Source of the DNA: Mucilaginibacter mali
Lineage (GTDB): Bacteria; Bacteroidota; Bacteroidia; Sphingobacteriales; Sphingobacteriaceae
Length of the DNA: 64,000 nt
Reading direction: 5' to 3'
NCBI RefSeq assembly: GCF_013283875.1
Contig: NZ_CP054139.1
Span: 3,906,001-3,970,000, forward strand
Each line of letters opens with the position of its first letter. Position 1 is the first letter of the stretch. The notes below the pieces were generated by a model. It worked only from the letters and a program-made list of their open reading frames with translations. It ran no database searches and was not told where the DNA came from. Shown here in pieces: positions 1 through 64,000 of the stretch. The translations under genes were made by a program, and so were the position numbers.

Positions 1-134
1 TCCTCATTCATCACCGGGTAAAAGATAGGTTGCTGTGCCAGGCGCTTGGGAAACCGTTTCCAGCCCGACTCCTCGATCTTGGCCAGTTCGTTTGGCCCGA
101 CAGGGCGATATAGGTATGTGGTTTCTTTTGACAT
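1..134 (-). CDS. ADP-ribosylation/crystallin J1-like protein, partial (N-terminus)
   Basis: Only the first 44 codons are in the window; the gene runs off the left edge. The ATG is the complement of 132-134 and the reading begins MSKETTYLYRPVGPNEL, continuing through a W-K-R-F-P and a QPIFYPVMNE stretch. I recognise this as the start of a roughly 110-residue Bacteroidota/Proteobacteria family usually labelled ADP-ribosylation/crystallin J1; that label is from memory and no activity is demonstrated for it here. It lies 21 bp downstream of the ACP-like membrane protein on the same strand and may be co-transcribed with it. Confidence 0.6.
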   Translation of the reverse strand, partial: MSKETTYLYRPVGPNELAKIEESGWKRFPKRLAQQPIFYPVMNE

Positions 135-155
135 TGGTGGAATAAGTCTTGCCGT

Positions 156-833
156 TTAAAATGCAGAGTCACGGTTAAGTGCTGATTCAGCAACAGCTAA
201 ATCATTAATAAATATACGTTTGATTGTATCAACAACCTCTTTTTTATTATATCTTTTAGAATTTCTTCGCGACAATCTATAGTGTTCGGTAGCTACTAAT
301 TCTGTTAATTGCCTAACCGTATTAATTTTCAGTTCTTTACCAAATAAGTAACTAAATCTATACATACCTATGGAGGCAGCAATCGCTATTAAGGCATACA
401 GCCAATTAATAAAAAGCAAACCAAAAGAAAGAATGAAGCAAACGGTAATAAACCAGCCTAACCAGTTTTTAATGCCTAAAATATTTACCCGGATGCCGAG
501 CTGATCACGAAATTGCCTTACCTTATAAATTCGATTTCTTCGTGGAAATATGAAAGACAGTTCTGTGTCAAGTGTCAGGCTATCCCTATCGATGGAACAA
601 GTACCAATAATAGCATCACGAATTTTATAAAAAGCTTGCTGTGAAGTGCAGCTATTTACGCTTTCACCTTCAATTCGATCCATTACAATATCACACAAAT
701 CACCAAACGTTTTAACGTCTTTAAAGTCCCCTTGCTTAAAGTTTAGTCTAAAAGACTTTTCAATTTTCAGAATTATATCCTCGATCTCCTCAGGATCGCA
801 ATTATTCAGCTTAAAAACTTCTATATCTGCCAT
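156..833 (-). CDS. hypothetical membrane protein with ACP-like N-terminal region
   Basis: 225 residues. The N-terminal 80 or so residues (IEDIILKIEKSFRLNF, then a FGDLCDIVMDRI segment and a C-T-S-Q-Q-A-F-Y-K-I-R stretch) resemble the acyl-carrier-like N-terminal region of a family of uncharacterised bacterial proteins. Two adjacent hydrophobic segments around residues 122-160 should cross the membrane, followed by a basic cytoplasmic tail of about 65 residues. No catalytic motif or phosphopantetheine DSL site is visible, so a carrier function cannot be claimed. The gene is AT-richer than acs next door. It sits directly upstream of the partial ADP-ribosylation-like gene. Function unknown. Confidence 0.7.
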   Translation of the reverse strand: MADIEVFKLNNCDPEEIEDIILKIEKSFRLNFKQGDFKDVKTFGDLCDIVMDRIEGESVNSCTSQQAFYKIRDAIIGTCSIDRDSLTLDTELSFIFPRRNRIYKVRQFRDQLGIRVNILGIKNWLGWFITVCFILSFGLLFINWLYALIAIAASIGMYRFSYLFGKELKINTVRQLTELVATEHYRLSRRNSKRYNKKEVVDTIKRIFINDLAVAESALNRDSAF

Positions 834-861
834 AGCATTTTGTTACTTGCACAAATACTAC

Positions 862-967
862 ACCTGTTCTTCAAAAACCTCTGCCTACCGGGGATTGCCA
901 CGCTATCGCTCGCAATGACGTGGCGGAAACAATGCCCCAATGACAGCGCAGCGAATGAACCAATGAC
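862..967. repeat. half-copy of TCATTGCGAGGAGC palindrome plus AATGACAGCGAAGCG repeat
   Basis: The space between the membrane protein and acs contains one arm of the TCATTGCGAGG repeat family (gggattgccacgctatcgct followed by cgcaatgacg) and then a second short motif, aatgacagcgcagcgaatga. That motif recurs near 8070-8090, 12350-12415 and 55530-55550. No gene is visible here. Confidence 0.6.
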
Positions 968-2869
968 CTACAAAGCCCCCGCCTTGATCTCCTCCACAAC
1001 AGCCGGATCAAGCAAGGTCGATGTATCACCCAAATTACTGGTATCGCCCTCGGCTATCTTACGCAAGATGCGGCGCATGATCTTGCCCGAGCGTGTTTTG
1101 GGCAGGCCGCTCACAAACTGGATCTTATCCGGCTTGGCGATAGCGCCGATGATACGGGCTACCGTCATGATGATATCTTTACGGGCCAGTTCCTGGTCGT
1201 CCTGGTGGTTAGGGCTTACCACAAAGGCGTATACACCCTGTCCTTTAATATCGTGCGGGTAACCTACCACGGCCGATTCTACCACGCTGCTATGCATGTT
1301 AATGGCGTTCTCTACCTCGGCCGTACCAATACGGTGGCCTGATACGTTCAGCACATCATCTACACGGCCGGTAATACGGTAATAGCCGTCCTCATCGCGC
1401 AGGCAGCCGTCGCCGGTGAAATACATATTGGGATAAGTAGCAAAATAGGTTTGGCGGCAACGCTCGTGATCGCCATAGGTGGTGCGTAGCATGCCCGGCC
1501 ATGGGAACTTAATGCACAGGTTGCCGCTAACGCTGTTACCTTCTATCTCGTTACCTTTTTCATCTACCAACACTGGTTGTACGCCCGGCAGCGGCAAACT
1601 GGCATATCCCGGTTTCAATGGCGTGATGCCGGCTATCGGGGTGATCATGTGGCCGCCGTTCTCGGTTTGCCACCAGGTATCCACTATCGGGCATTTGCCA
1701 TGGCCGATCTTCTCATCAAACCAATGCCATGCCTCTTCGTTTATCGGTTCGCCTACCGAGCCCAGTTTTTTCAGCGAACTCAGGTCTTTGCCTTTCAGCG
1801 GCTCATCGCCAAAGCTCATTAGCGAGCGGATAGCCGTTGGGGCGGTATATAATATATTTACTTTGTGCTTATCTGTAATATCCCAGAAACGCCCGGCATC
1901 AGGCCAGGTAGGTACGCCCTCGAACATCAGCGAGGTTGCGCCCTGCGATAATGGGCCATATACGATATACGAGTGCCCGGTGATCCAGCCAATATCGGCC
2001 GTACAGAAGTAAACCTCATCGGGCTGGTATTGGAAAGTGGTATCAAAAGTATATCCCGCGTAAACCATATAGCCGCCGCAGGTATGCACCACGCCCTTAG
2101 GTTTACCGGTAGAACCTGAGGTATACAGGATGAACAGCATATCCTCGGCTTCCATCTCTTCTGCCGGGCAGTCGATGTTGCCTTGTGTTTCTACTTTTTT
2201 CACTTCATCTTCCCACCATACATCGCGGCCTTTTATCATGGCTACCGGTGTGCGGGTGCGGGTAAGCACGATAACACGCTTAACCGATGGGCACTGTACC
2301 AGGGCATCGTCGATAATGCTTTTCAGCGGGATATCCTTGGCACCACGGAAACCGCCATCGGCAGTGATCACGATATTGCAATCGGCATCCTGGATCCTGT
2401 CGGCAATAGATTGCGCCGAGAAACCGCCAAATACCACCGAATGGATAGCGCCAATACGGGCACAGGCCAAAATGGCGATGGCCAACTCGGGCACCATGGG
2501 CATATACACGCAAATGCGGTCGCCTTTTTTAGCGCCGTTATTTTTTAATACATTGGCAAACTGGCAAACTTTGCTGTGCAGTTGCTTATAGGTTAGCACA
2601 CGGAAATCTTCCGACGGGTCGTTCGGCTCCCATATGATTGCAGGTTTATCGCCAATGGTATCCAGGTGTCGGTCCAGGCAGTTCTCGGTAATGTTCAGTT
2701 TAGCGCCGTCGAACCAGCGCACGCGGGGTTCGGTAAAGTTCCATTCCAGTACTTTATTCCATTTTTTGCGCCATTGGAAAGTTTCGGCAATGCCGGCCCA
2801 AAATTGCTCGGGATTGTTAACGCTGTACTGATAGATCTGCTTGTATTCGTCGAAAGAAGTGATTTTCAT
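968..2869 (-). CDS. acs: acetyl-CoA synthetase (AMP-forming)
   Basis: 633 residues, slightly shorter than the usual 640-652 but complete. It activates acetate with ATP through acetyl-AMP to acetyl-CoA in the cytoplasm. Visible motifs: P-loop-like YTSGSTGKPKG at 249-259, DTWWQTENGG at 397-406, the hinge/adenylate region GRVDDVLNVSGHR at 501-513, and the C-terminal PKTRSGKIMRR segment, whose Lys596 is the residue acetylated in characterised Acs enzymes. The ATG start is followed by the normal ITSFDEYKQIYQYSVNNP N-terminus. The gene is monocistronic, with no same-strand gene close upstream. Confidence 0.97.
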   Translation of the reverse strand: MKITSFDEYKQIYQYSVNNPEQFWAGIAETFQWRKKWNKVLEWNFTEPRVRWFDGAKLNITENCLDRHLDTIGDKPAIIWEPNDPSEDFRVLTYKQLHSKVCQFANVLKNNGAKKGDRICVYMPMVPELAIAILACARIGAIHSVVFGGFSAQSIADRIQDADCNIVITADGGFRGAKDIPLKSIIDDALVQCPSVKRVIVLTRTRTPVAMIKGRDVWWEDEVKKVETQGNIDCPAEEMEAEDMLFILYTSGSTGKPKGVVHTCGGYMVYAGYTFDTTFQYQPDEVYFCTADIGWITGHSYIVYGPLSQGATSLMFEGVPTWPDAGRFWDITDKHKVNILYTAPTAIRSLMSFGDEPLKGKDLSSLKKLGSVGEPINEEAWHWFDEKIGHGKCPIVDTWWQTENGGHMITPIAGITPLKPGYASLPLPGVQPVLVDEKGNEIEGNSVSGNLCIKFPWPGMLRTTYGDHERCRQTYFATYPNMYFTGDGCLRDEDGYYRITGRVDDVLNVSGHRIGTAEVENAINMHSSVVESAVVGYPHDIKGQGVYAFVVSPNHQDDQELARKDIIMTVARIIGAIAKPDKIQFVSGLPKTRSGKIMRRILRKIAEGDTSNLGDTSTLLDPAVVEEIKAGAL

Positions 2870-3039
2870 AAGTTTACTGAATGGTGGGCGTAAATTAGTA
2901 AATTATGCTTGATGTGTGCATGGAAAAATCAAAAAGGATAGGATAGTATTATCTATCCGGCTATTATTTGATACAAGTATTTGCATGGCACGGATATTAC
3001 TTATCAAATGGTTAGATTTGCTAAAACAGCCTCTCTTGT

Positions 3040-3210
3040 ATGTTTACTAAAAAACAATTTAAGGAGTTTTATTTACCAATAGCCATAGCTATTGGCCCAT
3101 TCATGACATTCTTTACGCGTGGCAATATTTTATACGGTTTTTTAATCGGCATACTTATCGCAATCGGCGCACGTTTATTTATGATAAATTTAAAAAAATA
3201 CAGATCGTAG
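3040..3210 (+). CDS. small membrane protein (56 aa)
   Basis: An ATG at 3040 opens 56 codons ending at TAG 3208-3210. The product starts MFTKKQFKEFYLPIAIAI and has two hydrophobic stretches (residues about 12-25 and 31-48) separated by a short polar turn, then a basic LKKYRS tail. This gives a plausible two-helix inner-membrane hairpin. It lies 15 bp upstream of the next gene on the same strand, which suggests co-transcription. No family recognised; support is ORF quality and context only. Confidence 0.5.
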   Translation: MFTKKQFKEFYLPIAIAIGPFMTFFTRGNILYGFLIGILIAIGARLFMINLKKYRS

Positions 3211-3225
3211 ATCGATTGCTTTTTC

Positions 3226-3954
3226 ATGAATCTTATAAAAACTACACTCGCGGTTATTATCATATCTTGCTCCTTTATATATAACAGCACCGCCCAAACC
3301 ACCCGCACTGTTAAACAGGATGAAACCCTGAAGGGCCGGGTAATGCAGTTATCGCAAACCGATACCCCAATAAAAAAAGAAGGCACAGTACCCGCGGTAA
3401 AGGATACCCTATTCAGATTTATCACAAAATTTGATAAGGCTGGAAGTACTTCGCGGGTTACGGCATATATTAAAAACAGCATCAATATGTATTCGGATAA
3501 AAAAACACTGGATACTACGATAACCACCTATACGCACCACCGCGATGCGCGGGGCATACTTACCAGGTCGGATGTTGAGCAAGGGCCGGGTGAGCAAATG
3601 CGGTCTGTTATCAGCTACGATGGTGGGGGGAATATCCGGCAGGATTCTATTTTATCTGCCGAGTTAAAAACGCTTTATAAATCCGATGAGACCAATCGCC
3701 TAAGCGAAATAACCATGCTGGATAGAAAAGGCAATGTGAATATCATTGTTAAATACAATTACGACCAGCGCGGCAATGAGAGCAAAACCACGAATTTTAA
3801 TACCACCGGCAAACTGAACAGCACTACCTATTTTATTTACAAAACGTACGATACCAAAGGCAACTGGACAAAACGCACCGTACAAACCGACTATAAGAAC
3901 GGCACCTCATCGCCCGGAAGCATACAGGAACGGGCGTATGTTTATTATAAATAA
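3226..3954 (+). CDS. secreted protein with YD-like repeats
   Basis: 242 residues. Residues 1-24 form a signal peptide (basic start, hydrophobic core, cleavage after NSTAQ). The mature part contains loosely repeated tyrosine-aspartate motifs such as YNYDQRGNESKTT and YKTYDTKGNW near the C-terminus, like the short YD/Rhs-type beta repeats of many exported Bacteroidota proteins. There is no lipobox and no T9SS sorting domain, so a periplasmic location is inferred. The following DUF3592-like gene starts 14 bp after the stop. Function unknown. Confidence 0.75.
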   Translation: MNLIKTTLAVIIISCSFIYNSTAQTTRTVKQDETLKGRVMQLSQTDTPIKKEGTVPAVKDTLFRFITKFDKAGSTSRVTAYIKNSINMYSDKKTLDTTITTYTHHRDARGILTRSDVEQGPGEQMRSVISYDGGGNIRQDSILSAELKTLYKSDETNRLSEITMLDRKGNVNIIVKYNYDQRGNESKTTNFNTTGKLNSTTYFIYKTYDTKGNWTKRTVQTDYKNGTSSPGSIQERAYVYYK

Positions 3955-3968
3955 ATAGTTTAAAACTT

Positions 3969-4313
3969 GTGAGCAGAAAGAAAACACAAACAGGCCAGAA
4001 TGTAATGATCTATATCTATCTGCTGTTAGCCTTTGGGGTCATCGCGTATCTGATATCCGGGGTATTTAACGGATCAACAGCAGACCAACTGTTAGCGTCG
4101 GGGTCCCGCTCAACAAAAGCTGTTATCATCGATGAAAAGAATTATCTGCCCAATTCGCCTGTTTCGCATAGTTTCTTCTACTATTATCAATTTATGTTGA
4201 ATGGAAAAACATATAAAGGATGCTCGGGAGATCACAACTTAAAACCGGGTGATAGCATCCTGATCAAATATGCTCCGGCAAACCCTGATGTGAATACTCC
4301 CGCCAGTTATTGA
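3969..4313 (+). CDS. small membrane protein, DUF3592-like fold
   Basis: 114 residues with a GTG start (gtgagcagaaag). One transmembrane helix at about residues 13-32 is followed by an extracytoplasmic domain ending KPGDSILIKYAPANPDVN. That ending is characteristic of DUF3592-type beta proteins, where it reads P-G-x-x-V-x-V-x-Y-x-P-x-x-P. The upstream stop is only 14 bp away, so the two are probably one transcript. Assignment to DUF3592 is by eye. Confidence 0.7.
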   Translation: MSRKKTQTGQNVMIYIYLLLAFGVIAYLISGVFNGSTADQLLASGSRSTKAVIIDEKNYLPNSPVSHSFFYYYQFMLNGKTYKGCSGDHNLKPGDSILIKYAPANPDVNTPASY

Positions 4314-4372
4314 TGGTTTTAACATAGTTCCATCCCTGTAAAAACTTTTTGAAAATATTTTTGAGTAACCTA

Positions 4373-4403
4373 TTGAATATTTGACAGAAAAACCTGATAT
4401 TTG
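4373..4403 (+). promoter_or_regulatory. probable promoter of the rpmB-rpmG-bL38 operon
   Basis: A TTG at 4373-4375 is followed after 20 bp by GATATTTG (4396-4403), a 7/8 match to the Bacteroidota -7 consensus TAnnTTTG at the normal spacing. Transcription would start near 4408-4410, leaving a leader of about 37 nt before the rpmB ATG. Confidence 0.45.
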
Positions 4404-4445
4404 CAAACTCTTTTGAGAAAAAGGATACAATTAAAAAGATTTGTC

Positions 4446-4679
4446 ATGTCAAAAATATGTGATTTAACCGGTAAAGCTGCTATGACCGGGCACAACGTTT
4501 CTAACTCGAACGTTAAAACCAAACGCAGATTTTATCCAAACTTAAAACTGAAAAAGTTTTATATCCCTGAGGAAGATAAATGGATCACGCTGAAAGTCTC
4601 TACTTCGGCTGTTAAAACCATCAGCAAAAACGGCATCACTGCCTGCATTAACAAATTTGTAAAAACAGGTTCTATTTAA
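4446..4679 (+). CDS. rpmB: 50S ribosomal protein bL28
   Basis: 77 residues starting [20 protein letters not shown], the usual bL28 N-terminus with its Cys and the K-T-K-R-R-F-x-P-N-L core. An in-frame extension back to 4401 exists but lacks family resemblance and overlaps the likely promoter, so the ATG at 4446 is preferred. It is the first gene of the bL28-bL33-bL38 cluster, the typical Bacteroidota arrangement. The product is a component of the large ribosomal subunit. Confidence 0.95.
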
Positions 4680-4766
4680 TTAGCAACAAGCTTTGAGCGA
4701 TCGGCCTGCCGAGTTGTGAAATTCAGCGGTCATAAAAAGGTCCTCAAACCATAATATCATATTAAG

Positions 4767-4949
4767 ATGGCAAAAAAAGGCAACAGGGTTCAGGTAATTT
4801 TAGAATGCACTGAGCATAAAGAAAGCGGCATGCCGGGCATGTCTCGTTACATTACCACCAAAAACAAAAAAAACACCACTGAAAGGTTAGAATTGAAAAA
4901 ATTTAACCCGGTGTTAAGGAAGGTAACCACTCACAAAGAAATTAAGTAA
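4767..4949 (+). CDS. rpmG: 50S ribosomal protein bL33
   Basis: 60 residues, [20 protein letters not shown], ending [11 protein letters not shown]: a complete bL33. It is a Cys-reduced form in which only one Cys is present, as in the zinc-free lineage; the second half carries the N-P-V-L-R-K motif. It follows rpmB by 87 bp on the same strand and precedes bL38 by 36 bp. Confidence 0.95.
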
Positions 4950-4985
4950 TTAGTTTTAACTAATAACATTTAACAATATACAGCA

Positions 4986-5141
4986 ATGGCAAAGAAAGTA
5001 GTTGCAACCCTGAAAACAGGCAAAGGCAAAGAATTCTCAAAAGTAATTACAATGGTTAAGTCGCCTAAAACTGGTGCTTACTCGTTTAAAGAAGCAATTG
5101 TTCCTAACGAAGCCGTTAAGGACGTTATTGCTAAAAGCTAA
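4986..5141 (+). CDS. ribosomal protein bL38 (DUF4295)
   Basis: 51 residues, MAKKVVATLKTGKGKEFSKV through VPNEAVKDVIAKS. This is the small lysine-rich DUF4295 family restricted to Bacteroidota. It was later seen as an extra large-subunit protein (named bL38) in the Flavobacterium johnsoniae ribosome structure; that fact is from established knowledge. Position directly after rpmG and before a terminator supports a ribosomal role. Confidence 0.9.
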   Translation: MAKKVVATLKTGKGKEFSKVITMVKSPKTGAYSFKEAIVPNEAVKDVIAKS

Positions 5142-5161
5142 TTACCGAATAAAAAAATAAC

Positions 5162-5199
5162 AAAAGGCCGTCTTGTATTTCACGAGAGGGCTTTTTTTG
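5162..5199 (+). terminator. rho-independent terminator after the ribosomal cluster
   Basis: aaaaggccgtcttg pairs with cgagagggcttttt (one mismatch, G-T wobbles) around an 8-nt loop and runs into a T tract. It begins 20 bp after the bL38 stop. Confidence 0.8.
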
Positions 5200-5213
5200 T
5201 TAACTGTCTGGAA

Positions 5214-5312
5214 TCAGAATTTACTGAATTTTAGAATTTTCAGAATACTTTTGAAAATTCTTATTTTAAAACTCATCAATTCTGAACATCCTTAAATTCT
5301 GAAAATTCTGAT
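5214..5312. repeat. AATTCTGAAAATTCTG inverted repeat abutting ftsY
   Basis: The left arm, starting tcagaatttactgaattt, is mirrored by a right arm ending aaattctgaaaattctgatc, giving an imperfect AT-rich hairpin of about 100 bp. It ends three bases before the ftsY ATG and fills the space left after the upstream terminator. Confidence 0.6.
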
Positions 5313-5315
5313 CTA

Positions 5316-6278
5316 ATGGGATTATTTGATTTTTTTAAGAAAAAGGAAGCTACCCCGCAGCAACAGCAGGCGCTGGATACCGGTTTAGAAAAAACCAAGG
5401 ATAATATCTTCTCCAGGCTTACCAAGGCCGTCGCCGGTAAATCTACCGTTGATGACGATGTGCTGGACGAACTGGAAGAGATATTGGTAACATCCGACGT
5501 AGGCGTTAAAACCACCCTCAAAATTATTGAGCGCATCCAGGCCCGCGTAAGCCGCGATAAATACATCGGCACATCCGAACTGAACGGCATCCTGCGCGAC
5601 GAGATACAACAACTGCTGGCCGAAAATAACAGTAACGATTTCCAAAGTTTTGAATACGGCGACCATAAACCATATGTAATTATGGTGGTGGGCGTAAATG
5701 GCGTGGGTAAAACCACCACCATAGGTAAACTGGCCCACCAACTGAAGCAAGCCGGCAACCAGGTTGTACTGGGGGCTGCCGATACCTTCCGCGCGGCGGC
5801 GGTAGATCAGATCATCCTGTGGGGCGAACGCGTTAAAGTGCGTGTGGTATCGCAGGCCATGGGGTCAGACCCGGCATCGGTAGCGTTCGATACGCTGAAA
5901 TCGGCAGTAGCCAATGGCGATGATGTGGCAATTATTGACACCGCCGGCCGCCTGCACAACAAGGTTGGCCTGATGAACGAGCTGACCAAAATTAAAAATG
6001 TGATGCAAAAGGTAGTCCCCGGTGCCCCGCACGAGATATTGCTGGTGCTGGACGCCAGTACAGGGCAAAACGCCATAGAACAATGCAAGCAATTTACCGA
6101 AGCCACCAGCGTTAATGCCTTAGCCCTTACCAAGTTGGACGGCACAGCCAAAGGCGGCGTGGTGATCGGTATATCAGATCAGTTTAAGATACCGGTTAAA
6201 TATATAGGTGTGGGTGAAGGGATGGATGACCTGCAGTTGTTTGACAGGAAGTCGTTCGTGGAATCGTTATTCAAATAA
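5316..6278 (+). CDS. ftsY: signal recognition particle receptor FtsY
   Basis: 320 residues. This is the GTPase that docks SRP-ribosome complexes at the inner membrane. The NG domain is complete: N domain about 30-110, P-loop GVNGVGKT 126-133, D-T-F-R-A-A-A-V-D-Q about 146-155, DTAGR 208-212, TKLDG 272-276. A short hydrophobic/basic start (MGLFDFFKKK) replaces the long acidic A domain of E. coli FtsY, as is normal for Bacteroidota. The start codon lies immediately after an inverted repeat and a terminator, so its own promoter must be within or very near the repeat. Confidence 0.97.
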   Translation: MGLFDFFKKKEATPQQQQALDTGLEKTKDNIFSRLTKAVAGKSTVDDDVLDELEEILVTSDVGVKTTLKIIERIQARVSRDKYIGTSELNGILRDEIQQLLAENNSNDFQSFEYGDHKPYVIMVVGVNGVGKTTTIGKLAHQLKQAGNQVVLGAADTFRAAAVDQIILWGERVKVRVVSQAMGSDPASVAFDTLKSAVANGDDVAIIDTAGRLHNKVGLMNELTKIKNVMQKVVPGAPHEILLVLDASTGQNAIEQCKQFTEATSVNALALTKLDGTAKGGVVIGISDQFKIPVKYIGVGEGMDDLQLFDRKSFVESLFK

Positions 6279-6287
6279 AACATATTG

Positions 6288-6406
6288 TCATTGCGAGGAG
6301 CGTAGCTACGTTTGCCTCACCTAAATCCTCTCCAAAGGAGAGGACTTAAGAAATTTCAGAACCCTCTCCTTTGGAGAGGGCAGGGTGAGGCTTCTAATAA
6401 TGACAA
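6288..6406. repeat. nested inverted repeats (CCTCTCC palindrome inside TTGTCATT palindrome)
   Basis: The inner element 6314-6391 has arms gcctcacctaaatcctctcc and gagagggcagggtgaggc, with internal ccaaaggagagg palindromes. It is bracketed by ttgtcattgcgaggagcgta on the left and aatgacaaaa on the right, i.e. the ends of the TCATTGCGAGG family. This looks like one repeat inserted in another between ftsY and rimO. Confidence 0.65.
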
Positions 6407-6417
6407 AACTTTAATAC

Positions 6418-7755
6418 ATGAAGACAAAAGAAGTAAGCAAAGCACCAAAAGCCCCCGTTAAACAACGTGTTAATGTTGTAACCCTCGGCTGCTCTAAAAA
6501 TATTTACGATAGCGAAGTATTAATGGGCCAGCTGAAAGGAAACGCTTTTGATGTGGTGCACGAGGCGGATAAAGTAGGGAAGAACGATATTGTGGTGATC
6601 AACACCTGCGGCTTTATCGATAATGCCAAGCAGGAATCTATCGATACCATCCTGCAATACAGCGAGCTGAAGGAACAAGGTAAGGTAGGCAAGGTAATTG
6701 TTACCGGCTGCCTGTCCGAGCGTTACAAACCCGAACTGGAAGCTGAGATCACCAACGTAGACTCGTGGCATGGCACTAACGACCTGCAGAACCTGCTGGG
6801 TTCGTTAGGTGCAAATTACCGCCACGAACTGATCGGCGAGCGCCTGCTGACCACCCCATCGCACTTTGCGTATTTTAAAATTGCCGAGGGCTGTAACCGC
6901 CCGTGCTCGTTCTGTGCCATACCGCTGATGCGCGGCAAACACATGAGCACGCCGATGGACGAACTGGTGCGCAACGCCCAAAGTTTAGCCAAACAAGGCA
7001 CCAAAGAACTGATACTGATAGCGCAGGACCTAACCTATTACGGCCTGGATATATACGGCAAACGCAACCTTGACGAGTTGCTGCGCCGCCTGAGCGACGT
7101 GAACGGCATCGAGTGGATCCGTTTGCAATACGCCTACCCTTCTGGTTTCCCGATGGAGATACTGGACGCCATGAACGAGCGCGAGAACATTTGCAAGTAC
7201 CTGGATATGCCGCTTCAGCACATTACCGATAACATGCTGAAGTCGATGCGCCGCGGTATCACCAAGCAAAAAACCATCGACGTGGTGAACGAGATCCGCG
7301 ACCGTGTGCCGGGTATTGCCATGCGTACCACGCTGATCACCGGTTACCCCGGCGAAACCGAGCGCGACTTCGAAGAGATGCAGCAATGGGTAGCCGATAC
7401 CAAATTCGACCGCCTGGGATGTTTCACCTACTCGCACGAGGAAAAAACGCATGCCCATAGTTTAGTTGACGACGTTCCGGATGAAGTTAAACAGGAACGC
7501 GCCGATGCTATTATGGAGATTCAGCAAGGCATCTCGTTCGATAAGAACCAGGAGAAAGTTGGCCAAACCTTTAAAGTACTGATCGACAAAAAGGACGGCG
7601 ATTTCTTTGTTGGCCGTACCCAATACGATTCGCCCGAGGTAGATAACGAGGTGCTGATAGATGCCAGCGTGAACTACGCCACCGTAGGCAGCTTTGTGAA
7701 CGTAAAAGTTGACAGCGCTGAGGATTTCGACCTGTATGGCGAGATCGTAAAGTAG
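6418..7755 (+). CDS. rimO: ribosomal protein uS12 methylthiotransferase RimO
   Basis: 445 residues. This radical-SAM enzyme inserts a methylthio group on the conserved Asp of ribosomal protein uS12. The N-terminal UPF0004 domain carries cluster-binding Cys25, Cys64 and Cys98 (LGCSKN, INTCGF, VTGCLS). The radical SAM motif CNRPCSFC gives Cys159, Cys163 and Cys166. A TRAM domain occupies about 375-445. The GCSKN-Y-D-S-E-V-L-M-G segment separates RimO from MiaB, which has N-C-Q-M-N there. The gene stands alone between repeat elements. Confidence 0.96.
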   Translation: MKTKEVSKAPKAPVKQRVNVVTLGCSKNIYDSEVLMGQLKGNAFDVVHEADKVGKNDIVVINTCGFIDNAKQESIDTILQYSELKEQGKVGKVIVTGCLSERYKPELEAEITNVDSWHGTNDLQNLLGSLGANYRHELIGERLLTTPSHFAYFKIAEGCNRPCSFCAIPLMRGKHMSTPMDELVRNAQSLAKQGTKELILIAQDLTYYGLDIYGKRNLDELLRRLSDVNGIEWIRLQYAYPSGFPMEILDAMNERENICKYLDMPLQHITDNMLKSMRRGITKQKTIDVVNEIRDRVPGIAMRTTLITGYPGETERDFEEMQQWVADTKFDRLGCFTYSHEEKTHAHSLVDDVPDEVKQERADAIMEIQQGISFDKNQEKVGQTFKVLIDKKDGDFFVGRTQYDSPEVDNEVLIDASVNYATVGSFVNVKVDSAEDFDLYGEIVK

Positions 7756-7782
7756 GTTGATAATTCGGCTATACGATTGCCG

Positions 7783-7919
7783 TTTGTCATTTCAGACAGA
7801 GCAAGGGCAGGGCATGTGCGGTTGTGCGACGGACGATCTTATACGTGCGACCGGCTACACGTACAAAATTTCTCCTCACTCCAACACACCATCCAGCGCT
7901 GTTCGTTCGAAATGACAAG
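7783..7919. repeat. TTGTCATTTCGA palindromic element, copy A
   Basis: Bounded by tttgtcatttc on the left and gaaatgacaa on the right, with a central cttatacgtgcgaccggcta core. The same ends and core recur at 30088-30203 and 49225-49362. About 137 bp and non-coding; short ORFs across it are translations of the repeat. Confidence 0.8.
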
Positions 7920-8320
7920 TTACTCTTTTTAATTTTGTGGGCGATGCCTTCAGCTCGGGCTATCCGTTCCAAGTCCTCGCCATCCTACCCCACACTGGCT
8001 TCAGTCTGCGACTGAAGCTTACATATAAAATTGAAGTCTGCGACTTCATCCCCCCAATGACCAATGACAGCGCAGCGAAATGACCAATGACTATCATGGC
8101 GATGCCTTCGGCCCGGGCTTTCCGTTCCAAGTCCTCGCCAGCCCTACGCGCTACCCATTCCGGCTCCGGGCTTTCCTCTGCAATCCCTATCGCGTAATCA
8201 CGCAAATGTTTATACATCATATCTTGTATATCTACCAATTGTAAAATAATAGCTTTTGATTTTACCGTATGTTTGAAATAAGATTATAACATCTAAATTC
8301 GAACCATCTAAAAATGAAAG
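7920..8320. repeat. repeat cluster between rimO and bshC
   Basis: Contains two copies of the GGGCTATCCGTTCCAAGTCC family (about 7941-7985 and 8096-8160), a small AGTCTGCGACT palindrome pair (about 7998-8052) and one aatgacagcgcagcg motif. I see no convincing gene in these 400 bases. Confidence 0.6.
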
Positions 8321-8377
8321 GTGTACGATCCGGCCAAATCCGAAATCGAACATCGCACTTCCGAAATTGCAAAAACT

Positions 8378-9973
8378 ATGGACAGCAGTTGTATCAGCTA
8401 TAAAAACACCGGTTTCTTTTCTCATACCGTTACCAACTATCTGGAAGACGTTCCCGACCTGCGGTCGTTCTATAGCTACCGCCCCACAATGGACGGCTTC
8501 GCGCAATTGTTCAACAACAAAAAGGTAGTAGCCGACAGGCAGGTGTTGGTTGAAGTATTGACCGAACAATACGCCACCATAGCACCATATGCTAAAACTG
8601 GATTCCCCCTTCAGGGGGTTAGGGGGCTTTTGGCTGATAACACCTATACCGTTACCACCGGCCATCAGTTGAATATTTTTGCCGGTCCGCTATACTTCAT
8701 CTACAAAATAGTTACCGCTATAAAACTGGCCCGCCAGTTAAAAGAGGCTTTCCCCGATAAAAACTTTGTCCCGGTTTACTGGATGGCATCTGAAGACCAC
8801 GACTTTGCCGAGATCAACTATACCAATATCGGCGGCAAAAAAGTACATTGGTGGTACGAGGCCAGCGGCGCCACCGGCCGCATCGACCCGCACAGCATGC
8901 GCCAGGCACTTAACCAGTACAAAGGCGTTTTGGGCATGGAGAACCACGGCCCCGAACTGGCCGAACTGGTAGAAACAGCTTACACTAAATTTGATAAACT
9001 GGCCGACGCTACCCGTTATTTAGTAAACGCTTTATTCGGTCAATACGGATTGGTAATTATCGATGCTGATGACAGCCGTTTCAAAAAACAGTTTGCGCCG
9101 ATCATCGAACAGGATATCATCCAGCAGAATAGCTTCAAACACATCACCGAAACCAATAAACTGCTGGAAGCCGCCGGTGTACACATACAGGTGAACCCGC
9201 GCGAGATCAACTTTTTTTACCTGGGAGATAAACTGCGTGAGCGTTTGGTTTTTGAAGACAACCTGTACAAAGTATTAAATACCGATATCAGCTTTACAGA
9301 AGATCAACTAAAAGCCGAGATACAGGCACATCCCGAGTGCTTCAGCCCCAATGTGGTGATGCGCCCGGTATACCAGGAGGTGATACTGCCCAATGTGGCG
9401 TACATAGGCGGCGGCGCCGAGGTGGTTTACTGGCTGGAGCTGAAATCAAACTTCGATCATTACGGCATCGACTTCCCTATCCTCATCCTGCGTAATTCGG
9501 GTTTGATCATCCCTAAGGAAGTTACCCCTAAAATAGCCCGCATGGGCCTCACTCCTGCCGACTTATTCAAACCAACGGATAAACTAAAAAACGACTGGAT
9601 AAAACAGAACAGCGATCATAACCTTAGCTTGCAGCAAGAATGGGCACAACTGGAAGCCATTTTTACCGGCGTAAAAGAACGCGCCGCGAAGATAGACCCA
9701 ACACTCGCCCCATCAACCGAAGCCGTGCAGGCACGCCTCAAACACGCGATAGATAACCTGGAAAAGAAGTTAACCCGCGCCGAACGCCGTAACTATGCAA
9801 CCCGCATCAACCAGTTAGATCATATCAAAGCCGACCTGTTCCCTAAAGATAGCCTGCAGGAACGTACCGAGAATTTCGGCCTGTTCTACGTAAAATGGGG
9901 GCAGTTTTTTATCGATGAATTGATCCGCAATTTTCATCCGCTGGATTTTGAGTTTACGGTATTGGCGGAGTAG
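8378..9973 (+). CDS. bshC: bacillithiol biosynthesis cysteine-adding enzyme BshC
   Basis: 531 residues from the ATG at 8378; an in-frame extension to 8321 is unlike the family and was rejected. BshC is thought to ligate cysteine to GlcN-malate in the last step of bacillithiol synthesis. Recognisable family segments: TVTTGHQLNIFAGPLY, FVPVYWMASEDHDFAE, YIGGGAEVVYWLELK and the C-terminal HPLDFEFTVL. Residues about 75-85 (GFPLQGVRGLL) are encoded by a 25-bp match to an intergenic repeat (see findings) and replace the poorly conserved linker before the T-T-G-H motif. The remainder is normal and the frame is open, so the enzyme is probably functional. Confidence 0.92.
   Translation: MDSSCISYKNTGFFSHTVTNYLEDVPDLRSFYSYRPTMDGFAQLFNNKKVVADRQVLVEVLTEQYATIAPYAKTGFPLQGVRGLLADNTYTVTTGHQLNIFAGPLYFIYKIVTAIKLARQLKEAFPDKNFVPVYWMASEDHDFAEINYTNIGGKKVHWWYEASGATGRIDPHSMRQALNQYKGVLGMENHGPELAELVETAYTKFDKLADATRYLVNALFGQYGLVIIDADDSRFKKQFAPIIEQDIIQQNSFKHITETNKLLEAAGVHIQVNPREINFFYLGDKLRERLVFEDNLYKVLNTDISFTEDQLKAEIQAHPECFSPNVVMRPVYQEVILPNVAYIGGGAEVVYWLELKSNFDHYGIDFPILILRNSGLIIPKEVTPKIARMGLTPADLFKPTDKLKNDWIKQNSDHNLSLQQEWAQLEAIFTGVKERAAKIDPTLAPSTEAVQARLKHAIDNLEKKLTRAERRNYATRINQLDHIKADLFPKDSLQERTENFGLFYVKWGQFFIDELIRNFHPLDFEFTVLAE
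8603..8627. repeat. intergenic repeat fragment inside bshC
   Basis: The 25 bases beginning ttcccccttcaggggg match 24 of 25 bases of the reverse complement of 46819-46843. The repeat is G/C-run palindromic (ccccct...agggggt) and is in frame within bshC. Confidence 0.75.
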
Positions 9974-9992
9974 TGGCCGTCACCGCACCACT

Positions 9993-10080
9993 TCGTCATG
10001 CTGAGCGGGAGCGAAGCATCCCCGATATCCAAAGACGACATGCAAAGTTGAGATGCTTCGCTCACGCTCAGCATGACGAG
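9993..10080. repeat. CGTCATGCTGAGC palindrome
   Basis: Arms cgtcatgctgagcgggagcg and the mirrored cgctcacgctcagcatgacg enclose a loop of about 30 bp. Same family as 23482-23567. It lies between the bshC stop and the TonB receptor. Confidence 0.8.
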
Positions 10081-10126
10081 GTTTGATCTGCATACCAGCC
10101 ATAATAAAATTACAACCCAACATACT

Positions 10127-10154
10127 GATAGCCTTTGCAAAAAGGCTATTTTTG
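10127..10154 (+). terminator. terminator hairpin merging into a promoter -7 box
   Basis: atagccttt pairs with aaaggctat around gcaa and runs into TTTTT, a compact terminator for bshC. Its 3' arm and T run (10147-10154) read TATTTTTG, a perfect TAnnTTTG, 22 bp before the receptor ATG. The same bases may therefore serve the downstream promoter. Confidence 0.65.
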
Positions 10155-10175
10155 TTTCAACATCAACCCCAACCT

Positions 10176-12257
10176 ATGTTTAAACTACGGGCCGTACTGC
10201 TATCGTTGCTAATACCTTGTTGTGCCGCTAACGCGCAACAACAGGGTGACAAAACCATCATTAGCGATACCATTAGAACGGTAGTGGTCCGCTCTTATCT
10301 TTTCAATCAGCCTTATTTTAATGTGCCGGCGCCGATTGGGGTGCTTTATCCGCAGCAGTTAAAACTACAGGCCGATAATTCGCTGGTGCCTGCCATGAAT
10401 ACCATACCCGGCGTAAAGATGGAGGAGCGTTCACCGGGCAGTTACCGACTTTCCATCAGGGGTAGTTTGCTGCGGTCGCCATTTGGGGTGCGCGATGTTA
10501 AGGTTTATTTTGATGAGATCCCGCTTACCGATGCCGGGGGAAATACCTACCTGAATGCCATCGATGTAAACAGCGTTAAAAGCCTGGAAGTGTTAAAAGG
10601 CCCTGATGGCAGCCTGTTTGGCGCTAACTCGGGCGGGGTGCTTATCCTGCGGCCTATCAGTAACAGCAATACGGCCGACAGCAATTACGCTAAGGTCGGC
10701 TTCAACGGGGGCTCATACAGTGCTTTGCATCAAAATGCCATGGTGCAGGCCCTAGGTGCAAACAACCAGTTAAACCTAAGCCAGGCCTACCAAAATTACG
10801 GCGGCTATCGCCAGCATAGTAATATGCATCGCGACTACTTCCAACTGGCCGATAAATACAGCTTTTCGGCAAAAGAGCAACTGAAGGTGTTGGCCCTATA
10901 TTCAAACTTAAACTACCAAACTCCCGGCGGCCTTACCTTCGCTCAAATGCAGGCCGACCCGCAGGCGGCAAGGCCGGCTACTAAAACCGTTCCCGGCGCT
11001 ATCGATCAGCAAATTCGTATCACCACCAAAGTATTTTTGGGCGGCGTGGTTAACGAGGCCAGATTAAGCGATCACCTCAAAAACGTCACCTCGCTATCTA
11101 CCATGCACGTAGATTTTGCCAATCCGTTCATCACTAATTATGAGCAACGTGCCGAGGACACCTACAGCCTGCGCAGCTATTTTGAACTGGAAGGCGCGCA
11201 TCCGGGCTACGCCTGGGCCACCAACCTGGGCGTAGAGTGGCAGCGCACCAATTCAACCATCAACAATTATGATAACAATGCCGGCGTTAAGGGCAACCCG
11301 CAAAAGCTGGATAAGATCAATAGCGGCCAGCATTTCATTTTTGGTCGGTATACAGCTGATATTGATGGGACACTGCACCTGGAAGCCGCGTTAAGCTTAA
11401 ACTATTACGGGTACGATTTTAAAAACCTGTACCCGTTAAACCAATCCGGCTTTACTCCGCGCAATTTTTCGCCGCAGCTAATGCCGCGTGTGGCCCTATC
11501 CTATTCGTTTACCAATAATTTGATGGCGCGGGCATCGGTAAGCCGCGGTTATTCGCCGCCTACCACGGCCGAAGTTCGCCCAACCGACAACGTGATCAAC
11601 ACCGGCCTGCAACCACAAAACGGCTGGAACTACGAGACCGGCATCCGCCTGCGCAACAGTGCCGAAACCATGCTGCTTGATGCCTCGGTATTTTACTATC
11701 GCGTAAGCAACTCAATTGTGCGCCGCCTGCACCCCGACGAAACCGAATATTACATCAATGCCGGCGGCACCAACCAAACCGGCTTCGAACTGGCCTTTAC
11801 CGATTGGCTTATCCGCGAAAATAAAGCCCATTTTGTGCGCGGCTTACAGTTTAACACCGCCTATACTTTAAGCCGCTATTTTTTCAGGGATTATGCCGAT
11901 GCTACCACCAACTACTCGGGCAACCCCTTAACCGGCGTACCAAGGCACGTAATAGTAAGCAGCCTGCAGGTGAAGATCCCACAAAACCTGTATGTGTTTG
12001 TGCAACACAACTACACCGCCAGCATTCCGCTTAATGATGCCAGTAACGTGTTCGCGCCGCAATACCACCTGTTGCAAGCTAAAGCCGGCTGCACTTGCAA
12101 TTTGACACACAAAACTAAACTGGATATTTACGCCGGTACCGATAACCTGCTAAATGCCCAATATAGCCTCGGCAACGATTTGAACGCCGTAGGCAGCCGC
12201 TATTTTAACCCATCGCCGTTGCGTAATTATTATGCGGGTTTTAGTTTGATGTTTTAA
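10176..12257 (+). CDS. TonB-dependent outer-membrane receptor
   Basis: 693 residues from the ATG at 10176, chosen because it opens a good signal peptide (MFKLRAVLLSLLIPCCAANA, cleaved before QQQ). The plug domain spans about 35-150 (ADNSLVPAMNTIPGVKMEER, then LEVLKGPDGSLFGANSGGV) and is followed by a 22-strand-type barrel ending in aromatic GFSLMF. There is no carboxypeptidase-like N-terminal extension and no SusD partner, so a siderophore, metal or vitamin ligand is likelier than a glycan; the substrate cannot be read from the sequence. It is a single gene between a terminator and a convergent minus-strand gene. Confidence 0.9.
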   Translation: MFKLRAVLLSLLIPCCAANAQQQGDKTIISDTIRTVVVRSYLFNQPYFNVPAPIGVLYPQQLKLQADNSLVPAMNTIPGVKMEERSPGSYRLSIRGSLLRSPFGVRDVKVYFDEIPLTDAGGNTYLNAIDVNSVKSLEVLKGPDGSLFGANSGGVLILRPISNSNTADSNYAKVGFNGGSYSALHQNAMVQALGANNQLNLSQAYQNYGGYRQHSNMHRDYFQLADKYSFSAKEQLKVLALYSNLNYQTPGGLTFAQMQADPQAARPATKTVPGAIDQQIRITTKVFLGGVVNEARLSDHLKNVTSLSTMHVDFANPFITNYEQRAEDTYSLRSYFELEGAHPGYAWATNLGVEWQRTNSTINNYDNNAGVKGNPQKLDKINSGQHFIFGRYTADIDGTLHLEAALSLNYYGYDFKNLYPLNQSGFTPRNFSPQLMPRVALSYSFTNNLMARASVSRGYSPPTTAEVRPTDNVINTGLQPQNGWNYETGIRLRNSAETMLLDASVFYYRVSNSIVRRLHPDETEYYINAGGTNQTGFELAFTDWLIRENKAHFVRGLQFNTAYTLSRYFFRDYADATTNYSGNPLTGVPRHVIVSSLQVKIPQNLYVFVQHNYTASIPLNDASNVFAPQYHLLQAKAGCTCNLTHKTKLDIYAGTDNLLNAQYSLGNDLNAVGSRYFNPSPLRNYYAGFSLMF

Positions 12258-12417
12258 TTGATGTGGTTAGTGGTCATTGTGGTTTAAGCACAGAGGATAC
12301 AGAGATTCTAAATCGGTGCAATCTTTCCCAAAATCTGTGAAATAAAATAATGATAGCGAAGCGTAATGACCTAATGACGCGAAGTAATAATGACAGCGAA
12401 GCGAATGACGCGAAGCC

Positions 12418-12915
12418 CTATTGCTCCATCCCCACATCCTTTTGCCTGATGACAACAGAATTGCTGCTATGGTCGTTCTCCATCATCACGGTAATGTGGT
12501 TCAGTTGGTTATCGTAAATAAATAGTTTACGCTGCTGGTCGCTGCCGGTAAAGGTAAGTTTATAGCCAAAACCCAGTATTTGCTTTTGCAGGTTGGCTAT
12601 ATAGGCGGGATAAATGGTTTTGTAGGTAACGGTTTTCAGCATAATGCCATCGGCGCTGGTGCGGTAGGCACCGGTAAGCATGGTTTCGCCCTTGATCACG
12701 TTTTTGTTCTTATCGATGCTTTGATAGTGGGTAATGATCTGGCCGTTCTGCTCTTCTTTATTATTGATCTTGAATTTACCTGTACCTATCAAAATATTAT
12801 CAACCTGGGGCAGGCTCAGGTTCACCAGGTCGGCCAAGTCGTTAAAAGCGATAGTTTGCGCGCGGGATACGGCACAGCTAAAAAGTAAGATCGTGATGGC
12901 CAGTAACTTCTTCAT
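12418..12915 (-). CDS. secreted hypothetical protein
   Basis: 165 residues with a signal peptide (MKKLLAITILLFSCAVSRAQ). The Cys in the leader does not fit a lipobox well because the mature start after AQ is favoured. The mature part is about 145 residues with no recognisable domain; it has an alternating beta-like pattern and conserved-looking GFGYKLTFTG near the C-terminus. The flanks are repeats on the 3' side and a perfect 14-bp hairpin upstream. Function unknown. Confidence 0.7.
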   Translation of the reverse strand: MKKLLAITILLFSCAVSRAQTIAFNDLADLVNLSLPQVDNILIGTGKFKINNKEEQNGQIITHYQSIDKNKNVIKGETMLTGAYRTSADGIMLKTVTYKTIYPAYIANLQKQILGFGYKLTFTGSDQQRKLFIYDNQLNHITVMMENDHSSNSVVIRQKDVGMEQ

Positions 12916-12990
12916 TTAATCAGGACGATCAAAAATAACTATTTTTTTAATATTTATTCGTTCATAAATACTTCTGATTTGTTTATTATC

Positions 12991-13021
12991 GCCTGAACAT
13001 GCTGATACAGCATGTTCAGGC
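12991..13021. promoter_or_regulatory. perfect 14-bp hairpin with 3-nt loop
   Basis: gcctgaacatgctg and cagcatgttcaggc are exact complements around ATA. No T tract follows on either strand, so it is not a typical terminator. It sits between two divergent genes (12418-12915 minus and 13085 plus), where an operator or a REP-like structure is possible. Confidence 0.5.
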
Positions 13022-13084
13022 GGCTACCCTGCCATAGGTCAGCAACATGCATTATCTTATAATTTTCCGTATTTTTAGCCTTGC

Positions 13085-14230
13085 ATGATACCTATAACAT
13101 CTAAACTTCCCCAAACGGGTACTACCATTTTTACGGTAATGTCGGCACTGGCAGCCGAAACAAAGGCAATCAACCTGTCGCAGGGTTTCCCCGATTTTGA
13201 TTGCGCGCCCCAGCTTACCAAACTGGTAGCAAAGGCCATGAAAGATGGGCACAACCAATACGCCCCGATGGCCGGCCTGATGAGCCTGCGCGAACAGATC
13301 AGCATTAAAACCGAAAAACTATACGGCGCGGTTTATAACCCCGATACCGAAGTAACTGTAACCGCCGGCGGCACGCAGGCCATTTATACGGCCCTAAGCG
13401 CAGTGATACACCCTAATGATGAAGTGATCATCTTCGAACCGGCTTATGATAGCTATGCCCCTGCCATTAAGCTGATGGGCGGCGTGGTAAAATCGCTGGA
13501 GTTGGAACCGCCCGATTATCGCATACCGTGGGATATGGTAAAAAGGCTGATCACCAATAAAACACGGATGATCATCCTCAATTCGCCGCAAAACCCTACA
13601 GGTACAATTTTAAGCATGGCCGATATTGATGAGTTAACCGCCATAGTAAAAAGCCAGGATATTTTAATACTAAGCGATGAGGTGTACGAGCATTTGGTGT
13701 ACGACGGGCAGGAACACCACAGTATGGCCCGCTACCCCGAGTTGCGCAAGCGCAGCTTTATCACGGTATCGTTCGGTAAATTATTTCACGCCACCGGCTG
13801 GAAGGTGGGGTACTGCCTGGCCCCTGCTAATTTAATGCAGGAGTTTAGAAAAGTACACCAGTTTTTAGTATTCAGTGTAAACACGCCCATGCAGGCCGGT
13901 ATTGCCGATTACCTGAAAGATGAAAATGTTTATGCCGGGTTACCCGATTTTTTTCAGCAAAAGCGCGACCACTTTAGGGAGGGACTTTCGCAAAGCCGTT
14001 TTAAGCTGCTGTCATGCCAGGGTTCGTACTTTCAGTGTGTTAGCTACCAGGGCCTTACCGATGAAAAGGACACCGATTTGGCCATACGTATAACCAATGA
14101 ATTTGGGGTGGCATCTATACCGGTTTCGGCCTTTTATAGTAAGGGTACTGATCATCATATCCTGCGTTTTTGTTTTGCCAAAAGGCAAGAAACGCTTGAT
14201 AAAGCCGTTGAAAGACTATTAAAGGTGTGA
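13085..14230 (+). CDS. PLP-dependent methionine/glutamine aminotransferase (YbdL type)
   Basis: 381 residues, a fold-type I aminotransferase. The N-terminal INLSQGFPDF motif, TAGGTQAIYTAL, NSPQNPTGT, SDEVYEHLVYDG, and SFGKLFHATGWKVGY with the PLP-binding Lys match the methionine aminotransferase/kynurenine aminotransferase subgroup that prefers Met, Gln and aromatic amino acids. The next gene, 52 bp downstream, is an omega-amidase of the Nit2/YafV type. That pairing fits the glutamine transaminase-omega-amidase route used in methionine salvage, in which the 2-oxoglutaramate by-product is hydrolysed. Substrate preference is inferred from subgroup motifs and context. Confidence 0.9.
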   Translation: MIPITSKLPQTGTTIFTVMSALAAETKAINLSQGFPDFDCAPQLTKLVAKAMKDGHNQYAPMAGLMSLREQISIKTEKLYGAVYNPDTEVTVTAGGTQAIYTALSAVIHPNDEVIIFEPAYDSYAPAIKLMGGVVKSLELEPPDYRIPWDMVKRLITNKTRMIILNSPQNPTGTILSMADIDELTAIVKSQDILILSDEVYEHLVYDGQEHHSMARYPELRKRSFITVSFGKLFHATGWKVGYCLAPANLMQEFRKVHQFLVFSVNTPMQAGIADYLKDENVYAGLPDFFQQKRDHFREGLSQSRFKLLSCQGSYFQCVSYQGLTDEKDTDLAIRITNEFGVASIPVSAFYSKGTDHHILRFCFAKRQETLDKAVERLLKV

Positions 14231-14282
14231 ACATCTAACCGCGGTTTACCGTAAAAAGGCCAACCGTACTAAATTATAGCCG

Positions 14283-15062
14283 ATGGAGAACTTAAAGATA
14301 ACCACCTATCAGGGGTACCTTTTTTGGGAGAATATTGATAAAAATCTGCAGAACATTACCCTGCGTTTAGGCGGTATCCGCGAGAAGACAGACCTGATCA
14401 TCCTGCCCGAAATGTTCAACACCGGTTTTAGTATGGATGCCGAACGCCTGGCCGAACCTATGAACGGCAAAACCATGCAATGGATGCAGGAAATAGCAAC
14501 CAAATATAATTGCGTGGTAACCGGCAGCATGATCATTAAAGATGCCGGCAAATTCTACAACCGCCTGATCTGGATGCGCGCCGATGGCACTTACGAGCAT
14601 TATGACAAGCGCCACCTGTTTGCCATGGGCAAGGAACATTTAACCTACACCCCCGGTAAAAGTAAACTGATAGTAGAACTGAACGGCTGGAAGATCTGCC
14701 CGATGATCTGCTACGATTTGCGTTTCCCCGTGTGGCTGCGCAATGTAGACGAGGAATATGATATGCTGATCATTGTAGCCAACTGGCCCGAAAAACGCGC
14801 GCTGCACTGGCGCACCCTGATACCCGCCCGCGCGGTAGAGAACCAAAGCTATGTGATTGGTCTTAACCGTGTAGGCCATGACGGAAATGAAGTTTACCAC
14901 TCGGGCGATTCTACCTGCATCAGCCCCAATGGTGATGTGGTTTACTACAAGCGCGATGAGGAGGATGTTTATACGTTTACCATCAACCCCGATGAGTTGG
15001 CACGCGTACGCAGGGCTATGCCTTTTTTAAGGGATGCGGATAAGTTTGAGATATTGGATTAA
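14283..15062 (+). CDS. omega-amidase, nitrilase superfamily (YafV/Nit2 type)
   Basis: 259 residues. A complete C-N hydrolase with the catalytic triad visible: Glu in ILPEMFNTGF, Lys in YDKRHLFAMG, Cys in PMICYDLRFP. The motif NWPEKRALHWRTLIPARAVEN is typical of the 2-oxoglutaramate/2-oxosuccinamate amidase subgroup. It would release ammonia from the oxo-amide produced when glutamine donates its amino group to 4-methylthio-2-oxobutyrate. It lies in a two-gene operon with the upstream aminotransferase. Confidence 0.9.
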   Translation: MENLKITTYQGYLFWENIDKNLQNITLRLGGIREKTDLIILPEMFNTGFSMDAERLAEPMNGKTMQWMQEIATKYNCVVTGSMIIKDAGKFYNRLIWMRADGTYEHYDKRHLFAMGKEHLTYTPGKSKLIVELNGWKICPMICYDLRFPVWLRNVDEEYDMLIIVANWPEKRALHWRTLIPARAVENQSYVIGLNRVGHDGNEVYHSGDSTCISPNGDVVYYKRDEEDVYTFTINPDELARVRRAMPFLRDADKFEILD

Positions 15063-15106
15063 GGCTCAGGTCACGCTTCCGTCTTAATTTACTTTCTTAT
15101 TGGGTT

Positions 15107-15228
15107 AAAATTTAATCACTGAGATTTACGCAGCGGTCACAGCGGTTCTTATTTGGCTATTAAAGCGATTATGTAAGTTCTTTGTGACCTTTGTACTTCT
15201 TCCTTTGTGCCTTTTGTGGTTAAATTAC
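15107..15228. repeat. degenerate TTAACCACAAAGG-type inverted repeat
   Basis: aatcactgagatttacgcag on the left is loosely mirrored by ctttgtgccttttgtggtta on the right. It belongs to the widespread intergenic family best preserved at 60641-60742. No gene visible. Confidence 0.5.
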
Positions 15229-15265
15229 CTTTTTGCTAATTTTAAATTACCAATCCCCCAATCGC

Positions 15266-17458
15266 ATGAAAAAACAACTACTTGCTATAGCTGCTCTTGT
15301 ATTGCCTTTTGTAGTATCCGCCCAAAAGGCTACGCCAAAGGAAATTGCCCGATATCAGCAACAGGCCAAAGCGGTAACCATCATCCGCGATAATTATGGC
15401 GTGCCGCATATTTACGCGCAGACGGACGCGCAGGTGGTGTTTGGACTGATGTATAGCCAGTGCGAGGATAATTTTAAGGGGATCGAGCGGAACTACCTGT
15501 ACCAGCTTGGCCGCCAGGCCGAGGTGGATGGCGAAAGCAATCTCTACACCGATGTACAACTGCAAATGATAGCCGACAGTGCCGATGCCATTAAAGATTA
15601 TAAGGCCAGTCCCGTTTGGTTTAAAAAACTGATGGACGCCTTTGCCGATGGCATTAACTACTATCTGTACAAACACCCCGAAGTAAAACCACTGGTGTTT
15701 AAACATTTTGAGCCGTGGTACGCGCTGATGTTTACCGATGGCAGCGTATCGGCAACGGTAACCGGTGGGTTGAATTTAAGTGAGACCGCCCGCTTTTACG
15801 GTCAGCCGGGGATGGATATGGGCAAGCTGAAATTGCCCAAACCTAAAACCCTGCAGGAGGAACTGGACGAGCGCGAGATCGGCTCGAACGGGTTTGCCGT
15901 GTCGCCAAAGCTAAGCGCGTCTAAACACGCCATGCTTTATATCAACCCGCATGTACCGTTCTATTTCCGTAGCGAAGTGCAGTTGGTGAGCAAGGAGGGC
16001 CTGAATGTTTATGGCGCCTGCACCTGGGGGCAATTCTTCGTGTACCAGGGTTTTAACCAGCACTGCGGATGGATGCATACCAGCAGCAATGCCGATGTGG
16101 GCGACCTGTATGCCGAGAAAGTCACCAAAAAAGACGGCAAATGGTATTACGAATACAATGGTGAACAAAAGCCGGTAACCGAACGCAAACTGACCATCAA
16201 CGTTAAGCAGGGCGATAAGCTGGTACCGAAAACATTCACCGGTTACTTTACCCATCATGGCCCTGTACTGGGCGCGCGCAACGGCAAGTGGCTGGCACTA
16301 CGGAACGATAACCGCAGCTACCCTGCCCTGCTGGAATCGTGGCTGATCACCAAAGCCAATACCTTTGCCGAATATAAGTTGGCCATGGATATTGGCCACA
16401 ACGCCACCAACAACACCGTTTACGCCGACGATCAGGGCAATATCGCGTTCTGGTATGGCAACTTTATGCCCAAACGCGATCCCAAGTTAGATTGGACACA
16501 GCCTGTTGACGGCAGCACCTCGGCCACCGAGTGGCAGGGCCTGCATAAACAAAGTGAGATCGTGCATGTGTTTAACCCATCGACCGGCTGGATAGAGAAT
16601 TGTAACTCTACCCCCTTCTCATCGGCAGGTGTTGCCAGTCCGGATAAAACCAAATACCCGGCCTACATGGCCCCCGATGGCGAAAACTACCGGGCCGTAA
16701 ACGCCATCCGCATGTTCGGCAATGTAAAAAGCCTGGGGATGGATGATTTGATAAAATTAGGTTACGATAAATACCTTACCGCCTTTGATGTGCTGCTGCC
16801 GCCGCTGTTTAAAGCTTACGACGCAGCGCCTGACAGTACCAAGGCTATGTTAAAAGAACCCGTACAAATACTGCGCGATTGGGACCGCCGTTCGGCGGTG
16901 AACTCGGTGGCTACTACGCTGGGCTTCGAGTGGGGTTCAAGCCTGATGCGGTTGTTACCACGCGCCAAATCTTCGGAGGATGGCACGTACCAAACCGCGC
17001 GTACCGAGGCCATGATAAAGGCTGCCACGCCAAAGCAATTATTGGATGACCTGGCCAGCGTGGTAAAAAGCCTGCAAAGCCGCTATGGCGACTGGAAGGT
17101 GCAATGGGGCGATATCAACCGTTATCAGCGCCCGGCCGACGGGATGTTTAACGATAACGCGCCGAGCATTCCCGTAGGGCAGGTATCATCATTGTTCGGG
17201 CAGTTGCCATCGTTTGTAAGCCGGCCGATGAATGGCACCAAAAAGCGCTACGGCTACAGCGGCAACAGCTTCATTGCCGCCATTGAATTTGGCCCGAAAA
17301 TAAAAGCCAAAAGCATCATGACCGGCGGGCAATCGTTCGACCCAAAATCGAAGAACTTTACCGACCAGACCGAGGGCTACATCAACGGGCAATTTAAAGA
17401 TGTGCTGTTTTACAAAGCCGATGTGTTGAAGCATGTGCAGCGGACGTACCATCCGTAG
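15266..17458 (+). CDS. penicillin acylase family N-terminal-nucleophile hydrolase, secreted
   Basis: 730 residues from the ATG at 15266, which gives a clean signal peptide MKKQLLAIAALVLPFVVSAQ. The family folds as an alpha-chain and a beta-chain released by autocleavage; the new N-terminal nucleophile should be Ser207 in EREIGSNGF. Other family marks: RDNYGVPHIYA near the start of the alpha chain, HHGPVL, and WIENCNSTPFS. Length and the aculeacin/penicillin amidase-like order agree with the acyl-homoserine-lactone and beta-lactam acylase superfamily. The real substrate in Bacteroidota homologues is not known, so no specific activity is claimed. Periplasmic location inferred. Confidence 0.92.
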   Translation: MKKQLLAIAALVLPFVVSAQKATPKEIARYQQQAKAVTIIRDNYGVPHIYAQTDAQVVFGLMYSQCEDNFKGIERNYLYQLGRQAEVDGESNLYTDVQLQMIADSADAIKDYKASPVWFKKLMDAFADGINYYLYKHPEVKPLVFKHFEPWYALMFTDGSVSATVTGGLNLSETARFYGQPGMDMGKLKLPKPKTLQEELDEREIGSNGFAVSPKLSASKHAMLYINPHVPFYFRSEVQLVSKEGLNVYGACTWGQFFVYQGFNQHCGWMHTSSNADVGDLYAEKVTKKDGKWYYEYNGEQKPVTERKLTINVKQGDKLVPKTFTGYFTHHGPVLGARNGKWLALRNDNRSYPALLESWLITKANTFAEYKLAMDIGHNATNNTVYADDQGNIAFWYGNFMPKRDPKLDWTQPVDGSTSATEWQGLHKQSEIVHVFNPSTGWIENCNSTPFSSAGVASPDKTKYPAYMAPDGENYRAVNAIRMFGNVKSLGMDDLIKLGYDKYLTAFDVLLPPLFKAYDAAPDSTKAMLKEPVQILRDWDRRSAVNSVATTLGFEWGSSLMRLLPRAKSSEDGTYQTARTEAMIKAATPKQLLDDLASVVKSLQSRYGDWKVQWGDINRYQRPADGMFNDNAPSIPVGQVSSLFGQLPSFVSRPMNGTKKRYGYSGNSFIAAIEFGPKIKAKSIMTGGQSFDPKSKNFTDQTEGYINGQFKDVLFYKADVLKHVQRTYHP

Positions 17459-17461
17459 TAT

Positions 17462-17556
17462 TTGTCTGAACCGCTGATTTTGTATGATTAGAATGATGAC
17501 GCTGAGAAAAAATCAACGAAATCAGTGTAATCAAAAAAAATCAGCGGTTCAGACAA
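17462..17556. repeat. TTGTCTGAACCGCTGATTT inverted repeat
   Basis: The 19-bp left arm ttgtctgaaccgctgattt is exactly mirrored by aaatcagcggttcagacaa at 17538-17556. It sits directly after the acylase stop codon and could act as a 3' transcript stabiliser or terminator. Confidence 0.8.
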
Positions 17557-17637
17557 TAACATAATCCATCCTTTCTCAAAATAAGTCCATTGCGATATTG
17601 GTTATAAAGCGGCATCTTTAACTAACCAATAAAACCA

Positions 17638-18984
17638 ATGCCTGTGCAACCCGAAAACTTTAATACACGATATATCATCGGTATATCGTTCATCTCGGCC
17701 CTGGGGGGCTACCTGTTTGGCTTCGATTTTGCTGTAATATCCGGCGCTCTGCCTTTTTTGCGCACCCAATTTATGCTGGATGCCTGGTGGGAAGGTTTCC
17801 TAACCGGCTCGCTTGCGCTGGGCTGTATTGTGGGCTGCCTCATCGCCGGTAATATTACCGACCGCTACGGCCGCCGGCCGGGGCTAATGATAGCTGCTGC
17901 TATTTTCGCAATTTCGTCCATCGGTATCGCTTTATCGCAGGGACTAACTTTTTTTGTCATCATGCGCTTTGCGGCGGGTATTGGCGTGGGGATGGCATCT
18001 ATGCTGTGCCCCATGTATATTGCCGAAGTATCGCCGGCCAAAGTGCGGGGGCGCAATGTGGCCATTAACCAGCTTACCGTTGTGATTGGCATTCTGGTAA
18101 CCAACCTGGTAGACTACCTGCTGGCCGACCATGGCCCCGATGCCTGGCGCTGGATGTTTGGCCTGGGTGTGGTGCCGTCGCTGGTATTTTTAGTGGGGGT
18201 GATCTGGCTGCCCGAAAGCCCACGCTGGCTGCTGAAAGACGGCCAGGTAGACAAAGCAAAAGCCGTACTGAATAAGATCGGCTCGGCGGAATTTGCCGAA
18301 AACACAACCGCCGCCATCCAAAAATCGCTGACCGGCAACCAAAAGGTGTCCTACAGCACTGTGTTCCAAAAAAGCGTACGCCCAGCGGTTACGGTGGGTA
18401 TCATCCTGGCCGTGTTTCAGCAGTTTTGCGGGATCAACGTGGTGTTTAATTATACGTCCACCATATTTGAATCAGTTGGCGCTAATCTTAACCGGCAATT
18501 GTTCGAGACCGTTTCCATCGGCGCGGTAAACCTCATCTTCACCATTTTGGCCATGTGGCTGGTGGATAGATTAGGCCGTCGCCCGCTGATGCTGATCGGC
18601 TCGCTGGGCTTGTCGATATTATACATTGTACTGGCATTTGCCCTGCAAAATCATTACCCGGCATACATGGTTTCGGTTTTTGTGCTGCTGGCCATCAGCA
18701 TCTACGCGCTCTCGCTGGCGCCGGTTACCTGGGTGTTAATCTCAGAGATCTTCCCTAATAAGATACGGGGCGCGGCATCGTCTGTGGCTATCGTATCGCT
18801 TTGGGGGGCTTATTTTATACTGGTGTTTACCTTTCCTATCCTGGCTAAAAAGCTGGGCACTTACGGGCCATTTTACCTGTACGCGGGCATTTGCCTCCTG
18901 GGCTTTTTGTTTGTGGTGGGTAAAGTAAAAGAGACAAAAGGGCAAACGCTGGAGGAGCTGGAAGATAATTTGGTGAGGCATTAA
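17638..18984 (+). CDS. MFS sugar:H+ symporter (sugar porter family)
   Basis: 448 residues with 12 predicted membrane segments. Sugar porter signatures are present: GYLFGFDFAVISGALPFL in TM1, DRYGRRPG after TM2, PESPRWLLK before the central loop, QQFCGIN in TM7, DRLGRRPL, and a C-terminal ETKGQTLEELE. It resembles XylE/AraE/GLUT-type importers of monosaccharides. It is followed by a DUF5107-TPR gene and an aldose epimerase, consistent with monosaccharide uptake and processing. The particular sugar cannot be read from sequence. Confidence 0.95.
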   Translation: MPVQPENFNTRYIIGISFISALGGYLFGFDFAVISGALPFLRTQFMLDAWWEGFLTGSLALGCIVGCLIAGNITDRYGRRPGLMIAAAIFAISSIGIALSQGLTFFVIMRFAAGIGVGMASMLCPMYIAEVSPAKVRGRNVAINQLTVVIGILVTNLVDYLLADHGPDAWRWMFGLGVVPSLVFLVGVIWLPESPRWLLKDGQVDKAKAVLNKIGSAEFAENTTAAIQKSLTGNQKVSYSTVFQKSVRPAVTVGIILAVFQQFCGINVVFNYTSTIFESVGANLNRQLFETVSIGAVNLIFTILAMWLVDRLGRRPLMLIGSLGLSILYIVLAFALQNHYPAYMVSVFVLLAISIYALSLAPVTWVLISEIFPNKIRGAASSVAIVSLWGAYFILVFTFPILAKKLGTYGPFYLYAGICLLGFLFVVGKVKETKGQTLEELEDNLVRH

Positions 18985-18987
18985 TCG

Positions 18988-19128
18988 GCCTCACCCAAAC
19001 CCTCTCCAAAGGAGAGGGCTTATAAAACAACACTTCTTAGCCCCTCTCCTTTGGAGAGGGGTTGGGGTGAGGCTTAAACCCCTCCCTGCCATCACACAAA
19101 TCAAACACACCCCTCCCAGGGGAGGGAA
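18988..19128. repeat. CCTCTCC/GGAGAGG palindrome plus CCCTCCC repeat
   Basis: Inverted element 18988-19073 (arms gcctcacccaaaccctctcc and ggttggggtgaggc) is followed by acccctccctgcc...cccctcccaggggaggg to 19128. These fill the gap between the transporter and the DUF5107 gene. Confidence 0.75.
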
Positions 19129-19152
19129 CTAAAAAAACATATCGAGAGGTGC

Positions 19153-22100
19153 ATGAACACATCATACGTAAACGCCTGGGAAGAAAAAGTAAGCATACCC
19201 ACCTACGGCATTGGCAAGCCCGATAAAAACCCGATGTTTTTTGAAAAGCGGGTATACCAGGGCAGCAGCGGGGTTGTATACCCCAACCCGGTGATAGAGA
19301 AGATTTACGACGAGAAAGAAGACAAGGAATACATTGGCCTGTTCCTCGAGAACGAGTATATCAAAATCATGATCCTGCCCGAGTTGGGTGGCCGCGTGCA
19401 GATGGCGTACGATAAGATAAAACAACGCCATTTTATTTACTATAACCAGGTGATCAAACCGGCATTGGTGGGCCTGACCGGCCCTTGGATCTCGGGCGGC
19501 TTGGAGTTTAACTGGCCGCAGCACCATCGCCCAAATACCTTTGGCCCTACCGATTATAAGATAGAAGAGAACGCCGACGGTAGTAAAACCATCTGGATAA
19601 ACGAGATGGAGCAGATGTTCCACACCAAGGGGATGGCGGGTTTTACGGTACACCCGGGAAGGGCTTATATCGAGATCAAAGCCAAACTGTTGAATACCTC
19701 GTCGTTGCCGCAAACCTTTTTGTGGTGGGCCAACCCGGCCGTAAAAGTTAACGACGATTATCAATCTGTATTCCCACCCGATGTGAACGCCGTTTTTGAT
19801 CATGGTAAGCGCGATGTTTCTACCTTCCCTATCGCCACCGGCACTTATTATAAGGTTGATTACTCACCGGGCACGGATATATCCTGGTATAAAAACATCC
19901 CGGTGCCTACATCGTACATGGCCATCAATTCCGATTATAACTTCATCGGCGGATATGAGCATGATACACGCGGCGGCTTGCTGCACGTGGCCAATCACCA
20001 TGTATCGCCGGGTAAAAAGCAGTGGACCTGGGGCCACAGCGATTTTGGCCAGGCCTGGGACCGCAACCTTACCGACGAGGACGGCCCGTACATTGAGTTG
20101 ATGACCGGCATGTTCACCGATAACCAGCCCGATTTTAGCTGGCTGATGCCGAACGAGGAAAAATCGTTCACCCAGTATTTTATGTCTTACCAGGAACTGG
20201 GGTTGGTGAAGAACGCGTCGAAGGATCTCCTGCTAACCATCAGCAAAAACGGGAATAATGCAACAGTTAAGGTATATGTAACATCGGTACACAAGGGATT
20301 AAGTATCACCTTAAGCTACAAAGGCGAAACCCTGTTTGCTGAACAGGCCAATATTCAGCCCGAAAACGTTTTTGAAAGAACCATACCGGTGGGTAACGAT
20401 GTTAAAGAAGATGAGCTTGTGTTTACCATCAGTTCGGCAACGGGCAGGGAATTGTTGAAATATGATCCATCAACCAATAAAAAGAACCCTATCCCGCAGG
20501 CAGCCAAACCGGCTTTGCCACCTGCCGATGTGGTTAATAACGAGCAGTTATTTTTTACGGCACAGCACTTAGAGCAATACCGCCACGCAACTTATAACCC
20601 GGTGCCTTATTATGAGGAAGCCTTGAAACGCGACTCGGGTGATTTCCGTTGCAACAATGCTTTGGGCTTGTGGTACCTGCGCCGGGGACAGTTTGAACGG
20701 AGCGCCCCCTACTTCCGTGCGGCTATAGCTACCAGTATACAGCGTAACCCTAATCCTTACGATAGCGAACCGTATTATAATCTTGGTCTTGCCCTGAAGT
20801 TTTTAGGCCAAACCGATGAAGCTTACAACAACTTTTACAAAGCCACCTGGAGCAAGGCCTGGAAGGATACCGGCTTTTTTGCCGTCGCGCAGATAGATAT
20901 GGCCCGCAGCGATTATGATCTGGCGCTGGAACATATCGACATTTCCATCAGCAACAATGCCAATAACAGTAAGGCTTATGTGATCAAATCGGCGGCTTTG
21001 CGTAAGATGGAGCAGTTGGAAAAAGCGGAAAAGGTTTGTACCGATGAATTGCAACGCGATACTTTTAACCTGGGCGCTTTGTATGAATTATCGTTATGCC
21101 AACAGCAAAACAACAACCCTGCCGAAGCGCAGGCGGCAATTGATACCCTGCTAAACCTATCGCGCGGGAGTGAACAAAACCTGATGGCCTACGCTTTGGA
21201 TTATGCCGCGGCGGGTTTATATGCCGAAGCAACCGGTTTGTTATCGCTCATTGTTAACGCAAACAACAACCCGCTGGTTTATTATTATATGGCATGGTTT
21301 GCTGCCCAAACAGGCGATGAAAGTAACGCCAACCAATGGCTGCAAAAAGCTGGGGCTGCTGATCCATATTTGTGTTTCCCTAACCGCCTGCAAGAAGTAC
21401 TGATACTGCAATCGGCCATTCAATTAAACCCATCCGATAGCAAGGCGCCTTATTATTTGGGCAACCTGTTTTACGATAAGCGCCAGTATGCCGATGCCAT
21501 TGCCAACTGGGAATTATCGGCCCAACTGGATGATACCTTCCCTACTGTGCTGCGCAATTTGGGTATTGCCTATTTCAACAAATTGAGCCAGCCTGAAAAG
21601 GCCCTGCAATATTTTGAAAAAGCCTTTGCGCTGGATACTGCCGATGCCCGCGTACTGATGGAGCTTGACCAGCTATACAAACGCCTTAACCATATGCCGC
21701 AGCAACGCCGTGCTTTGATGGAGGCGCACATGCCAACCGTTTTAATGCGCGATGATGTTTATTTGGAATATGTAAGCCTGCTGAATTTTATGTGCGAGTA
21801 TGACAAAGCCCTGATCATGATCGGCGAGCGGCAGTTTCACCCATGGGAAGGCGGCGAGGGCAAGGCATCGGGGCAATACATTTACAGCCTGGTGCAACTG
21901 GCTAAGCAACATTTGCAAAACGGGGCATACGCCAACGCCATTGCCTTGCTGGGCCGCGCGCAAAGCTATCCGCATAATTTGGGCGAGGGCAAACTATTCG
22001 GCGCGCAGGAGAATGATATTTTTTACTGGCTGGGCCGCGCTTACCAGGCCATGGGTAATACCGAAGCAGCGAAGGATTACTTCCGCAAGGCCACCATTGG

Positions 22101-22479
22101 CCTGTCCGAACCTTCAGCGGCCATGTTTTATAACGATCAGCAGCCCGATAAAATATTTTACCAGGGATGGGCCTGGAGCCAATTGGGCGAGACTACCAAT
22201 GCCGGGCATATCTTCAATAATCTTATTAATTACAGCAAACAGCATATTAACGATGAGGTAAAGATCGACTATTTCGCCGTATCGCTGCCCAACATGCTGG
22301 TTTTTGAAGATGACCTGAACCTGCGCAACCAAATCCACTGCCTGTTTATGGAAGGACTGGGCAACCTTGGCTTAGGTAATACGGCGGAAGCGAAGCAGCT
22401 ATTTAATAAAGTACTATTGCTGGATGCCGAACACCAGGGCGCAAAAACGCACTTACTTTTGGCAGAACAAGCTATATGA
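19153..22479 (+). CDS. DUF5107 domain protein with C-terminal TPR array
   Basis: 1108 residues, no signal peptide. Residues about 30-360 form the DUF5107 domain (galactose-mutarotase-like beta sandwich by family knowledge), with ILPELGGRVQMAYDKI and GLTGPWISGGLEFNWPQHH as its best conserved parts. From about 480 to the end, tetratricopeptide repeats dominate (YYNLGLALKFLGQTDEAYNN, PYYLGNLFYDKRQYADAIAN and others). The stop overlaps the start of the aldose epimerase gene, so the two are translationally coupled. The context (sugar porter upstream, epimerase downstream) suggests a role in handling imported sugars. Enzymatic activity unproven. Confidence 0.92.
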   Translation: MNTSYVNAWEEKVSIPTYGIGKPDKNPMFFEKRVYQGSSGVVYPNPVIEKIYDEKEDKEYIGLFLENEYIKIMILPELGGRVQMAYDKIKQRHFIYYNQVIKPALVGLTGPWISGGLEFNWPQHHRPNTFGPTDYKIEENADGSKTIWINEMEQMFHTKGMAGFTVHPGRAYIEIKAKLLNTSSLPQTFLWWANPAVKVNDDYQSVFPPDVNAVFDHGKRDVSTFPIATGTYYKVDYSPGTDISWYKNIPVPTSYMAINSDYNFIGGYEHDTRGGLLHVANHHVSPGKKQWTWGHSDFGQAWDRNLTDEDGPYIELMTGMFTDNQPDFSWLMPNEEKSFTQYFMSYQELGLVKNASKDLLLTISKNGNNATVKVYVTSVHKGLSITLSYKGETLFAEQANIQPENVFERTIPVGNDVKEDELVFTISSATGRELLKYDPSTNKKNPIPQAAKPALPPADVVNNEQLFFTAQHLEQYRHATYNPVPYYEEALKRDSGDFRCNNALGLWYLRRGQFERSAPYFRAAIATSIQRNPNPYDSEPYYNLGLALKFLGQTDEAYNNFYKATWSKAWKDTGFFAVAQIDMARSDYDLALEHIDISISNNANNSKAYVIKSAALRKMEQLEKAEKVCTDELQRDTFNLGALYELSLCQQQNNNPAEAQAAIDTLLNLSRGSEQNLMAYALDYAAAGLYAEATGLLSLIVNANNNPLVYYYMAWFAAQTGDESNANQWLQKAGAADPYLCFPNRLQEVLILQSAIQLNPSDSKAPYYLGNLFYDKRQYADAIANWELSAQLDDTFPTVLRNLGIAYFNKLSQPEKALQYFEKAFALDTADARVLMELDQLYKRLNHMPQQRRALMEAHMPTVLMRDDVYLEYVSLLNFMCEYDKALIMIGERQFHPWEGGEGKASGQYIYSLVQLAKQHLQNGAYANAIALLGRAQSYPHNLGEGKLFGAQENDIFYWLGRAYQAMGNTEAAKDYFRKATIGLSEPSAAMFYNDQQPDKIFYQGWAWSQLGETTNAGHIFNNLINYSKQHINDEVKIDYFAVSLPNMLVFEDDLNLRNQIHCLFMEGLGNLGLGNTAEAKQLFNKVLLLDAEHQGAKTHLLLAEQAI

Positions 22480-23468
22480 TGCAGTTGACAAAGGCAATTT
22501 GGGGCCATCACGAAGGGCAAAACGTATACCTGTTTAAATTAAGCAACGGGCAAATGGAGGTATCGCTTACCAATTTCGGGGCGACGATTGCCGGCATCAT
22601 CACGCCTGATAAAAATGGACAAAAGCAGAACATTGTTTTAGGGTACGATGACCTTGCCGGCTATATTGCCGATGAGTTTTATATAGGATGCACCGTGGGC
22701 CGTTTTGCCGGGCGCATTGCGGGGGCAGCTTTAAACATCAACGGGGTGCAATACCCATTAGCGCCTAACGATGGCGATAAAAACATCCACCTGCATGGGG
22801 GCAATAAAGGTTTTAACAAACGGGTTTTTACCGTAACTAACGAGGCTATTACTGATGATACGGCATCGGTAGAATTGTATTACCGGAGCCCGCATCTGGA
22901 AGAGGGCTACCCGGGTAATCTGGACATTTGGATAATGTATCAATTATCTGCCGATAATAAATTAAGCATAAGATATAAAGCTGTAAGCGATGCCGACACG
23001 CATATCAACCTCACCAATCACAGCTATTTTAACTTGAGCGGAAAGCAGCAAAACGCTTTAAATCACCGGCTATTTATTAATGCGGATAGTTATTTGGTAA
23101 GTGATGAAAATTATATCCCTACAGGAGAGGTTAAATCGGTGGTGGGTACTTCCTTTGATTTTAAAACTGATCGCGTCGTGGATAACGGCTCACGTAACGA
23201 ATGTTATGTGCTGACTAAGAACACAGTTGGCCTCGCTGCGATATTGAGTCATGAAGCAAGCGGACGGGAGATGCGGGTAGAAACCGATATGCCTGCCCTT
23301 GTTTTCTATAGCGCCGATTACCTTGACGGACAGTTTTTAAAAAATGGGGGCCTTTGTTTGGAAACGCAATATTATCCGGATTCGCCGAATCATGCAACGT
23401 TTCCTTCTACATTGCTTAAAGCAGGTGAGATTTGGGAGCAATGGACGGAGTTGGGGTTTGGGTGGTAA
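22476..23468 (+). CDS. galM: aldose 1-epimerase (galactose mutarotase)
   Basis: 330 residues. It interconverts alpha and beta anomers of hexoses. Conserved parts: GRFAGRI, HLHGGNKGFNKR with the first catalytic His region, NLTNHSYFNLSG with the second His, and the C-terminal ETQYYPDSPNH carrying the catalytic Glu. The ATG overlaps the upstream TGA (atgatg at 22476), so expression is coupled to the DUF5107 protein. A second ATG three bases later is equally possible. Confidence 0.94.
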   Translation: MMQLTKAIWGHHEGQNVYLFKLSNGQMEVSLTNFGATIAGIITPDKNGQKQNIVLGYDDLAGYIADEFYIGCTVGRFAGRIAGAALNINGVQYPLAPNDGDKNIHLHGGNKGFNKRVFTVTNEAITDDTASVELYYRSPHLEEGYPGNLDIWIMYQLSADNKLSIRYKAVSDADTHINLTNHSYFNLSGKQQNALNHRLFINADSYLVSDENYIPTGEVKSVVGTSFDFKTDRVVDNGSRNECYVLTKNTVGLAAILSHEASGREMRVETDMPALVFYSADYLDGQFLKNGGLCLETQYYPDSPNHATFPSTLLKAGEIWEQWTELGFGW

Positions 23469-23481
23469 TACCTATATAAAA

Positions 23482-23567
23482 TCGTCATCCTGAGCATAGC
23501 GAAGGATCCCAAGCTATGCATAACCGCTCTGCTTATCGGGGATCCTTCGCTATGCTCAGGATGACGA
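23482..23567. repeat. CGTCATCCTGAGC perfect long palindrome
   Basis: The left arm starting tcgtcatcctgagcatagcg is mirrored exactly over 29 bp by the right arm ending cgctatgctcaggatgacga, with about 28 bp between. It separates two convergent genes and may serve as a bidirectional terminator-like structure. Confidence 0.85.
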
Positions 23568-23591
23568 TGGAATATAATAGGAATTAAGAAA

Positions 23592-24455
23592 CTACTTCTT
23601 CAAACTATTCAAATACTTAATACTCTCCGGCACCTGGGTGATAGACGAACTGCTTTCATCCTCGATATAAAAATGTTTTACACCAGCTTTGCGGGCGGCT
23701 TTAATTACGGCCGGGATATCGATCTGGCCAGTGCCCAGTATCACATCGTTATCCTGCGGGGTGCTGCCTGAAAGACTGCCGCGCTCCACGCCTTTTTTCA
23801 GGTCTTTCATGTGCAGGGCTTTGTAGCGGTTGCCGTATTTAGCCAGCATAGCGGCCGGATCCTGGTTAGGGAAGAATGCCCACAGGATATCCAGTTCAAA
23901 GCTTACGTATTTAGAGTCGGTATTTTTAACCAGATAATCGTACAGGGTACCATCTTCGTATGGCTGAAATTCGAAGCCGTGATTATGATAGATAAAGGTT
24001 ACACCGTATTTATCCTTCAACATCTTACCATATTTGTTAAAATCGGCCACGGCCTGTTTGGCGTTATCTAAAGTAAAAGCGCCTTTATGCGGGATGCCAG
24101 CCACGCGCACATAGCTTGCGCCCAGGGTTTTGGCCGCCTGGCCTACCTCGTCGGTTTTGCCAACTAAATCCTCGTAGCTTACACCATAAGATGATATTTT
24201 AATGCCGCGCTCATCGCACATTTTGCGCAGGTTTTCGGGCGTTTGTTTGAACAGGTTACTAAATTCCATATCCGTAACGCCGTTGCCCTTTACCATATCA
24301 AGTGTGGCTGGTACATCTTTGGCAAAATTGTTACGGTAGGTAAACGATACCATCCCCGGGGCTTCCGGGAACAATTGTTTTTGCGCGAACGACGCGGTGG
24401 CCAAACCAATGGCTAATCCTGTAGTTAGTAATGCTTTTTTAAACCGGCAGATCAT
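23592..24455 (-). CDS. exported sugar phosphate isomerase/epimerase family protein (TIM barrel)
   Basis: 287 residues, signal peptide about 1-25 (ALLTTGLAIGLATASFAQ). The AP-endonuclease-2-like TIM barrel shows FIYHNHGFEF, SFELDILWAF, ALHMKDL and a terminal HFYIEDESS, the family's metal-binding His/Glu/Asp positions. It is the last gene of a minus-strand operon after a Gfo/Idh oxidoreductase (30 bp gap) and a GH127-like hydrolase. Family members with signal peptides and this neighbourhood are thought to act on 3-keto sugars in the periplasm; that is inference here. Confidence 0.9.
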   Translation of the reverse strand: MICRFKKALLTTGLAIGLATASFAQKQLFPEAPGMVSFTYRNNFAKDVPATLDMVKGNGVTDMEFSNLFKQTPENLRKMCDERGIKISSYGVSYEDLVGKTDEVGQAAKTLGASYVRVAGIPHKGAFTLDNAKQAVADFNKYGKMLKDKYGVTFIYHNHGFEFQPYEDGTLYDYLVKNTDSKYVSFELDILWAFFPNQDPAAMLAKYGNRYKALHMKDLKKGVERGSLSGSTPQDNDVILGTGQIDIPAVIKAARKAGVKHFYIEDESSSSITQVPESIKYLNSLKK

Positions 24456-24485
24456 ATTATTTTTTCTATTGATTAGACGTATTAT

Positions 24486-25832
24486 TTAAATTTTTGGCGC
24501 CCAGCCCGGTTCGTAAGTACGTGCCCACATTGCTTGCGCTTCCTTATCGTTCAGGATATGGCCGTTTTGGGGGTTAAGGTGCAGTTCGCGGCCTAACCGC
24601 CAGGCTACGTTGCTTAGTTGCATACCTACAATGCTTTTATGCCCTATCTCCACGTCGCAATTTGGGCGGCGGTTATTGCGGCAGGCATCCAGAAAATCGG
24701 CCACGTGCATGCTATCCATACCCAGGCTTACGCTGGCGGTATTGCGACCCTGTACCGAGGCCTCCTGTGTTTTGGAACTAACATCCTTAATCAGTTTGCC
24801 TTCCAGATCGTATATCTTATAACTATCGCCACCTGTGCGCAGGCTGCCGCCTTCGCCGTAGAAGATAATACCACGGTCTTCTCCCTCTATCTTGCGGCCA
24901 TTAACGCTGCTGCTTTCCCAAAGGATCATTTTCCTGTCGGGATATTCCAGCGTTACGGCCTGGGTATCGGGTGTTTGCCAATCATCCTTAAAAGCATATC
25001 GCCCACCCGATGAGGTTACCTTATTGGGGTAATCAACGCCTAATCCCCAGCGGGCCACGTCTACCTCGTGGGTACCGTTGTTCAGTGCCTCGCCGGTACC
25101 CCAGTGCCAAAACCAATGCCAGTTATAATGGATCAGCCCATCCTGGTATGGGCGGCGGGGCGCGGGGCCCTGCCACAGGTCGTAGTTCAGTTCGGCCGGA
25201 ACGGTGCCCGGTTTCAGGAAGGTGGCTTTACGGGTATTGGTATACCAGGTTTTGGCATAGTAAACCCGGCCAATAACACCGCTGTGCAATTGGTTAATGC
25301 CCTCGGTTAGTATCGGTGCCGAACGGCGCTGCGCGCCCATTTGTACTACCCGGTTATATTTGCGGGCGGCGGCAATGGCCAGTTCGCCCTCGGCGGGGTT
25401 ATGGCTTAGCGGTTTTTCTACATATACGTGTTTGCCCGCTACGCAGCCCATAATAGCCAGCGGTGCGTGCCAGTGATCGGGCGTGGCAATATAAATGGCA
25501 TCGATATTTTTATCCTGCATCACTTTGCGGCAATCGCCCTCGGTTTTAGGAACGTTCGCCTGCCTGGCATCGGCTACCGATTTAAGCGCCTTTGCGAATA
25601 CGCGGGTATCCACATCACACAGCGTGGTAACTTCTGTATCTTTTTGCGGCGCGAAGGTACCGGCCATACTGGTACCACGGCCATTAAGGCCGATGATAGC
25701 CACGTGGATACGCTCGTTAGCGCCAATAATGTTGCGGTAGCTTTTGGCGCTCATGCCAAATATGCTATTACTAACAGCCACGCCTGCCGAAGCCAGCGCC
25801 ATTTGTTTTAAAAATGCCCTGCGGTCTTGCAT
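24486..25832 (-). CDS. Gfo/Idh/MocA family oxidoreductase with TAT-type leader
   Basis: 448 residues. It starts MQDRRAFLKQMALASAGVAV, a RRxFLK twin-arginine motif followed by a hydrophobic stretch, so export folded with bound NAD(P) is likely. The Rossmann part carries VAIIGLNGRG and the family EKP motif (VYVEKPLSHN). The C-terminal part has the long insert typical of the Bacteroidota/Planctomycetota exported subgroup, including HYNWHWFWHWGTGEALNNG. It lies between GH127 and the isomerase in one operon. Confidence 0.93.
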   Translation of the reverse strand: MQDRRAFLKQMALASAGVAVSNSIFGMSAKSYRNIIGANERIHVAIIGLNGRGTSMAGTFAPQKDTEVTTLCDVDTRVFAKALKSVADARQANVPKTEGDCRKVMQDKNIDAIYIATPDHWHAPLAIMGCVAGKHVYVEKPLSHNPAEGELAIAAARKYNRVVQMGAQRRSAPILTEGINQLHSGVIGRVYYAKTWYTNTRKATFLKPGTVPAELNYDLWQGPAPRRPYQDGLIHYNWHWFWHWGTGEALNNGTHEVDVARWGLGVDYPNKVTSSGGRYAFKDDWQTPDTQAVTLEYPDRKMILWESSSVNGRKIEGEDRGIIFYGEGGSLRTGGDSYKIYDLEGKLIKDVSSKTQEASVQGRNTASVSLGMDSMHVADFLDACRNNRRPNCDVEIGHKSIVGMQLSNVAWRLGRELHLNPQNGHILNDKEAQAMWARTYEPGWAPKI

Positions 25833-25944
25833 AGGATAGGGGTAAATAAGGGTTTACAATAAACTCGTTAAGCCGCACAGTGTGCGGGTAACACTAAGTA
25901 CGGAATAAAGATTTGTATTTAGATGTATTTTTTTATTTGATCTG

Positions 25945-27999
25945 TCACTTCGCTATCACCGGGAATGCCGAGATCCGCAGCCTGGCCCCGCCCATGGGTA
26001 CCAACGTAAGCGTAGTTTCGTTCGCATTGCTTACTACCGGACTTTGCGGCAATATACCCGCCAGGCCATATTGGTCTATCCCCCATTCGGCTATCTGTTT
26101 GCCTTTTACTTTCAGCTCTATCGGCGCGTTGGCATTGATGAAAGGGTTATTATCGGCCGGATATTTCTTCTTAACCACGGTGAATGATTTGGCAGCATCC
26201 TTATCCAGCACCAAACCATAGTTCCAGTCAGATCCGGGGTGGATCTCGTACGATGGCCATTTGTTGGCATCGGCCCCCTCCTGCCAGCCCGAGTCGTCCA
26301 TGGCAGTGGTTTTGCTGTCGCCTTTAATGTAGTTCTCCTTTATCTTGAGCGAGTAGGTAAGCGGACCGTAATTTACGCTAACGCTGTTCTTGTTCTGCTC
26401 CCATTGGCGCACGTTGATATTCATGGGCAGGATAAGCGTCAGGCGGTCTCCGTTGTGCCAGTTGTTGCTGATGCGGATATAGCCGCCGCCTTTAGGATCA
26501 ACCGAGATTATCTTTCCATTCAACTGCACCTTAGGCGCATCGCACCAATTGGGTACACGCAGGTACAACGGGAAGTTAACTGTGCCGGCAGTATTAATGG
26601 TGAATGCCACCCTATCGCTAAAAGGGTATTGTGTATTTTGGCTGATGCTTATCGTTTTTCCATTACCCACTTTTGCTTTCACACTGTTTTGGAAATACAG
26701 TTGCGCCGCCAAACCGTTATCAGGTGTGGCCATCCAGCTATTCTCGGCGTAATATACCCAGCCCGCCGCGTGGTTATGCTGGCAGCAGCGGCTACTGAAA
26801 GGGTTCATCATCAGGAACGGCCCATCGTTAGCGATGCCGGGCGAGTGGTTCTTGCTGTCGTTAAATACCATGTTTGGCGCGGTAAGGTAGCGCAGGGCGC
26901 GATAATCCGGTTCGAAGGCGGCGGGATAGGTATTAAAAGCCACATCTTCGGTATTATCGGCCCAAAAGGTATCGCCGGTAATAGGCAGCAGCATTTGGTT
27001 CGATGTCATTTGCTCTACCATACCGCAAGTCTCTACCGCCTGGCGGGGGTCGTTGTAGCCTTTGCGGGCATTCTCATCCGCACCGAACATGCCGCCCGGC
27101 ACCTGCCCGTAAATATCGCGCACCAGTTTAAAATCGTTATAAGTAGCATCAAGATCGGCCTTTGCATTACTTTGCTGGTAAAATTGCGCCGGCTCACGGA
27201 AGCTTTCGGCAATGTTCACGTTATGCCAGTTGGGTAGTTTATCGGCCTGGCGCCAGTTGGCGGTATTATGGTCTATCTTGGCGGCCAGGTCAAGCAAAAA
27301 GCTATCGCCTGTTTTGTTGTATAGCCAGTAAACGCTCACCAGGTTATCGCCGCCACGGCTGTTCTCCCAATAATCCTTCAGGAACATGTTATCGGGAACA
27401 CTCAGCTCCCATTTAAAATAGCGGGTCATGAACGGCACCACCCTAGCATCGTGCGAATACTCGTACCACGAGATCAAACACCAAAGCATCGGCATATTAG
27501 TCCAAAGGTCGCGTTTGCCACGTTTTAGTACCACCGGACCAAAATCTCCATCGGGGCGCTGATTGTTCAGCACGGCATCTATCCAAAATTTCGATTTGGC
27601 GATCATCTGCGGGTCGTGCAGCATATAGCCGATATTGGCGTACCCCTTCAGCCAGTAAGGCAATTCCTCCCAGCCGAATTTACCTTTGCCATCTTTATTT
27701 ATCCAGGCGTTATCGGTTTTGGAGAGCCACTTACTGATCTCGTCCAAATGGCCAGTTAAACCTGAACGCTGTAGTTCTAAAAAATGTTTCAGCCAGCCGC
27801 CGGGAATAACGCTGCCAATGGGTAACCTTGCAAAGTATTCCTTTTGCAGCGGGGCACGGTTGCTTAAATAATATGTGTTGATTGTGGTATTGGCAGGCGC
27901 TGATACGCGGCTCACCTGTAAAGCACCTTGCGCATGGGCACCGTTTATGACGGCAGCTAATGCCAGCGTGGCAAATGTCTTCCGGATAATATTGGTCAT
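25945..27999 (-). CDS. GH127/DUF1680 family glycoside hydrolase (beta-L-arabinofuranosidase type), secreted
   Basis: 684 residues, signal peptide about 1-23 (ATLALAAVINGAHAQ). An alpha-barrel catalytic domain is followed by beta-sandwich regions. The zinc-cysteine site of GH127 is recognisable: Glu323 and Cys325 in AVETCGM and the adjacent Cys405-Cys406 in SSRCCQHNH, matching the E-x-C ... C-C arrangement of characterised beta-L-arabinofuranosidase. It is first in a three-gene operon with exported oxidoreductase and isomerase genes. GH127 against related DUF1680 families (GH137/GH142/GH146) cannot be settled by eye, nor can the substrate. Confidence 0.9.
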   Translation of the reverse strand: MTNIIRKTFATLALAAVINGAHAQGALQVSRVSAPANTTINTYYLSNRAPLQKEYFARLPIGSVIPGGWLKHFLELQRSGLTGHLDEISKWLSKTDNAWINKDGKGKFGWEELPYWLKGYANIGYMLHDPQMIAKSKFWIDAVLNNQRPDGDFGPVVLKRGKRDLWTNMPMLWCLISWYEYSHDARVVPFMTRYFKWELSVPDNMFLKDYWENSRGGDNLVSVYWLYNKTGDSFLLDLAAKIDHNTANWRQADKLPNWHNVNIAESFREPAQFYQQSNAKADLDATYNDFKLVRDIYGQVPGGMFGADENARKGYNDPRQAVETCGMVEQMTSNQMLLPITGDTFWADNTEDVAFNTYPAAFEPDYRALRYLTAPNMVFNDSKNHSPGIANDGPFLMMNPFSSRCCQHNHAAGWVYYAENSWMATPDNGLAAQLYFQNSVKAKVGNGKTISISQNTQYPFSDRVAFTINTAGTVNFPLYLRVPNWCDAPKVQLNGKIISVDPKGGGYIRISNNWHNGDRLTLILPMNINVRQWEQNKNSVSVNYGPLTYSLKIKENYIKGDSKTTAMDDSGWQEGADANKWPSYEIHPGSDWNYGLVLDKDAAKSFTVVKKKYPADNNPFINANAPIELKVKGKQIAEWGIDQYGLAGILPQSPVVSNANETTLTLVPMGGARLRISAFPVIAK

Positions 28000-28118
28000 A
28001 ATAGTTAAGTAGATGTATTTACAATATTAAGGATATATTTTAATTACGGCACCGATACTGGCAAGATCACACCCCTAAATTGTCGCTTTTGCACTGCATC
28101 GTATTTGCGGCAGGACAT

Positions 28119-28126
28119 TAACTTTG
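28119..28126 (+). promoter_or_regulatory. TAACTTTG -7 promoter element
   Basis: A perfect TAnnTTTG box 27 bp upstream of the VOC gene ATG. No convincing -33 TTG at the expected distance was seen. Confidence 0.4.
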
Positions 28127-28153
28127 GGGTATCAATTAAAACGATCAAACATT

Positions 28154-28564
28154 ATGGCAACTCAAATTTTTGTAAATCTACCTGTAAAAGATCTTTCGAA
28201 AACCATCGCGTTCTTCGAGGGCCTGGGCTACAGCTTCAACCCGCAATTCACCAACGAACTGGCCGGCTGCATGGTGGTGAGCGATACCATTTACTTTATG
28301 ATGGTAACCGAGGGTTTCTTCCAGACCTTTACCAATAAACCCATCAGCGATGCTACTAAAGCCACCGAGGTACTGAACTGCGTATCGGTAGAAAGCCGTG
28401 AAAAGGCCGACGAACTTTATGACAAGGCTATCGCCGGTGGCGGCCAGCCATCAAAAGAACCAACCGATTACGGCTGGATGTATGGCCGCAGTTTCCAGGA
28501 CCTGGATGGGCACCAGTGGGAGGTGATGTACCTTGACCCGGCTGGCCCGCCTGCGGAGCATTGA
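28154..28564 (+). CDS. VOC family protein (glyoxalase/bleomycin-resistance fold)
   Basis: 136 residues from the ATG at 28154; a TTG-started extension to 28124 would overlap the promoter box and is unlikely. It begins MATQIFVNLPVKDLSKTIAF, the classic VOC opening, with FFEGLGYSFNPQF next, and ends SFQDLDGHQWEVMYLDP, the second beta-alpha-beta module with the metal-site Glu/His. This type is common and often annotated as lactoylglutathione lyase-like. No resistance role can be claimed. Confidence 0.9.
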   Translation: MATQIFVNLPVKDLSKTIAFFEGLGYSFNPQFTNELAGCMVVSDTIYFMMVTEGFFQTFTNKPISDATKATEVLNCVSVESREKADELYDKAIAGGGQPSKEPTDYGWMYGRSFQDLDGHQWEVMYLDPAGPPAEH

Positions 28565-28584
28565 CCGGAGTAGTTACCACCTAA

Positions 28585-28679
28585 TTGTCATTGCGAGCGA
28601 TAGCGCGGCAACCCCATAGGACCTGCAATCAGGACCTGCCTATGGGATTGCCGCGTCGCTACGCTCCTCGCAATGACAA
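28585..28679. repeat. TTGTCATTGCGAGCG long palindrome, full copy
   Basis: Arms ttgtcattgcgagcgatagc and gctacgctcctcgcaatgac with a second inner pair (ccccatagg / cctatggga). The best complete example of the family, also seen at 50444-50536 and as halves elsewhere. Confidence 0.85.
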
Positions 28680-28782
28680 GGAAGCGATAAAAAAGACTAC
28701 AAACTTTATCAACATTGTATTTTTGTGGATAAACCCTCGCACAATTTTTGCATTTTTGCCCAATTAAACCAGCGAGACAAAC

Positions 28783-30075
28783 ATGGGGCGATACTATATT
28801 ATCGATTTCGACAGTACATTTACACAGGTTGAGGCTTTGGATGAACTGGCCCGCATATCGTTAAAAAGCCACCCCGACCGCGAAAAGATCTATCAGCAGA
28901 TCGAGGACTACACCAATGCCAGCATGGAGGGCCGCCTTTCGTTTGCCGAAAGTCTTGCCGCCCGTGTACGATTACTGGAAGCCAACCGCGACCACCTGAA
29001 GCAACTGGTTACACACCTCAAGAAAAAGGTATCTACCTCTTTTTCGCGCAACAGCGTCTTCTTTAAAAACCATGCCGATGAGGTACTCATCGTATCCGGC
29101 GGGTTTAAAGAATTCATCATCCCGGTTGTTGCCGAATACCATATCAAAAAGGAAAACATCTATGCCAATACTTTCGAGTTTGACGAGGAGGGCAAGATCA
29201 TCGGTTACGATAAAAGTAACCCTCTATCGCAGGAGGGCGGCAAGGTAAAGCTACTTCGCGAGATGAACCTGCAAGGTGATATTTTTGGCATTGGCGATGG
29301 CTACTCTGATTTTCAATTAAAGGAATCGGGCCTGATCAAAAAGTTCTTCGCTTACACCGAAAATATCGAGCGTAAATCGGTGGTTGAAAAGGCCGACCAT
29401 ATCACGCCAAGCTTTGATGAATTTTTGTACATCAACAAGTTACCACGAGCTATCTCTTATCCTAAAAACCGCATCAAATGTTTAGTGGTAGGCAATATTG
29501 ATGAAGAAGCGCTGGTGCAGATGCGCAAAGAAGGCTACAACATCCGCCATAAAGAGCAGATAGAGGATAAATATTTGCAGGAAGCCGGTGTACTGTTTTG
29601 CGATGAGGCCAACCAGCCCACGCCCGAACAGGTGGAAGCTGCCGGTCGCTTAAAGGTTATCGGTTGCTTTGGTAAAGTGCAAAGCCGTAAACTGGCCGAT
29701 ACAGCCTGCGCGGCTGGCGTCATCATTTTCGACGACCCGAAGAGTAACCCACGCAATACCGACTTTATCCCTAAGCGCGTTATCGCCTTTATGAACGAGG
29801 GTAAAACGCATACCAGCTGCAACTTTCCCGATCTGCAGCCGCCACGTGTAAGCAATGCCCACCGGCTTATCCATATCCACAAGAACGTACCTGGCATCCT
29901 GGCTAAAATAAACGAGGTGTTCGCCCGCCACAACATCAACATCGTTGGCGAGTTTTTGGTGACCAACCCGCAAATTGGTTATGTAATTACCGATGTAAAT
30001 ACCGGTTACGATACCCAGGTGCTGGAGGAATTAAAAGCTATTGAGCAGACCATTAAGTTTAGGTTGCTGTATTAG
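28783..30075 (+). CDS. HAD phosphoserine-phosphatase-like protein fused to ACT domain; SerA core deleted
   Basis: 430 residues. Residues 1-225 are a SerB-like HAD-IB phosphatase with all motifs intact: DFDST (Asp8, Asp10), LIVSGG (Ser105), GGK (Lys154), GDGYSD (171-176). Residues about 231-325 resemble the substrate-binding half of D-3-phosphoglycerate dehydrogenase. Residues 358-430 are an ACT domain (RLIHIHKNVPGILAK). In the Bacteroidota family I know, roughly 630 residues, a NAD-binding Rossmann domain lies between the last two. Here it is absent and the flanks are joined in frame (NPRNTDFIPKRVIAFMNEG). It is probably a phosphatase, possibly serine-sensing, not a dehydrogenase. A TATTTTTG box lies at 28718. 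Confidence 0.85.
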   Translation: MGRYYIIDFDSTFTQVEALDELARISLKSHPDREKIYQQIEDYTNASMEGRLSFAESLAARVRLLEANRDHLKQLVTHLKKKVSTSFSRNSVFFKNHADEVLIVSGGFKEFIIPVVAEYHIKKENIYANTFEFDEEGKIIGYDKSNPLSQEGGKVKLLREMNLQGDIFGIGDGYSDFQLKESGLIKKFFAYTENIERKSVVEKADHITPSFDEFLYINKLPRAISYPKNRIKCLVVGNIDEEALVQMRKEGYNIRHKEQIEDKYLQEAGVLFCDEANQPTPEQVEAAGRLKVIGCFGKVQSRKLADTACAAGVIIFDDPKSNPRNTDFIPKRVIAFMNEGKTHTSCNFPDLQPPRVSNAHRLIHIHKNVPGILAKINEVFARHNINIVGEFLVTNPQIGYVITDVNTGYDTQVLEELKAIEQTIKFRLLY

Positions 30076-30087
30076 GTATATTCTTCG

Positions 30088-30203
30088 AAATTTGTCATTT
30101 CGACCATCGGGAGAAATCTTATACGTGCGACCGGCTACACGTATAATATTTCTCTTTTGCGCTAAACACATCCCAGCCCTTGCTCTATCGAAATGACAAA
30201 TTC
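30088..30203. repeat. TTGTCATTTCGA palindromic element, copy B
   Basis: Ends aaatttgtcatttcga and tcgaaatgacaaatt, with the core cttatacgtgcgaccggcta shared with copies at 7783 and 49225. It separates the convergent HAD-ACT and XRE genes. Confidence 0.8.
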
Positions 30204-30207
30204 TTAA

Positions 30208-30420
30208 TTACTGAGCCAGCAGCTCCGCCACTTCCACACCCAATGCATCGGCTATGGCAAACAGGTGTTCTACCGTAAGTTTTGTTTTTCTTAACTCAAT
30301 TTTGCTGTAGGCGTTTTGGCCGATGTGCATTTTGGCGGCCATATATTCCTGCGAGAAGTAACTGCGCTCGCGGGTTTTTCTAATGTTATGAAGAATGTAT
30401 TCGATGTTGATCCCGGACAT
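30208..30420 (-). CDS. XRE-family helix-turn-helix regulator
   Basis: 70 residues, a single Cro/C1-type HTH domain. It has TRERSYFSQEYMAAKMHIGQ with the recognition segment NAYSKIELRKTKLTVEHL, ending DALGVEVAELLAQ. It has no effector domain. Stand-alone XRE proteins of this size in Bacteroidota are often chromosomal regulators of unknown target. The upstream region on its strand is AT-rich. Confidence 0.85.
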   Translation of the reverse strand: MSGINIEYILHNIRKTRERSYFSQEYMAAKMHIGQNAYSKIELRKTKLTVEHLFAIADALGVEVAELLAQ

Positions 30421-30542
30421 ATAAAACTAATATTCAGCTTTTTATTATTGATGCTTATATCAGCATATACGAAAAAATATCATACAAAGTTTTACTATTA
30501 GTTATAATATTTTCATATAATAACAATTTAATTAAACTCTGT

Positions 30543-30992
30543 TTACAAACTATGCGAAGTATTGGGATGATGATCCTGAACGGTGTTTTGCGACCCGGCG
30601 GTATGCCCGGCTACATCAAGCTTGCCATCATCATTACGGAATAAGCGATAAACATCGCCGGTGTAGGTAGTGGTGTAGGTTCCGGTGTAATTATCAAGGT
30701 ATTCGGTACGGTCGATAGTGATGGTATAGCAACTTACCTCGCCGCTGTTTTGGGTGAAGCAATTCCCGGCAACAGTATCCTGTTGAAGCCGGTTGATAAC
30801 CAGCCGGTATTTTAAATAACCTGATGCCTTAGCGGTTTGTTTTAATTGGTTGAGAAAGTAATTATAGATCTCCTTTTTATCGGGGATTTTAGAAACTGGC
30901 CCTGAATGATGACCAGGTTGATCACAAGTTGAAAGCAATATAACCGGAACTAAAAACAACAGGCAGCGGGATTTTACAGCATAAGGTATCAT
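30543..30992 (-). CDS. putative lipoprotein
   Basis: 149 residues from the ATG complementing 30990-30992, preferred over an upstream ATG at 31016 because it gives a normal lipoprotein leader (MIPYAVKSRCLLFLVPVILL then S-T-C). The Cys at residue 19 would be lipidated. The mature region includes KEIYNYFLNQLKQTAKASGY and a tyrosine/threonine-rich NYTGTYTTTYTGDVYRLFRN segment. No domain recognised. Confidence 0.6.
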   Translation of the reverse strand: MIPYAVKSRCLLFLVPVILLSTCDQPGHHSGPVSKIPDKKEIYNYFLNQLKQTAKASGYLKYRLVINRLQQDTVAGNCFTQNSGEVSCYTITIDRTEYLDNYTGTYTTTYTGDVYRLFRNDDGKLDVAGHTAGSQNTVQDHHPNTSHSL

Positions 30993-31063
30993 GCAATAAA
31001 CAACCCTCCCGGGCAAAAATTTGTTTACCGGTATCTAATTCGTTATAGGAATAAAAAAAACGC

Positions 31064-31807
31064 TTATATCCCCAGCACCTGCTTCAGCTTCACGTAGCCC
31101 GATTTGCTTACGGGAATCTTGGCCCCCGAACGAAGGATAGCCAAATGGGCATCCTTTTCGTACGGATCGATGCGGGTGATCTCCTGTATGCTGACGATGT
31201 ACGAACGGTGCACCCGCACAAAATAGCGTGGATCAAGGGTCTGTTCAAAGAAGCCCATGGTCTTATTTTTCAGGTACGATCCTTCGGCGGTGTGGATGCT
31301 TACGTAATCGTCGTCGGCCTCCAGGTACAGTACGTCCTGCACGGGGATAATTTTTACTTTGGTGCCGGTCTTCACCACAATACGTTCGTGTTGTGCAGGC
31401 GATACGTTACCGCTTTCCAGCAGGTCTTCGGTTGGTTTTATGGCTTGCGCGGGGGCAGCGGCCAAAAATTTATGAACGGCAGCCTCAAAGCGCTCCTTGC
31501 TGAAAGGCTTCAGCAAATAATCAACCGCGTGGGCTTCAAAGGCTTTTATGGCGTATTCATCAAAGGCGGTGGCAAATATCACGGCCGGGCGCTGATCCAG
31601 CAGTTCCAGCATTTCGAAGCCGTTTATTTTAGGCATCTGCACGTCCAGGAACAACAGGTCGGGTTTGTGCTGGTTAACAGCTTTTATCCCCTCGAAACCG
31701 TCGCCGCATTCACCTAAAACTTCTATCTGCGGGAAACTTTGTAAATACTCCCGCACCACCATGCGGGCCAAAGGTTCATCATCAATGATCAATACGCGTT
31801 TCGTCAT
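31064..31807 (-). CDS. LytTR-family response regulator
   Basis: 247 residues. The receiver domain at 1-120 has DDEP (acidic pocket), the phospho-acceptor Asp in LLFLDVQMPK at about 55 and the Lys in LLKPFS. The LytTR DNA-binding domain at about 140-245 has VLYLEADDDYVSIHT, FVRVHRSYIVSI and GAKIPVSKSGYVKLK. The gene overlaps the upstream kinase by 26 bp, so the pair is co-translated. The nearby LiaF-like gene suggests a cell-envelope signal; that is inference. Confidence 0.95.
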   Translation of the reverse strand: MTKRVLIIDDEPLARMVVREYLQSFPQIEVLGECGDGFEGIKAVNQHKPDLLFLDVQMPKINGFEMLELLDQRPAVIFATAFDEYAIKAFEAHAVDYLLKPFSKERFEAAVHKFLAAAPAQAIKPTEDLLESGNVSPAQHERIVVKTGTKVKIIPVQDVLYLEADDDYVSIHTAEGSYLKNKTMGFFEQTLDPRYFVRVHRSYIVSIQEITRIDPYEKDAHLAILRSGAKIPVSKSGYVKLKQVLGI

Positions 31808-32840
31808 TTGCCTGCGGTACTTTTATTACGGTTGTAAATATATCATCATTTGGGTAGGTTTCCACCAAATCGTTACGGGCAAATAGCAAATAAAGGCGGC
31901 GCTGCACCCCGCGCAGCCCGAAGCCGGTACCGGTACGTGGCCGTGTAGTTTTGGCATCGTAAGGGTTTTGCACCATTATCACCAGGTAGTTATCCTCCAC
32001 CTCACCGCGGATGCTGATGGTTACTTCGTCGGTGGTATCGTACAAGCCAAATTTTATGGCGTTCTCTACAATGGGCTGCAACAGCAGGGCGGGCAGCAGA
32101 GCGGTCCCACAAACTTTATCGCAACTGATCTCGGTAACCAGTCGGTGCCCGAAGCGCACCTTTTCAATATCAAGGTATAGTTGCAGGTGCGCCAGTTCTT
32201 CGGTTAACGGCACCATTTGCTGATCGTCTTTTTTCAGTGTGCCGCGCAAAAAGTCCGACAGTTGGTGGATCATCTTGCGCGCTTCATCGGGCTTAAAACC
32301 TATCAGCGCGTTAATAGAGTTAAGGCTGTTGAACAAAAAGTGCGGCTGCAATTGCTGGCGCAGGTTGTATAGCTCGGCTTCGCGGGCCAGCTTTTCGGCT
32401 TCGCCCTTGCGCTTCTCGTTCTCTTTATGATCCAGTTGCGCGTACCATACCAGACTGATCATCGCCATCCAGCCAATAGCGAGGAAGTTGGTAAAGAAGC
32501 GTATCACCAGCGATTGCGTAAGGAAGTTAAAATAGGCCGTTTGCCCGTTAATGAATGGCAAACAATACCTGCTGCCCGCCACACTGGCCGCCGCCAGCGC
32601 CACACACCAAAAAAACAGGTTGATATAGCTGCCCTTGCCGGGCTGGTAGTAGCGCAGGTTATTATTAATGAGCCAGCATACCGCCGCCAGTAAGATGGTG
32701 CTTACGCCCCCATCAATACCGGCGGTATACCAATCGAACCCGAAGCTGTGGACGATGTAGGTTTGCGCTACACCCCATGCCAGTCCGCAGGCGGCAAATG
32801 CCCAGTCCAATTTTATCGAAGCCGATGTTTGGTTGCTCAC
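31782..32840 (-). CDS. LytS/YehU-type sensor histidine kinase
   Basis: 352 residues. The N-terminal half holds four to five membrane helices without a recognisable ligand domain. A coiled linker (about 160-185) leads to the His_kinase domain with the phospho-accepting His in QPHFLFNSLNSINALIGF. The ATPase part has PIVENAIKFGL and GTGFGLRGVQRRL. It partners with the overlapping LytTR regulator. Upstream lies a GGAGAGG repeat, then DUF4288 and a LiaF-like gene in the same orientation. Confidence 0.95.
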   Translation of the reverse strand: MSNQTSASIKLDWAFAACGLAWGVAQTYIVHSFGFDWYTAGIDGGVSTILLAAVCWLINNNLRYYQPGKGSYINLFFWCVALAAASVAGSRYCLPFINGQTAYFNFLTQSLVIRFFTNFLAIGWMAMISLVWYAQLDHKENEKRKGEAEKLAREAELYNLRQQLQPHFLFNSLNSINALIGFKPDEARKMIHQLSDFLRGTLKKDDQQMVPLTEELAHLQLYLDIEKVRFGHRLVTEISCDKVCGTALLPALLLQPIVENAIKFGLYDTTDEVTISIRGEVEDNYLVIMVQNPYDAKTTRPRTGTGFGLRGVQRRLYLLFARNDLVETYPNDDIFTTVIKVPQANDETRIDH

Positions 32841-32866
32841 AGGTTAAAGTAGTTAATTGATGTGTA

Positions 32867-32937
32867 GCCTCACCCCAACCCCTCTCCAGAGGAGAGGGGC
32901 TAAAAGTCCTCTCCTTTGGAGAGGATTTAGGTGAGGC
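32867..32937. repeat. CCTCTCC/GGAGAGG palindrome
   Basis: Arms gcctcaccccaacccctctc and gagaggatttaggtgaggc with inner ccagaggagagg palindromes. It lies between the kinase and the DUF4288 gene. Confidence 0.75.
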
Positions 32938-32951
32938 TTAATTAATATTTT

Positions 32952-33287
32952 TTAGTTACCAACGCCAATCAGCGCCGATTTATGGTGCGCCCATGCCATG
33001 TACAGGTCGGCATCGGCGGGTTCGTTTATCTGGTAATACAATTCGGTGCCGTCGGCCAGCTCGCTTAGCTGGTTAATTTCGGGCACATCTATAAATTGCC
33101 ATTGCACGGTTTGCTTCTGGCTGTTCATAAAGTTATCTTCACAGATCTTGCCTAAACGGGTGGCTTTTTCAAAAGCCTGCTTATCGCTATCGGCCTGTAT
33201 CAGGCGTAGTTGCTCGTCAAATTGCGCATCGTGGTTGCCCTCGCCGCTTACTATCCTGAAAACTATTTTCGCTACGTACCAGTTCAT
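32952..33287 (-). CDS. DUF4288 domain protein
   Basis: 111 residues, MNWYVAKIVFRIVSGEGNH followed by FDEQLRLIQADSDKQAFEKA and a WQFIDVPEINQL segment. This pattern matches the small DUF4288 family as I remember it. No signal peptide or membrane segment. Same strand as the LiaF-like gene (33 bp upstream) and the kinase pair downstream; possibly one operon. Role unknown. Confidence 0.8.
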   Translation of the reverse strand: MNWYVAKIVFRIVSGEGNHDAQFDEQLRLIQADSDKQAFEKATRLGKICEDNFMNSQKQTVQWQFIDVPEINQLSELADGTELYYQINEPADADLYMAWAHHKSALIGVGN

Positions 33288-33320
33288 CGTTGTTTTGATT
33301 TTATGATCAATAGACCTGTA

Positions 33321-34163
33321 TTAAAAACTCCTGATATCAACTCCGGCAAAGATGGATACACCTTTGATCACCAAAAGTTTATCGGTGCTTAGTGGCGCGC
33401 CCAGGTTCCGACGCTTATCGTCGACACTGCTAAAAACAGCGGCTACGTCTGATGTTACCTGCCAGTGCGGCGGGATGATCAGTTTGATGCCACCGAACAG
33501 CTGGACGATCTCTATCTCCACCCTGCCGTTAATATCGGCCTGGGTAAGGTCAAGGTCGGTACCGCCGAAGATGTTTACGATCTCGCCACCCTTAAAGTTC
33601 TTTGAGAGGATGGTGCGTTTTACACCACCAAAAACCGAAACGGTATCGATATGGTCATCGCCGCTTAGCGGTGGTACGTAGGTGCCTGAAGCATTGGCAT
33701 CGGCAGTTGGGCCGTTAGGATCAAAGTTGGGATCGGGCTTACCTTTGGGTTCAAACGGATTGGTGTATTCGTGCCCGCCGAAAGGATTACCGCCTTTATA
33801 TTTTTCAAAATGGCCGTTCCTCCATTGATACTTTTTCCCAAGCACCATGTACAGGCCAAAAAATATCAGCATCAATGGCCAAAAGGCGCGCTCTAATGAA
33901 AGGCCGGGGATAATGTCATCGGCAATAAACAGCACACCTATCAATATCATGATAGCCGCGCCAAAGGGCCTTGTGAAATTATTTTTAGAGCCGATATAAA
34001 GCCCCCAGACGATCAGCAGCATGGGCCAGCTGATGAGCCAGTGCGGGAACAGGAATCCTCCGATTTGTTGCAGCAGCAGCACTGCGCCTACTGCTAAAAG
34101 AATAAGGCCGGCAAATACTTTTCCGCTGCGCTGGCCTTGTGTATATTTTGGGTCGATACTCAT
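33321..34163 (-). CDS. LiaF-like membrane protein (LiaF transmembrane + cell-wall-stress domain)
   Basis: 280 residues. Four membrane helices within the first 110 residues (LAVGAVLLLQQIGGF, WPMLLIVWGLYIGS, GAAIMILIGVLFI, FWPLMLIFFGLYMVL) match the LiaF/DUF5668 transmembrane region. After a Gly/Pro/Asn-rich linker the C-terminal domain shows the repeated VFGGVKRTI, IFGGTDLDL, LFGGIKLII pattern of the LiaF C-terminal domain. In Firmicutes LiaF restrains the LiaRS envelope-stress system. Here the nearby LytS/LytTR pair could be the partner, which is inferred from proximity only. Confidence 0.9.
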   Translation of the reverse strand: MSIDPKYTQGQRSGKVFAGLILLAVGAVLLLQQIGGFLFPHWLISWPMLLIVWGLYIGSKNNFTRPFGAAIMILIGVLFIADDIIPGLSLERAFWPLMLIFFGLYMVLGKKYQWRNGHFEKYKGGNPFGGHEYTNPFEPKGKPDPNFDPNGPTADANASGTYVPPLSGDDHIDTVSVFGGVKRTILSKNFKGGEIVNIFGGTDLDLTQADINGRVEIEIVQLFGGIKLIIPPHWQVTSDVAAVFSSVDDKRRNLGAPLSTDKLLVIKGVSIFAGVDIRSF

Positions 34164-34320
34164 GATCTATGTTAGTGTTATATTGTTGTACTTAATATTT
34201 TATTGATGATGTAAAACTAATATAATAGCACGCTTTTGCAAACCCATAGTTGGCGGGGAGTTGAACAAAGTCGGTAAAGGGGGGAGAAATGTCGGTGAAA
34301 ATTTTTATTTGGATTGAGTG

Positions 34321-34380
34321 GGGAGTTTAACCACAGAGGACACGGAGGTTTTTCACAGAGTGCACGGAGATAATTAAGGC
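34321..34380. repeat. single arm of TTAACCACAGAGG repeat
   Basis: agtttaaccacagaggacac followed by ggaggtttttcacagagtgc is one arm of the intergenic family; no matching right arm was seen before the next gene. Confidence 0.5.
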
Positions 34381-34431
34381 TTTTTAAGTGATACAAAATT
34401 AGTTCTATATTGCAGGTAAAATACCCCAATT

Positions 34432-35589
34432 ATGAACCAGGAATTTACCCTCGGTAACGGAACTAAAATAGTTTACGGCCTGCTTGGCGCGGGCCTTGCG
34501 GCTTTTGCGATCTTCTTTTTCGCTATGCCCCGCAATCCTAATGTCAGTTATGCCGTTTATTCGATACCCTTGCTGTTTCTGCTGGGTTCGGTGCTTATGT
34601 TTATTAATATAGCCAGGCGCCGGGTTATTATTGCCGGTGATACCATTACCCGCGCCAATGTCTTCGGGACCAGGGAAATGGCCTTCGATCAAATAAAAGG
34701 CTGCCGTATTGGACAGAAAGTGATCATTATTGAGCCGCTTGACGCATCGGCAAAGCGAATGACCATAACCAATTATATCGATTATGCAGACGACGAAGTG
34801 TTGGTGAACTACCTGCGGGAACGCTTTACTGACCTTGACGCGGCCGACCTGCAAAAATCAGAAAAAGAATTTGCCGATGACAACCGTTTCGGTTTTAATA
34901 CCGATGACCGCAAGGCAGCTTTGGAAAAAGCGACGGCTATATGTACAGCCTACAACATTATTGGTTTCACAGGCGGTTTCGCGCTTATTATTTTAAGAGG
35001 TGGCCGGGTTGCGGTTATTTGCGAAATAGTTTACCCGGTTATTGGCATCTTTCTGATGGCCTTCAGCCATGGGTTGATCAAATTTTTATCCAATAAAAAA
35101 AGGAGTGTATACCCGTTCATCGGGATAGGCTTTTTGATCGCTGCAATATCATTACTTATCCGTTCGCTGATTAATTATGAAATTTTAGGATACGACAAGC
35201 TGTTGCTTCCGTCCTTTGGAATTGCTTTGGCAATGTTTATACCGCTATATTATTGGGGCATAAACCGGGAAGCGGAATCCCCAAAAGGACAAGCGATCAT
35301 GATGTTGGTAGTATCCCTGATATTTGGATTTGGGTTGACCAGGACATTGAATTGCCAGTACGATGATTCTGCGCCCCGCAATTTCAACACTACTGTATTA
35401 AGTAAATATATTAGCAGCGGCAAAGGCGCGCATTATCACATCACCTTAAATCCGTGGCATAACACGCAATCATCAAGGGAAATTGACGTAAGCCAAAGTG
35501 AATATGACCGCATCCAAATCGCCGATCCGGTTACCATACATGAAAAGCAGGGCTACCTGCACGTGCCATGGTTTTATGTGGATCTGTGA
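34432..35589 (+). CDS. hypothetical multi-spanning membrane protein
   Basis: 385 residues. Two helices at about 15-60 are followed by a PH-like beta region (RRVIIAGDTITRANVFG, then FDQIKGCRIGQKVIII) in the cytoplasm. Four more helices lie at about 165-300, and there is an extracytoplasmic C-terminal domain (KGAHYHITLNPWHNTQSSRE) that resembles the small domains of DUF3592-like proteins. Upstream is a single-arm repeat. Not assigned to a named family. Single gene. Confidence 0.75.
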   Translation: MNQEFTLGNGTKIVYGLLGAGLAAFAIFFFAMPRNPNVSYAVYSIPLLFLLGSVLMFINIARRRVIIAGDTITRANVFGTREMAFDQIKGCRIGQKVIIIEPLDASAKRMTITNYIDYADDEVLVNYLRERFTDLDAADLQKSEKEFADDNRFGFNTDDRKAALEKATAICTAYNIIGFTGGFALIILRGGRVAVICEIVYPVIGIFLMAFSHGLIKFLSNKKRSVYPFIGIGFLIAAISLLIRSLINYEILGYDKLLLPSFGIALAMFIPLYYWGINREAESPKGQAIMMLVVSLIFGFGLTRTLNCQYDDSAPRNFNTTVLSKYISSGKGAHYHITLNPWHNTQSSREIDVSQSEYDRIQIADPVTIHEKQGYLHVPWFYVDL

Positions 35590-35614
35590 TATTTTAGCTG
35601 TTTCGGCATGGTGG

Positions 35615-35675
35615 CTAAACCCCTCCCTGCCCCTACACAATCCAGCACACCCCTCCCATGGGAGGGAACTATTAA
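35615..35675. repeat. CCCTCCC repeat
   Basis: aaacccctccctgcccctac and cacccctcccatgggaggga form the same repeat as at 19076-19128, between convergent genes. Confidence 0.6.
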
Positions 35676-35696
35676 ACGTAGCACAAGGGGAGTAAC

Positions 35697-36743
35697 TTAC
35701 ACCTCCGGCTCCTGCTGGCTAAGGCAATGGAAACTGCCTAAACCCCAAATAATTTCGGTTGAATCGATACCTACCACTTTTCTATCCGGGAAACATTGCT
35801 GCAGGATATCAAGCGCTTTATCATCCTTGTCGCAACGGTAGGTTGGCACAATAACCGAATTATTGGCGATATAAAAATTAGCGTACGATGCCGGCAGGCG
35901 CTGATCATCCCAGATCACCGGGTCGGGCATGGGCAACTCGACTATATTCAATTGCTTGCCGTTAAGCAGGCGCATGCCTTTCAGGCTTTGCAGATTCTCC
36001 TGTAAAATATGGTAGTTCTCGTCGTTATGGTTTTCTTCAACTACGGTAACAACGGTATCGGTGTTTACAAAGCGGGTGATATCGTCGATGTGGCCGTCGG
36101 TATCGTCGCCAATAATGCCATCACCCAGCCACAGAATTTGCTCTACACCGTAATAATTACGCAGGTAACCCTCAATTTCGCCCTGGTTAAGGTGCGGGTT
36201 ACGGTTGGTGTTCAATAAACAAGCCGTGGTGGTCAACAAGGTACCGGCACCATTAAAATCAACCGAGCCGCCTTCCATTACTATGCCCGGATGATAAACC
36301 GGCAGACCGAAATGCTGGCCGATCTTGGTCGGGATCACATCATCCAGATCGAACGGTGGATACTTGCCGCCCCAGGCATTGTAGCCCCAATCTACAATCG
36401 CTTTTTGCTTAGTAGCATTATTAACCAAAAAGGCTGGTCCATGGTCACGGCACCAGGCATCGTTAGTAGGGAACTGAAAGAATTGGATCTTGCTCAGATC
36501 GGCACCAACCATTTCCAATTGCAGGCGGGCAAAGGTTTGCATCTGCTCGTCGGCCACGTTAATGCGCACCAGTTCGCCCTTGGCTACTTCCTTTATAAAC
36601 TCGGCATACTTATCGTATATCAGGCCTATTTTGCCCGGCCACGATTCTTCCTTATGCGGCCAGCTCAGCCAGGTGGCGGTGTGGCGTTCCCACTCTGCGG
36701 GAAATGTGAAGCCGTTGGCGGCGGGATAGTTGGTATTGGTCAT
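35697..36743 (-). CDS. aguA: agmatine deiminase
   Basis: 348 residues, porphyromonas-type peptidyl-arginine deiminase/AguA superfamily. It hydrolyses agmatine to N-carbamoylputrescine and ammonia. Visible: TAWLSWPHKEESWPG at the N-terminus, WCRDHGPAF with active-site Asp/His, VDFNGAGTLLTT, GDDTDGHIDDITRFV with His, and the catalytic Cys in GLGSFHCLSQQEP close to the C-terminus. The gene follows aguB on the same strand with a 140-bp repeat-filled spacer. Confidence 0.94.
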   Translation of the reverse strand: MTNTNYPAANGFTFPAEWERHTATWLSWPHKEESWPGKIGLIYDKYAEFIKEVAKGELVRINVADEQMQTFARLQLEMVGADLSKIQFFQFPTNDAWCRDHGPAFLVNNATKQKAIVDWGYNAWGGKYPPFDLDDVIPTKIGQHFGLPVYHPGIVMEGGSVDFNGAGTLLTTTACLLNTNRNPHLNQGEIEGYLRNYYGVEQILWLGDGIIGDDTDGHIDDITRFVNTDTVVTVVEENHNDENYHILQENLQSLKGMRLLNGKQLNIVELPMPDPVIWDDQRLPASYANFYIANNSVIVPTYRCDKDDKALDILQQCFPDRKVVGIDSTEIIWGLGSFHCLSQQEPEV

Positions 36744-36760
36744 GGTGTATATCTTCTCTA

Positions 36761-36876
36761 TTTGTCATTGCAGATATAGAGGCCTCACCCTGCCCTCTCC
36801 AGAGGAGAGGGTTCTAAAAACCTTTTAAAGCCCTCCCTGCTGGGGAGGGTTTGGGTGGGGCTACCTCGCAATGACG
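36761..36876. repeat. nested repeats between aguB and aguA
   Basis: The outer pair tttgtcattgc / gcaatgac (TCATTGCG family) flanks an inner GGAGAGG-family element 36781-36861 (ggcctcaccctgccctctcc ... ggtttgggtggggc). It lies inside what would otherwise be an aguBA operon. Confidence 0.7.
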
Positions 36877-36885
36877 CGGTGGTGA

Positions 36886-37755
36886 TTAATCGTTGTCGAG
36901 TAAACGTTTGGTGATCGGCTGATAAGAATCGATCCTGCGATCACGCAAAAACGGCCAGTGGCTGCGGTAGTAATCAGACTTGTTTAAATCCAACTCTTTT
37001 ACAATCACCTCTTCCTCTTCAACAGTGGTTTGGTGCAAAAGTTCGCCAAAAGGGTCGGCAAAAAAGGATCCACCCCAGAATTTCACGCCGGCTTCTTCGC
37101 CTACACGGTTCACGCTTACCACGTGCACACCGTTGGCCACGGCATGGCTGCGCTGTATGGTTTGCCAGGCGTTATATTGCTTGGTATTGGTAGCCTCATC
37201 CTGCGTAGTAGCCCAGCCAATGGCCGTTGGGTAGAATAAGATCTCGGCACCCATTAATGCGGTAATGCGGGCAGCTTCCGGGTACCATTGGTCCCAGCAG
37301 ATGAGTACGCCTATGGTAGCGAATTTGGTTTTGAACACTTTATAGCCCAGATCGCCGGGGGTGAAGTAAAATTTCTCGTAAAAGCCCGGGTCGTCCGGTA
37401 TATGCATCTTGCGGTACTTGCCCAGGTAAGCGCCATCGGCATCCAACACGGCGGTGGTATTGTGGTAAACCCCCTGCGCGCGTTTTTCGAACAGCGAGGC
37501 GATGATCACCACACCCAGTTCGGCCGCTACTTTAGAAAGTTCATCGGTTGACGGGCCGGGGATAGCTTCGGCCAGTTTAAAATTATCGTAGTTCTCCTCA
37601 TCGCAAAAATAAAGCGATGTAAACAACTCCTGCAGGCAAACGATCTGCGCGCCTTTGGCGGCGGCTTCGCGCACTTTAACAATAGCTTTTTGCAAATTCT
37701 GTTGCTTATCCGCAACGCAGCTCATTTGCACAATTCCAACATTAACCTTGCTCAT
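36886..37755 (-). CDS. aguB: N-carbamoylputrescine amidohydrolase
   Basis: 289 residues from the ATG complementing 37753-37755. An upstream in-frame ATG at 37782 lies within the promoter box and was rejected. It is a nitrilase-superfamily enzyme that converts N-carbamoylputrescine to putrescine. Catalytic Glu in CLQELFTSLYF, Lys in YRKMHIPDDP and Cys in VLICWDQWYPEAARI are present, and the C-terminal RSHWPFLRDRRIDSYQPI is typical of AguB. Together with aguA it makes the plant-type route from agmatine to putrescine. Confidence 0.95.
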   Translation of the reverse strand: MSKVNVGIVQMSCVADKQQNLQKAIVKVREAAAKGAQIVCLQELFTSLYFCDEENYDNFKLAEAIPGPSTDELSKVAAELGVVIIASLFEKRAQGVYHNTTAVLDADGAYLGKYRKMHIPDDPGFYEKFYFTPGDLGYKVFKTKFATIGVLICWDQWYPEAARITALMGAEILFYPTAIGWATTQDEATNTKQYNAWQTIQRSHAVANGVHVVSVNRVGEEAGVKFWGGSFFADPFGELLHQTTVEEEEVIVKELDLNKSDYYRSHWPFLRDRRIDSYQPITKRLLDND

Positions 37756-37779
37756 AACGTGTGTCTGATAAATTTGGCG

Positions 37780-37787
37780 CAAAAATA
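37780..37787 (-). promoter_or_regulatory. TATTTTTG -7 promoter element of aguB
   Basis: On the minus strand a perfect TAnnTTTG box lies 24 bp before the preferred aguB ATG. Its position rules against the longer ATG at 37782. Confidence 0.5.
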
Positions 37788-37798
37788 GTTCTTTTTAG

Positions 37799-37967
37799 AG
37801 ATTAGTTAATTAGTGATTAGAGATTAGTATTTAACAATGACAAACACCTTTGCTACTTTTAAACCAATACTACCTGCCCAATGTTCTGCTAATCACTAAA
37901 ACTGTTAAACTATGTTAATTCTGCGTAACGATATTGTCCTAATCACTAATCAACTAATCACTATTTA
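37799..37967. repeat. TTAGTGATTAG inverted repeat
   Basis: ttagttaattagtgattaga on the left is mirrored by ctaatcactaatcaactaat near 37939-37963. The intervening 110 bases are AT-rich with no ORF. A fragment (ccaactaatcacta) recurs just before 42730. Confidence 0.6.
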
Positions 37968-37978
37968 ACTAAAACATT

Positions 37979-37986
37979 ATCTTTGC
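37979..37986 (+). promoter_or_regulatory. TATCTTTG -7 promoter element, predicted leaderless start
   Basis: A perfect TAnnTTTG box ends six bases before the ATG at 37992 (TATCTTTGCCCCCAATG). With the normal spacing from this box, transcription should begin at or within a few bases of the start codon. Confidence 0.5.
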
Positions 37987-37991
37987 CCCCA

Positions 37992-38960
37992 ATGTCAGAA
38001 AACTCAGAAATAGAAGAAATTGTTGACGAAGGCACCGAGCACAAGACTTGGAAGGGCAAGCTTTGGGGTGTTGTAAAAGTCATCTTGATCATAGCCGTTA
38101 CCGGTGGTTTGTTGTATTACGTATTCAGCAAAGTGCCCTTTGTTAAAATTAAAGACCGCCTGGTACATGCCGACCGCGGATGGCTGGCCGCTGCCATACT
38201 GGCTTACTGTGGCTCAATGCTGTTCTCGTCGTGGCGGTTATTAAGCTTCTTTAAATCGATAGGTTTACGGTTAGACTGGCGCTTTAACCTGCGCCTGTAT
38301 TTCCTGGGGCTGTGCTACAACGTATTGCTGCCCGGCGGCATCGGTGGCGATGGTTACAAAATTTACCTGCTACATAAACGCTATAACCTGCCCACCAAAA
38401 AAGTATTCTGGGCCATATTGTTCGACAGGCTGAGCGGCTTCTGGGCCATCGGCGCTATTGTGGTGGGGCTAATTATCCTGATACCAAGTTTCCCGTATCA
38501 TTTGGCCATTCCGCTTACCATTGTATCTATCGGTTCGGTAATTTACTATGCGGTTGCCCGTAAGTTTTTTAAGGATTATACACATAACTTTTTCCAGGCA
38601 CATGGCAAGGCTATCGGTGTGCAAAGCATGCAGTTGCTTACCATTGTTTGCCTGCTAATGGCGCAGGGGTTCAATGGCAAGTTTGCCCCTTACCTATTGT
38701 CATTCCTGTTCTCCTCGCTGGCGGCGGTTATTCCGTTTAGTTTAGGTGGCGGGGGCATTCGCGACGCCTTGTTCCTTACCCTGGCGCGCCAGTTTAACCT
38801 TACCGAGGATATGGCCGTGTACCTGAGCTTTGGTTTCTACCTTATCTCTATTATTGTGGCTTTACTGGGTGTATACTATGTATTGGTACCTAAACGTTTG
38901 GAAGAGGGCTTAAAAAGCGCCGACAAACCAAAATTGGAAAATCACCCTATAGAAGAATAA
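37992..38960 (+). CDS. lysylphosphatidylglycerol synthase-like TM protein (YbhN/UPF0104)
   Basis: 322 residues from the ATG at 37992 (a TTG nine bases upstream is inside the promoter). About eight membrane helices. The family signatures ILAYCGSMLFSSWRLLSFF, NVLLPGGIGGDGYKIYLL and SLGGGGIRDALFLTLA are clear. These proteins match the flippase-like half of MprF without its aminoacyl-transferase half. The substrate in Bacteroidota is unknown. Single gene. Confidence 0.9.
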   Translation: MSENSEIEEIVDEGTEHKTWKGKLWGVVKVILIIAVTGGLLYYVFSKVPFVKIKDRLVHADRGWLAAAILAYCGSMLFSSWRLLSFFKSIGLRLDWRFNLRLYFLGLCYNVLLPGGIGGDGYKIYLLHKRYNLPTKKVFWAILFDRLSGFWAIGAIVVGLIILIPSFPYHLAIPLTIVSIGSVIYYAVARKFFKDYTHNFFQAHGKAIGVQSMQLLTIVCLLMAQGFNGKFAPYLLSFLFSSLAAVIPFSLGGGGIRDALFLTLARQFNLTEDMAVYLSFGFYLISIIVALLGVYYVLVPKRLEEGLKSADKPKLENHPIEE

Positions 38961-39061
38961 TATTTCTTTTTTTAGACCAATTTTAGAATCATATTCTGAA
39001 ATTTGGAAAGCTCGCAACCTTATGCATAACTTGGCGTTATATTATAAACGCACGGTTATCT

Positions 39062-40837
39062 ATGAGCCAGTTTAATGATTTTAATAATCCGCAGGTAGCT
39101 GCCCTGCCCGCCCATTTAAAGCAATTTATTGTAGATCAGCATTACGATCATTACACCCCTATAGACCATGCCGTGTGGCGCTACGTGATGCGCCAAAACT
39201 ATAGCTACCTTAAAGATGTAGCCTATTACCCCTATATCCCCGGCCTGCAAAAAGCGGGGCTGACCATCGAGCATATCCCCAACCTGCAGGACATGAACAA
39301 CGCGCTGGCCAAAATTGGCTGGGGCGCCGTAACGGTTGATGGCTTTATTCCGCCGGCGGCGTTTATGGAGTACCAGGCTTACCGGGTGCTGGTCATAGCC
39401 GCCGATATCCGCCAGTTAAAGCATATCGAATATACCCCCGCACCCGATATCATTCATGAATCGGCCGGGCACGCGCCTATCATTGCCGATAAGGATTATC
39501 ACGAATACCTGAGTTATTTTGGGTCGATAGGTGCCAGGGCCATGTTCTCGGCACAGGATTTTGAATTGTACGAGGCTATCCGTTCGCTATCGATATTAAA
39601 AGAGATGCCCGATGCTGACCCTGAAGCTATCAAGGAAGCTGAAGAGTTAGTGGCTTATCGCCAGGAAAATATCGGCACACCATCGGAAATGGCCCTGCTA
39701 AGCCGCCTGCACTGGTGGACGGTAGAGTACGGCCTGATCGGTACGCTGGATAACCCCAAAATATATGGGGCCGGCCTGCTATCATCCATCGGCGAAAGTT
39801 CTACCTGTATGCTGCCCGATGTAAAGAAACTGCCTTATACTATCGACGCGGTAAACTACAGCTACGATATCACCAAGCAGCAACCGCAGCTTTTTGTAAC
39901 CCCTACCTTCCAAAACCTGATAGACGTGCTGGAAGAGTTTGCCGATACCATGGCCTTCCGCAAAGGTGGCGCATACGGACTGCAAAAGGCGGTAGAAAGC
40001 AACAATACCTGCACAGTGGTATACAGTTCGGGCTTGCAGGTTAGCGGTACGGTTAGCGATTTTAAGACCGATAAAGGCACACCATCATTCATCAAACTAA
40101 GTGGTCCGGCGACATTGGCTTATAATAATAAGCAGCTAAAAGGCCACGGAAAAAATTATCATAAAGATGGCTTCAGCTCGCCCGTGGGCAAACTGAAAGA
40201 TCAAAGTACACCATTAGAAGACTTTACCGAAGGCCAACGCTTTACAGCCGGCATACAGGAAGGCAAAACCGCTTACCTTAATTTTGAGAGCGGCATCAGC
40301 TTAGTGGGCAAAGTAAAATCCATCACCATAAACGGAGGTAAATTACAGATCATCGCTTTTGAGGATTGCACAGTTAAAGATGCTGAAAGCCAAATTCTGT
40401 TCGACCCATCGTGGGGCGTATACGATATGGCTGTAGGCGAACTGATCACTTCGGTTTTTTGCGGCGCGGCTGATAAGGAAGCGTTTGAAGAGATCAGCTA
40501 TAAATCGAACACCGGGACACACCATATACAGTACGACGCGCGCCTGCTGGAACTACACCACCTTTACCGGCAGGTGCGCAATTGTCGTCAAAGCCAAAAA
40601 GGGTACCAATACCTGGGCAATGTTTGGGAGCAACTGGAAAAGAACCATCACGACGACTGGCTGTGCGCCATGGAGATACTAGAGATACTTGATCACGAAG
40701 AACTGGAACCCCAACTGGCCGATGATATCCGCGCATTTCTTGAACACAAGGCTGCTACCGAACCGGAGTTGAAGAAATTGATCAGCGATGGGTTTTATTT
40801 AATCAAGCACCCGGTGGAGCAGGCGTTGGTGGTTTAG
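39062..40837 (+). CDS. phhA: aromatic amino acid hydroxylase (phenylalanine 4-monooxygenase type) with C-terminal extension
   Basis: 591 residues, twice the length of typical bacterial PhhA. The pterin/iron catalytic domain occupies about 1-320: iron ligands His132 and His137 in HESAGHAP and Glu222 in WTVEYGLIG, with IGESSTCML after them. Residues about 320-591 form an extension with beta-rich repeats (TVVYSSGLQVSGTVSDFKTD and ISLVGKVKSITINGGKLQII look like two related modules) and a helical tail. No regulatory ACT domain. The extension is shared by other Bacteroidota as I recall, but its role is not known. Phe over Tyr/Trp as substrate is inferred. Confidence 0.9.
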   Translation: MSQFNDFNNPQVAALPAHLKQFIVDQHYDHYTPIDHAVWRYVMRQNYSYLKDVAYYPYIPGLQKAGLTIEHIPNLQDMNNALAKIGWGAVTVDGFIPPAAFMEYQAYRVLVIAADIRQLKHIEYTPAPDIIHESAGHAPIIADKDYHEYLSYFGSIGARAMFSAQDFELYEAIRSLSILKEMPDADPEAIKEAEELVAYRQENIGTPSEMALLSRLHWWTVEYGLIGTLDNPKIYGAGLLSSIGESSTCMLPDVKKLPYTIDAVNYSYDITKQQPQLFVTPTFQNLIDVLEEFADTMAFRKGGAYGLQKAVESNNTCTVVYSSGLQVSGTVSDFKTDKGTPSFIKLSGPATLAYNNKQLKGHGKNYHKDGFSSPVGKLKDQSTPLEDFTEGQRFTAGIQEGKTAYLNFESGISLVGKVKSITINGGKLQIIAFEDCTVKDAESQILFDPSWGVYDMAVGELITSVFCGAADKEAFEEISYKSNTGTHHIQYDARLLELHHLYRQVRNCRQSQKGYQYLGNVWEQLEKNHHDDWLCAMEILEILDHEELEPQLADDIRAFLEHKAATEPELKKLISDGFYLIKHPVEQALVV

Positions 40838-40861
40838 GCAGAAATTTGCTACCTTTATACT

Positions 40862-41110
40862 ATGACAAAAGTAAGCTTCACAGTTGACGACGAGCGCTTA
40901 GGATCAGTAGAGCGGATCTTGAGAGAGCTCCCTTTTGTGCATGATATAGAGGTTGAGGGAAATGAACAAACCTTAAAAGAGCCTTTAAGCCAGTATGAAA
41001 AGCTAAAAAGGATAATTGATGATTCAAAAGGCAAAGATCTTTTCAAAGATATCGAAGATCCATCTGAATGGCAGCGCGAAATAAGAAAGGAATGGGATCG
41101 TGATCTTTGA
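40862..41110 (+). CDS. putative antitoxin of a PIN-type toxin-antitoxin pair
   Basis: 82 residues, starting MTKVSFTVDDERLGSVERIL and ending SEWQREIRKEWDRDL. The conserved-looking acidic/basic C-terminus and small size match antitoxins paired with PIN toxins in Bacteroidota; the DNA-binding fold is not recognisable. It overlaps the toxin by 11 bp. A TACCTTTA box lies directly upstream (40851-40858). The assignment rests mostly on context. Confidence 0.7.
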   Translation: MTKVSFTVDDERLGSVERILRELPFVHDIEVEGNEQTLKEPLSQYEKLKRIIDDSKGKDLFKDIEDPSEWQREIRKEWDRDL

Positions 41111-41462
41111 TACGAATGTATTGATCTACCTGTCGAAGTCCGAACTGAACCTTGAATACATTCTGAACGAAAAGGCAGCTATTTCTGTCATTACTAAAAT
41201 AGAATCTTTGGGCTATCCTTTCAAAGACCCCAACGAACATGGTTTCTTACTTGATATTTGTAATGCACTCCCGGTAGTGCCGTTATCTGATGCGATAGCC
41301 GAAGAGACCATCAAGATCCGCTCTAAACATAAGATCAAACTTCCCGATGCCATTATCTATGCAACAGCTGTTGTATCTGGCTTACCCTTGTTAACTAACA
41401 ACATTAATGATTTTAGATCGTTAGGTGGTAAAGTTGAACTGATCGACCCATTTACTATATGA
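41100..41462 (+). CDS. PIN domain ribonuclease toxin (VapC-like)
   Basis: 120 residues with a GTG start inside the antitoxin end. The four acidic residues of the PIN active site are present: Asp in IFDTNVLIYL, Glu in ITKIESLGYP, Asp in IKLPDAIIYA and Asp in NNINDFRSLG. VapC-type toxins cleave RNA, often tRNA or rRNA. The stop TGA overlaps the ATG of the SDR gene (ATGA), an unusual coupling of a toxin to a metabolic gene. Confidence 0.9.
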   Translation: MIFDTNVLIYLSKSELNLEYILNEKAAISVITKIESLGYPFKDPNEHGFLLDICNALPVVPLSDAIAEETIKIRSKHKIKLPDAIIYATAVVSGLPLLTNNINDFRSLGGKVELIDPFTI

Positions 41463-42163
41463 ACATCATCATCACAGGCGCCAGCAGTGGCGTAGGTTTC
41501 GAAGCCGTTTTAGAATTATGCCTGTCGGGCAAACACAAGGTGATCGCCCTGGCACGGTCGCAGGATAAGCTGACCAAATTATTGGAGATTGCCTTAGGGT
41601 TAAATCCCGACGCGGTACTTTACCCGCTGGTGTTCGACATTGTTCACGACGATTACCACGGTTTGCAGCAATTTATCCAAACCCGTTTTGAAGGCAAGGT
41701 CGATGTGCTGATCAACAACGCCGGTGTACTCATCAATAAACCTTTTGCCGATATGGACGAGGCCGATTTTGTAGAGATGCTGCAAAGCAATTACATAGGG
41801 CATGTGCGCATGATCCAAAGCACCCTGCCGCTGATGGCCGAAGATAGCCACATCGTCAACATTGGCAGTATGGGAGCCTTCCAGGGCAGTGCTAAGTTTG
41901 CAGGCTTATCAGCCTATTCGGCCAGTAAGGCGGCTTTGCATACCCTTACCGAATGCCTGGCCCTTGAACTGGCCGACCGTAAGATCAAAGTGAACTGCCT
42001 GGCCTTAGGTTCGGCGCAGACCGAAATGCTGGAGCAGGCTTTCCCCGGTTACGAATCGCCGGTAATGGCTTTCGAAATGGGCAAATACATCGCCGATTTC
42101 GCGCTGACCGGGCAAAGGTTCTTCAATGGTAAGATATTGCCGGTGGCGGTGACAACGCCTTAG
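41459..42163 (+). CDS. short-chain dehydrogenase/reductase
   Basis: 234 residues. Classical SDR: the nucleotide motif TGASSGVGFE, NNAG in LINNAGVL, the catalytic Ser in IGSMGAFQGS and the YxxxK motif SAYSASKAAL. The C-terminal part is short. Two genes upstream is the pterin-dependent aromatic hydroxylase, so a dihydropteridine/sepiapterin-type reductase is conceivable; nothing in the sequence proves it. Its start overlaps the PIN toxin stop. Confidence 0.9.
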   Translation: MNIIITGASSGVGFEAVLELCLSGKHKVIALARSQDKLTKLLEIALGLNPDAVLYPLVFDIVHDDYHGLQQFIQTRFEGKVDVLINNAGVLINKPFADMDEADFVEMLQSNYIGHVRMIQSTLPLMAEDSHIVNIGSMGAFQGSAKFAGLSAYSASKAALHTLTECLALELADRKIKVNCLALGSAQTEMLEQAFPGYESPVMAFEMGKYIADFALTGQRFFNGKILPVAVTTP

Positions 42164-42182
42164 TTTGTTGTAGTGATGGCAA

Positions 42183-42245
42183 TTTAACCACAAAGGCCAC
42201 AAAGAAATAGCAAATTCATTAGCACAAAGAACACAGAGATAATCA
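42183..42245. repeat. left arm of TTAACCACAAAGG repeat
   Basis: ttaaccacaaaggccacaaa precedes the 104-codon ORF; its mirror cctttgtggttaa is at 42681-42693, beyond that ORF. Confidence 0.55.
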
Positions 42246-42249
42246 ATGT

Positions 42250-42564
42250 ATGTTAAAAGATCTGACCATAAAGCAAGAGTTACTGGCTCAGCTCATGAGT
42301 GACATTTCAGAAAAATACTACGCTGCTGGTTGGGCGCAGGATCTGGAATATGTTTTATGGGACGCTGTTATCAATGGTGAAAGAAAATACGGCCATGACA
42401 TCATTACTATAAGAGAAATTGAAACGTTAATATCGTTATCCAACGAAGCAAAATGTTGGATTGTATTTGATGACCATGCGGAAGAAACAGCTATCTCCTT
42501 AGAGGTCTGGCGAAAAAAATTCAATAATGATATTAGCAATAATGCAAAATTATTGAATAGCTAG
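42250..42564 (+). CDS. hypothetical protein (104 aa)
   Basis: 104 residues, cytoplasmic, no signal peptide. It includes WAQDLEYVLWDAVINGERKY and AKCWIVFDDHAEETAISLEV, an alpha/beta pattern like small immunity-type or regulatory proteins, but no family was recognised. It lies between two arms of an intergenic repeat and is more AT-rich than its neighbours. The ATG is 86 bp after the SDR stop. Confidence 0.65.
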   Translation: MLKDLTIKQELLAQLMSDISEKYYAAGWAQDLEYVLWDAVINGERKYGHDIITIREIETLISLSNEAKCWIVFDDHAEETAISLEVWRKKFNNDISNNAKLLNS

Positions 42565-42565
42565 G

Positions 42566-42694
42566 GCGTTGCCTGCGGCCGGGCTATCCGCTCATACTGC
42601 ACTGGCCTTAGCCACAGGCCGGTATCCGCTACTATCTAACGCTGCCCGGCTTTGTGCCCTTTGTGTAAAACCTCTGTGCCCTTTGTGGTTAAAT
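42566..42694. repeat. GGGCTATCCGC repeat plus right arm of TTAACCACAAAGG
   Basis: ggcgttgcctgcggccgggc and ttagccacaggccggtatcc belong to the family also at 55430-55530 and 62020-62125; the last 50 bases are the ttaaccaca-family right arm. Confidence 0.55.
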
Positions 42695-42727
42695 AGCCAT
42701 TCTGTTAACCACCAACCAACTAATCAC

Positions 42728-42735
42728 TATATTTG
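42728..42735 (+). promoter_or_regulatory. TATATTTG -7 promoter element
   Basis: Perfect TAnnTTTG box 25 bp before the aminotransferase ATG. Confidence 0.45.
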
Positions 42736-42760
42736 TCCCCAGTTTACAACACCTTAAATA

Positions 42761-44017
42761 ATGAGCATATCTAAATTAGCGCAAAACCTGCGCGGTTCTG
42801 AAATTATAAAAATTGCCGGCGAGATCAACGAATTGAAAAAACAGGGGCAAAACATTGCCAACCTTACCATCGGCGATTTCGACTCGAATTTATACCCTAT
42901 CCCCGCCGAACTGAAAGCCGGTATTGTGGGCGCTTATGGCCATAATCAAACCAACTATCCCCCTGCCGATGGAGTGCTCGATCTGCGTGAAAGCGTAAGC
43001 GAGTTCCTTCAAAAGCGCCTGGGCCTAACTTATCAAGCAAACGAGATCCTGATATCGGGTGGTTCACGCCCGCTGATCTATTCTATCTTCCTGGCTATTG
43101 TAGATCCCGGCGATACCGTGGTATTCCCGGCACCATCGTGGAACAACAACCACTACAGCGACCTGACCAGCGCCAACGCCATCATTGTGCAAACCACGCC
43201 CGAAAATAACTTTATGCCTACGGCTGCCGAGCTGGCCCCACACCTGAAAGGTGCTACGCTGCTGGCCCTGTGCTCGCCGCTGAACCCTACCGGTACCATG
43301 TTCACCAAAAAAGACCTGGAAGAAATATGCGATCTGGTAATTGCCGAGAACAAAACCCGCGCCGCAGGCGAAAAACCACTGTACATTTTGTACGATCAGA
43401 TCTATTCGCAATTAACTTTTGGTACCCATCAGCATTACAACCCGGTAACGCTGCGCCCCGAACTGCGCGACTTAACCATTTTTGTTGACGGCGCATCTAA
43501 ATGCTTTGCCGCTACCGGCGTGCGCGTAGGCTGGGGCTTCGGTCCGGCCAAAATTATCGATAACATGAAAGCTATTGTAGGCCACATGGGTGCATGGTCG
43601 CCTAAGGCCGAGCAGGTAGCTATGGCCGATTACCTGCGTCATGATGACCAGGTTGACGCTTACCTTGGCGACCTGAAGACCAAAATACAGGCAAGCCTGG
43701 CAGCCCTGCACGAAGGCTTCCAGCAATTAAAGGCCGATGGTTTAAATGTCGATTCCATCGAACCGATGGGCGCTATCTATCTAACCGTGAAGGTTGATTA
43801 TGCAGGTAAAACTACGCCCGATGGAACGGTGATCAAAGATTCGGCAGATGTGAACTTTTACCTCATCAAAGAAGCCAAAGTGGCTTTAGTGCCTTTCTCG
43901 GCTTTTGGTACCGACGAGGGTATGTGCTGGTTCAGGGCTTCGGTGGGTGCAAGTTCGCTGCAGGATATCCAGCAGATGATACCGCGCATAAAAGACGCTT
44001 TATTGAAATTGAAATAA
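42761..44017 (+). CDS. class I aminotransferase (aspartate/aromatic type)
   Basis: 418 residues. Fold-type I PLP enzyme: NLTIGDFDSNLYP, ILISGGSRPLIYS, CSPLNPTGTM (the N-P-T-G motif), YDQIYSQLTF with Asp/Tyr, and the PLP Lys in FVDGASKCFAATGVRVGWGF. The S-K-x-F-A-x-T-G-x-R sequence is normal for the family. No neighbouring pathway genes identify the substrate; aspartate is likely from motif resemblance but not shown. Confidence 0.9.
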   Translation: MSISKLAQNLRGSEIIKIAGEINELKKQGQNIANLTIGDFDSNLYPIPAELKAGIVGAYGHNQTNYPPADGVLDLRESVSEFLQKRLGLTYQANEILISGGSRPLIYSIFLAIVDPGDTVVFPAPSWNNNHYSDLTSANAIIVQTTPENNFMPTAAELAPHLKGATLLALCSPLNPTGTMFTKKDLEEICDLVIAENKTRAAGEKPLYILYDQIYSQLTFGTHQHYNPVTLRPELRDLTIFVDGASKCFAATGVRVGWGFGPAKIIDNMKAIVGHMGAWSPKAEQVAMADYLRHDDQVDAYLGDLKTKIQASLAALHEGFQQLKADGLNVDSIEPMGAIYLTVKVDYAGKTTPDGTVIKDSADVNFYLIKEAKVALVPFSAFGTDEGMCWFRASVGASSLQDIQQMIPRIKDALLKLK

Positions 44018-44020
44018 CAC

Positions 44021-44053
44021 ACCCTTCCCAACCCTCCCCGATGGGGAGGGCTA
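44021..44053. repeat. CCCTCCCC/GGGGAGGG palindrome
   Basis: caaccctccccgatggggag followed by ggctat is a short G/C hairpin after the aminotransferase; a fragment of the GGAGAGG family that could act as a terminator. Confidence 0.5.
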
Positions 44054-44066
44054 TTATATTTTGTAG

Positions 44067-44522
44067 ATGAAAAAGCTTTGTTTATTTATTGCCTGTAGTT
44101 TACTTGTATTGGCATCCTGTAAAAAAAAGGCCGACGAGATAGATACGTCTACCGCTTCGGTTAACGTGGCCCTACTTACAACAAAAGCCTGGATAATTAG
44201 CGGCAATGATGCTAATCCCGCTACCAACCCTAAAGGCGGCACGATAAACTATGCCCCCATAAGCGCCTGTTATACCGACGACACCTATACTTTTAACACG
44301 GATGGCACCATGCTGGTAGACAATGGCACGGTACATTGCAACGGCGCCGAAGCGGCAACATCCACCTACAATTACAGTGTTGATAAAGTAAACAATACCA
44401 TCACGGTAGACGGTAATACCTTCAGGCTGGCAGAAATATCGGCCATACAATTTAAGTATTATTCGGTTGTTTCTACACCTGCGGGTAATCAGTTTACAGT
44501 ATATATCTTTCAGCACAATTAA
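44067..44522 (+). CDS. putative lipoprotein
   Basis: 151 residues. The leader MKKLCLFIACSLLVLASCKK carries a lipobox (LASC), so the Cys at residue 18 should be lipidated. The mature domain is about 130 residues and beta-rich (YTDDTYTFNTDGTMLVDNG, ITVDGNTFRLAEIS), like lipocalin-type or DUF5004-like Bacteroidota lipoproteins, but not assigned. The next gene starts 3 bp after the stop, indicating an operon. Confidence 0.8.
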   Translation: MKKLCLFIACSLLVLASCKKKADEIDTSTASVNVALLTTKAWIISGNDANPATNPKGGTINYAPISACYTDDTYTFNTDGTMLVDNGTVHCNGAEAATSTYNYSVDKVNNTITVDGNTFRLAEISAIQFKYYSVVSTPAGNQFTVYIFQHN

Positions 44523-44525
44523 ACC

Positions 44526-45236
44526 ATGCCCGCGGGAACACTCTACCTCATCCCTGTACCACTGGCCGATGAAGCCGCGGGCAAATCGTTTACGCCATAT
44601 TTGGTGGATACCATCAATCAGATAAGCGAATACATCGTCGAAAACGAAAAAACCGCCCGTCGCTTCCTGAAGGAAGCCGGTCTGAAAACGCCTCAAAGCG
44701 AATTGCTGATACACGATTATGGTAAGCATAACCGGGATAAAAACGATAACGACTTTTTTAAAGGTCTGTTGGCGGGTAAAGATGTTGGCCTGATGAGCGA
44801 AGCCGGCTGCCCCGGCGTAGCCGACCCCGGCGCGGAAATAGTAGCCGAAGCGCATCGCAAAGGCATAAAAGTGGTGCCGTTGGTAGGCCCAAGTTCTATT
44901 TTACTGGCGCTGATGGCATCGGGCTTTAACGGGCAGAGTTTTACCTTTCATGGGTACCTGCCTATTGACAAAGCCGATCGTGCCCGCCGCCTGAAAGAAC
45001 TGGAAAACCAGGCCGAGCGCCATAAGCAAACGCAACTATTTATAGAAACCCCCTTCCGCAACAACCCCATGCTGGAAGAAATTTTGCGCACCTGCAAACC
45101 CGCCACCCGCCTGTGCATTGCCTGCAACCTTACCGCGGCCGATGAAATGGTGAAAACCCAAAGCATCGCCGCCTGGAAAAAGCAAACACCCGATCTGCAT
45201 AAAAAACCAACCATCTTTTTACTTTTCCACCCCTGA
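44526..45236 (+). CDS. RsmI-like SAM-dependent methyltransferase (tetrapyrrole methylase fold)
   Basis: 236 residues. It begins GTLYLIPVPLADEA, then ENEKTARRFLKEAGLK, DVGLMSEAGCPGVADPG, VVPLVGPSSILLALMASG and the terminal KKPTIFLLFH: the RsmI/YraL pattern, although the glycine-rich N-terminal motif differs from true RsmI. Bacteroidota often carry this shorter paralogue in addition to RsmI, which methylates 16S rRNA C1402. It lies directly downstream of the lipoprotein and 6 bp upstream of the FAD monooxygenase. Confidence 0.88.
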   Translation: MPAGTLYLIPVPLADEAAGKSFTPYLVDTINQISEYIVENEKTARRFLKEAGLKTPQSELLIHDYGKHNRDKNDNDFFKGLLAGKDVGLMSEAGCPGVADPGAEIVAEAHRKGIKVVPLVGPSSILLALMASGFNGQSFTFHGYLPIDKADRARRLKELENQAERHKQTQLFIETPFRNNPMLEEILRTCKPATRLCIACNLTAADEMVKTQSIAAWKKQTPDLHKKPTIFLLFHP

Positions 45237-45242
45237 TAAAGC

Positions 45243-46835
45243 ATGCAGATCAGCGGGCAACATACATCGGTTTTAATTGCAGGCGCCGGCCCGTCTGGCC
45301 TGATGATGGCCGCGCAGTTGCTGCGCTATGGCATTCAACCTGTTATTATCGATAGCCGGCAGGGACCGACCAGCCATAGTAAAGCGCTGGCTGTTCAGGC
45401 GCGGTCTATGGAGATCTACCGGCAGATGGGTATTGTTGATAAGGTACTGAAGGATGGTAAACCTGCCAAAGGGATAACTTTTTACGATGACGGCAAACCC
45501 GGCGCGCAACTGCTGATGGACAGTGTAAGCGACGGCACTACGCCCTACCCCTTCATCCTGATGTACCCCCAAAGCAGCAACGAGCGTACCCTGCTGGATT
45601 ACCTCACAATGAATTGCTGCCCTGTTTACTGGGATACCACGCTGACACACATCACTCAAACTACCGACAAGGCGACCGCGACGCTGGAAGCCAATGGCAA
45701 AACCCAAACCCTAACCGCCGATTGGGTGATCGGCGCGGATGGAGCGCATAGCCCGGTACGCAAATCGCTGAACATACCTTTTAACGGGGATACCTATAAA
45801 AGCCTCTTTTACCTCATAGACGGAAAGCTTGCCGACCGTTACGATATCGACCTGATCCGCGTTTTCCTGTCCACAAAAGGTCTGGCCGGATTCTTCCCCA
45901 TGCCCCAGGAGGGCTACTACCGCATTATTGGCAATTTGCCTGACGGGGTGAACGAAGACGGTAGTGAACTGGAATTGAACGATGTGCTGCCATCCTTAAG
46001 CGCTATAGTCGGTCGCGGGATATCGGTTGAGGAATGCCGCTGGCTCATCACCTATAAACTGCATCACCGCATGGCCGATAATTTCAGGCTGGGGCGCTGC
46101 TTTTTAATTGGCGACGCGGCGCATATCCACTCGCCGGTTGGCGGGCAGGGTATGAATACTGGTTTACAGGATGCCTACAACCTGGCCTGGAAACTGGCCA
46201 TGGTCATCAACCAAAAAGCAAATGCCAACCTGTTGGATACTTATCCCGAAGAACGGATGCCGGTAGCTAAACGCCTGCTAAAAACCACCGACAGCGCCTT
46301 TAAGTTCGCCATGTCTAAAGGTATCCTGTCGCGCACCTTCAAAAAATATATCATGACACGGCTGCTGCACTTTATGTGGAGCAAGGAGCGTATCCGCAAG
46401 TTCTTTTTCCTTACCGTATCGCAAACAGGTATCACCTATCGCGACAGCAAGCTGAACCTGCACCTTAGCAACGCCAAAAAAATAAAGGCCGGCGACCGAT
46501 TGCCCTGCCTCACTATTTTCGACGAGAAGAAACAGGAAGAAACCGACCTGCACCAATGGTGCTTTAAACCCGGCTTCACGCTGATCATTTTAGGGAAGCT
46601 GATAGAAGAGGACCTGTTTAAAGTTGCACGCTGGCTTACGCAAACCTATAACGGCAGCATCAACTTTTATTATTTGCCCCCGTCCGAAAAAAACCAGCAT
46701 GTGTTTGATGCCTTCGAGGTTGGCAAGGGACGGCATCGCAGCATACTGGTGCGCCCCGATATGCACATCGGCTTTATGAACGATGCGGTTGACCCGGACA
46801 GGATGGATAGGTATCTGAGCCCCCTAACCCCCTAA
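45243..46835 (+). CDS. FAD-dependent monooxygenase (PheA/TfdB family)
   Basis: 530 residues. FAD-binding: LIAGAGPSGLMMAAQLL at 10-26, DWVIGADGAHSPVRKSL around 160, and FLIGDAAHIHSPVGGQGMN around 300, the classic GD motif. The C-terminal part (TLIILGKLIEEDLFKVA onward) is thioredoxin-like as in phenol hydroxylases. It probably hydroxylates an aromatic or polyketide-like substrate using NAD(P)H and oxygen. The last codons (SPLTP and stop) coincide with an intergenic G/C repeat, so the native C-terminus may have been replaced. Confidence 0.9.
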   Translation: MQISGQHTSVLIAGAGPSGLMMAAQLLRYGIQPVIIDSRQGPTSHSKALAVQARSMEIYRQMGIVDKVLKDGKPAKGITFYDDGKPGAQLLMDSVSDGTTPYPFILMYPQSSNERTLLDYLTMNCCPVYWDTTLTHITQTTDKATATLEANGKTQTLTADWVIGADGAHSPVRKSLNIPFNGDTYKSLFYLIDGKLADRYDIDLIRVFLSTKGLAGFFPMPQEGYYRIIGNLPDGVNEDGSELELNDVLPSLSAIVGRGISVEECRWLITYKLHHRMADNFRLGRCFLIGDAAHIHSPVGGQGMNTGLQDAYNLAWKLAMVINQKANANLLDTYPEERMPVAKRLLKTTDSAFKFAMSKGILSRTFKKYIMTRLLHFMWSKERIRKFFFLTVSQTGITYRDSKLNLHLSNAKKIKAGDRLPCLTIFDEKKQEETDLHQWCFKPGFTLIILGKLIEEDLFKVARWLTQTYNGSINFYYLPPSEKNQHVFDAFEVGKGRHRSILVRPDMHIGFMNDAVDPDRMDRYLSPLTP

Positions 46836-46843
46836 AGGGGGAA
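46819..46843. repeat. CCCCCTAACCCCCTAAAGGGGG repeat unit
   Basis: The 25 bases gccccctaaccccctaaagg and on are the partner of the repeat inside bshC (24 of 25 bases identical to its reverse complement). It overlaps the end of the monooxygenase gene. Confidence 0.7.
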
Positions 46844-46849
46844 CCCGAT

Positions 46850-46946
46850 GTGCAAATGCGAAAATGTGCAAATATGCAGATGATAAAATTCTCGCATAAC
46901 TTCCTCATTTGCACATCTGCATATAAGCACATTTTGCACATCGCCC
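46850..46946. repeat. GATGTGCAAA inverted repeat
   Basis: cgatgtgcaaatgcgaaaat and the mirrored gcacattttgcacatcg form a 95-bp inverted repeat between convergent genes. A fragment of the same family is at 61970-62000. Confidence 0.65.
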
Positions 46947-46954
46947 CCTAGGCA

Positions 46955-48868
46955 TCACCTCACAATCGCTACCCAGCCCGATAGCACGGTGCCGGGCTTC
47001 AAATCAATTTTATAATAATAAACGCCTTCGGGCAGTGGGACGCCACCCGTGCTGCCATCCCATTGTTTGGCATAGCCATGCGTTTGGTACACTACCCTGC
47101 CCAGGCGGTTAAACACCTGCGTATACGACTCGGGATAGGTTTCCAGCGCAACAATGTTCCAGGTATCGTTAATGCCATCGCCATTAGGGGTAAAAGTATT
47201 GGGCACTACTACCTTTTTGTAAACGCGGATAAATACGTCAGCTGTCGTTTCAAAATAGCAGGGGGCGCCGCTGGTGGCGTGCAGGGTGTAGGTAATATCT
47301 TCGGTGGGCCTCGCCGTTGGGCGCAGCGCGTTCGGGTCGCTTAGTCCGGTAGATGGTGTCCAGTAATAACTGGTGGCATTAGCGTCAACACTGCCATTGA
47401 GCGTGATGGTTTGCCCCTCGGTCATTTTTTGGTCGGCGCCGGCGCTGATTTGCGGCTTATTGGTAACGTTTACGGTTACCTGTGCTGTAGCGCTGCAAGC
47501 CGTCGCGTTGCTAACAGTTACCGTATAAGTTGTGGTTTTGGTTGGATTAGCCTGAGGGTTGGCTATATTAGGATTATCTAAACCCACTGCCGGCGACCAG
47601 GAGTAAGTAGTACCGCCCGATGCTGATAACTGTGCCTTATCGCCCTCGCAGATGGTAAAATTAGCATTACTTACCGATGCCGTTACTTTGGGACTTACCT
47701 TAAGGATGGTTGACGCGGTGGCCGTACAACCCGCGGCATTTTTTACAGTGACTGTATATGTATCATCATCGCTTAACTGCACATTGGGGATAGACAGATT
47801 AGCAGAGGACGAACTATACCCACCTTTGGACCGTGTCCATGTATAGGTGTTATTTGGGTCGGAACCTGACCGTAGGGTAAGCGAGAACGGCTGCCCTTCG
47901 CATACGGAGACGCTTGGCGGCGCGCTTACAGATGGTATATCGCTTATAGTGAGTGTAAGCACGTTAGACACCACCCTGCACGTTGGCGATGTGATATTAC
48001 CCCCATTGGCGCTGGCCATGCGGTATTGATATGTGCCGGCTACAGCTGTAACCGCGGTAAAATTGGCCGTGTAATCTGTAGTGGTTGCCCCGGTTATATC
48101 TGTCCAGGTACCATTACTGTTTACCTGCCATTGGTACATGGGGTTTGGGTATCCGCCGGCCGGTATCTGCGCAATCATTTTATAGCTTTGAGCTGTACCC
48201 GCACAACCGCTGGCATTTTGTGATGATAATACGGGGAAACTTGAACTAATAACCGGCCCGCAGGGGCGAAAGGTGATATCATCTACCGCTATATCATTAC
48301 CTGTGCCGCCTGCTCCATTATTGATCATTGTCAATGTAATATCGCCACCTACAGCAGGGGTTGTAAACAAAATACCGTACTGTTTCCAGTCCTTAGCGCT
48401 GATGCTGGGTGGCAAATCGCCGGTATTTATCAGGGTCTGATTCCCTAATGCATCTGTTATTTGAAACGTGATATTAGGGGTAGCCGTCTTCACGGTTTTT
48501 GCCATGTTAAGTAACCATGCAGCAAATTCGTAGGTAGTACCGGGGCATAGGCCGGTTATTTTTTGCTGAAAAAAATAGTTTGTTTTAGATACGTTGGCGT
48601 TCACCACCATCATATAACCGTTTCCTGTATGATCAGTAGCGGCCCACCAGTCAAACATGCCTGCTGTAGACTTTGTAATGGTATAGTAACCATCATTGGG
48701 GGTACCTGAAGTATACGTATAATTGGTTAGGTTGGGGATAGGGTTACTGTTAGAGAAATCAATATTCACAATCGGGTCGCCCAAACTACCGTTACATGTT
48801 TGCGACTGCGCATAACCAACGCTCACGGCAAACAGGTAACAAATAATCAATAGTATCAGGTATCGCAT
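46955..48868 (-). CDS. secreted multidomain protein with T9SS type-B sorting domain (gliding motility C-terminal)
   Basis: 637 residues from the ATG complementing 48866-48868, chosen because it starts a signal peptide (MRYLILLIICYLFAVSVGYA). An N-terminal galactose-binding-like module (about 25-200) is followed by three or four Ig/PKD-like modules (CEGQPFSLTLRSGSDPNNTY, CEGDKAQLSASGGTTYSWSP and others). The C-terminal CHU_C domain has VVPNTFTPNGDGINDTWNI and LPEGVYYYKIDLKPG, the type-B type IX secretion signal. Cell-surface or secreted; a role in adhesion or polymer binding is inferred. Confidence 0.93.
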   Translation of the reverse strand: MRYLILLIICYLFAVSVGYAQSQTCNGSLGDPIVNIDFSNSNPIPNLTNYTYTSGTPNDGYYTITKSTAGMFDWWAATDHTGNGYMMVVNANVSKTNYFFQQKITGLCPGTTYEFAAWLLNMAKTVKTATPNITFQITDALGNQTLINTGDLPPSISAKDWKQYGILFTTPAVGGDITLTMINNGAGGTGNDIAVDDITFRPCGPVISSSFPVLSSQNASGCAGTAQSYKMIAQIPAGGYPNPMYQWQVNSNGTWTDITGATTTDYTANFTAVTAVAGTYQYRMASANGGNITSPTCRVVSNVLTLTISDIPSVSAPPSVSVCEGQPFSLTLRSGSDPNNTYTWTRSKGGYSSSSANLSIPNVQLSDDDTYTVTVKNAAGCTATASTILKVSPKVTASVSNANFTICEGDKAQLSASGGTTYSWSPAVGLDNPNIANPQANPTKTTTYTVTVSNATACSATAQVTVNVTNKPQISAGADQKMTEGQTITLNGSVDANATSYYWTPSTGLSDPNALRPTARPTEDITYTLHATSGAPCYFETTADVFIRVYKKVVVPNTFTPNGDGINDTWNIVALETYPESYTQVFNRLGRVVYQTHGYAKQWDGSTGGVPLPEGVYYYKIDLKPGTVLSGWVAIVR

Positions 48869-49059
48869 ATTAACAAAAGCATTTTTAGCACGATGCAACA
48901 TGGCTTAAGGTTTCGCAATTATTGCAGCGCTAATAAATTGGTTTTGTAAATATATAGTTTGTTGGTGAAGCTTTTATGAAACCTGGTGTAATAATTACAA
49001 TAAGTAGTGGTTAAGATGTAGCGGATAAACAAGCGGAGAATGGTCTGTACCCCACAGAC

Positions 49060-49181
49060 CATGTGAAAAGGACAAAAGCGTTGGGCAGTGCGATCCCCTC
49101 CCATAGGGAGGGTGAAGGGAGGGGTTTCTGCGATACCACATTGTGCCTAAACCCCTGCCACTACACTGCCCGGCGCGCCCC
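49060..49181. repeat. CCCTCCC repeats flanking the MITE-like element
   Basis: atcccctcccatagggaggg, tgaagggaggggtttctgcg and cgcgcccctcccaag are members of the CCCTCCC family. The element at 49191-49387 interrupts this run and the repeat resumes at 49397. Confidence 0.6.
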
Positions 49182-49396
49182 TCCCAAGAGCTATCGTTGT
49201 GGACACATCTCTAAATAAGAGCAACTTGTCATTTCGAACCCTTAGCGGGAGGGCAAGAGCGAGGAAAGGGTGAGAAATCTTATATATGAAGCCGGTCGCA
49301 CGTACAAGATTTCTCCTCACGCAACCGCACTACCCTGCCCATGGTTCGTTCGAAATGACAAGTTGGTAAGATGTGTCCACACGATAGTCCCAAGAG
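49182..49396. mobile_element. MITE-like element with 9-bp target duplication
   Basis: Terminal inverted repeats ctatcgttgtggacacatct (49191-49210) and agatgtgtccacacgatag (49369-49387) match apart from one extra T. They are bordered by identical tcccaagag at 49182-49190 and 49388-49396. The interior is copy C of the TTGTCATTTCGA palindromic family (49225-49362). No transposase is encoded. Confidence 0.75.
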
Positions 49397-49444
49397 AGAG
49401 AACTATAAAACTTCAGGGACAAACCGACTACAACGGCGGCACGG

Positions 49445-50428
49445 TTAAAAATGTCCTCTTATCTGCTTGAATATCTTCTCATCATACAAAGCCCGTAAAG
49501 CCCGGTGTGTCTCAGCAGGTAAGGCCGGCAATGCCGACGCGGCCACATTACCATCTACCTGGCTTATCTTCGACGCGCCGGGGATCACCGTGGTCACTTC
49601 CGGGTGGTCCAGTATCCAGCGGATGGCCCATTGGGCGGTACGTTCGTCGGGCAGCAGGGTTTTTATCTCTTCGGCCAGTTTTACGCCTTCTTTAAAATCG
49701 ATGCCCGAGAAAGTTTCACCGGCATTGAAGGCCTCGCCGTTGGCGTTATAGTTGCGGTGGTCTTTAGCGGCAAATTGGGTATCGGCATTGAACCTGCCGG
49801 TCAGCAGACCACTGGCTAAAGGCACGCGGACAATAATGCCTACGCCCTTCTCTTCCGCTTTGGCAAACACTTCGTCGGCCACATGCTGGCGGAACAGGTT
49901 GAAGATGATCTGCAGCGATGACAGCCCCTCCTGTTCCAGGCAGATCAGCGCCTCTTCGGATGTTTCCACGCTGGCACCAAAATGCTGTATCAACCCTTCC
50001 GACTGTAGTTTGCGCAGGTAATCAAACACTTTACCTGCACGCATCTCTTCGGTAGGGATGCAGTGCAACTGCTCTAAAAACAAATGCGGCACATCCAGGT
50101 GCTTCAGCGAATCTTCCACCGCGCGGCGCATGGCATCGTAAGTAAAATTTTGCGGCCAACCATTCGGCGCGTCGCCCCGGCGACCCAGCTTGGTAGCCAC
50201 GTGGATCTGTTTATCGGTGGTCTTCAAAAACTTACCGATCACGGTTTCGCTCACGCCCATGCCGTAAACATCGGCCGTATCAATAAAATTGCCGCCGGCA
50301 TTTACGTAAGCTTGCAAAATGCCAAAGGCCGCTTCTTCGTCTACAACACCCCAATCGGCGCTGCCTAATTGCCAGGTGCCCAGGCCAACCTCGGCTATGT
50401 CGGTATCTTTAAATTTTCTGTAGTGCAT
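49445..50428 (-). CDS. aldo/keto reductase
   Basis: 327 residues from the ATG complementing 50426-50428 (MHYRKFKDTDIAEVGLGTWQ); an upstream in-frame ATG adds residues unlike the family. TIM-barrel oxidoreductase with the tetrad visible: Asp in FIDTADVYGMG, Tyr in the same segment, Lys in VATKLGRRGD and His in LEQLHCIPT. It has a C-terminal cofactor segment with IPGASKISQVDGNV. NADPH-dependent; the substrate is unknown. Confidence 0.92.
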   Translation of the reverse strand: MHYRKFKDTDIAEVGLGTWQLGSADWGVVDEEAAFGILQAYVNAGGNFIDTADVYGMGVSETVIGKFLKTTDKQIHVATKLGRRGDAPNGWPQNFTYDAMRRAVEDSLKHLDVPHLFLEQLHCIPTEEMRAGKVFDYLRKLQSEGLIQHFGASVETSEEALICLEQEGLSSLQIIFNLFRQHVADEVFAKAEEKGVGIIVRVPLASGLLTGRFNADTQFAAKDHRNYNANGEAFNAGETFSGIDFKEGVKLAEEIKTLLPDERTAQWAIRWILDHPEVTTVIPGASKISQVDGNVAASALPALPAETHRALRALYDEKIFKQIRGHF

Positions 50429-50443
50429 GTGTTTATCAATAAA

Positions 50444-50536
50444 CGTCATTGCGAGGAGCGATAGCGACTTGGCAATCCCCGACTTGCAGAGCGGCTCTGT
50501 ATTTCGGGGATCGCCACGCTATCGCTCGCGATGACG
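50444..50536. repeat. CGTCATTGCGAGGAGC long palindrome
   Basis: cgtcattgcgaggagcgata on the left and ctatcgctcgcgatgacg on the right, with an inner ccccga / tcgggg pair. Full copy of the family at 28585-28679. It sits between the EVE-domain gene and the aldo/keto reductase gene. Confidence 0.8.
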
Positions 50537-50550
50537 ATCCTTTAATTATA

Positions 50551-50955
50551 CTAACTTCCCAACTCCAATATCCGGTCAAACTCCTCCACTTTCAACGGCA
50601 TTACCGAGAGGCGGCCCTGGCGCACCAGGCTAACATTCTTCAGTTGCCCGTCGGCTTTTATCGTTTCCAGCGTTACCGGGGTTTTAAGGGTTTGCACGGG
50701 CGATAGATCGACCACAACCCAGTTCGGGTCTTCAGTGGTGGGGTCCTGGTAAAATTCGCGCACCACTTTGGCAATGCCTACCACGGCCTTGCCCTCGTTG
50801 CTGTGGTAAAACAGCACCAGGTCGCCCTCCTTCATTTCGCGCAGGTTGTTGCGGGCCTGGTAATTGCGCACGCCATCCCAAAAGGTGCGGCCGTCTTTAT
50901 TAAATTTCTCCCAGCTATATTTTACAGGTTCGGATTTTACTAACCAGTGGTTCAT
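50551..50955 (-). CDS. EVE domain-containing protein
   Basis: 134 residues, complete: MNHWLVKSEPVKYSWEKFNK, WDGVRNYQARNNLREMKEGD, VLFYHSNEGKAVVGIAKVVR and LVRQGRLSVMPL. EVE is a PUA-like fold that binds modified nucleic-acid bases in several characterised members. Single-domain EVE proteins of this size are widespread and mostly uncharacterised. No restriction or defence gene is adjacent. Confidence 0.93.
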   Translation of the reverse strand: MNHWLVKSEPVKYSWEKFNKDGRTFWDGVRNYQARNNLREMKEGDLVLFYHSNEGKAVVGIAKVVREFYQDPTTEDPNWVVVDLSPVQTLKTPVTLETIKADGQLKNVSLVRQGRLSVMPLKVEEFDRILELGS

Positions 50956-51092
50956 GTTCGATGATGATTTTTGACGGAGGTAAAAATGCGGAAAAGTGGG
51001 GAGAATAAAAAAATAGTATTTTTAGGGGATTGAGGCACGCGTGCGCCAGCGGAGGGGAAGTCCTATAATATGTCAACCATAATTAGATAGAA

Positions 51093-51500
51093 ATGAACTT
51101 AAAGAAAGCATATTATTACCTTTTTTATAAATTTTATAAATTTGGTGAAGCATCTCCCTCATTGTTTCCCAACGACCTAACGGCCGCATTTGCAATTGAT
51201 TGGTTAGAGGCTCTTTTATTAGCATCTATTGGTTTTTATTTAATGCCCCTTACAGGTAGAAACGGACATTTGAGTGTCTTTTCCTTTCAAGTTTTACTTC
51301 CGCTTTTAGTCATATTTTTAATAAATCATTTTGCCTTTATACACGACAAAAGATGGAAAAAATATATTGATGAGTTTGATCGATTTCCACAAAAAAAGAA
51401 TAACAAGGGGACATGGTTTGTTATTGGTATTATAGCTTTTATTATTATAAACTTTGGATTTTCTGTTTATGTAATGAAACAAGTTCCCATTACTCCTTAA
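51093..51500 (+). CDS. hypothetical membrane protein
   Basis: 135 residues with three membrane helices (LEALLLASIGFYLMPL, SFQVLLPLLVIFLINHFAF, TWFVIGIIAFIIINFGFSVY) separated by short loops. The gene is strongly AT-rich compared with its neighbours, which suggests recent arrival. It is just upstream of the REP/RAYT region. No family recognised. Confidence 0.7.
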   Translation: MNLKKAYYYLFYKFYKFGEASPSLFPNDLTAAFAIDWLEALLLASIGFYLMPLTGRNGHLSVFSFQVLLPLLVIFLINHFAFIHDKRWKKYIDEFDRFPQKKNNKGTWFVIGIIAFIIINFGFSVYVMKQVPITP

Positions 51501-51535
51501 TTGATGCCTAAGCTGATGCATGTGTGTCCTCCTAT

Positions 51536-51574
51536 CTGGCGCGAGTATGCAGCATTGGGCTGATTCGTGCCTAG
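51536..51574. repeat. REP unit R1 (truncated)
   Basis: ctggcgcgagtatgcagcat followed by a short tail ttcgtgcc, the same unit as R2 and R3 but lacking the gacgggcgta middle. Confidence 0.75.
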
Positions 51575-51584
51575 CAAGCACCCT

Positions 51585-51637
51585 AACTGGCGCGAGTATG
51601 CAGCGATGGTTAAGGCAGGTGTACTCGTGTCTTAGCC
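51585..51637. repeat. REP unit R2
   Basis: aactggcgcgagtatgcagc then gtgtactcgtgtc; an imperfect palindrome in which ggcgcgagta pairs with gtactcgtgtc. Confidence 0.8.
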
Positions 51638-51749
51638 AACAATACTATTCAAACCCGTAACCTTTCCGGTTAGGGGCTTTTGGCGTCTTAGCTTTTCCGC
51701 GATAGGGATAGTAGTGGAAAGCCCGCAGCCGCCGGAGGGTAAGCCCCAT
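51638..51749. repeat. GATAGGGATAGTAGTGGAAAGCCC repeat fragment
   Basis: tccgcgatagggatagtagt and ggaaagcccgcagccgccgg match the family at 62025-62060 (cgttagggatagtagtggaa). It lies between REP units R2 and R3. No gene. Confidence 0.6.
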
Positions 51750-51800
51750 AACTGGCGCGAGTATGCAGCGTTGGACTGAGACGGGCGTACTCGTGCCTTG
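51750..51800. repeat. REP unit R3, adjacent to RAYT
   Basis: aactggcgcgagtatgcagc, then ttggactgagacgggcgtac and tcgtgcc. It is almost the exact mirror of R4 on the other side of the transposase. Confidence 0.85.
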
Positions 51801-51812
51801 ACCAGTAAGACC

Positions 51813-51850
51813 AAACAACAAGACCCGGCAAAAGCCGGGTTTTGTTGTTT
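51813..51850. terminator. strong bidirectional terminator-like hairpin
   Basis: aaacaacaagacccggc pairs with gccgggttttgttgttt (one G-T wobble) around AAAA. It lies 27 bp before the RAYT start and probably shields the transposase gene from upstream transcription. Confidence 0.75.
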
Positions 51851-51877
51851 ATATAATTATTGTATTTTTAAACAAGT

Positions 51878-52438
51878 ATGAGTGTCAAGTATAAATTCAG
51901 AGACCAGGAGAAACTATACTTTATCAGTTTTGCCGTAGTGAACTGGATAGATCTTTTTATACGAAACGATTATAAAGATATCATGCTCAACTCGTGGAAA
52001 TATTGCCAAACCCACAAAGGGTTTGAAATATATGGCTGGTGTATCATGACCAGCCATGTACATATGATTATAGGCAGTAATGGCGCAAAGCTGGAAGATA
52101 TTATGCGCGATATGAAAAAGCATACTTCGATAGCGCTGAAAGCCGCTATACAAAATCATCCTGGCGAAAGCCGCAGAGAATGGATGTTATGGATGATGGA
52201 AAGAGCGGGCAGAAAGAACAGCCAGAATATAAATTTCCAGCTTTGGCAACAAGATAATCACCCGATAGAAATATATGATTTCAGGATATTGCATCAAAAG
52301 CTGGATTATATACATAACAATCCGGTAGTGGCAGGCATTGTTGACAAACCACAGGATTATTTATATAGCAGCGCGCGCGATTATTATGGTTTACCAGGTA
52401 TGGTCGATATAATTTTAGTTGATCCATTGGTGGCATAA
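51878..52438 (+). CDS. RAYT: REP-associated tyrosine transposase (Y1/IS200-like)
   Basis: 186 residues. Single-domain Y1 transposase with the HUH motif in MTSHVHMIIG (residues about 57-62) and the candidate catalytic Tyr in LDYIHNNPVVAG, followed by YLYSSARDYYG. These are the RAYT hallmarks, distinguishing it from IS200 proteins by the Tyr-I-H-N-N-P-V box. Three REP units lie upstream and one inverted unit begins at the stop codon, which is the arrangement expected of a RAYT and its own REPs. It is likely the enzyme that spread this REP family. Confidence 0.93.
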   Translation: MSVKYKFRDQEKLYFISFAVVNWIDLFIRNDYKDIMLNSWKYCQTHKGFEIYGWCIMTSHVHMIIGSNGAKLEDIMRDMKKHTSIALKAAIQNHPGESRREWMLWMMERAGRKNSQNINFQLWQQDNHPIEIYDFRILHQKLDYIHNNPVVAGIVDKPQDYLYSSARDYYGLPGMVDIILVDPLVA

Positions 52439-52488
52439 AGGCACGAGTACGCCCGTCTCAACCTAACGCTGCATACTCGCGCCAGTTT
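52439..52488. repeat. REP unit R4 (inverted), abutting the RAYT stop
   Basis: aggcacgagtacgcccgtct then caacctaacgctgcatactc gcgcc: the reverse complement of R3 except for a few bases, beginning right after the TAA. Confidence 0.85.
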
Positions 52489-52960
52489 GGAGGCATTAAT
52501 AATGCTTTATGGTAAGCCGGATTATAGTATAGCAAACATTATTACTTAAAATTGATCATGGCTTGCTACAAGCCATGATCTTAAAATATCAATGCAATAA
52601 GCTCGTTGTGCAACAGCCACGTCCCCGCTTGTGTTAAACGAGCATGTACAGCATAAATCTCAACTTGTCATTCCGCCCAATTTTTCGTATATTGTAGCTA
52701 CCTGCACCCGGTATAATCAATTCGATTGTACTATCCTGCAAAAGCAATCCTTTAAAAATCCTTCTTATTTTAAATATAAAGTATGTGCTGGTGCTGGATA
52801 TTTCCCCGTTCTTTGATATGGAATGCTCCTCAAAAAGCACTTCTTAAAACAAGTCTGGAAAGCTTTTTACGATAAGATTCTACAAAAGGGTATCAATTTA
52901 AAACTAAACTCTTGCCGGGCGCTAAGCGCTGCTTATATTGCATAACATATCCATACAGCC
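52489..52960. other. non-coding stretch with a perfect 12-bp hairpin
   Basis: A perfect hairpin lies at 52554-52580 (gatcatggcttg / caagccatgatc, CTA loop). The rest has only short ORFs that look like chance translations. No gene, tRNA or other element was recognised. Confidence 0.5.
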
Positions 52961-53875
52961 ATGCGCAAACTGCTTGCCCTGCTTATTTTTGTTAGCACCA
53001 TAACCTTCGCCCAAACGCCCAAAGTAAGCAGCGGCACCATCCAGCATATCGAAAAGTTCCCTTCGAAATTTGTCCCTGCCCGCAATGTGGATATTTGGCT
53101 GCCCGATGGCTACAGCATTAATAAAAAGTACGCCGTATTATACATGCACGATGGTATGGCCCTTTTTGATGCCGCTATCATGTGGAACAAGCAAGAGTGG
53201 GGCGTAGATGAAACCATGGGCCGCCTGCTGGCCGAACATAAGATAAAGGATTGCATTGTAGTCGGCATCTGGAATGGTAATGCCGACCGCCATCACGAGT
53301 ACTTCCCGCAAAAGCCCTTTGAAAGCCTGCCAGCCCAGGTGCAGGATTCGTTATACGATATCGGTTCCACTGCGGGTAAATTACTGTCGGCTAAGGTAAA
53401 TTCGGATGATTATCTGAAGTTTATTGTAAGGGAGCTGAAGCCCTATATCGACAGTCATTACCCTACGCTGAAAGATCAAGGAAATACGTTCATCGCCGGG
53501 TCGAGCATGGGTGGGTTGATATCGCTGTATGCTCTCTGCGAATATCCTAAGGTATTTGGCGGCGCAGTATGCCTTTCCACCCATTGGCCGGGGACATTCG
53601 CATTGGACAATAACCCCATTCCTGTCGCCTTTATGGCATGGTACGGCAAACACCTGCCATCGGCACGGAGCCATAAAATCTACTTCGATCACGGCGACCA
53701 AACGCTGGATGCGCTGTACGCGCCCTATCAAAAACAAGCTGATTCGCTGATGCTGGCAAAAGGGTACACACAGGGCAAAAACTTTTTAAGCAAATTCTAT
53801 CCCGGGGCCGATCATTCTGAAAACTCGTGGGGTAAAAGGTTGGATGTGCCGTTGGTGTTTTTATTGGGGCGATAG
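52961..53875 (+). CDS. secreted alpha/beta-hydrolase (putative esterase family)
   Basis: 304 residues, signal peptide MRKLLALLIFVSTITFAQ. Esterase-D-like alpha/beta hydrolase: nucleophile Ser in FIAGSSMGGLISLYAL (GxSxG), acid Asp in YFDHGDQTLDALY and His in PGADHSENSWGKRL. AVLYMHDGMALFDA provides the oxyanion region. Likely an acyl-ester or carbohydrate-ester hydrolase in the periplasm; the specific substrate is unknown. Single gene after a long non-coding region. Confidence 0.92.
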   Translation: MRKLLALLIFVSTITFAQTPKVSSGTIQHIEKFPSKFVPARNVDIWLPDGYSINKKYAVLYMHDGMALFDAAIMWNKQEWGVDETMGRLLAEHKIKDCIVVGIWNGNADRHHEYFPQKPFESLPAQVQDSLYDIGSTAGKLLSAKVNSDDYLKFIVRELKPYIDSHYPTLKDQGNTFIAGSSMGGLISLYALCEYPKVFGGAVCLSTHWPGTFALDNNPIPVAFMAWYGKHLPSARSHKIYFDHGDQTLDALYAPYQKQADSLMLAKGYTQGKNFLSKFYPGADHSENSWGKRLDVPLVFLLGR

Positions 53876-53882
53876 AGTTGGT

Positions 53883-54006
53883 TATTTGACAGAGCGCACA
53901 GAGAAAGAATCACAGAGGACACGGAGCTTTGCAAATGAAAAATAGATTTGGCTTAAGTATATCTCTGTGCGCTCTGTGAAAACCTCCGTGTTCTCTGTGC
54001 TTAAAT
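53883..54006. repeat. TTGACAGAGCGCACAGAG / CTCTGTGCGCTCTGTG inverted repeat
   Basis: ttgacagagcgcacagagaa on the left and tctctgtgcgctctgtgaaa on the right, a member of the TTAACCACAGAGG family. It fills the esterase-aminotransferase spacer. Confidence 0.65.
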
Positions 54007-54064
54007 TCTTTAATCCTGTTATCCTAAAAATCCGATAAATCATGGTTCAGACAAAAATCATGGT

Positions 54065-54072
54065 TAAATTTG
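54065..54072 (+). promoter_or_regulatory. TAAATTTG -7 promoter element, predicted leaderless start
   Basis: A perfect TAnnTTTG box followed by CCCC and the ATG at 54077. The start codon is only five bases beyond the box, so the transcript should begin at or next to the AUG. Confidence 0.5.
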
Positions 54073-54076
54073 CCCC

Positions 54077-55285
54077 ATGCTTACCCATCGTCAACTTTTT
54101 TTAGCCAATAATGCTCAAACCACCAACTTCCCCCTGCTGCTGGAGTTTGAGCGGGCCGAGGGTGTTTACCTTTACGATAAGGATGGCAAAGCCTACATCG
54201 ACCTGATCGCCGGTATTGGCGTGAGTAATACCGGGCACGGGCATCCATATGTAATTGATGCCATTAAAGCCCAGCTGGATAAATACCTGCACCTGATGGT
54301 TTACGGCGAATACGTGCAAAGTCCGCAGGTAAAGTTTGCCGAAAAGTTGGTATCGCTGCTGCCTGATGACTTGCAGTCGGTTTACTTTGTTAACTCAGGG
54401 GCCGAGGCGGTGGAGGGAGCGATGAAGCTGGCTAAGCGTTATACCGGCCGCAGCCAGGTGCTGGCCTGTTATGGATCGTACCACGGCAGTACGCAGGGCG
54501 CATTAAGCATTATGGGTAACGAGGAGTACAAACAGGCTTACCGCCCGTTAGTGCCAGGTACTGGCTTTATCCGCTTTAATGAACCTGCCGATCTGGACCT
54601 CATCACTAATGAAACCGCCTGCGTATTTGTAGAAACCGTACAGGGCGAGGCAGGCATCCGGGTAGCCGACGTTGAATATATGCAGGCCTTGAGCGCACGC
54701 TGCAAAGCAACCGGTACCTTACTGGTGTTAGACGAAATACAGGCTGCCATGGGCCGCACCGGCAAACTATTCGCGTTTGAGCATTATGGTATTGTGCCCG
54801 ATATTCTGTTGCTGGCTAAGGCGTTGGGTGGCGGTATGCCACTGGGGGCCTTTATCGCATCTAACGAAGTAATGTCGGCATTAAAGGAAAACCCGATACT
54901 GGGGCATATCACCACCTTTGGCGGGCACCCGGTATGTTGCGCCGCCGGACTGGCATCGCTTGAGGTATTACTGAATGAAAATTTGATAGATACCGTAGCT
55001 TCCAAAGAAGCGTTATTCCGCCAGTTACTGGTTCACCCGGCTATTAAGGAGGTACGTGGTAAGGGGCTGATGCTGGCGATTGAACTGGCCGACTTCGATA
55101 CGAATAAAAAAATCATCGACCGATGCATCGCCAACGGTGTAATAACCGATTGGTTTTTACATTGTAGCAACTCTATGCGCATAGCGCCACCGTTGATTAT
55201 TACTGAAGAGCAGATACGTGAGGCTTGTGGGGTGATATTGGAGGCTATGGACCATGGCATTGCGAGGAGTAGTGGGGGTTTGTGA
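54077..55285 (+). CDS. class III aminotransferase (acetylornithine/ornithine aminotransferase type)
   Basis: 402 residues. Class III PLP enzyme: GIGVSNTGHGHPYV, FVNSGAEAVEGAMKLAKRYT, LDEIQAAMGRTGKLFAFE and the PLP Lys in LLLAKALGGGMPLGAF. The short length and absence of arginine-biosynthesis neighbours leave acetylornithine, ornithine and other omega-amino acids open. The last nine residues (about GIARSSGGL) are encoded by cattgcgaggag, the start of the TCATTGCGAGG repeat, so the natural C-terminus has probably been overrun. Confidence 0.88.
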   Translation: MLTHRQLFLANNAQTTNFPLLLEFERAEGVYLYDKDGKAYIDLIAGIGVSNTGHGHPYVIDAIKAQLDKYLHLMVYGEYVQSPQVKFAEKLVSLLPDDLQSVYFVNSGAEAVEGAMKLAKRYTGRSQVLACYGSYHGSTQGALSIMGNEEYKQAYRPLVPGTGFIRFNEPADLDLITNETACVFVETVQGEAGIRVADVEYMQALSARCKATGTLLVLDEIQAAMGRTGKLFAFEHYGIVPDILLLAKALGGGMPLGAFIASNEVMSALKENPILGHITTFGGHPVCCAAGLASLEVLLNENLIDTVASKEALFRQLLVHPAIKEVRGKGLMLAIELADFDTNKKIIDRCIANGVITDWFLHCSNSMRIAPPLIITEEQIREACGVILEAMDHGIARSSGGL

Positions 55286-55570
55286 ATTGGGTGCGATGCG
55301 AACAACCGACCAACGGGAGCTCATTAATGCCCTTTAAAAACAAACCATTAATAATCTCACAGGCAGGTTCTGTTTGAATATCCTATGGGATTGCTTCGCC
55401 ATCGCTCGCAATGACAAATTTTAGTGGGCCGGCCGCGTTAGCGATTGCAGCGGATACCGGCCCTGTGGCTAAGGCCCCGTGCAGTATGAGCGGAAAGCGC
55501 GGGCCGGAGGCAACGCCCCAGTTAGTCATTAGTCATTCGCTACGCTGCCATTAGGGCATTGGTGCTGATT
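55286..55570. repeat. repeat cluster downstream of the aminotransferase
   Basis: Contains a TCATTGCGAG half (ctatgggattgcttcgccat followed by cgctcgcaatgac, about 55381-55417), a GGGCCGGAGGCAACGCC family copy (about 55430-55525) and an attagtcattcgctacgctg motif. No gene seen. Confidence 0.6.
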
Positions 55571-55574
55571 ACCA

Positions 55575-55616
55575 TATAAAAAAGGCCGTATCGATCATCA
55601 ATACAGCCTTTTTTAT
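55575..55616. terminator. bidirectional terminator between convergent genes
   Basis: ataaaaaaggccgtat pairs with atacagccttttttat (one mismatch) around a 10-nt loop, with A and T tracts on both sides. It terminates the minus-strand MG2-like gene on one side and anything from the left on the other. Confidence 0.8.
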
Positions 55617-55636
55617 CAATATCATAAATTCACTTT

Positions 55637-58498
55637 CTATTTCCCGCCGATGGTTATTTTTTGTGTTTGATAACCTACCGAGCCTTTCAGGTCGCCACCT
55701 TCGAGGGTGAGGGTATAGGTAGCCGGTTTATCGGCCGCGTAGAACGATACGGTTGCTTCGCCATCCTTGTTGGTTACCACAGTGGGTTCCCAGTGGATGG
55801 TAGAGCGCAGGTCGGCAAATTTGGCGGGCGCGTTTTTAACCGGGTAACGCGGGCGGTAAAATATGGCCGGCAGCGTATTCTTTAGCGGCTTGTACACGTA
55901 AATACCGGCAGCATGCTGGGTAAACGGCCCGTTGCCCGCACGGGTAGTGATCTCGATATAGGCTGTAGCTGAGCCGCGTGCCCCGGCAGGGCTTTCGGCC
56001 ATCAGTTCTTCGGGTGTAAGGTTTTGCGTATTATAGTTGTTGGTACGGCGCATGGTATACATTACTTCGATGCCTTTAATATCCTCGGCGGTAAAGTAAT
56101 CCAGGTATTGTTTCACGTAATTATAAAACTCGTTAGGCATGGCCGGGCCATCGGTATCCATTGGCTGGTAAAAACGGTTCAGGTAAACCCCATCGAACGA
56201 AAAGCTTACCTTTTTATCCTTCAGCATATACATCAGTTCGGGCGGGGCCTTTGGTATGCCAGAACCACGGCCCCCGCCGGGTTTGCTCAAATAACCGGTA
56301 TGGAAGCCGGTTACTTTTTGCTCAAGCAGGTCGGCCAGCGACATTTTGTTGGCATTTACAATTGTTTCCTCGTCAATCACCTGGTCGGCTTCGCCGGCGC
56401 CGTTCAGGTTTTGCGAACCTTTCACCATGGCCCTGTCGCGTATGGTAACGGTTTTCAGCAACCTGCCCTGCGGGCCGTATTGGGCCTTATCCAGTTCGGT
56501 ATGGTATGATGGGTTGGTTTTAACGAAGTTCAACATGGCCGCGTCGCTGTTTACATACCATGGGGTGGCGCGCGGCGTATTTTCCTTAATGATATCGGGT
56601 GCCAGGTTTTCATCAACCGTAATACCCGAGTTAATAACCTTATGGCGCTTATTCTGCGCTTCCAGCACAAAGGTTACGCTATCTATCGATGGAAAATTGC
56701 GGAAAGTAAAGCGGCCCTCGGCATTGGTAAGGGTATCTTTTATATAATTATAACGGCCTCTTGCCAATAGCACCACCTGGGCATTGGCTACAGGCTTATT
56801 GAGCAGGTTACCCACCCGGCCGTTAACAGTATACTGATATTCGGGTTGGAACGTTGGTTTTGGGATGGCTTTGATCTGGTTCCAGTCGTAGCCTATCCAA
56901 CCTTGTGTAAGCAGCAGGGCATCCAGTGCCTGCCAGGCGTTCTTATCGCCGGTAAAGTAGTAGGCAGGATCTTCTACAAAGCCTTTCAGATCGGATGTTA
57001 ACAGGAAGCGCGATGTAATATTATCATTATTGGCGCTATCGGTCTTAACCTGGGTATCGTCGGTAACCGCTAAAGAGAAGCTGCCAATGATGGGTTTACC
57101 GGCGGCATCGCGCACCGATATTTTAACCGGGATGCTGTCGCGCGCGGCATAAGTACTTTGCGCGGTACTGACACCTATCTTCAGGTTATCGTGATGATCT
57201 ACATAGGTCAGGCGCTCGTTAAGTGGCTGGTTTTGGGCGTTAAGCAGCGTAAAGTGCACAATACCTGTAGGGAACGAGCTTTTTGCCACATGCACCGTCG
57301 CAAATGCACGGGCGGTAGGGATACTGGCGCCGAAACAAACTACGCCACGGGCCTGGCCCACCAGGTAATAGGCGCTGCCCGGTTTAACCAGGTCGGCGCT
57401 CATAAATACCGATACGTCCATACTATCGCGGGTAGCAATGTTGCGCACCCTGATCTCGGTACCCGATGGTTTAATAGCAGGCAACGGTACATCCTTTGTT
57501 TGGCCACCGGGCAGAGTAAGTTTAGCGGTATATACATCACCGGCCTGCGGGGCAAGATCGACCGTACCGATGCCTTTATAGGCTGATTGCAGGGTAACCA
57601 CTTCTTCGCCTGCAGCGTTCACTATTTTGCCGCTGATGTTTACGCCCTTACCATCATCGCCAATGGCTTTGAAACCTAGGTGCGCGGGCAGGCCTGCCAC
57701 CATATAGCCGCCTTCGGGCATAAACTGCACATCTACATCCTTGGCACGGCGGGTGTTTACGGGTATGGCCACCTGCTTTTTCGGGTCGGCTTTATCCTGC
57801 GCCACCAGTACCAGGTTCTTCACCGGGGTTTTATCGGGCAGCGGGAAATTCAGGTCGAGTAAGCCTTCAGCGGTAGTTTGGGCATTGCCTTTAAACAGCA
57901 CCTTTTTACCATCAAGCACACGCATTTGCATTTGCTTAAGGCCGGTGGTTTGGTTATCCAGGCTGCTCAGCTTTACGTTCATTTTTATATTATTGGCATC
58001 GGATAGCTGGCTATTTGCCGCTACCAGCCAGGTTTGCTTTTGCGGATTAGAGATATAAAATGCGCGGGTAAAAAAGTAATCCTGCCCGAAGTTGCGTTGC
58101 CAGTTGGTATAAGCGCGGATGCTGATAGAACCCTCGCGCATCCCCTCCAGCGAAATATTGCCCCAGGAAATCCCCACCCCCATCTGGAAGGCCATACGGC
58201 GGATCACTTTACTACTATCGTTCAGCACCTCTACATAAAGGCGGCTGCTCAGCGGCGAATAATTGAGGTTGGCATTTAACAGGTAAGCTTTAAACCAAAT
58301 GGTATCGCCAACGGCGTAATAGGGTTTATCAAACTGCATATACAGTTTTTCGGCAGGCATATGATAGTTGAAGCTATCTATTTTGGCCATTACATCTTTA
58401 ATGCCACTTTGCGGGGTTTGCGCTTTGGCAAAAAGCGAAAGGCCGAGCAACAAAATGATGCTCAATGATTTAAGAACGGGGTATTTCAATAAATTCAT
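55637..58498 (-). CDS. secreted MG2/TonB-plug-like domain protein
   Basis: 953 residues, signal peptide about 1-26 (SIILLLGLSLFAKAQ). The N-terminal module has PAEKLYMQFDKPYYAVGDTI, the start typical of macroglobulin MG2 domains, repeated by YAARDSIPVKISVRDAAGKP. It includes carboxypeptidase-like regulatory beta domains (VNGRVGNLLNKPVANAQVVL) and a TonB plug-like segment around 700 (MSLADLLEQKVTGFH with LMYMLKDKKVSFSFDGVYLN). A beta-domain ending follows (TYTLTLEGGDLKGSVGY). No barrel and no sorting domain. This Bacteroidota family is mostly uncharacterised; an outer-membrane-associated role is inferred. Confidence 0.88.
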   Translation of the reverse strand: MNLLKYPVLKSLSIILLLGLSLFAKAQTPQSGIKDVMAKIDSFNYHMPAEKLYMQFDKPYYAVGDTIWFKAYLLNANLNYSPLSSRLYVEVLNDSSKVIRRMAFQMGVGISWGNISLEGMREGSISIRAYTNWQRNFGQDYFFTRAFYISNPQKQTWLVAANSQLSDANNIKMNVKLSSLDNQTTGLKQMQMRVLDGKKVLFKGNAQTTAEGLLDLNFPLPDKTPVKNLVLVAQDKADPKKQVAIPVNTRRAKDVDVQFMPEGGYMVAGLPAHLGFKAIGDDGKGVNISGKIVNAAGEEVVTLQSAYKGIGTVDLAPQAGDVYTAKLTLPGGQTKDVPLPAIKPSGTEIRVRNIATRDSMDVSVFMSADLVKPGSAYYLVGQARGVVCFGASIPTARAFATVHVAKSSFPTGIVHFTLLNAQNQPLNERLTYVDHHDNLKIGVSTAQSTYAARDSIPVKISVRDAAGKPIIGSFSLAVTDDTQVKTDSANNDNITSRFLLTSDLKGFVEDPAYYFTGDKNAWQALDALLLTQGWIGYDWNQIKAIPKPTFQPEYQYTVNGRVGNLLNKPVANAQVVLLARGRYNYIKDTLTNAEGRFTFRNFPSIDSVTFVLEAQNKRHKVINSGITVDENLAPDIIKENTPRATPWYVNSDAAMLNFVKTNPSYHTELDKAQYGPQGRLLKTVTIRDRAMVKGSQNLNGAGEADQVIDEETIVNANKMSLADLLEQKVTGFHTGYLSKPGGGRGSGIPKAPPELMYMLKDKKVSFSFDGVYLNRFYQPMDTDGPAMPNEFYNYVKQYLDYFTAEDIKGIEVMYTMRRTNNYNTQNLTPEELMAESPAGARGSATAYIEITTRAGNGPFTQHAAGIYVYKPLKNTLPAIFYRPRYPVKNAPAKFADLRSTIHWEPTVVTNKDGEATVSFYAADKPATYTLTLEGGDLKGSVGYQTQKITIGGK

Positions 58499-58945
58499 AA
58501 ATAAAAGGACGGGATAAAGGTTAATTAAGCTTGTTTGACATGTATTATAAGCAATGGTTTAAATATTGGTTAAATAAATACCGCATGGTTGGTGCAGTTT
58601 GGTAAACATAAGAGAGTTTACTAATGATAAAGATTGATTTAAATTAAATTGTTTTGGTGAGATGGATGAGCAATGTTATCAATTTTATTAGCATGCGTAG
58701 GTTAACCACAAAGTTCACAAAGAAATATCATGTCAATTAGCACAAAGATTCACAAAGCTTTTATAACTCATTTATTAGATATTAAGGCTTTGTGGCCTTT
58801 GTGAAAAAACCTTTGTGGTTAAATAACCACCTAAGCCATCCCTGCCAATAAAGCTTACTGTTTTGATAAAAGGCTTAATAAGCTTATACTTAAACTTTAT
58901 TTACTTGCGTCCGCATTTATAAACCAAAATTGTAAACCTGTATCA
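58499..58945. repeat. AT-rich spacer with TTAACCACAAAG inverted repeat
   Basis: gttaaccacaaagttcacaa (58701 on) is mirrored by aacctttgtggttaaat (to about 58824). The rest of this 450-bp divergent region is AT-rich and must hold promoters for both neighbours; none was read confidently. Confidence 0.6.
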
Positions 58946-60298
58946 ATGGCATCGTTAACCAACAAGTCGTACCGCTTCGCGTTCATTCTCATCACGTCCC
59001 TGTTTTTTTTATGGGGCTTTGCTCATAACCTCGACCCGATACTGATCCCACATTTAAAGCGCTCGTTCACGCTGACTACCTTACAGGCTTCGTTGGTCGA
59101 TTCGGCCGTGTTTGTGGCCTATTTTGTGATGGCCTTGCCGGCCGGCGCCATTATGCGCAATTATGGTTATAAATCGGGCATTATTACCGGTTTGCTGCTA
59201 TTCGCGCTGGGTTCGTTCCTGTTTATACCGGCTGCCAATACACAGCAATACATCTTCTTTTTGGGCGCGCTGTTTATTATCGCCTGCGGGTTGACCATTT
59301 TGGAAACCGCCGCCAACCCTTACGCTTCGTTACTGGGCGATCCGGAAACGGCTACCCAACGCCTTAACTTTTCGCAATCGTTCAATGGCTTCGCGGCGTT
59401 TATGGCCCCGATTGTTGGCGCCAACCTGATACTGACCAGGGGTGCGACCGATGAACAATTAAGCCACATGACCGAAGCCGTACGCAAGGCAACCTTAGCA
59501 TCCGAAGCATCCACCGTAAAAATGCCGTATATGATATTGGCAATCATCCTGTTGCTGATAGCTGCCGCCTTTTACTTTACCAAACTGCCCGAAATTAAGG
59601 ATGATAACCAGGAGGCCAGCAGCAAGAGCTTATTCCACGCCTTTAAGCATAAACACCTGAGCTGGGGTGTTGCCGCGCAGTTTTTTTACGTTGGCGCGCA
59701 GGTTTGCGTATTTAGCTTTTTTATCCTGTTCGCATCCAAAACCATCCCGGCAGGCACACCGAAAGATCTGCTGGTGACGATAATGGAAAAGATATTCGTA
59801 TTCTTCCACGTGGTGAGCGAATCATCGGCCACTACTTATTACTCGTATTACCTGTCTGCCGCCGGACTGATGTTTATGGTTGGCCGCTTTGTGGGTACTT
59901 TTATTATGAAGTATTTAAAGCCCAACACCCTGCTGGCCATTTATGCCGCTATTAACGTGCTGCTTTGCATTGTGGCCATGAACAGCCACGGCACTACGCC
60001 GGTTTATTGTGTTATCGCTATCGCGTTCTTTATGTCTATCATGTTCCCTACCATCTTCTCGCTGGGGATCCATAATTTGGGTGGCGATACAGAATATGGC
60101 AGCAGTTTGATCGTGATGTCGATAGTTGGCGGCGCTATCCTGCCGCCTGTATTTGGTTATATTACCGATAAAACCGATAACATTCAATACGGTTACATTG
60201 TGCCACTGGTATGCTTTGCCGTGGTGATGCTGTTTGGCCTTATCGGCTATAAAACCACCCAAAAAGAAGTTGCCAATACCCCCGACCCTATCCTATGA
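58946..60298 (+). CDS. FucP-family sugar:H+ symporter
   Basis: 450 residues, 12 membrane helices. FucP group marks: SLFFLWGFAHNLDPILIPHL in TM1, VFVAYFVMALPAGAIMRNYG, ETAANPYASLLGDPETATQR in TM4-5 and NLGGDTEYGSSLIVMSIVGG near the end. The gene overlaps by four bases (ATGA) with a RhaM-type mutarotase, the usual partner for fucose or rhamnose use. L-fucose is likely, but other sugars such as glucose or galactose are also carried by this family. Confidence 0.9.
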   Translation: MASLTNKSYRFAFILITSLFFLWGFAHNLDPILIPHLKRSFTLTTLQASLVDSAVFVAYFVMALPAGAIMRNYGYKSGIITGLLLFALGSFLFIPAANTQQYIFFLGALFIIACGLTILETAANPYASLLGDPETATQRLNFSQSFNGFAAFMAPIVGANLILTRGATDEQLSHMTEAVRKATLASEASTVKMPYMILAIILLLIAAAFYFTKLPEIKDDNQEASSKSLFHAFKHKHLSWGVAAQFFYVGAQVCVFSFFILFASKTIPAGTPKDLLVTIMEKIFVFFHVVSESSATTYYSYYLSAAGLMFMVGRFVGTFIMKYLKPNTLLAIYAAINVLLCIVAMNSHGTTPVYCVIAIAFFMSIMFPTIFSLGIHNLGGDTEYGSSLIVMSIVGGAILPPVFGYITDKTDNIQYGYIVPLVCFAVVMLFGLIGYKTTQKEVANTPDPIL

Positions 60299-60624
60299 AA
60301 AGATATTGCTTAGCCCTCGACCTGGTTAACGACCCAACGCTGATTGCCGAATACGAAGCCTACCACCAAAACGTCTGGCCCGAAATTAAGGCCAGCATCA
60401 CCACATCGGGCATTACAGATATGGAGATCTACCGCTTTGGTAACCGCCTGTTTATGATAATGGAAGTGGATGATACCTTCAGCTTCGAGCGTAAGGGCGC
60501 CATGGATGCCGGCAATCTTAAAGTTGATGAATGGGAGCAACTAATGTGGAAGTATCAGCAGGCTATCCCCGGCGCCAAACCGGGGGAAAAGTGGGTGTTG
60601 ATGGATAGGATATTTAAACTTTGA
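60295..60624 (+). CDS. L-rhamnose mutarotase family protein
   Basis: 109 residues. Dimeric ferredoxin-like RhaM/FucM fold: RYCLALDLVNDPTLIAEYEA with YHQNVWPEI carrying the catalytic His, DMEIYRFGNRLFMIMEVDD and a C-terminal GEKWVLMDRIFKL with conserved Trp/Met. It interconverts anomers of L-rhamnose or L-fucose. Its start overlaps the stop of the FucP-like transporter, so the two are co-translated. Confidence 0.92.
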   Translation: MKRYCLALDLVNDPTLIAEYEAYHQNVWPEIKASITTSGITDMEIYRFGNRLFMIMEVDDTFSFERKGAMDAGNLKVDEWEQLMWKYQQAIPGAKPGEKWVLMDRIFKL

Positions 60625-60640
60625 TGCCATTTGAGATAAT

Positions 60641-60742
60641 TTTAACCACAGAGGTCACAGAGATAAAACACGGAGGACACAGAGTTTGTCCAGTAAGATC
60701 TCTGTGTTCTCTGTGAAAATCTCCGTGAACTCTGTGGTTAAA
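60641..60742. repeat. TTAACCACAGAGG long inverted repeat, best copy
   Basis: tttaaccacagaggtcacag on the left and gtgaactctgtggttaaa on the right, with inner ttctctgtgaaaatctccgt. Full element of about 100 bp. Confidence 0.85.
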
Positions 60743-60757
60743 TCGACTTTATAAATA

Positions 60758-61276
60758 TTACCCAAGCAAATCTTTATACAACGCAAAATTCTCCTCATCA
60801 AAACAAACAAACGTTACTTCAGCAATACTGTCATTATCTTTTAAAAAATTGTTAACCGCATTTATGGCTACCTGGGCAGCTTCTGCCTTGGGATAATGGT
60901 AAATACCTGTGCTGATATTGGGGAATGCGATGGTTTTGATGCCTTTGTCAACCGCAAGCTGCAGGCTGTTGCGGTAGCAGTTGGCCAGTAGTTCAGGTTC
61001 GTTCTTGTGGCCGCCGTTCCAAACAGGGCCAACAGTGTGGATCACATAGCGGGCGGGCAGTTTGCCGCCGGTGGTAATAACCGCCTCTCCGGTTTTGCAG
61101 CGGCCCTGGCGGTTAATAATATCCATACAGTCATCCAGTATCTGCTTGCCGCCGGCACGATGGATAGCGCCGTCAACACCTCCCCCGCCCATCAGGCTGC
61201 TGTTGGCGGCATTTACTACAGCATCAACATGTTGTTTGGTGATATCGCCTTTAATGAGTTTGATCTTGGAGTTCAT
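60758..61276 (-). CDS. macro domain protein (O-acetyl-ADP-ribose deacetylase type)
   Basis: 172 residues, one macro domain, [20 protein letters not shown] at the start. Ligand-binding parts: [36 protein letters not shown], and [19 protein letters not shown]. The Asn and Asp of the adenine/ribose site (N-A-A-N, G-V-D-G) are present, as in YmdB-type hydrolases that act on O-acetyl-ADP-ribose. Flanked by TTAACCACA repeats on both sides. Confidence 0.94.
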
Positions 61277-61292
61277 TTACGGGTTGCTGATG

Positions 61293-61421
61293 ATTTAACC
61301 ACAAAGTACACAAAGAGTTTTTCACAAAGTTGACAAAGCCTTTGTGACCAGATATTAAGTAAAAACTTTGTGATCTTTGTGCTAAGTATTTGAAATTTCT
61401 TAGTGCCCTTTGTGGTTAAAT
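61293..61421. repeat. TTAACCACAAAG inverted repeat
   Basis: atttaaccacaaagtacaca and the mirrored agtgccctttgtggttaaat, with another ctttgtga pair between. Confidence 0.8.
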
Positions 61422-61426
61422 TGCCA

Positions 61427-61948
61427 CTATTGCTTAGCCGCGAAGAACAATGCCTTCAATTCCGTAGCGTCATCAGGATTCATTTTGCCGCCTAATATCA
61501 GGCGAAGCTGGCGGCGGCGCAGGGCTCCTTCGTACAGGCTTACTTCGTCTTCGGTTTCGGGCTGCAGTTCGGGTACGGGGACTGTCTTGCCTTCGGCATC
61601 AAGGGCAACAAAGGTGTAATAAGCCTCGTTACTTTTCACCCTCGTGCCCGATGGGATATTTTGCGCCCAAACATCCAAACGTACCTCTACCGAGGTATTG
61701 AACGAGCGGGTTACCTTAGCTTCAATGCTTACCACATCGCCCAGTTTAATGGGTTGCTTAAACGATACGTTATCTACCGAGGCGGTTACTACCGTACGGT
61801 TGCAATGTTTCTGGCCCGATATGGCCGCGGCAATGTCCATCCAATGTAAAAGGCGCCCACCCATCAGGTTGTTCAGTGTGTTGGTATCGTTGGGCAGTAC
61901 CAGTTCGTTCATTATAGTATATGATTCTTTGGGCGATTTTGCGTTCAT
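61427..61948 (-). CDS. acyl-CoA thioesterase (hotdog, YciA/cytosolic type)
   Basis: 173 residues. Single hotdog domain: LVLPNDTNTLNNLMGGRLLH with the active-site Asn/Asp region, WMDIAAAISGQKHCNRTVVT, VDNVSFKQPIKLGDVVSIEA and VEVRLDVWAQNIPSG. It hydrolyses medium or long-chain acyl-CoA in the cytoplasm. Extra C-terminal residues (PETEDEVSLYEGALRRRQLR) are common in Bacteroidota members. Confidence 0.92.
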   Translation of the reverse strand: MNAKSPKESYTIMNELVLPNDTNTLNNLMGGRLLHWMDIAAAISGQKHCNRTVVTASVDNVSFKQPIKLGDVVSIEAKVTRSFNTSVEVRLDVWAQNIPSGTRVKSNEAYYTFVALDAEGKTVPVPELQPETEDEVSLYEGALRRRQLRLILGGKMNPDDATELKALFFAAKQ

Positions 61949-62402
61949 GCGGGCAAAGATAGGGGTAAATGTGCAGATGTGCGAATATGCAGATATGCAA
62001 ATGATTGGTTAGCGCCAAAACCGCGTTAGGGATAGTAGTGGAAAGCCCACAGCCGCCGCCGGGCTGAGCGCGGGCCAGCGGCGAGGACTTGGAACGGATA
62101 GCCCGGGCCGGAGGCAACGCCATCTATATTTGTTCTTTTTCTTGATAAAAAGAACCAAAAATCAAGACAGCAAAAATGCTTTCTTCGCTGCACAAGGCCT
62201 TTGCCCTGCAAACCGGGCAGAACCACAGGGCCGGACCTTGATGCCCCTGCTGCGCGCCCGCTTATCCATCGCTCCAGGCATCAAGCTAATGCCCTTTTCC
62301 TCCCACAGGCCACCATTGTTCTGCCCGCTTTCGCCCGGAAGCTGTTTTGCTGTCCGGTAACGAAATCCCTCTCCTTCGGAGAGGACAAGGTGAAGCTAAA
62401 AA
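61949..62402. repeat. repeat-rich spacer between thioesterase and dnaK
   Basis: Holds a GATGTGC fragment (about 61970-62000), a GGATAGTAGTGGAAAGCCC / GGACTTGGAACGGATAGCCC copy (62020-62125), and a stretch from 62130 that gives spurious ORFs on both strands and resembles a sequence found repeatedly in Sphingobacteriaceae. It ends in a ccctctccttcggagagg fragment near 62366-62385. No real gene seen. Confidence 0.5.
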
Positions 62403-62405
62403 CAA

Positions 62406-62436
62406 AAAGCCCCGGCGATAAACTCACCGGGGCTTT
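62406..62436 (-). terminator. dnaK terminator
   Basis: On the minus strand aaagccccgg pairs with ccggggcttt around an 11-nt loop and runs into TTTGTTTTT. It lies 20 bp after the dnaK stop. Confidence 0.85.
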
Positions 62437-62456
62437 CATGATATATATTGATCTGC

Positions 62457-64000
62457 TTATTTTACTTCTTCAAAATCAACATCGGTTACGCTATCGGCGT
62501 TGCCTTGCTGGCCACCACCTTGTGGACCTGCACCTGCATCAGGGCCTGGCTGCGCGCCTTCGGCCGATGCTTTGTACATATCTTCAGAAGCTGCCTGCCA
62601 TGCGGCGTTCAGTTCGGTCTGGGCGCTTTCAATAGTGTCCAGATCTTTAGCTGCATAAGCGTCTTTCAGTTTTTTCAAACCGTCTTCGATAGAAGATTTT
62701 TTATCGGCAGGGATCTTATCACCATACTCTTTCAGCTGTTTTTCGGTGCTGAAGATCAGGGCGTCGGCCGAGTTCAGTTTTTCAACTTTCTCTTTTTCCA
62801 AACGATCTGCTTCGGCATTAGCTTCAGCTTCGTCTTTCATCTTCTTGATCTCGGCATCGGTTAAGCCCGAAGAAGCCTCGATACGGATCTTCTGCTCTTT
62901 GCCGGTAGCTTTATCTTTAGCCGATACGTGCAGGATACCGTTGGCATCGATATCGAAAGTTACTTCGATCTGCGGTACGCCGCGTGGTGCCGGTGGTATA
63001 CCATCCAGGTGGAAACGGCCTATGGTACGGTTTGCCGATGCCATTGGGCGCTCGCCCTGCAAAATGTGGATCTCTACAGATGGCTGGCTGTCCGAAGCGG
63101 TAGAGAAAGTTTCCGATTTTTTGGTCGGGATGGTAGTGTTAGCTTCGATCAGTTTGGTCATTACACCACCCATGGTTTCGATACCCAAAGATAATGGGGT
63201 AACGTCTAACAGTAACACGTCTTTCACTTCGCCGGTTAATACACCACCCTGGATAGCAGCACCGATGGCTACCACCTCGTCAGGGTTTACACCTTTTGAT
63301 GGTGATTTACCGAAGAATTTCTGCACAGCTTCCTGTATAGCAGGGATACGGGTTGAACCACCTACCAGGATGATCTCGTCGATATCTGAAGTGCTGTAAC
63401 CGGCGTTTTTCAAAGCGGTTTTGCAAGGCTCAATCGTACGTTTGATCAGGCTATCGGCCAGTTGCTCAAATTTAGCACGGGTTAAGCTCTTAACTAAGTG
63501 CTTTGGCATGCCGTCAACAGCGGTAACGTATGGCAGGTTGATCTCGCTCTGGGTAGTGCTCGAAAGTTCGATCTTAGCTTTCTCAGCAGCTTCTTTTAAG
63601 CGCTGTAGTGCCATTGGGTCTTTACGCAGGTCGATGCCTTCGTCGTTCTTGAACTCGTCGGCCAGCCAGTCGATAATTACCTGGTCAAAGTCGTCGCCAC
63701 CAAGGTGAGTATCACCATCGGTTGATTTTACTTCGAAGATGCCATCACCTAATTCCAGTACAGATACGTCATGTGTACCACCACCGCAGTCGAACACAAC
63801 GATCTTCATGTCCTTGTGCGCTTTATCCAGGCCATAAGCTAAGGCAGCGGCAGTAGGCTCGTTGATGATACGTTTAACGTTTAAGCCTGCAATTTCACCG
63901 GCTTCTTTGGTAGCCTGGCGTTGCGCGTCGTTAAAGTAAGCCGGTACGGTAATAACCGCTTCGGTAACTTCCTGACCTAAGAAATCTTCGGCAGTTTTCT
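62457..64000 (-). CDS. dnaK: molecular chaperone DnaK (Hsp70), partial (N-terminus off the window)
   Basis: Reads from beyond base 64000 to the stop at 62457. The visible 514 codons start in the ATPase domain ([20 protein letters not shown]), so about 120 residues are missing. Features: [33 protein letters not shown] (Bacteroidota variant of the phosphate-2 motif), [10 protein letters not shown], the [20 protein letters not shown] linker region, substrate domain [15 protein letters not shown] and a Gly/Gln-rich C-terminal tail ending DVDFEEVK. Complete at the 3' end and apparently monocistronic in this direction. Confidence 0.97.

Follow-up and report, generated by a model that had tools for sequence, protein, structure and literature searches.

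A SerB-like phosphatase joined to a PGDH-type substrate domain and an ACT domain, without a dehydrogenase core, in Mucilaginibacter mali and nearly all Sphingobacteriaceae

The 430-amino-acid protein encoded at positions 28783..30075 (+) of the window, that is, of the whole 64,000-nucleotide stretch of Mucilaginibacter mali DNA that was analyzed, consists of a HAD domain, a phosphoglycerate dehydrogenase (PGDH) substrate domain and an ACT domain, as was detected from the open reading frame and domain profiles, and has no dehydrogenase core (hereafter, the short form). With a probability of roughly two in three, we regard it as the SerB of the organism, derived from a SerB-SerA-ACT fusion whose core would have been inactivated and then deleted, with a separate type III SerA serving step 1 of serine synthesis and serine feedback acting on step 3. 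The reading frame starts with ATG and comprises 430 codons with no internal stop; the protein finds one match only in its own 6.04-Mb, one-contig genome.

The N-terminal domain (residues 1-222; 28783..29448, all coordinates within the gene being on the + strand) was recognized as a SerB-like HAD-IB phosphatase by profile searches, with 36.4 bits against a cut-off of 27 for the Pfam HAD model (residues 7-179) and 60.4 bits against a cut-off of 45 for the HAD-IB model TIGR01488, and by its structural match to human phosphoserine phosphatase (PSP; 6q6j). The four catalytic motifs DxDxT, SGG, Lys and GDGxxD, reported as intact in a preliminary description of this DNA, are indeed all there: motif I is DFDST (28804..28818) with the nucleophile Asp8 and the acid/base Asp10, motif II is SGG (29095..29103) with Ser105, motif III is Lys154 (29242..29244), and motif IV is GDGYSD (29293..29310) with Asp172 and Asp176. 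Asp8, Asp10, Thr12, Glu17, Phe54, Arg61, Ser105, Lys154, Asp172, Gly173 and Asp176 are invariant in 40/40 aligned short forms, and Met48 and Gly106 are each kept in 39/40, with Ile and Ala, respectively, in the remaining row. Glu17 and Arg61 align, under a conversion between PSP numberings that we take to be correct, to a Glu and an Arg of PSP. According to the excerpted text of PMC6321591, these two residues hold the serine moiety of the substrate.

The SerB equivalog model TIGR00338 gave 62.1 bits, below its curated cut-off of 144.15 bits, for which reason the protein is named SerB-like and not filed under this family; as the cut-off was likewise reached by none of the matches from 30 related genomes (0/30), phosphoserine specificity is not proved by the family models. 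The best NCBIfam match is phosphoglycerate dehydrogenase, also below the cut-off, and short proteins of this kind can be misnamed. No second SerB was found in the genome, the other TIGR00338 matches (n = 3) reaching only 21-22 bits and covering the C-terminal part of the model inside frames of 685-703 amino acids. The HAD domain of the same protein family, fused or split, is the top SerB-like hit in 29/30 chosen genomes; in the exception, G550, a better-scoring match (101.7 bits) lies elsewhere. In Table 1 of the GapMind paper (PMC7311316, in excerpt), a Pedobacter strain shows a gap for DapE but none for SerB, so that a candidate for SerB may have been accepted in this strain.

It is quite unlikely that the HAD domain acts on another small phosphomonoester, with serine or another amino acid in control, since the putative serine-moiety residues are invariant, no other SerB-like gene was found, and the parent of the short form (see below) carries PGDH, intact in 24/31 copies, together with a serine-type ACT domain. 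Besides the low TIGR00338 score, this alternative draws on a structural match, the GPDH of Dunaliella salina (6iuy), in which a SerB-like HAD is also fused to a dehydrogenase and presumably acts on glycerol-3-phosphate; there the dehydrogenase is of another kind, as judged by the title of the entry, and is still present, and no ACT domain was seen. Moreover, annotated phosphoserine phosphatases were proposed to be histidinol-phosphate phosphatases in four bacteria (PMC5764234, in excerpt).

Downstream of the HAD domain, E. coli PGDH (1yba) aligns in two pieces, its residues 4-112 to residues 224-326 and its residues 310-410 to residues 331-430 of the M. mali protein, with no residues left between both pieces for the Rossmann part. 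The claim of the preliminary description that the NAD-binding domain is missing and its flanks are joined in frame without a stop was thus borne out. Alignments and the structural model place the N-terminal part of the substrate-binding domain at residues 227-325 (29461..29757) and its C-terminal part with the hinge at residues 327-357 (29761..29853). The junction falls at residues 321-328 (29743..29766), where the Rossmann core, about 190-195 residues in the long form, is absent, and pairwise alignments to long forms break at residue 326/327. Neither the GxGxxG motif nor the catalytic Arg/Glu/His set is present, as described earlier, and the loss goes beyond the deleted core: Asp274/Glu275 (29602-29607, +) stand in place of E. 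coli Arg60/Ser61 by alignment, Arg240 and His292 are deleted, and Glu269 is absent too, Ser61 and Glu269 being, as we assume, active-site residues of PGDH. The numbering of the catalytic Arg60, Arg240 and His292 is that given in the excerpted text of PMC6300728. At the Arg60/Ser61 positions, the short forms vary among Asp/Glu, Thr/Asp, Ala/Asp, Gly/His and others.

The AlphaFold2 model (40 sequences, mean pLDDT 88.4, pTM 0.72), a monomer prediction, superposes at residues 227-430 on residues 7-410 of E. coli PGDH (2p9e_B) over 202 residues at 1.7 Å (Z 26.1), and six PGDH entries give 200-202 residues at 1.7-2.0 Å. Residues 1-226 superpose on human PSP 6q6j over 204 residues at 2.6 Å (VIA Z 21.0). 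The HAD-IB fold is likewise shared with human PSP 6hyj/1nnl (201 residues at 2.4 Å for 6hyj) and the phosphoserine phosphohydrolase-like protein 3kd3 of Francisella (209 residues at 3.0 Å), both of which have no PGDH-type tail. Foldseek lists PSPs and PGDHs, the PGDH alignments being poor (TMq 0.23-0.43). The substrate-binding and ACT domains are thus predicted to be arranged as in PGDH, but without the nucleotide domain, and together show the type II PGDH layout of a substrate-domain fold followed by a C-terminal ACT; the model may echo remembered PGDH geometry. Model confidence is lowest at residues 221-230 (mean pLDDT 61), which makes the placement of the HAD domain relative to the rest unsure. 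The substrate domain, previously called a remnant, has lost its active-site residues but is nearly complete in the model and not a scrap. This near completeness and the median dN/dS of 0.03 of the domain would agree with continued binding of 3-phosphoglycerate, phosphohydroxypyruvate or 2-oxoglutarate, by which the phosphatase would integrate two signals; nevertheless, with the Arg60/Ser61 equivalents lost and variable and the other half of the active site deleted, we judge such binding very unlikely.

E. coli type II PGDH (SerA) is the classic serine-inhibited enzyme, and it shares with the M. mali protein the substrate domain, the ACT domain and the His/Asn/Asn serine site, whereas the latter has no nucleotide-binding domain and no Arg240, His292 or Arg60, and bears a HAD phosphatase in front. 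The ACT domain (residues 358-430; 29854..30072) matches PF22629 with 49.7 bits against a cut-off of 27 (residues 362-425) and was correctly described before as intact. His366, Asn368 and Asn386 correspond in the alignment to E. coli His344, Asn346 and Asn364, the last of which we take to be the third serine-site residue; these three and the loop Gly371 are conserved in 40/40 aligned short forms, which would place the domain among the serine-type ACTs, and the three are kept wherever a row with a lost core includes an ACT domain. Not every ACT domain is regulatory. Substitution of His344/Asn346 of E. coli SerA by Ala abolishes the inhibition by serine (PMC9612172, in excerpt), and three aligned serine-site positions are named in the available part of PMC6300728.

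Mean pairwise identity among the short forms, with the copy L185 (see below) set aside, is 76.2% for the HAD domain and 66.5% for the ACT domain; within the substrate domain it is 51.2% in the N-terminal part and 59.2% in the C-terminal part with the hinge. The mean dN/dS amounts to 0.013 for the HAD domain, 0.031 for the substrate domain and 0.018 for the ACT domain over 20 pairs (19 distinct, two being of the same two genomes) with dS of 0.22-1.48, the whole-gene dS having been applied to every domain. As judged from these ratios, all three domains alike are under purifying selection. The protein could be SerB with a tail that is merely structural, serving folding or dimerization after loss of serine sensing, as the substrate domain diverges faster than the HAD domain (51.2% vs 76.2% identity). 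The mycobacterial SerB2 (ACT-ACT-PSP) provides a further argument for such a tail: the phosphatase domain of the M. tuberculosis enzyme alone shows a drop in efficiency of ~10^5 that the addition of ACT domains restores in part (PMC4270767, in excerpt), so that ACT can be needed for activity itself. However, His366, Asn368 and Asn386 are invariant (40/40), which a dimerization module would not obviously need, and we therefore consider a purely structural tail unlikely. SerB2, which likewise unites a PSP-type HAD with an ACT sensor, is inhibited by L-serine according to partial texts of PMC4270767 and PMC10564941 and would by analogy be a precedent for serine control of our protein, if this control holds; it has two N-terminal ACT domains, whereas the M. 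mali protein has one C-terminal, PGDH-type ACT on a substrate domain and would have come by another evolutionary route.

The short form is nearly family-wide. In the genus, 34/36 genomes match, both misses being 58% and 61% complete; in the family, 290/301 genomes match (own genome included), covering 22/25 genera, with a single match in 289 of the 290 and two in G304. Among the matches listed, to which the exact spans refer, every family row extends to residue 430 uninterrupted by a stop, and none is a long form. Nine of the 11 family genomes without a match belong to three genera with small genomes (1.3-2.4 Mb). The best 80 of 557 named relatives, a ranking by a short-form query that favours short forms, are all short (428-458 amino acids, parsed from the nearest Met or the frame start) and come mostly from Pedobacter, Sphingobacterium, Parapedobacter and Mucilaginibacter. 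The supposition that the core had been lost specially in comparison with Pedobacter and Sphingobacterium consequently falls, both genera carrying the short form among these 80; at the family level, where nearly every member has it, the short form is the normal one, which the preliminary description had named as evidence against itself. The family-wide matches rule out that the loss is limited to this genome or its genus.

An assembly gap, a sequencing error or a decaying pseudogene can be rejected with a practically negligible residual probability. The frame is open in a one-contig genome, the in-frame form is conserved across the genus and 22/25 genera of the family, which also excludes the sequencing gap considered earlier as a possible cause, and dN/dS is low (0.013-0.031). 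Nothing specific speaks for an artefact; one relative, the one-contig genome G371 of f14, has a broken frame in its short HAD-ACT gene (L098), but frame breaks also affect its serC and its stand-alone serA, a pattern that looks like sequencing indels.

In a class-wide draw, 99/395 genomes matched at 1e-20. Outside the family, many matches came in two pieces, 1-326 and 326-430, within frames of ~600-690 amino acids, which on their sequences are evidently the expected HAD-SerA-ACT fusion and the parent of the short form; the ~630-residue family, invoked in the preliminary description, is thus real in other families of Bacteroidia, and the origin of the short form by core loss from it is supported. 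The fusion has the same domain order, with ~38-52% identity over residues 1-326 and ~44-62% over 326-430, but mostly keeps an intact dehydrogenase, all nine PGDH positions checked being retained in 24/31 aligned long forms, whereas the 430-amino-acid protein is without the Rossmann core and Arg60/Ser61. The seven long forms without the full set comprise five of family f11 and a single one each of f42 and f25; the f25 row misses Arg60 and Arg240 only and was still counted as a loss. L115, with an intact core, differs at two checked HAD positions. In f11 (64 genomes searched, 18 matched), the core is decayed, not deleted: Arg60, Arg240 and His292 are lost in 16/16 full-length copies, and GxGxxG is kept in 15/16. 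In four genomes of one genus of f12 (L100, L101, L114 and L124), a HAD gene (231-233 amino acids) is followed by a separate neighbouring gene of a type II SerA-ACT protein, the SerA frame of L114 having just 287 amino acids; as the split HADs nest among the fused forms in a tree that includes them, the two genes probably arose by fission of the fusion. A second short group without the core, f14, includes an intact copy (G049), the broken frame of G371 and pieces on two contigs (G407), and a MAG titled Polaribacter has a lone short copy without the core (L185).

The phylogenetic tree was built from 313 HAD + ACT columns of 56 rows, with the dehydrogenase left out, as were stand-alone SerA, two N-terminal and two C-terminal pieces of f14 and the split HADs. 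On the best tree, five switches between an intact and a lost core are required, four of them forced by well-supported branches for the intact group; the losses of f25, f42 and L185 are one row each, and the checked HAD and ACT site residues are kept in each lost-core row, L185 being covered by the 40 aligned short forms. The short forms of Sphingobacteriaceae make up one group of 23 rows (support 99/95) with copies of Chitinophaga and Niabella inside. These copies (Niabella L174 and L184, Chitinophaga L188 and L197) are short HAD-ACT genes nested within nodes of 22 rows including Niabella (98/95) and 12 rows including Chitinophaga (96/92). Such nesting suggests horizontal transfer of the short form to Chitinophagaceae, which for Niabella depends on a single deeper row (L192). 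The L185 copy clusters with long forms of f54 (100/99), beside one with an intact core, and is, if the MAG is sound, a clear separate deletion. The f14 short forms fall elsewhere on the tree on a long branch. An AU test disfavours the placement of all short forms in a single clade (p 0.016, on a tree from which stand-alone SerA and two N-terminal pieces of f14 were excluded), the length of the f14 branch being borne in mind. The decayed f11 forms are sister to the family short forms with modest support (58/61; 81/89 with other rows), as if inactivation had preceded excision. By these sequence comparisons, the core loss is old, nearly family-wide and, on the tree, repeated in other lineages.

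The genome contains five full 2-hydroxyacid dehydrogenase C domains, one of which belongs to the separate SerA whose search had been proposed: a protein of 317 amino acids without ACT, encoded 81 bases behind serC (SerC: 465.6 bits for TIGR01364 against a cut-off of 443.6). By its sequence, this SerA is of type III, which in the classification of PMC6300728 (in excerpt) denotes ACT-less enzymes not regulated by serine. A stand-alone SerA occurs in 13/14 lost-core genomes (8 short and 6 decayed) against 7/16 intact-core ones (14 long and 2 split; Fisher p 0.0067, kinship ignored), the 30 genomes having been picked by hand, not at random, from those matched. The line for a stand-alone SerA, at least 44% identity to the 317-amino-acid protein, was set after viewing the list; the next value below, 40%, is itself a long fusion, and a stand-alone frame of G050 at 37% was not counted. 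In G371, SerA and serC are each in two pieces, and SerA was counted as present. In G671, with a decayed core, neither stand-alone SerA nor SerC was found in the genome, which may reflect another route to serine or an assembly gap; in all other examined genomes with a lost core (13/14), a second SerA accompanied the loss of the fused dehydrogenase.

With the only SerB-like gene found and the separate SerC/SerA pair, a serine-regulated phosphatase in serine synthesis, as proposed in the preliminary description, is still the best reading. Weighing against it are the TIGR00338 score below cut-off, the genome G671 and the lack of adjoining serine genes. In this pathway, type III SerA and SerC would make phosphoserine, which the HAD domain would hydrolyze via a phospho-Asp8 intermediate. 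Two subunits would associate through their ACT domains, with L-serine bound at the interface between these as in E. coli PGDH, and the retained substrate-binding domain would be an arm relaying the change in ACT to the HAD domain, thereby slowing the phosphatase. Feedback would then act on the last step, SerB (step 3), rather than on SerA (step 1), the core having presumably been inactivated first and excised afterwards. More tentatively, and with somewhat less than even odds, we propose that domain excision moves allosteric control along a pathway: in the fusion, the sensor would at first have governed the first and the last step alike; where a further SerA, of type III and unregulated, was present, the fused dehydrogenase would have been free to decay or be excised, and the sensor on its substrate-domain relay would be left governing the last step. 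This would have happened about five times in the sampled Bacteroidia, become fixed in nearly all Sphingobacteriaceae and been passed to Chitinophaga and Niabella.

If true, this would explain the control of serine synthesis in a large Bacteroidota family whose SerC-linked SerA has no ACT. The graded series of intact, decayed and deleted cores with repeated losses constitutes a natural experiment on a regulatory domain switching its enzyme, and it also bears on the possible use of a dead substrate domain as an allosteric relay. Among the papers listed from the open-licence literature, outside which most subscription papers lie, no paper on the HAD-SerA-ACT fusion or the core-less form was found, nor any experiment on the 430-amino-acid protein; new here are the recurrence of the loss, its graded series and its tie to a second SerA.

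No recognizable serine genes adjoin the gene in the window or at the loci of its relatives, and a promoter and terminator scan gave chance-level results only. In flanks of up to 6 kb around the gene in the 80 named relatives (the best of 557), none of the eight neighbours from the window recurs, a LytTR regulator with two matches of ~32% identity aside. In 61/80 parsed loci, the commonest neighbours, named by eye, are presumably NAD-epimerase-like (47), formiminoglutamase-like (44) and IlvE-like aminotransferase (34) proteins, none of them serine-specific. Directly upstream of the gene lies a long inverted repeat (window 28585-28680), TCATTGCGAG ... CTCGCAATGA, which folds far better than its shuffles (z -9.19) and contains a 10-mer with 7 copies in the window against 0.13 expected; by sequence it is a member of a REP-like element family. 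A small ORF at 51878-52438 of the window (186 amino acids, HVHMI motif) resembles, as we presume, a REP-associated tyrosine transposase and is possibly tied to these repeats.
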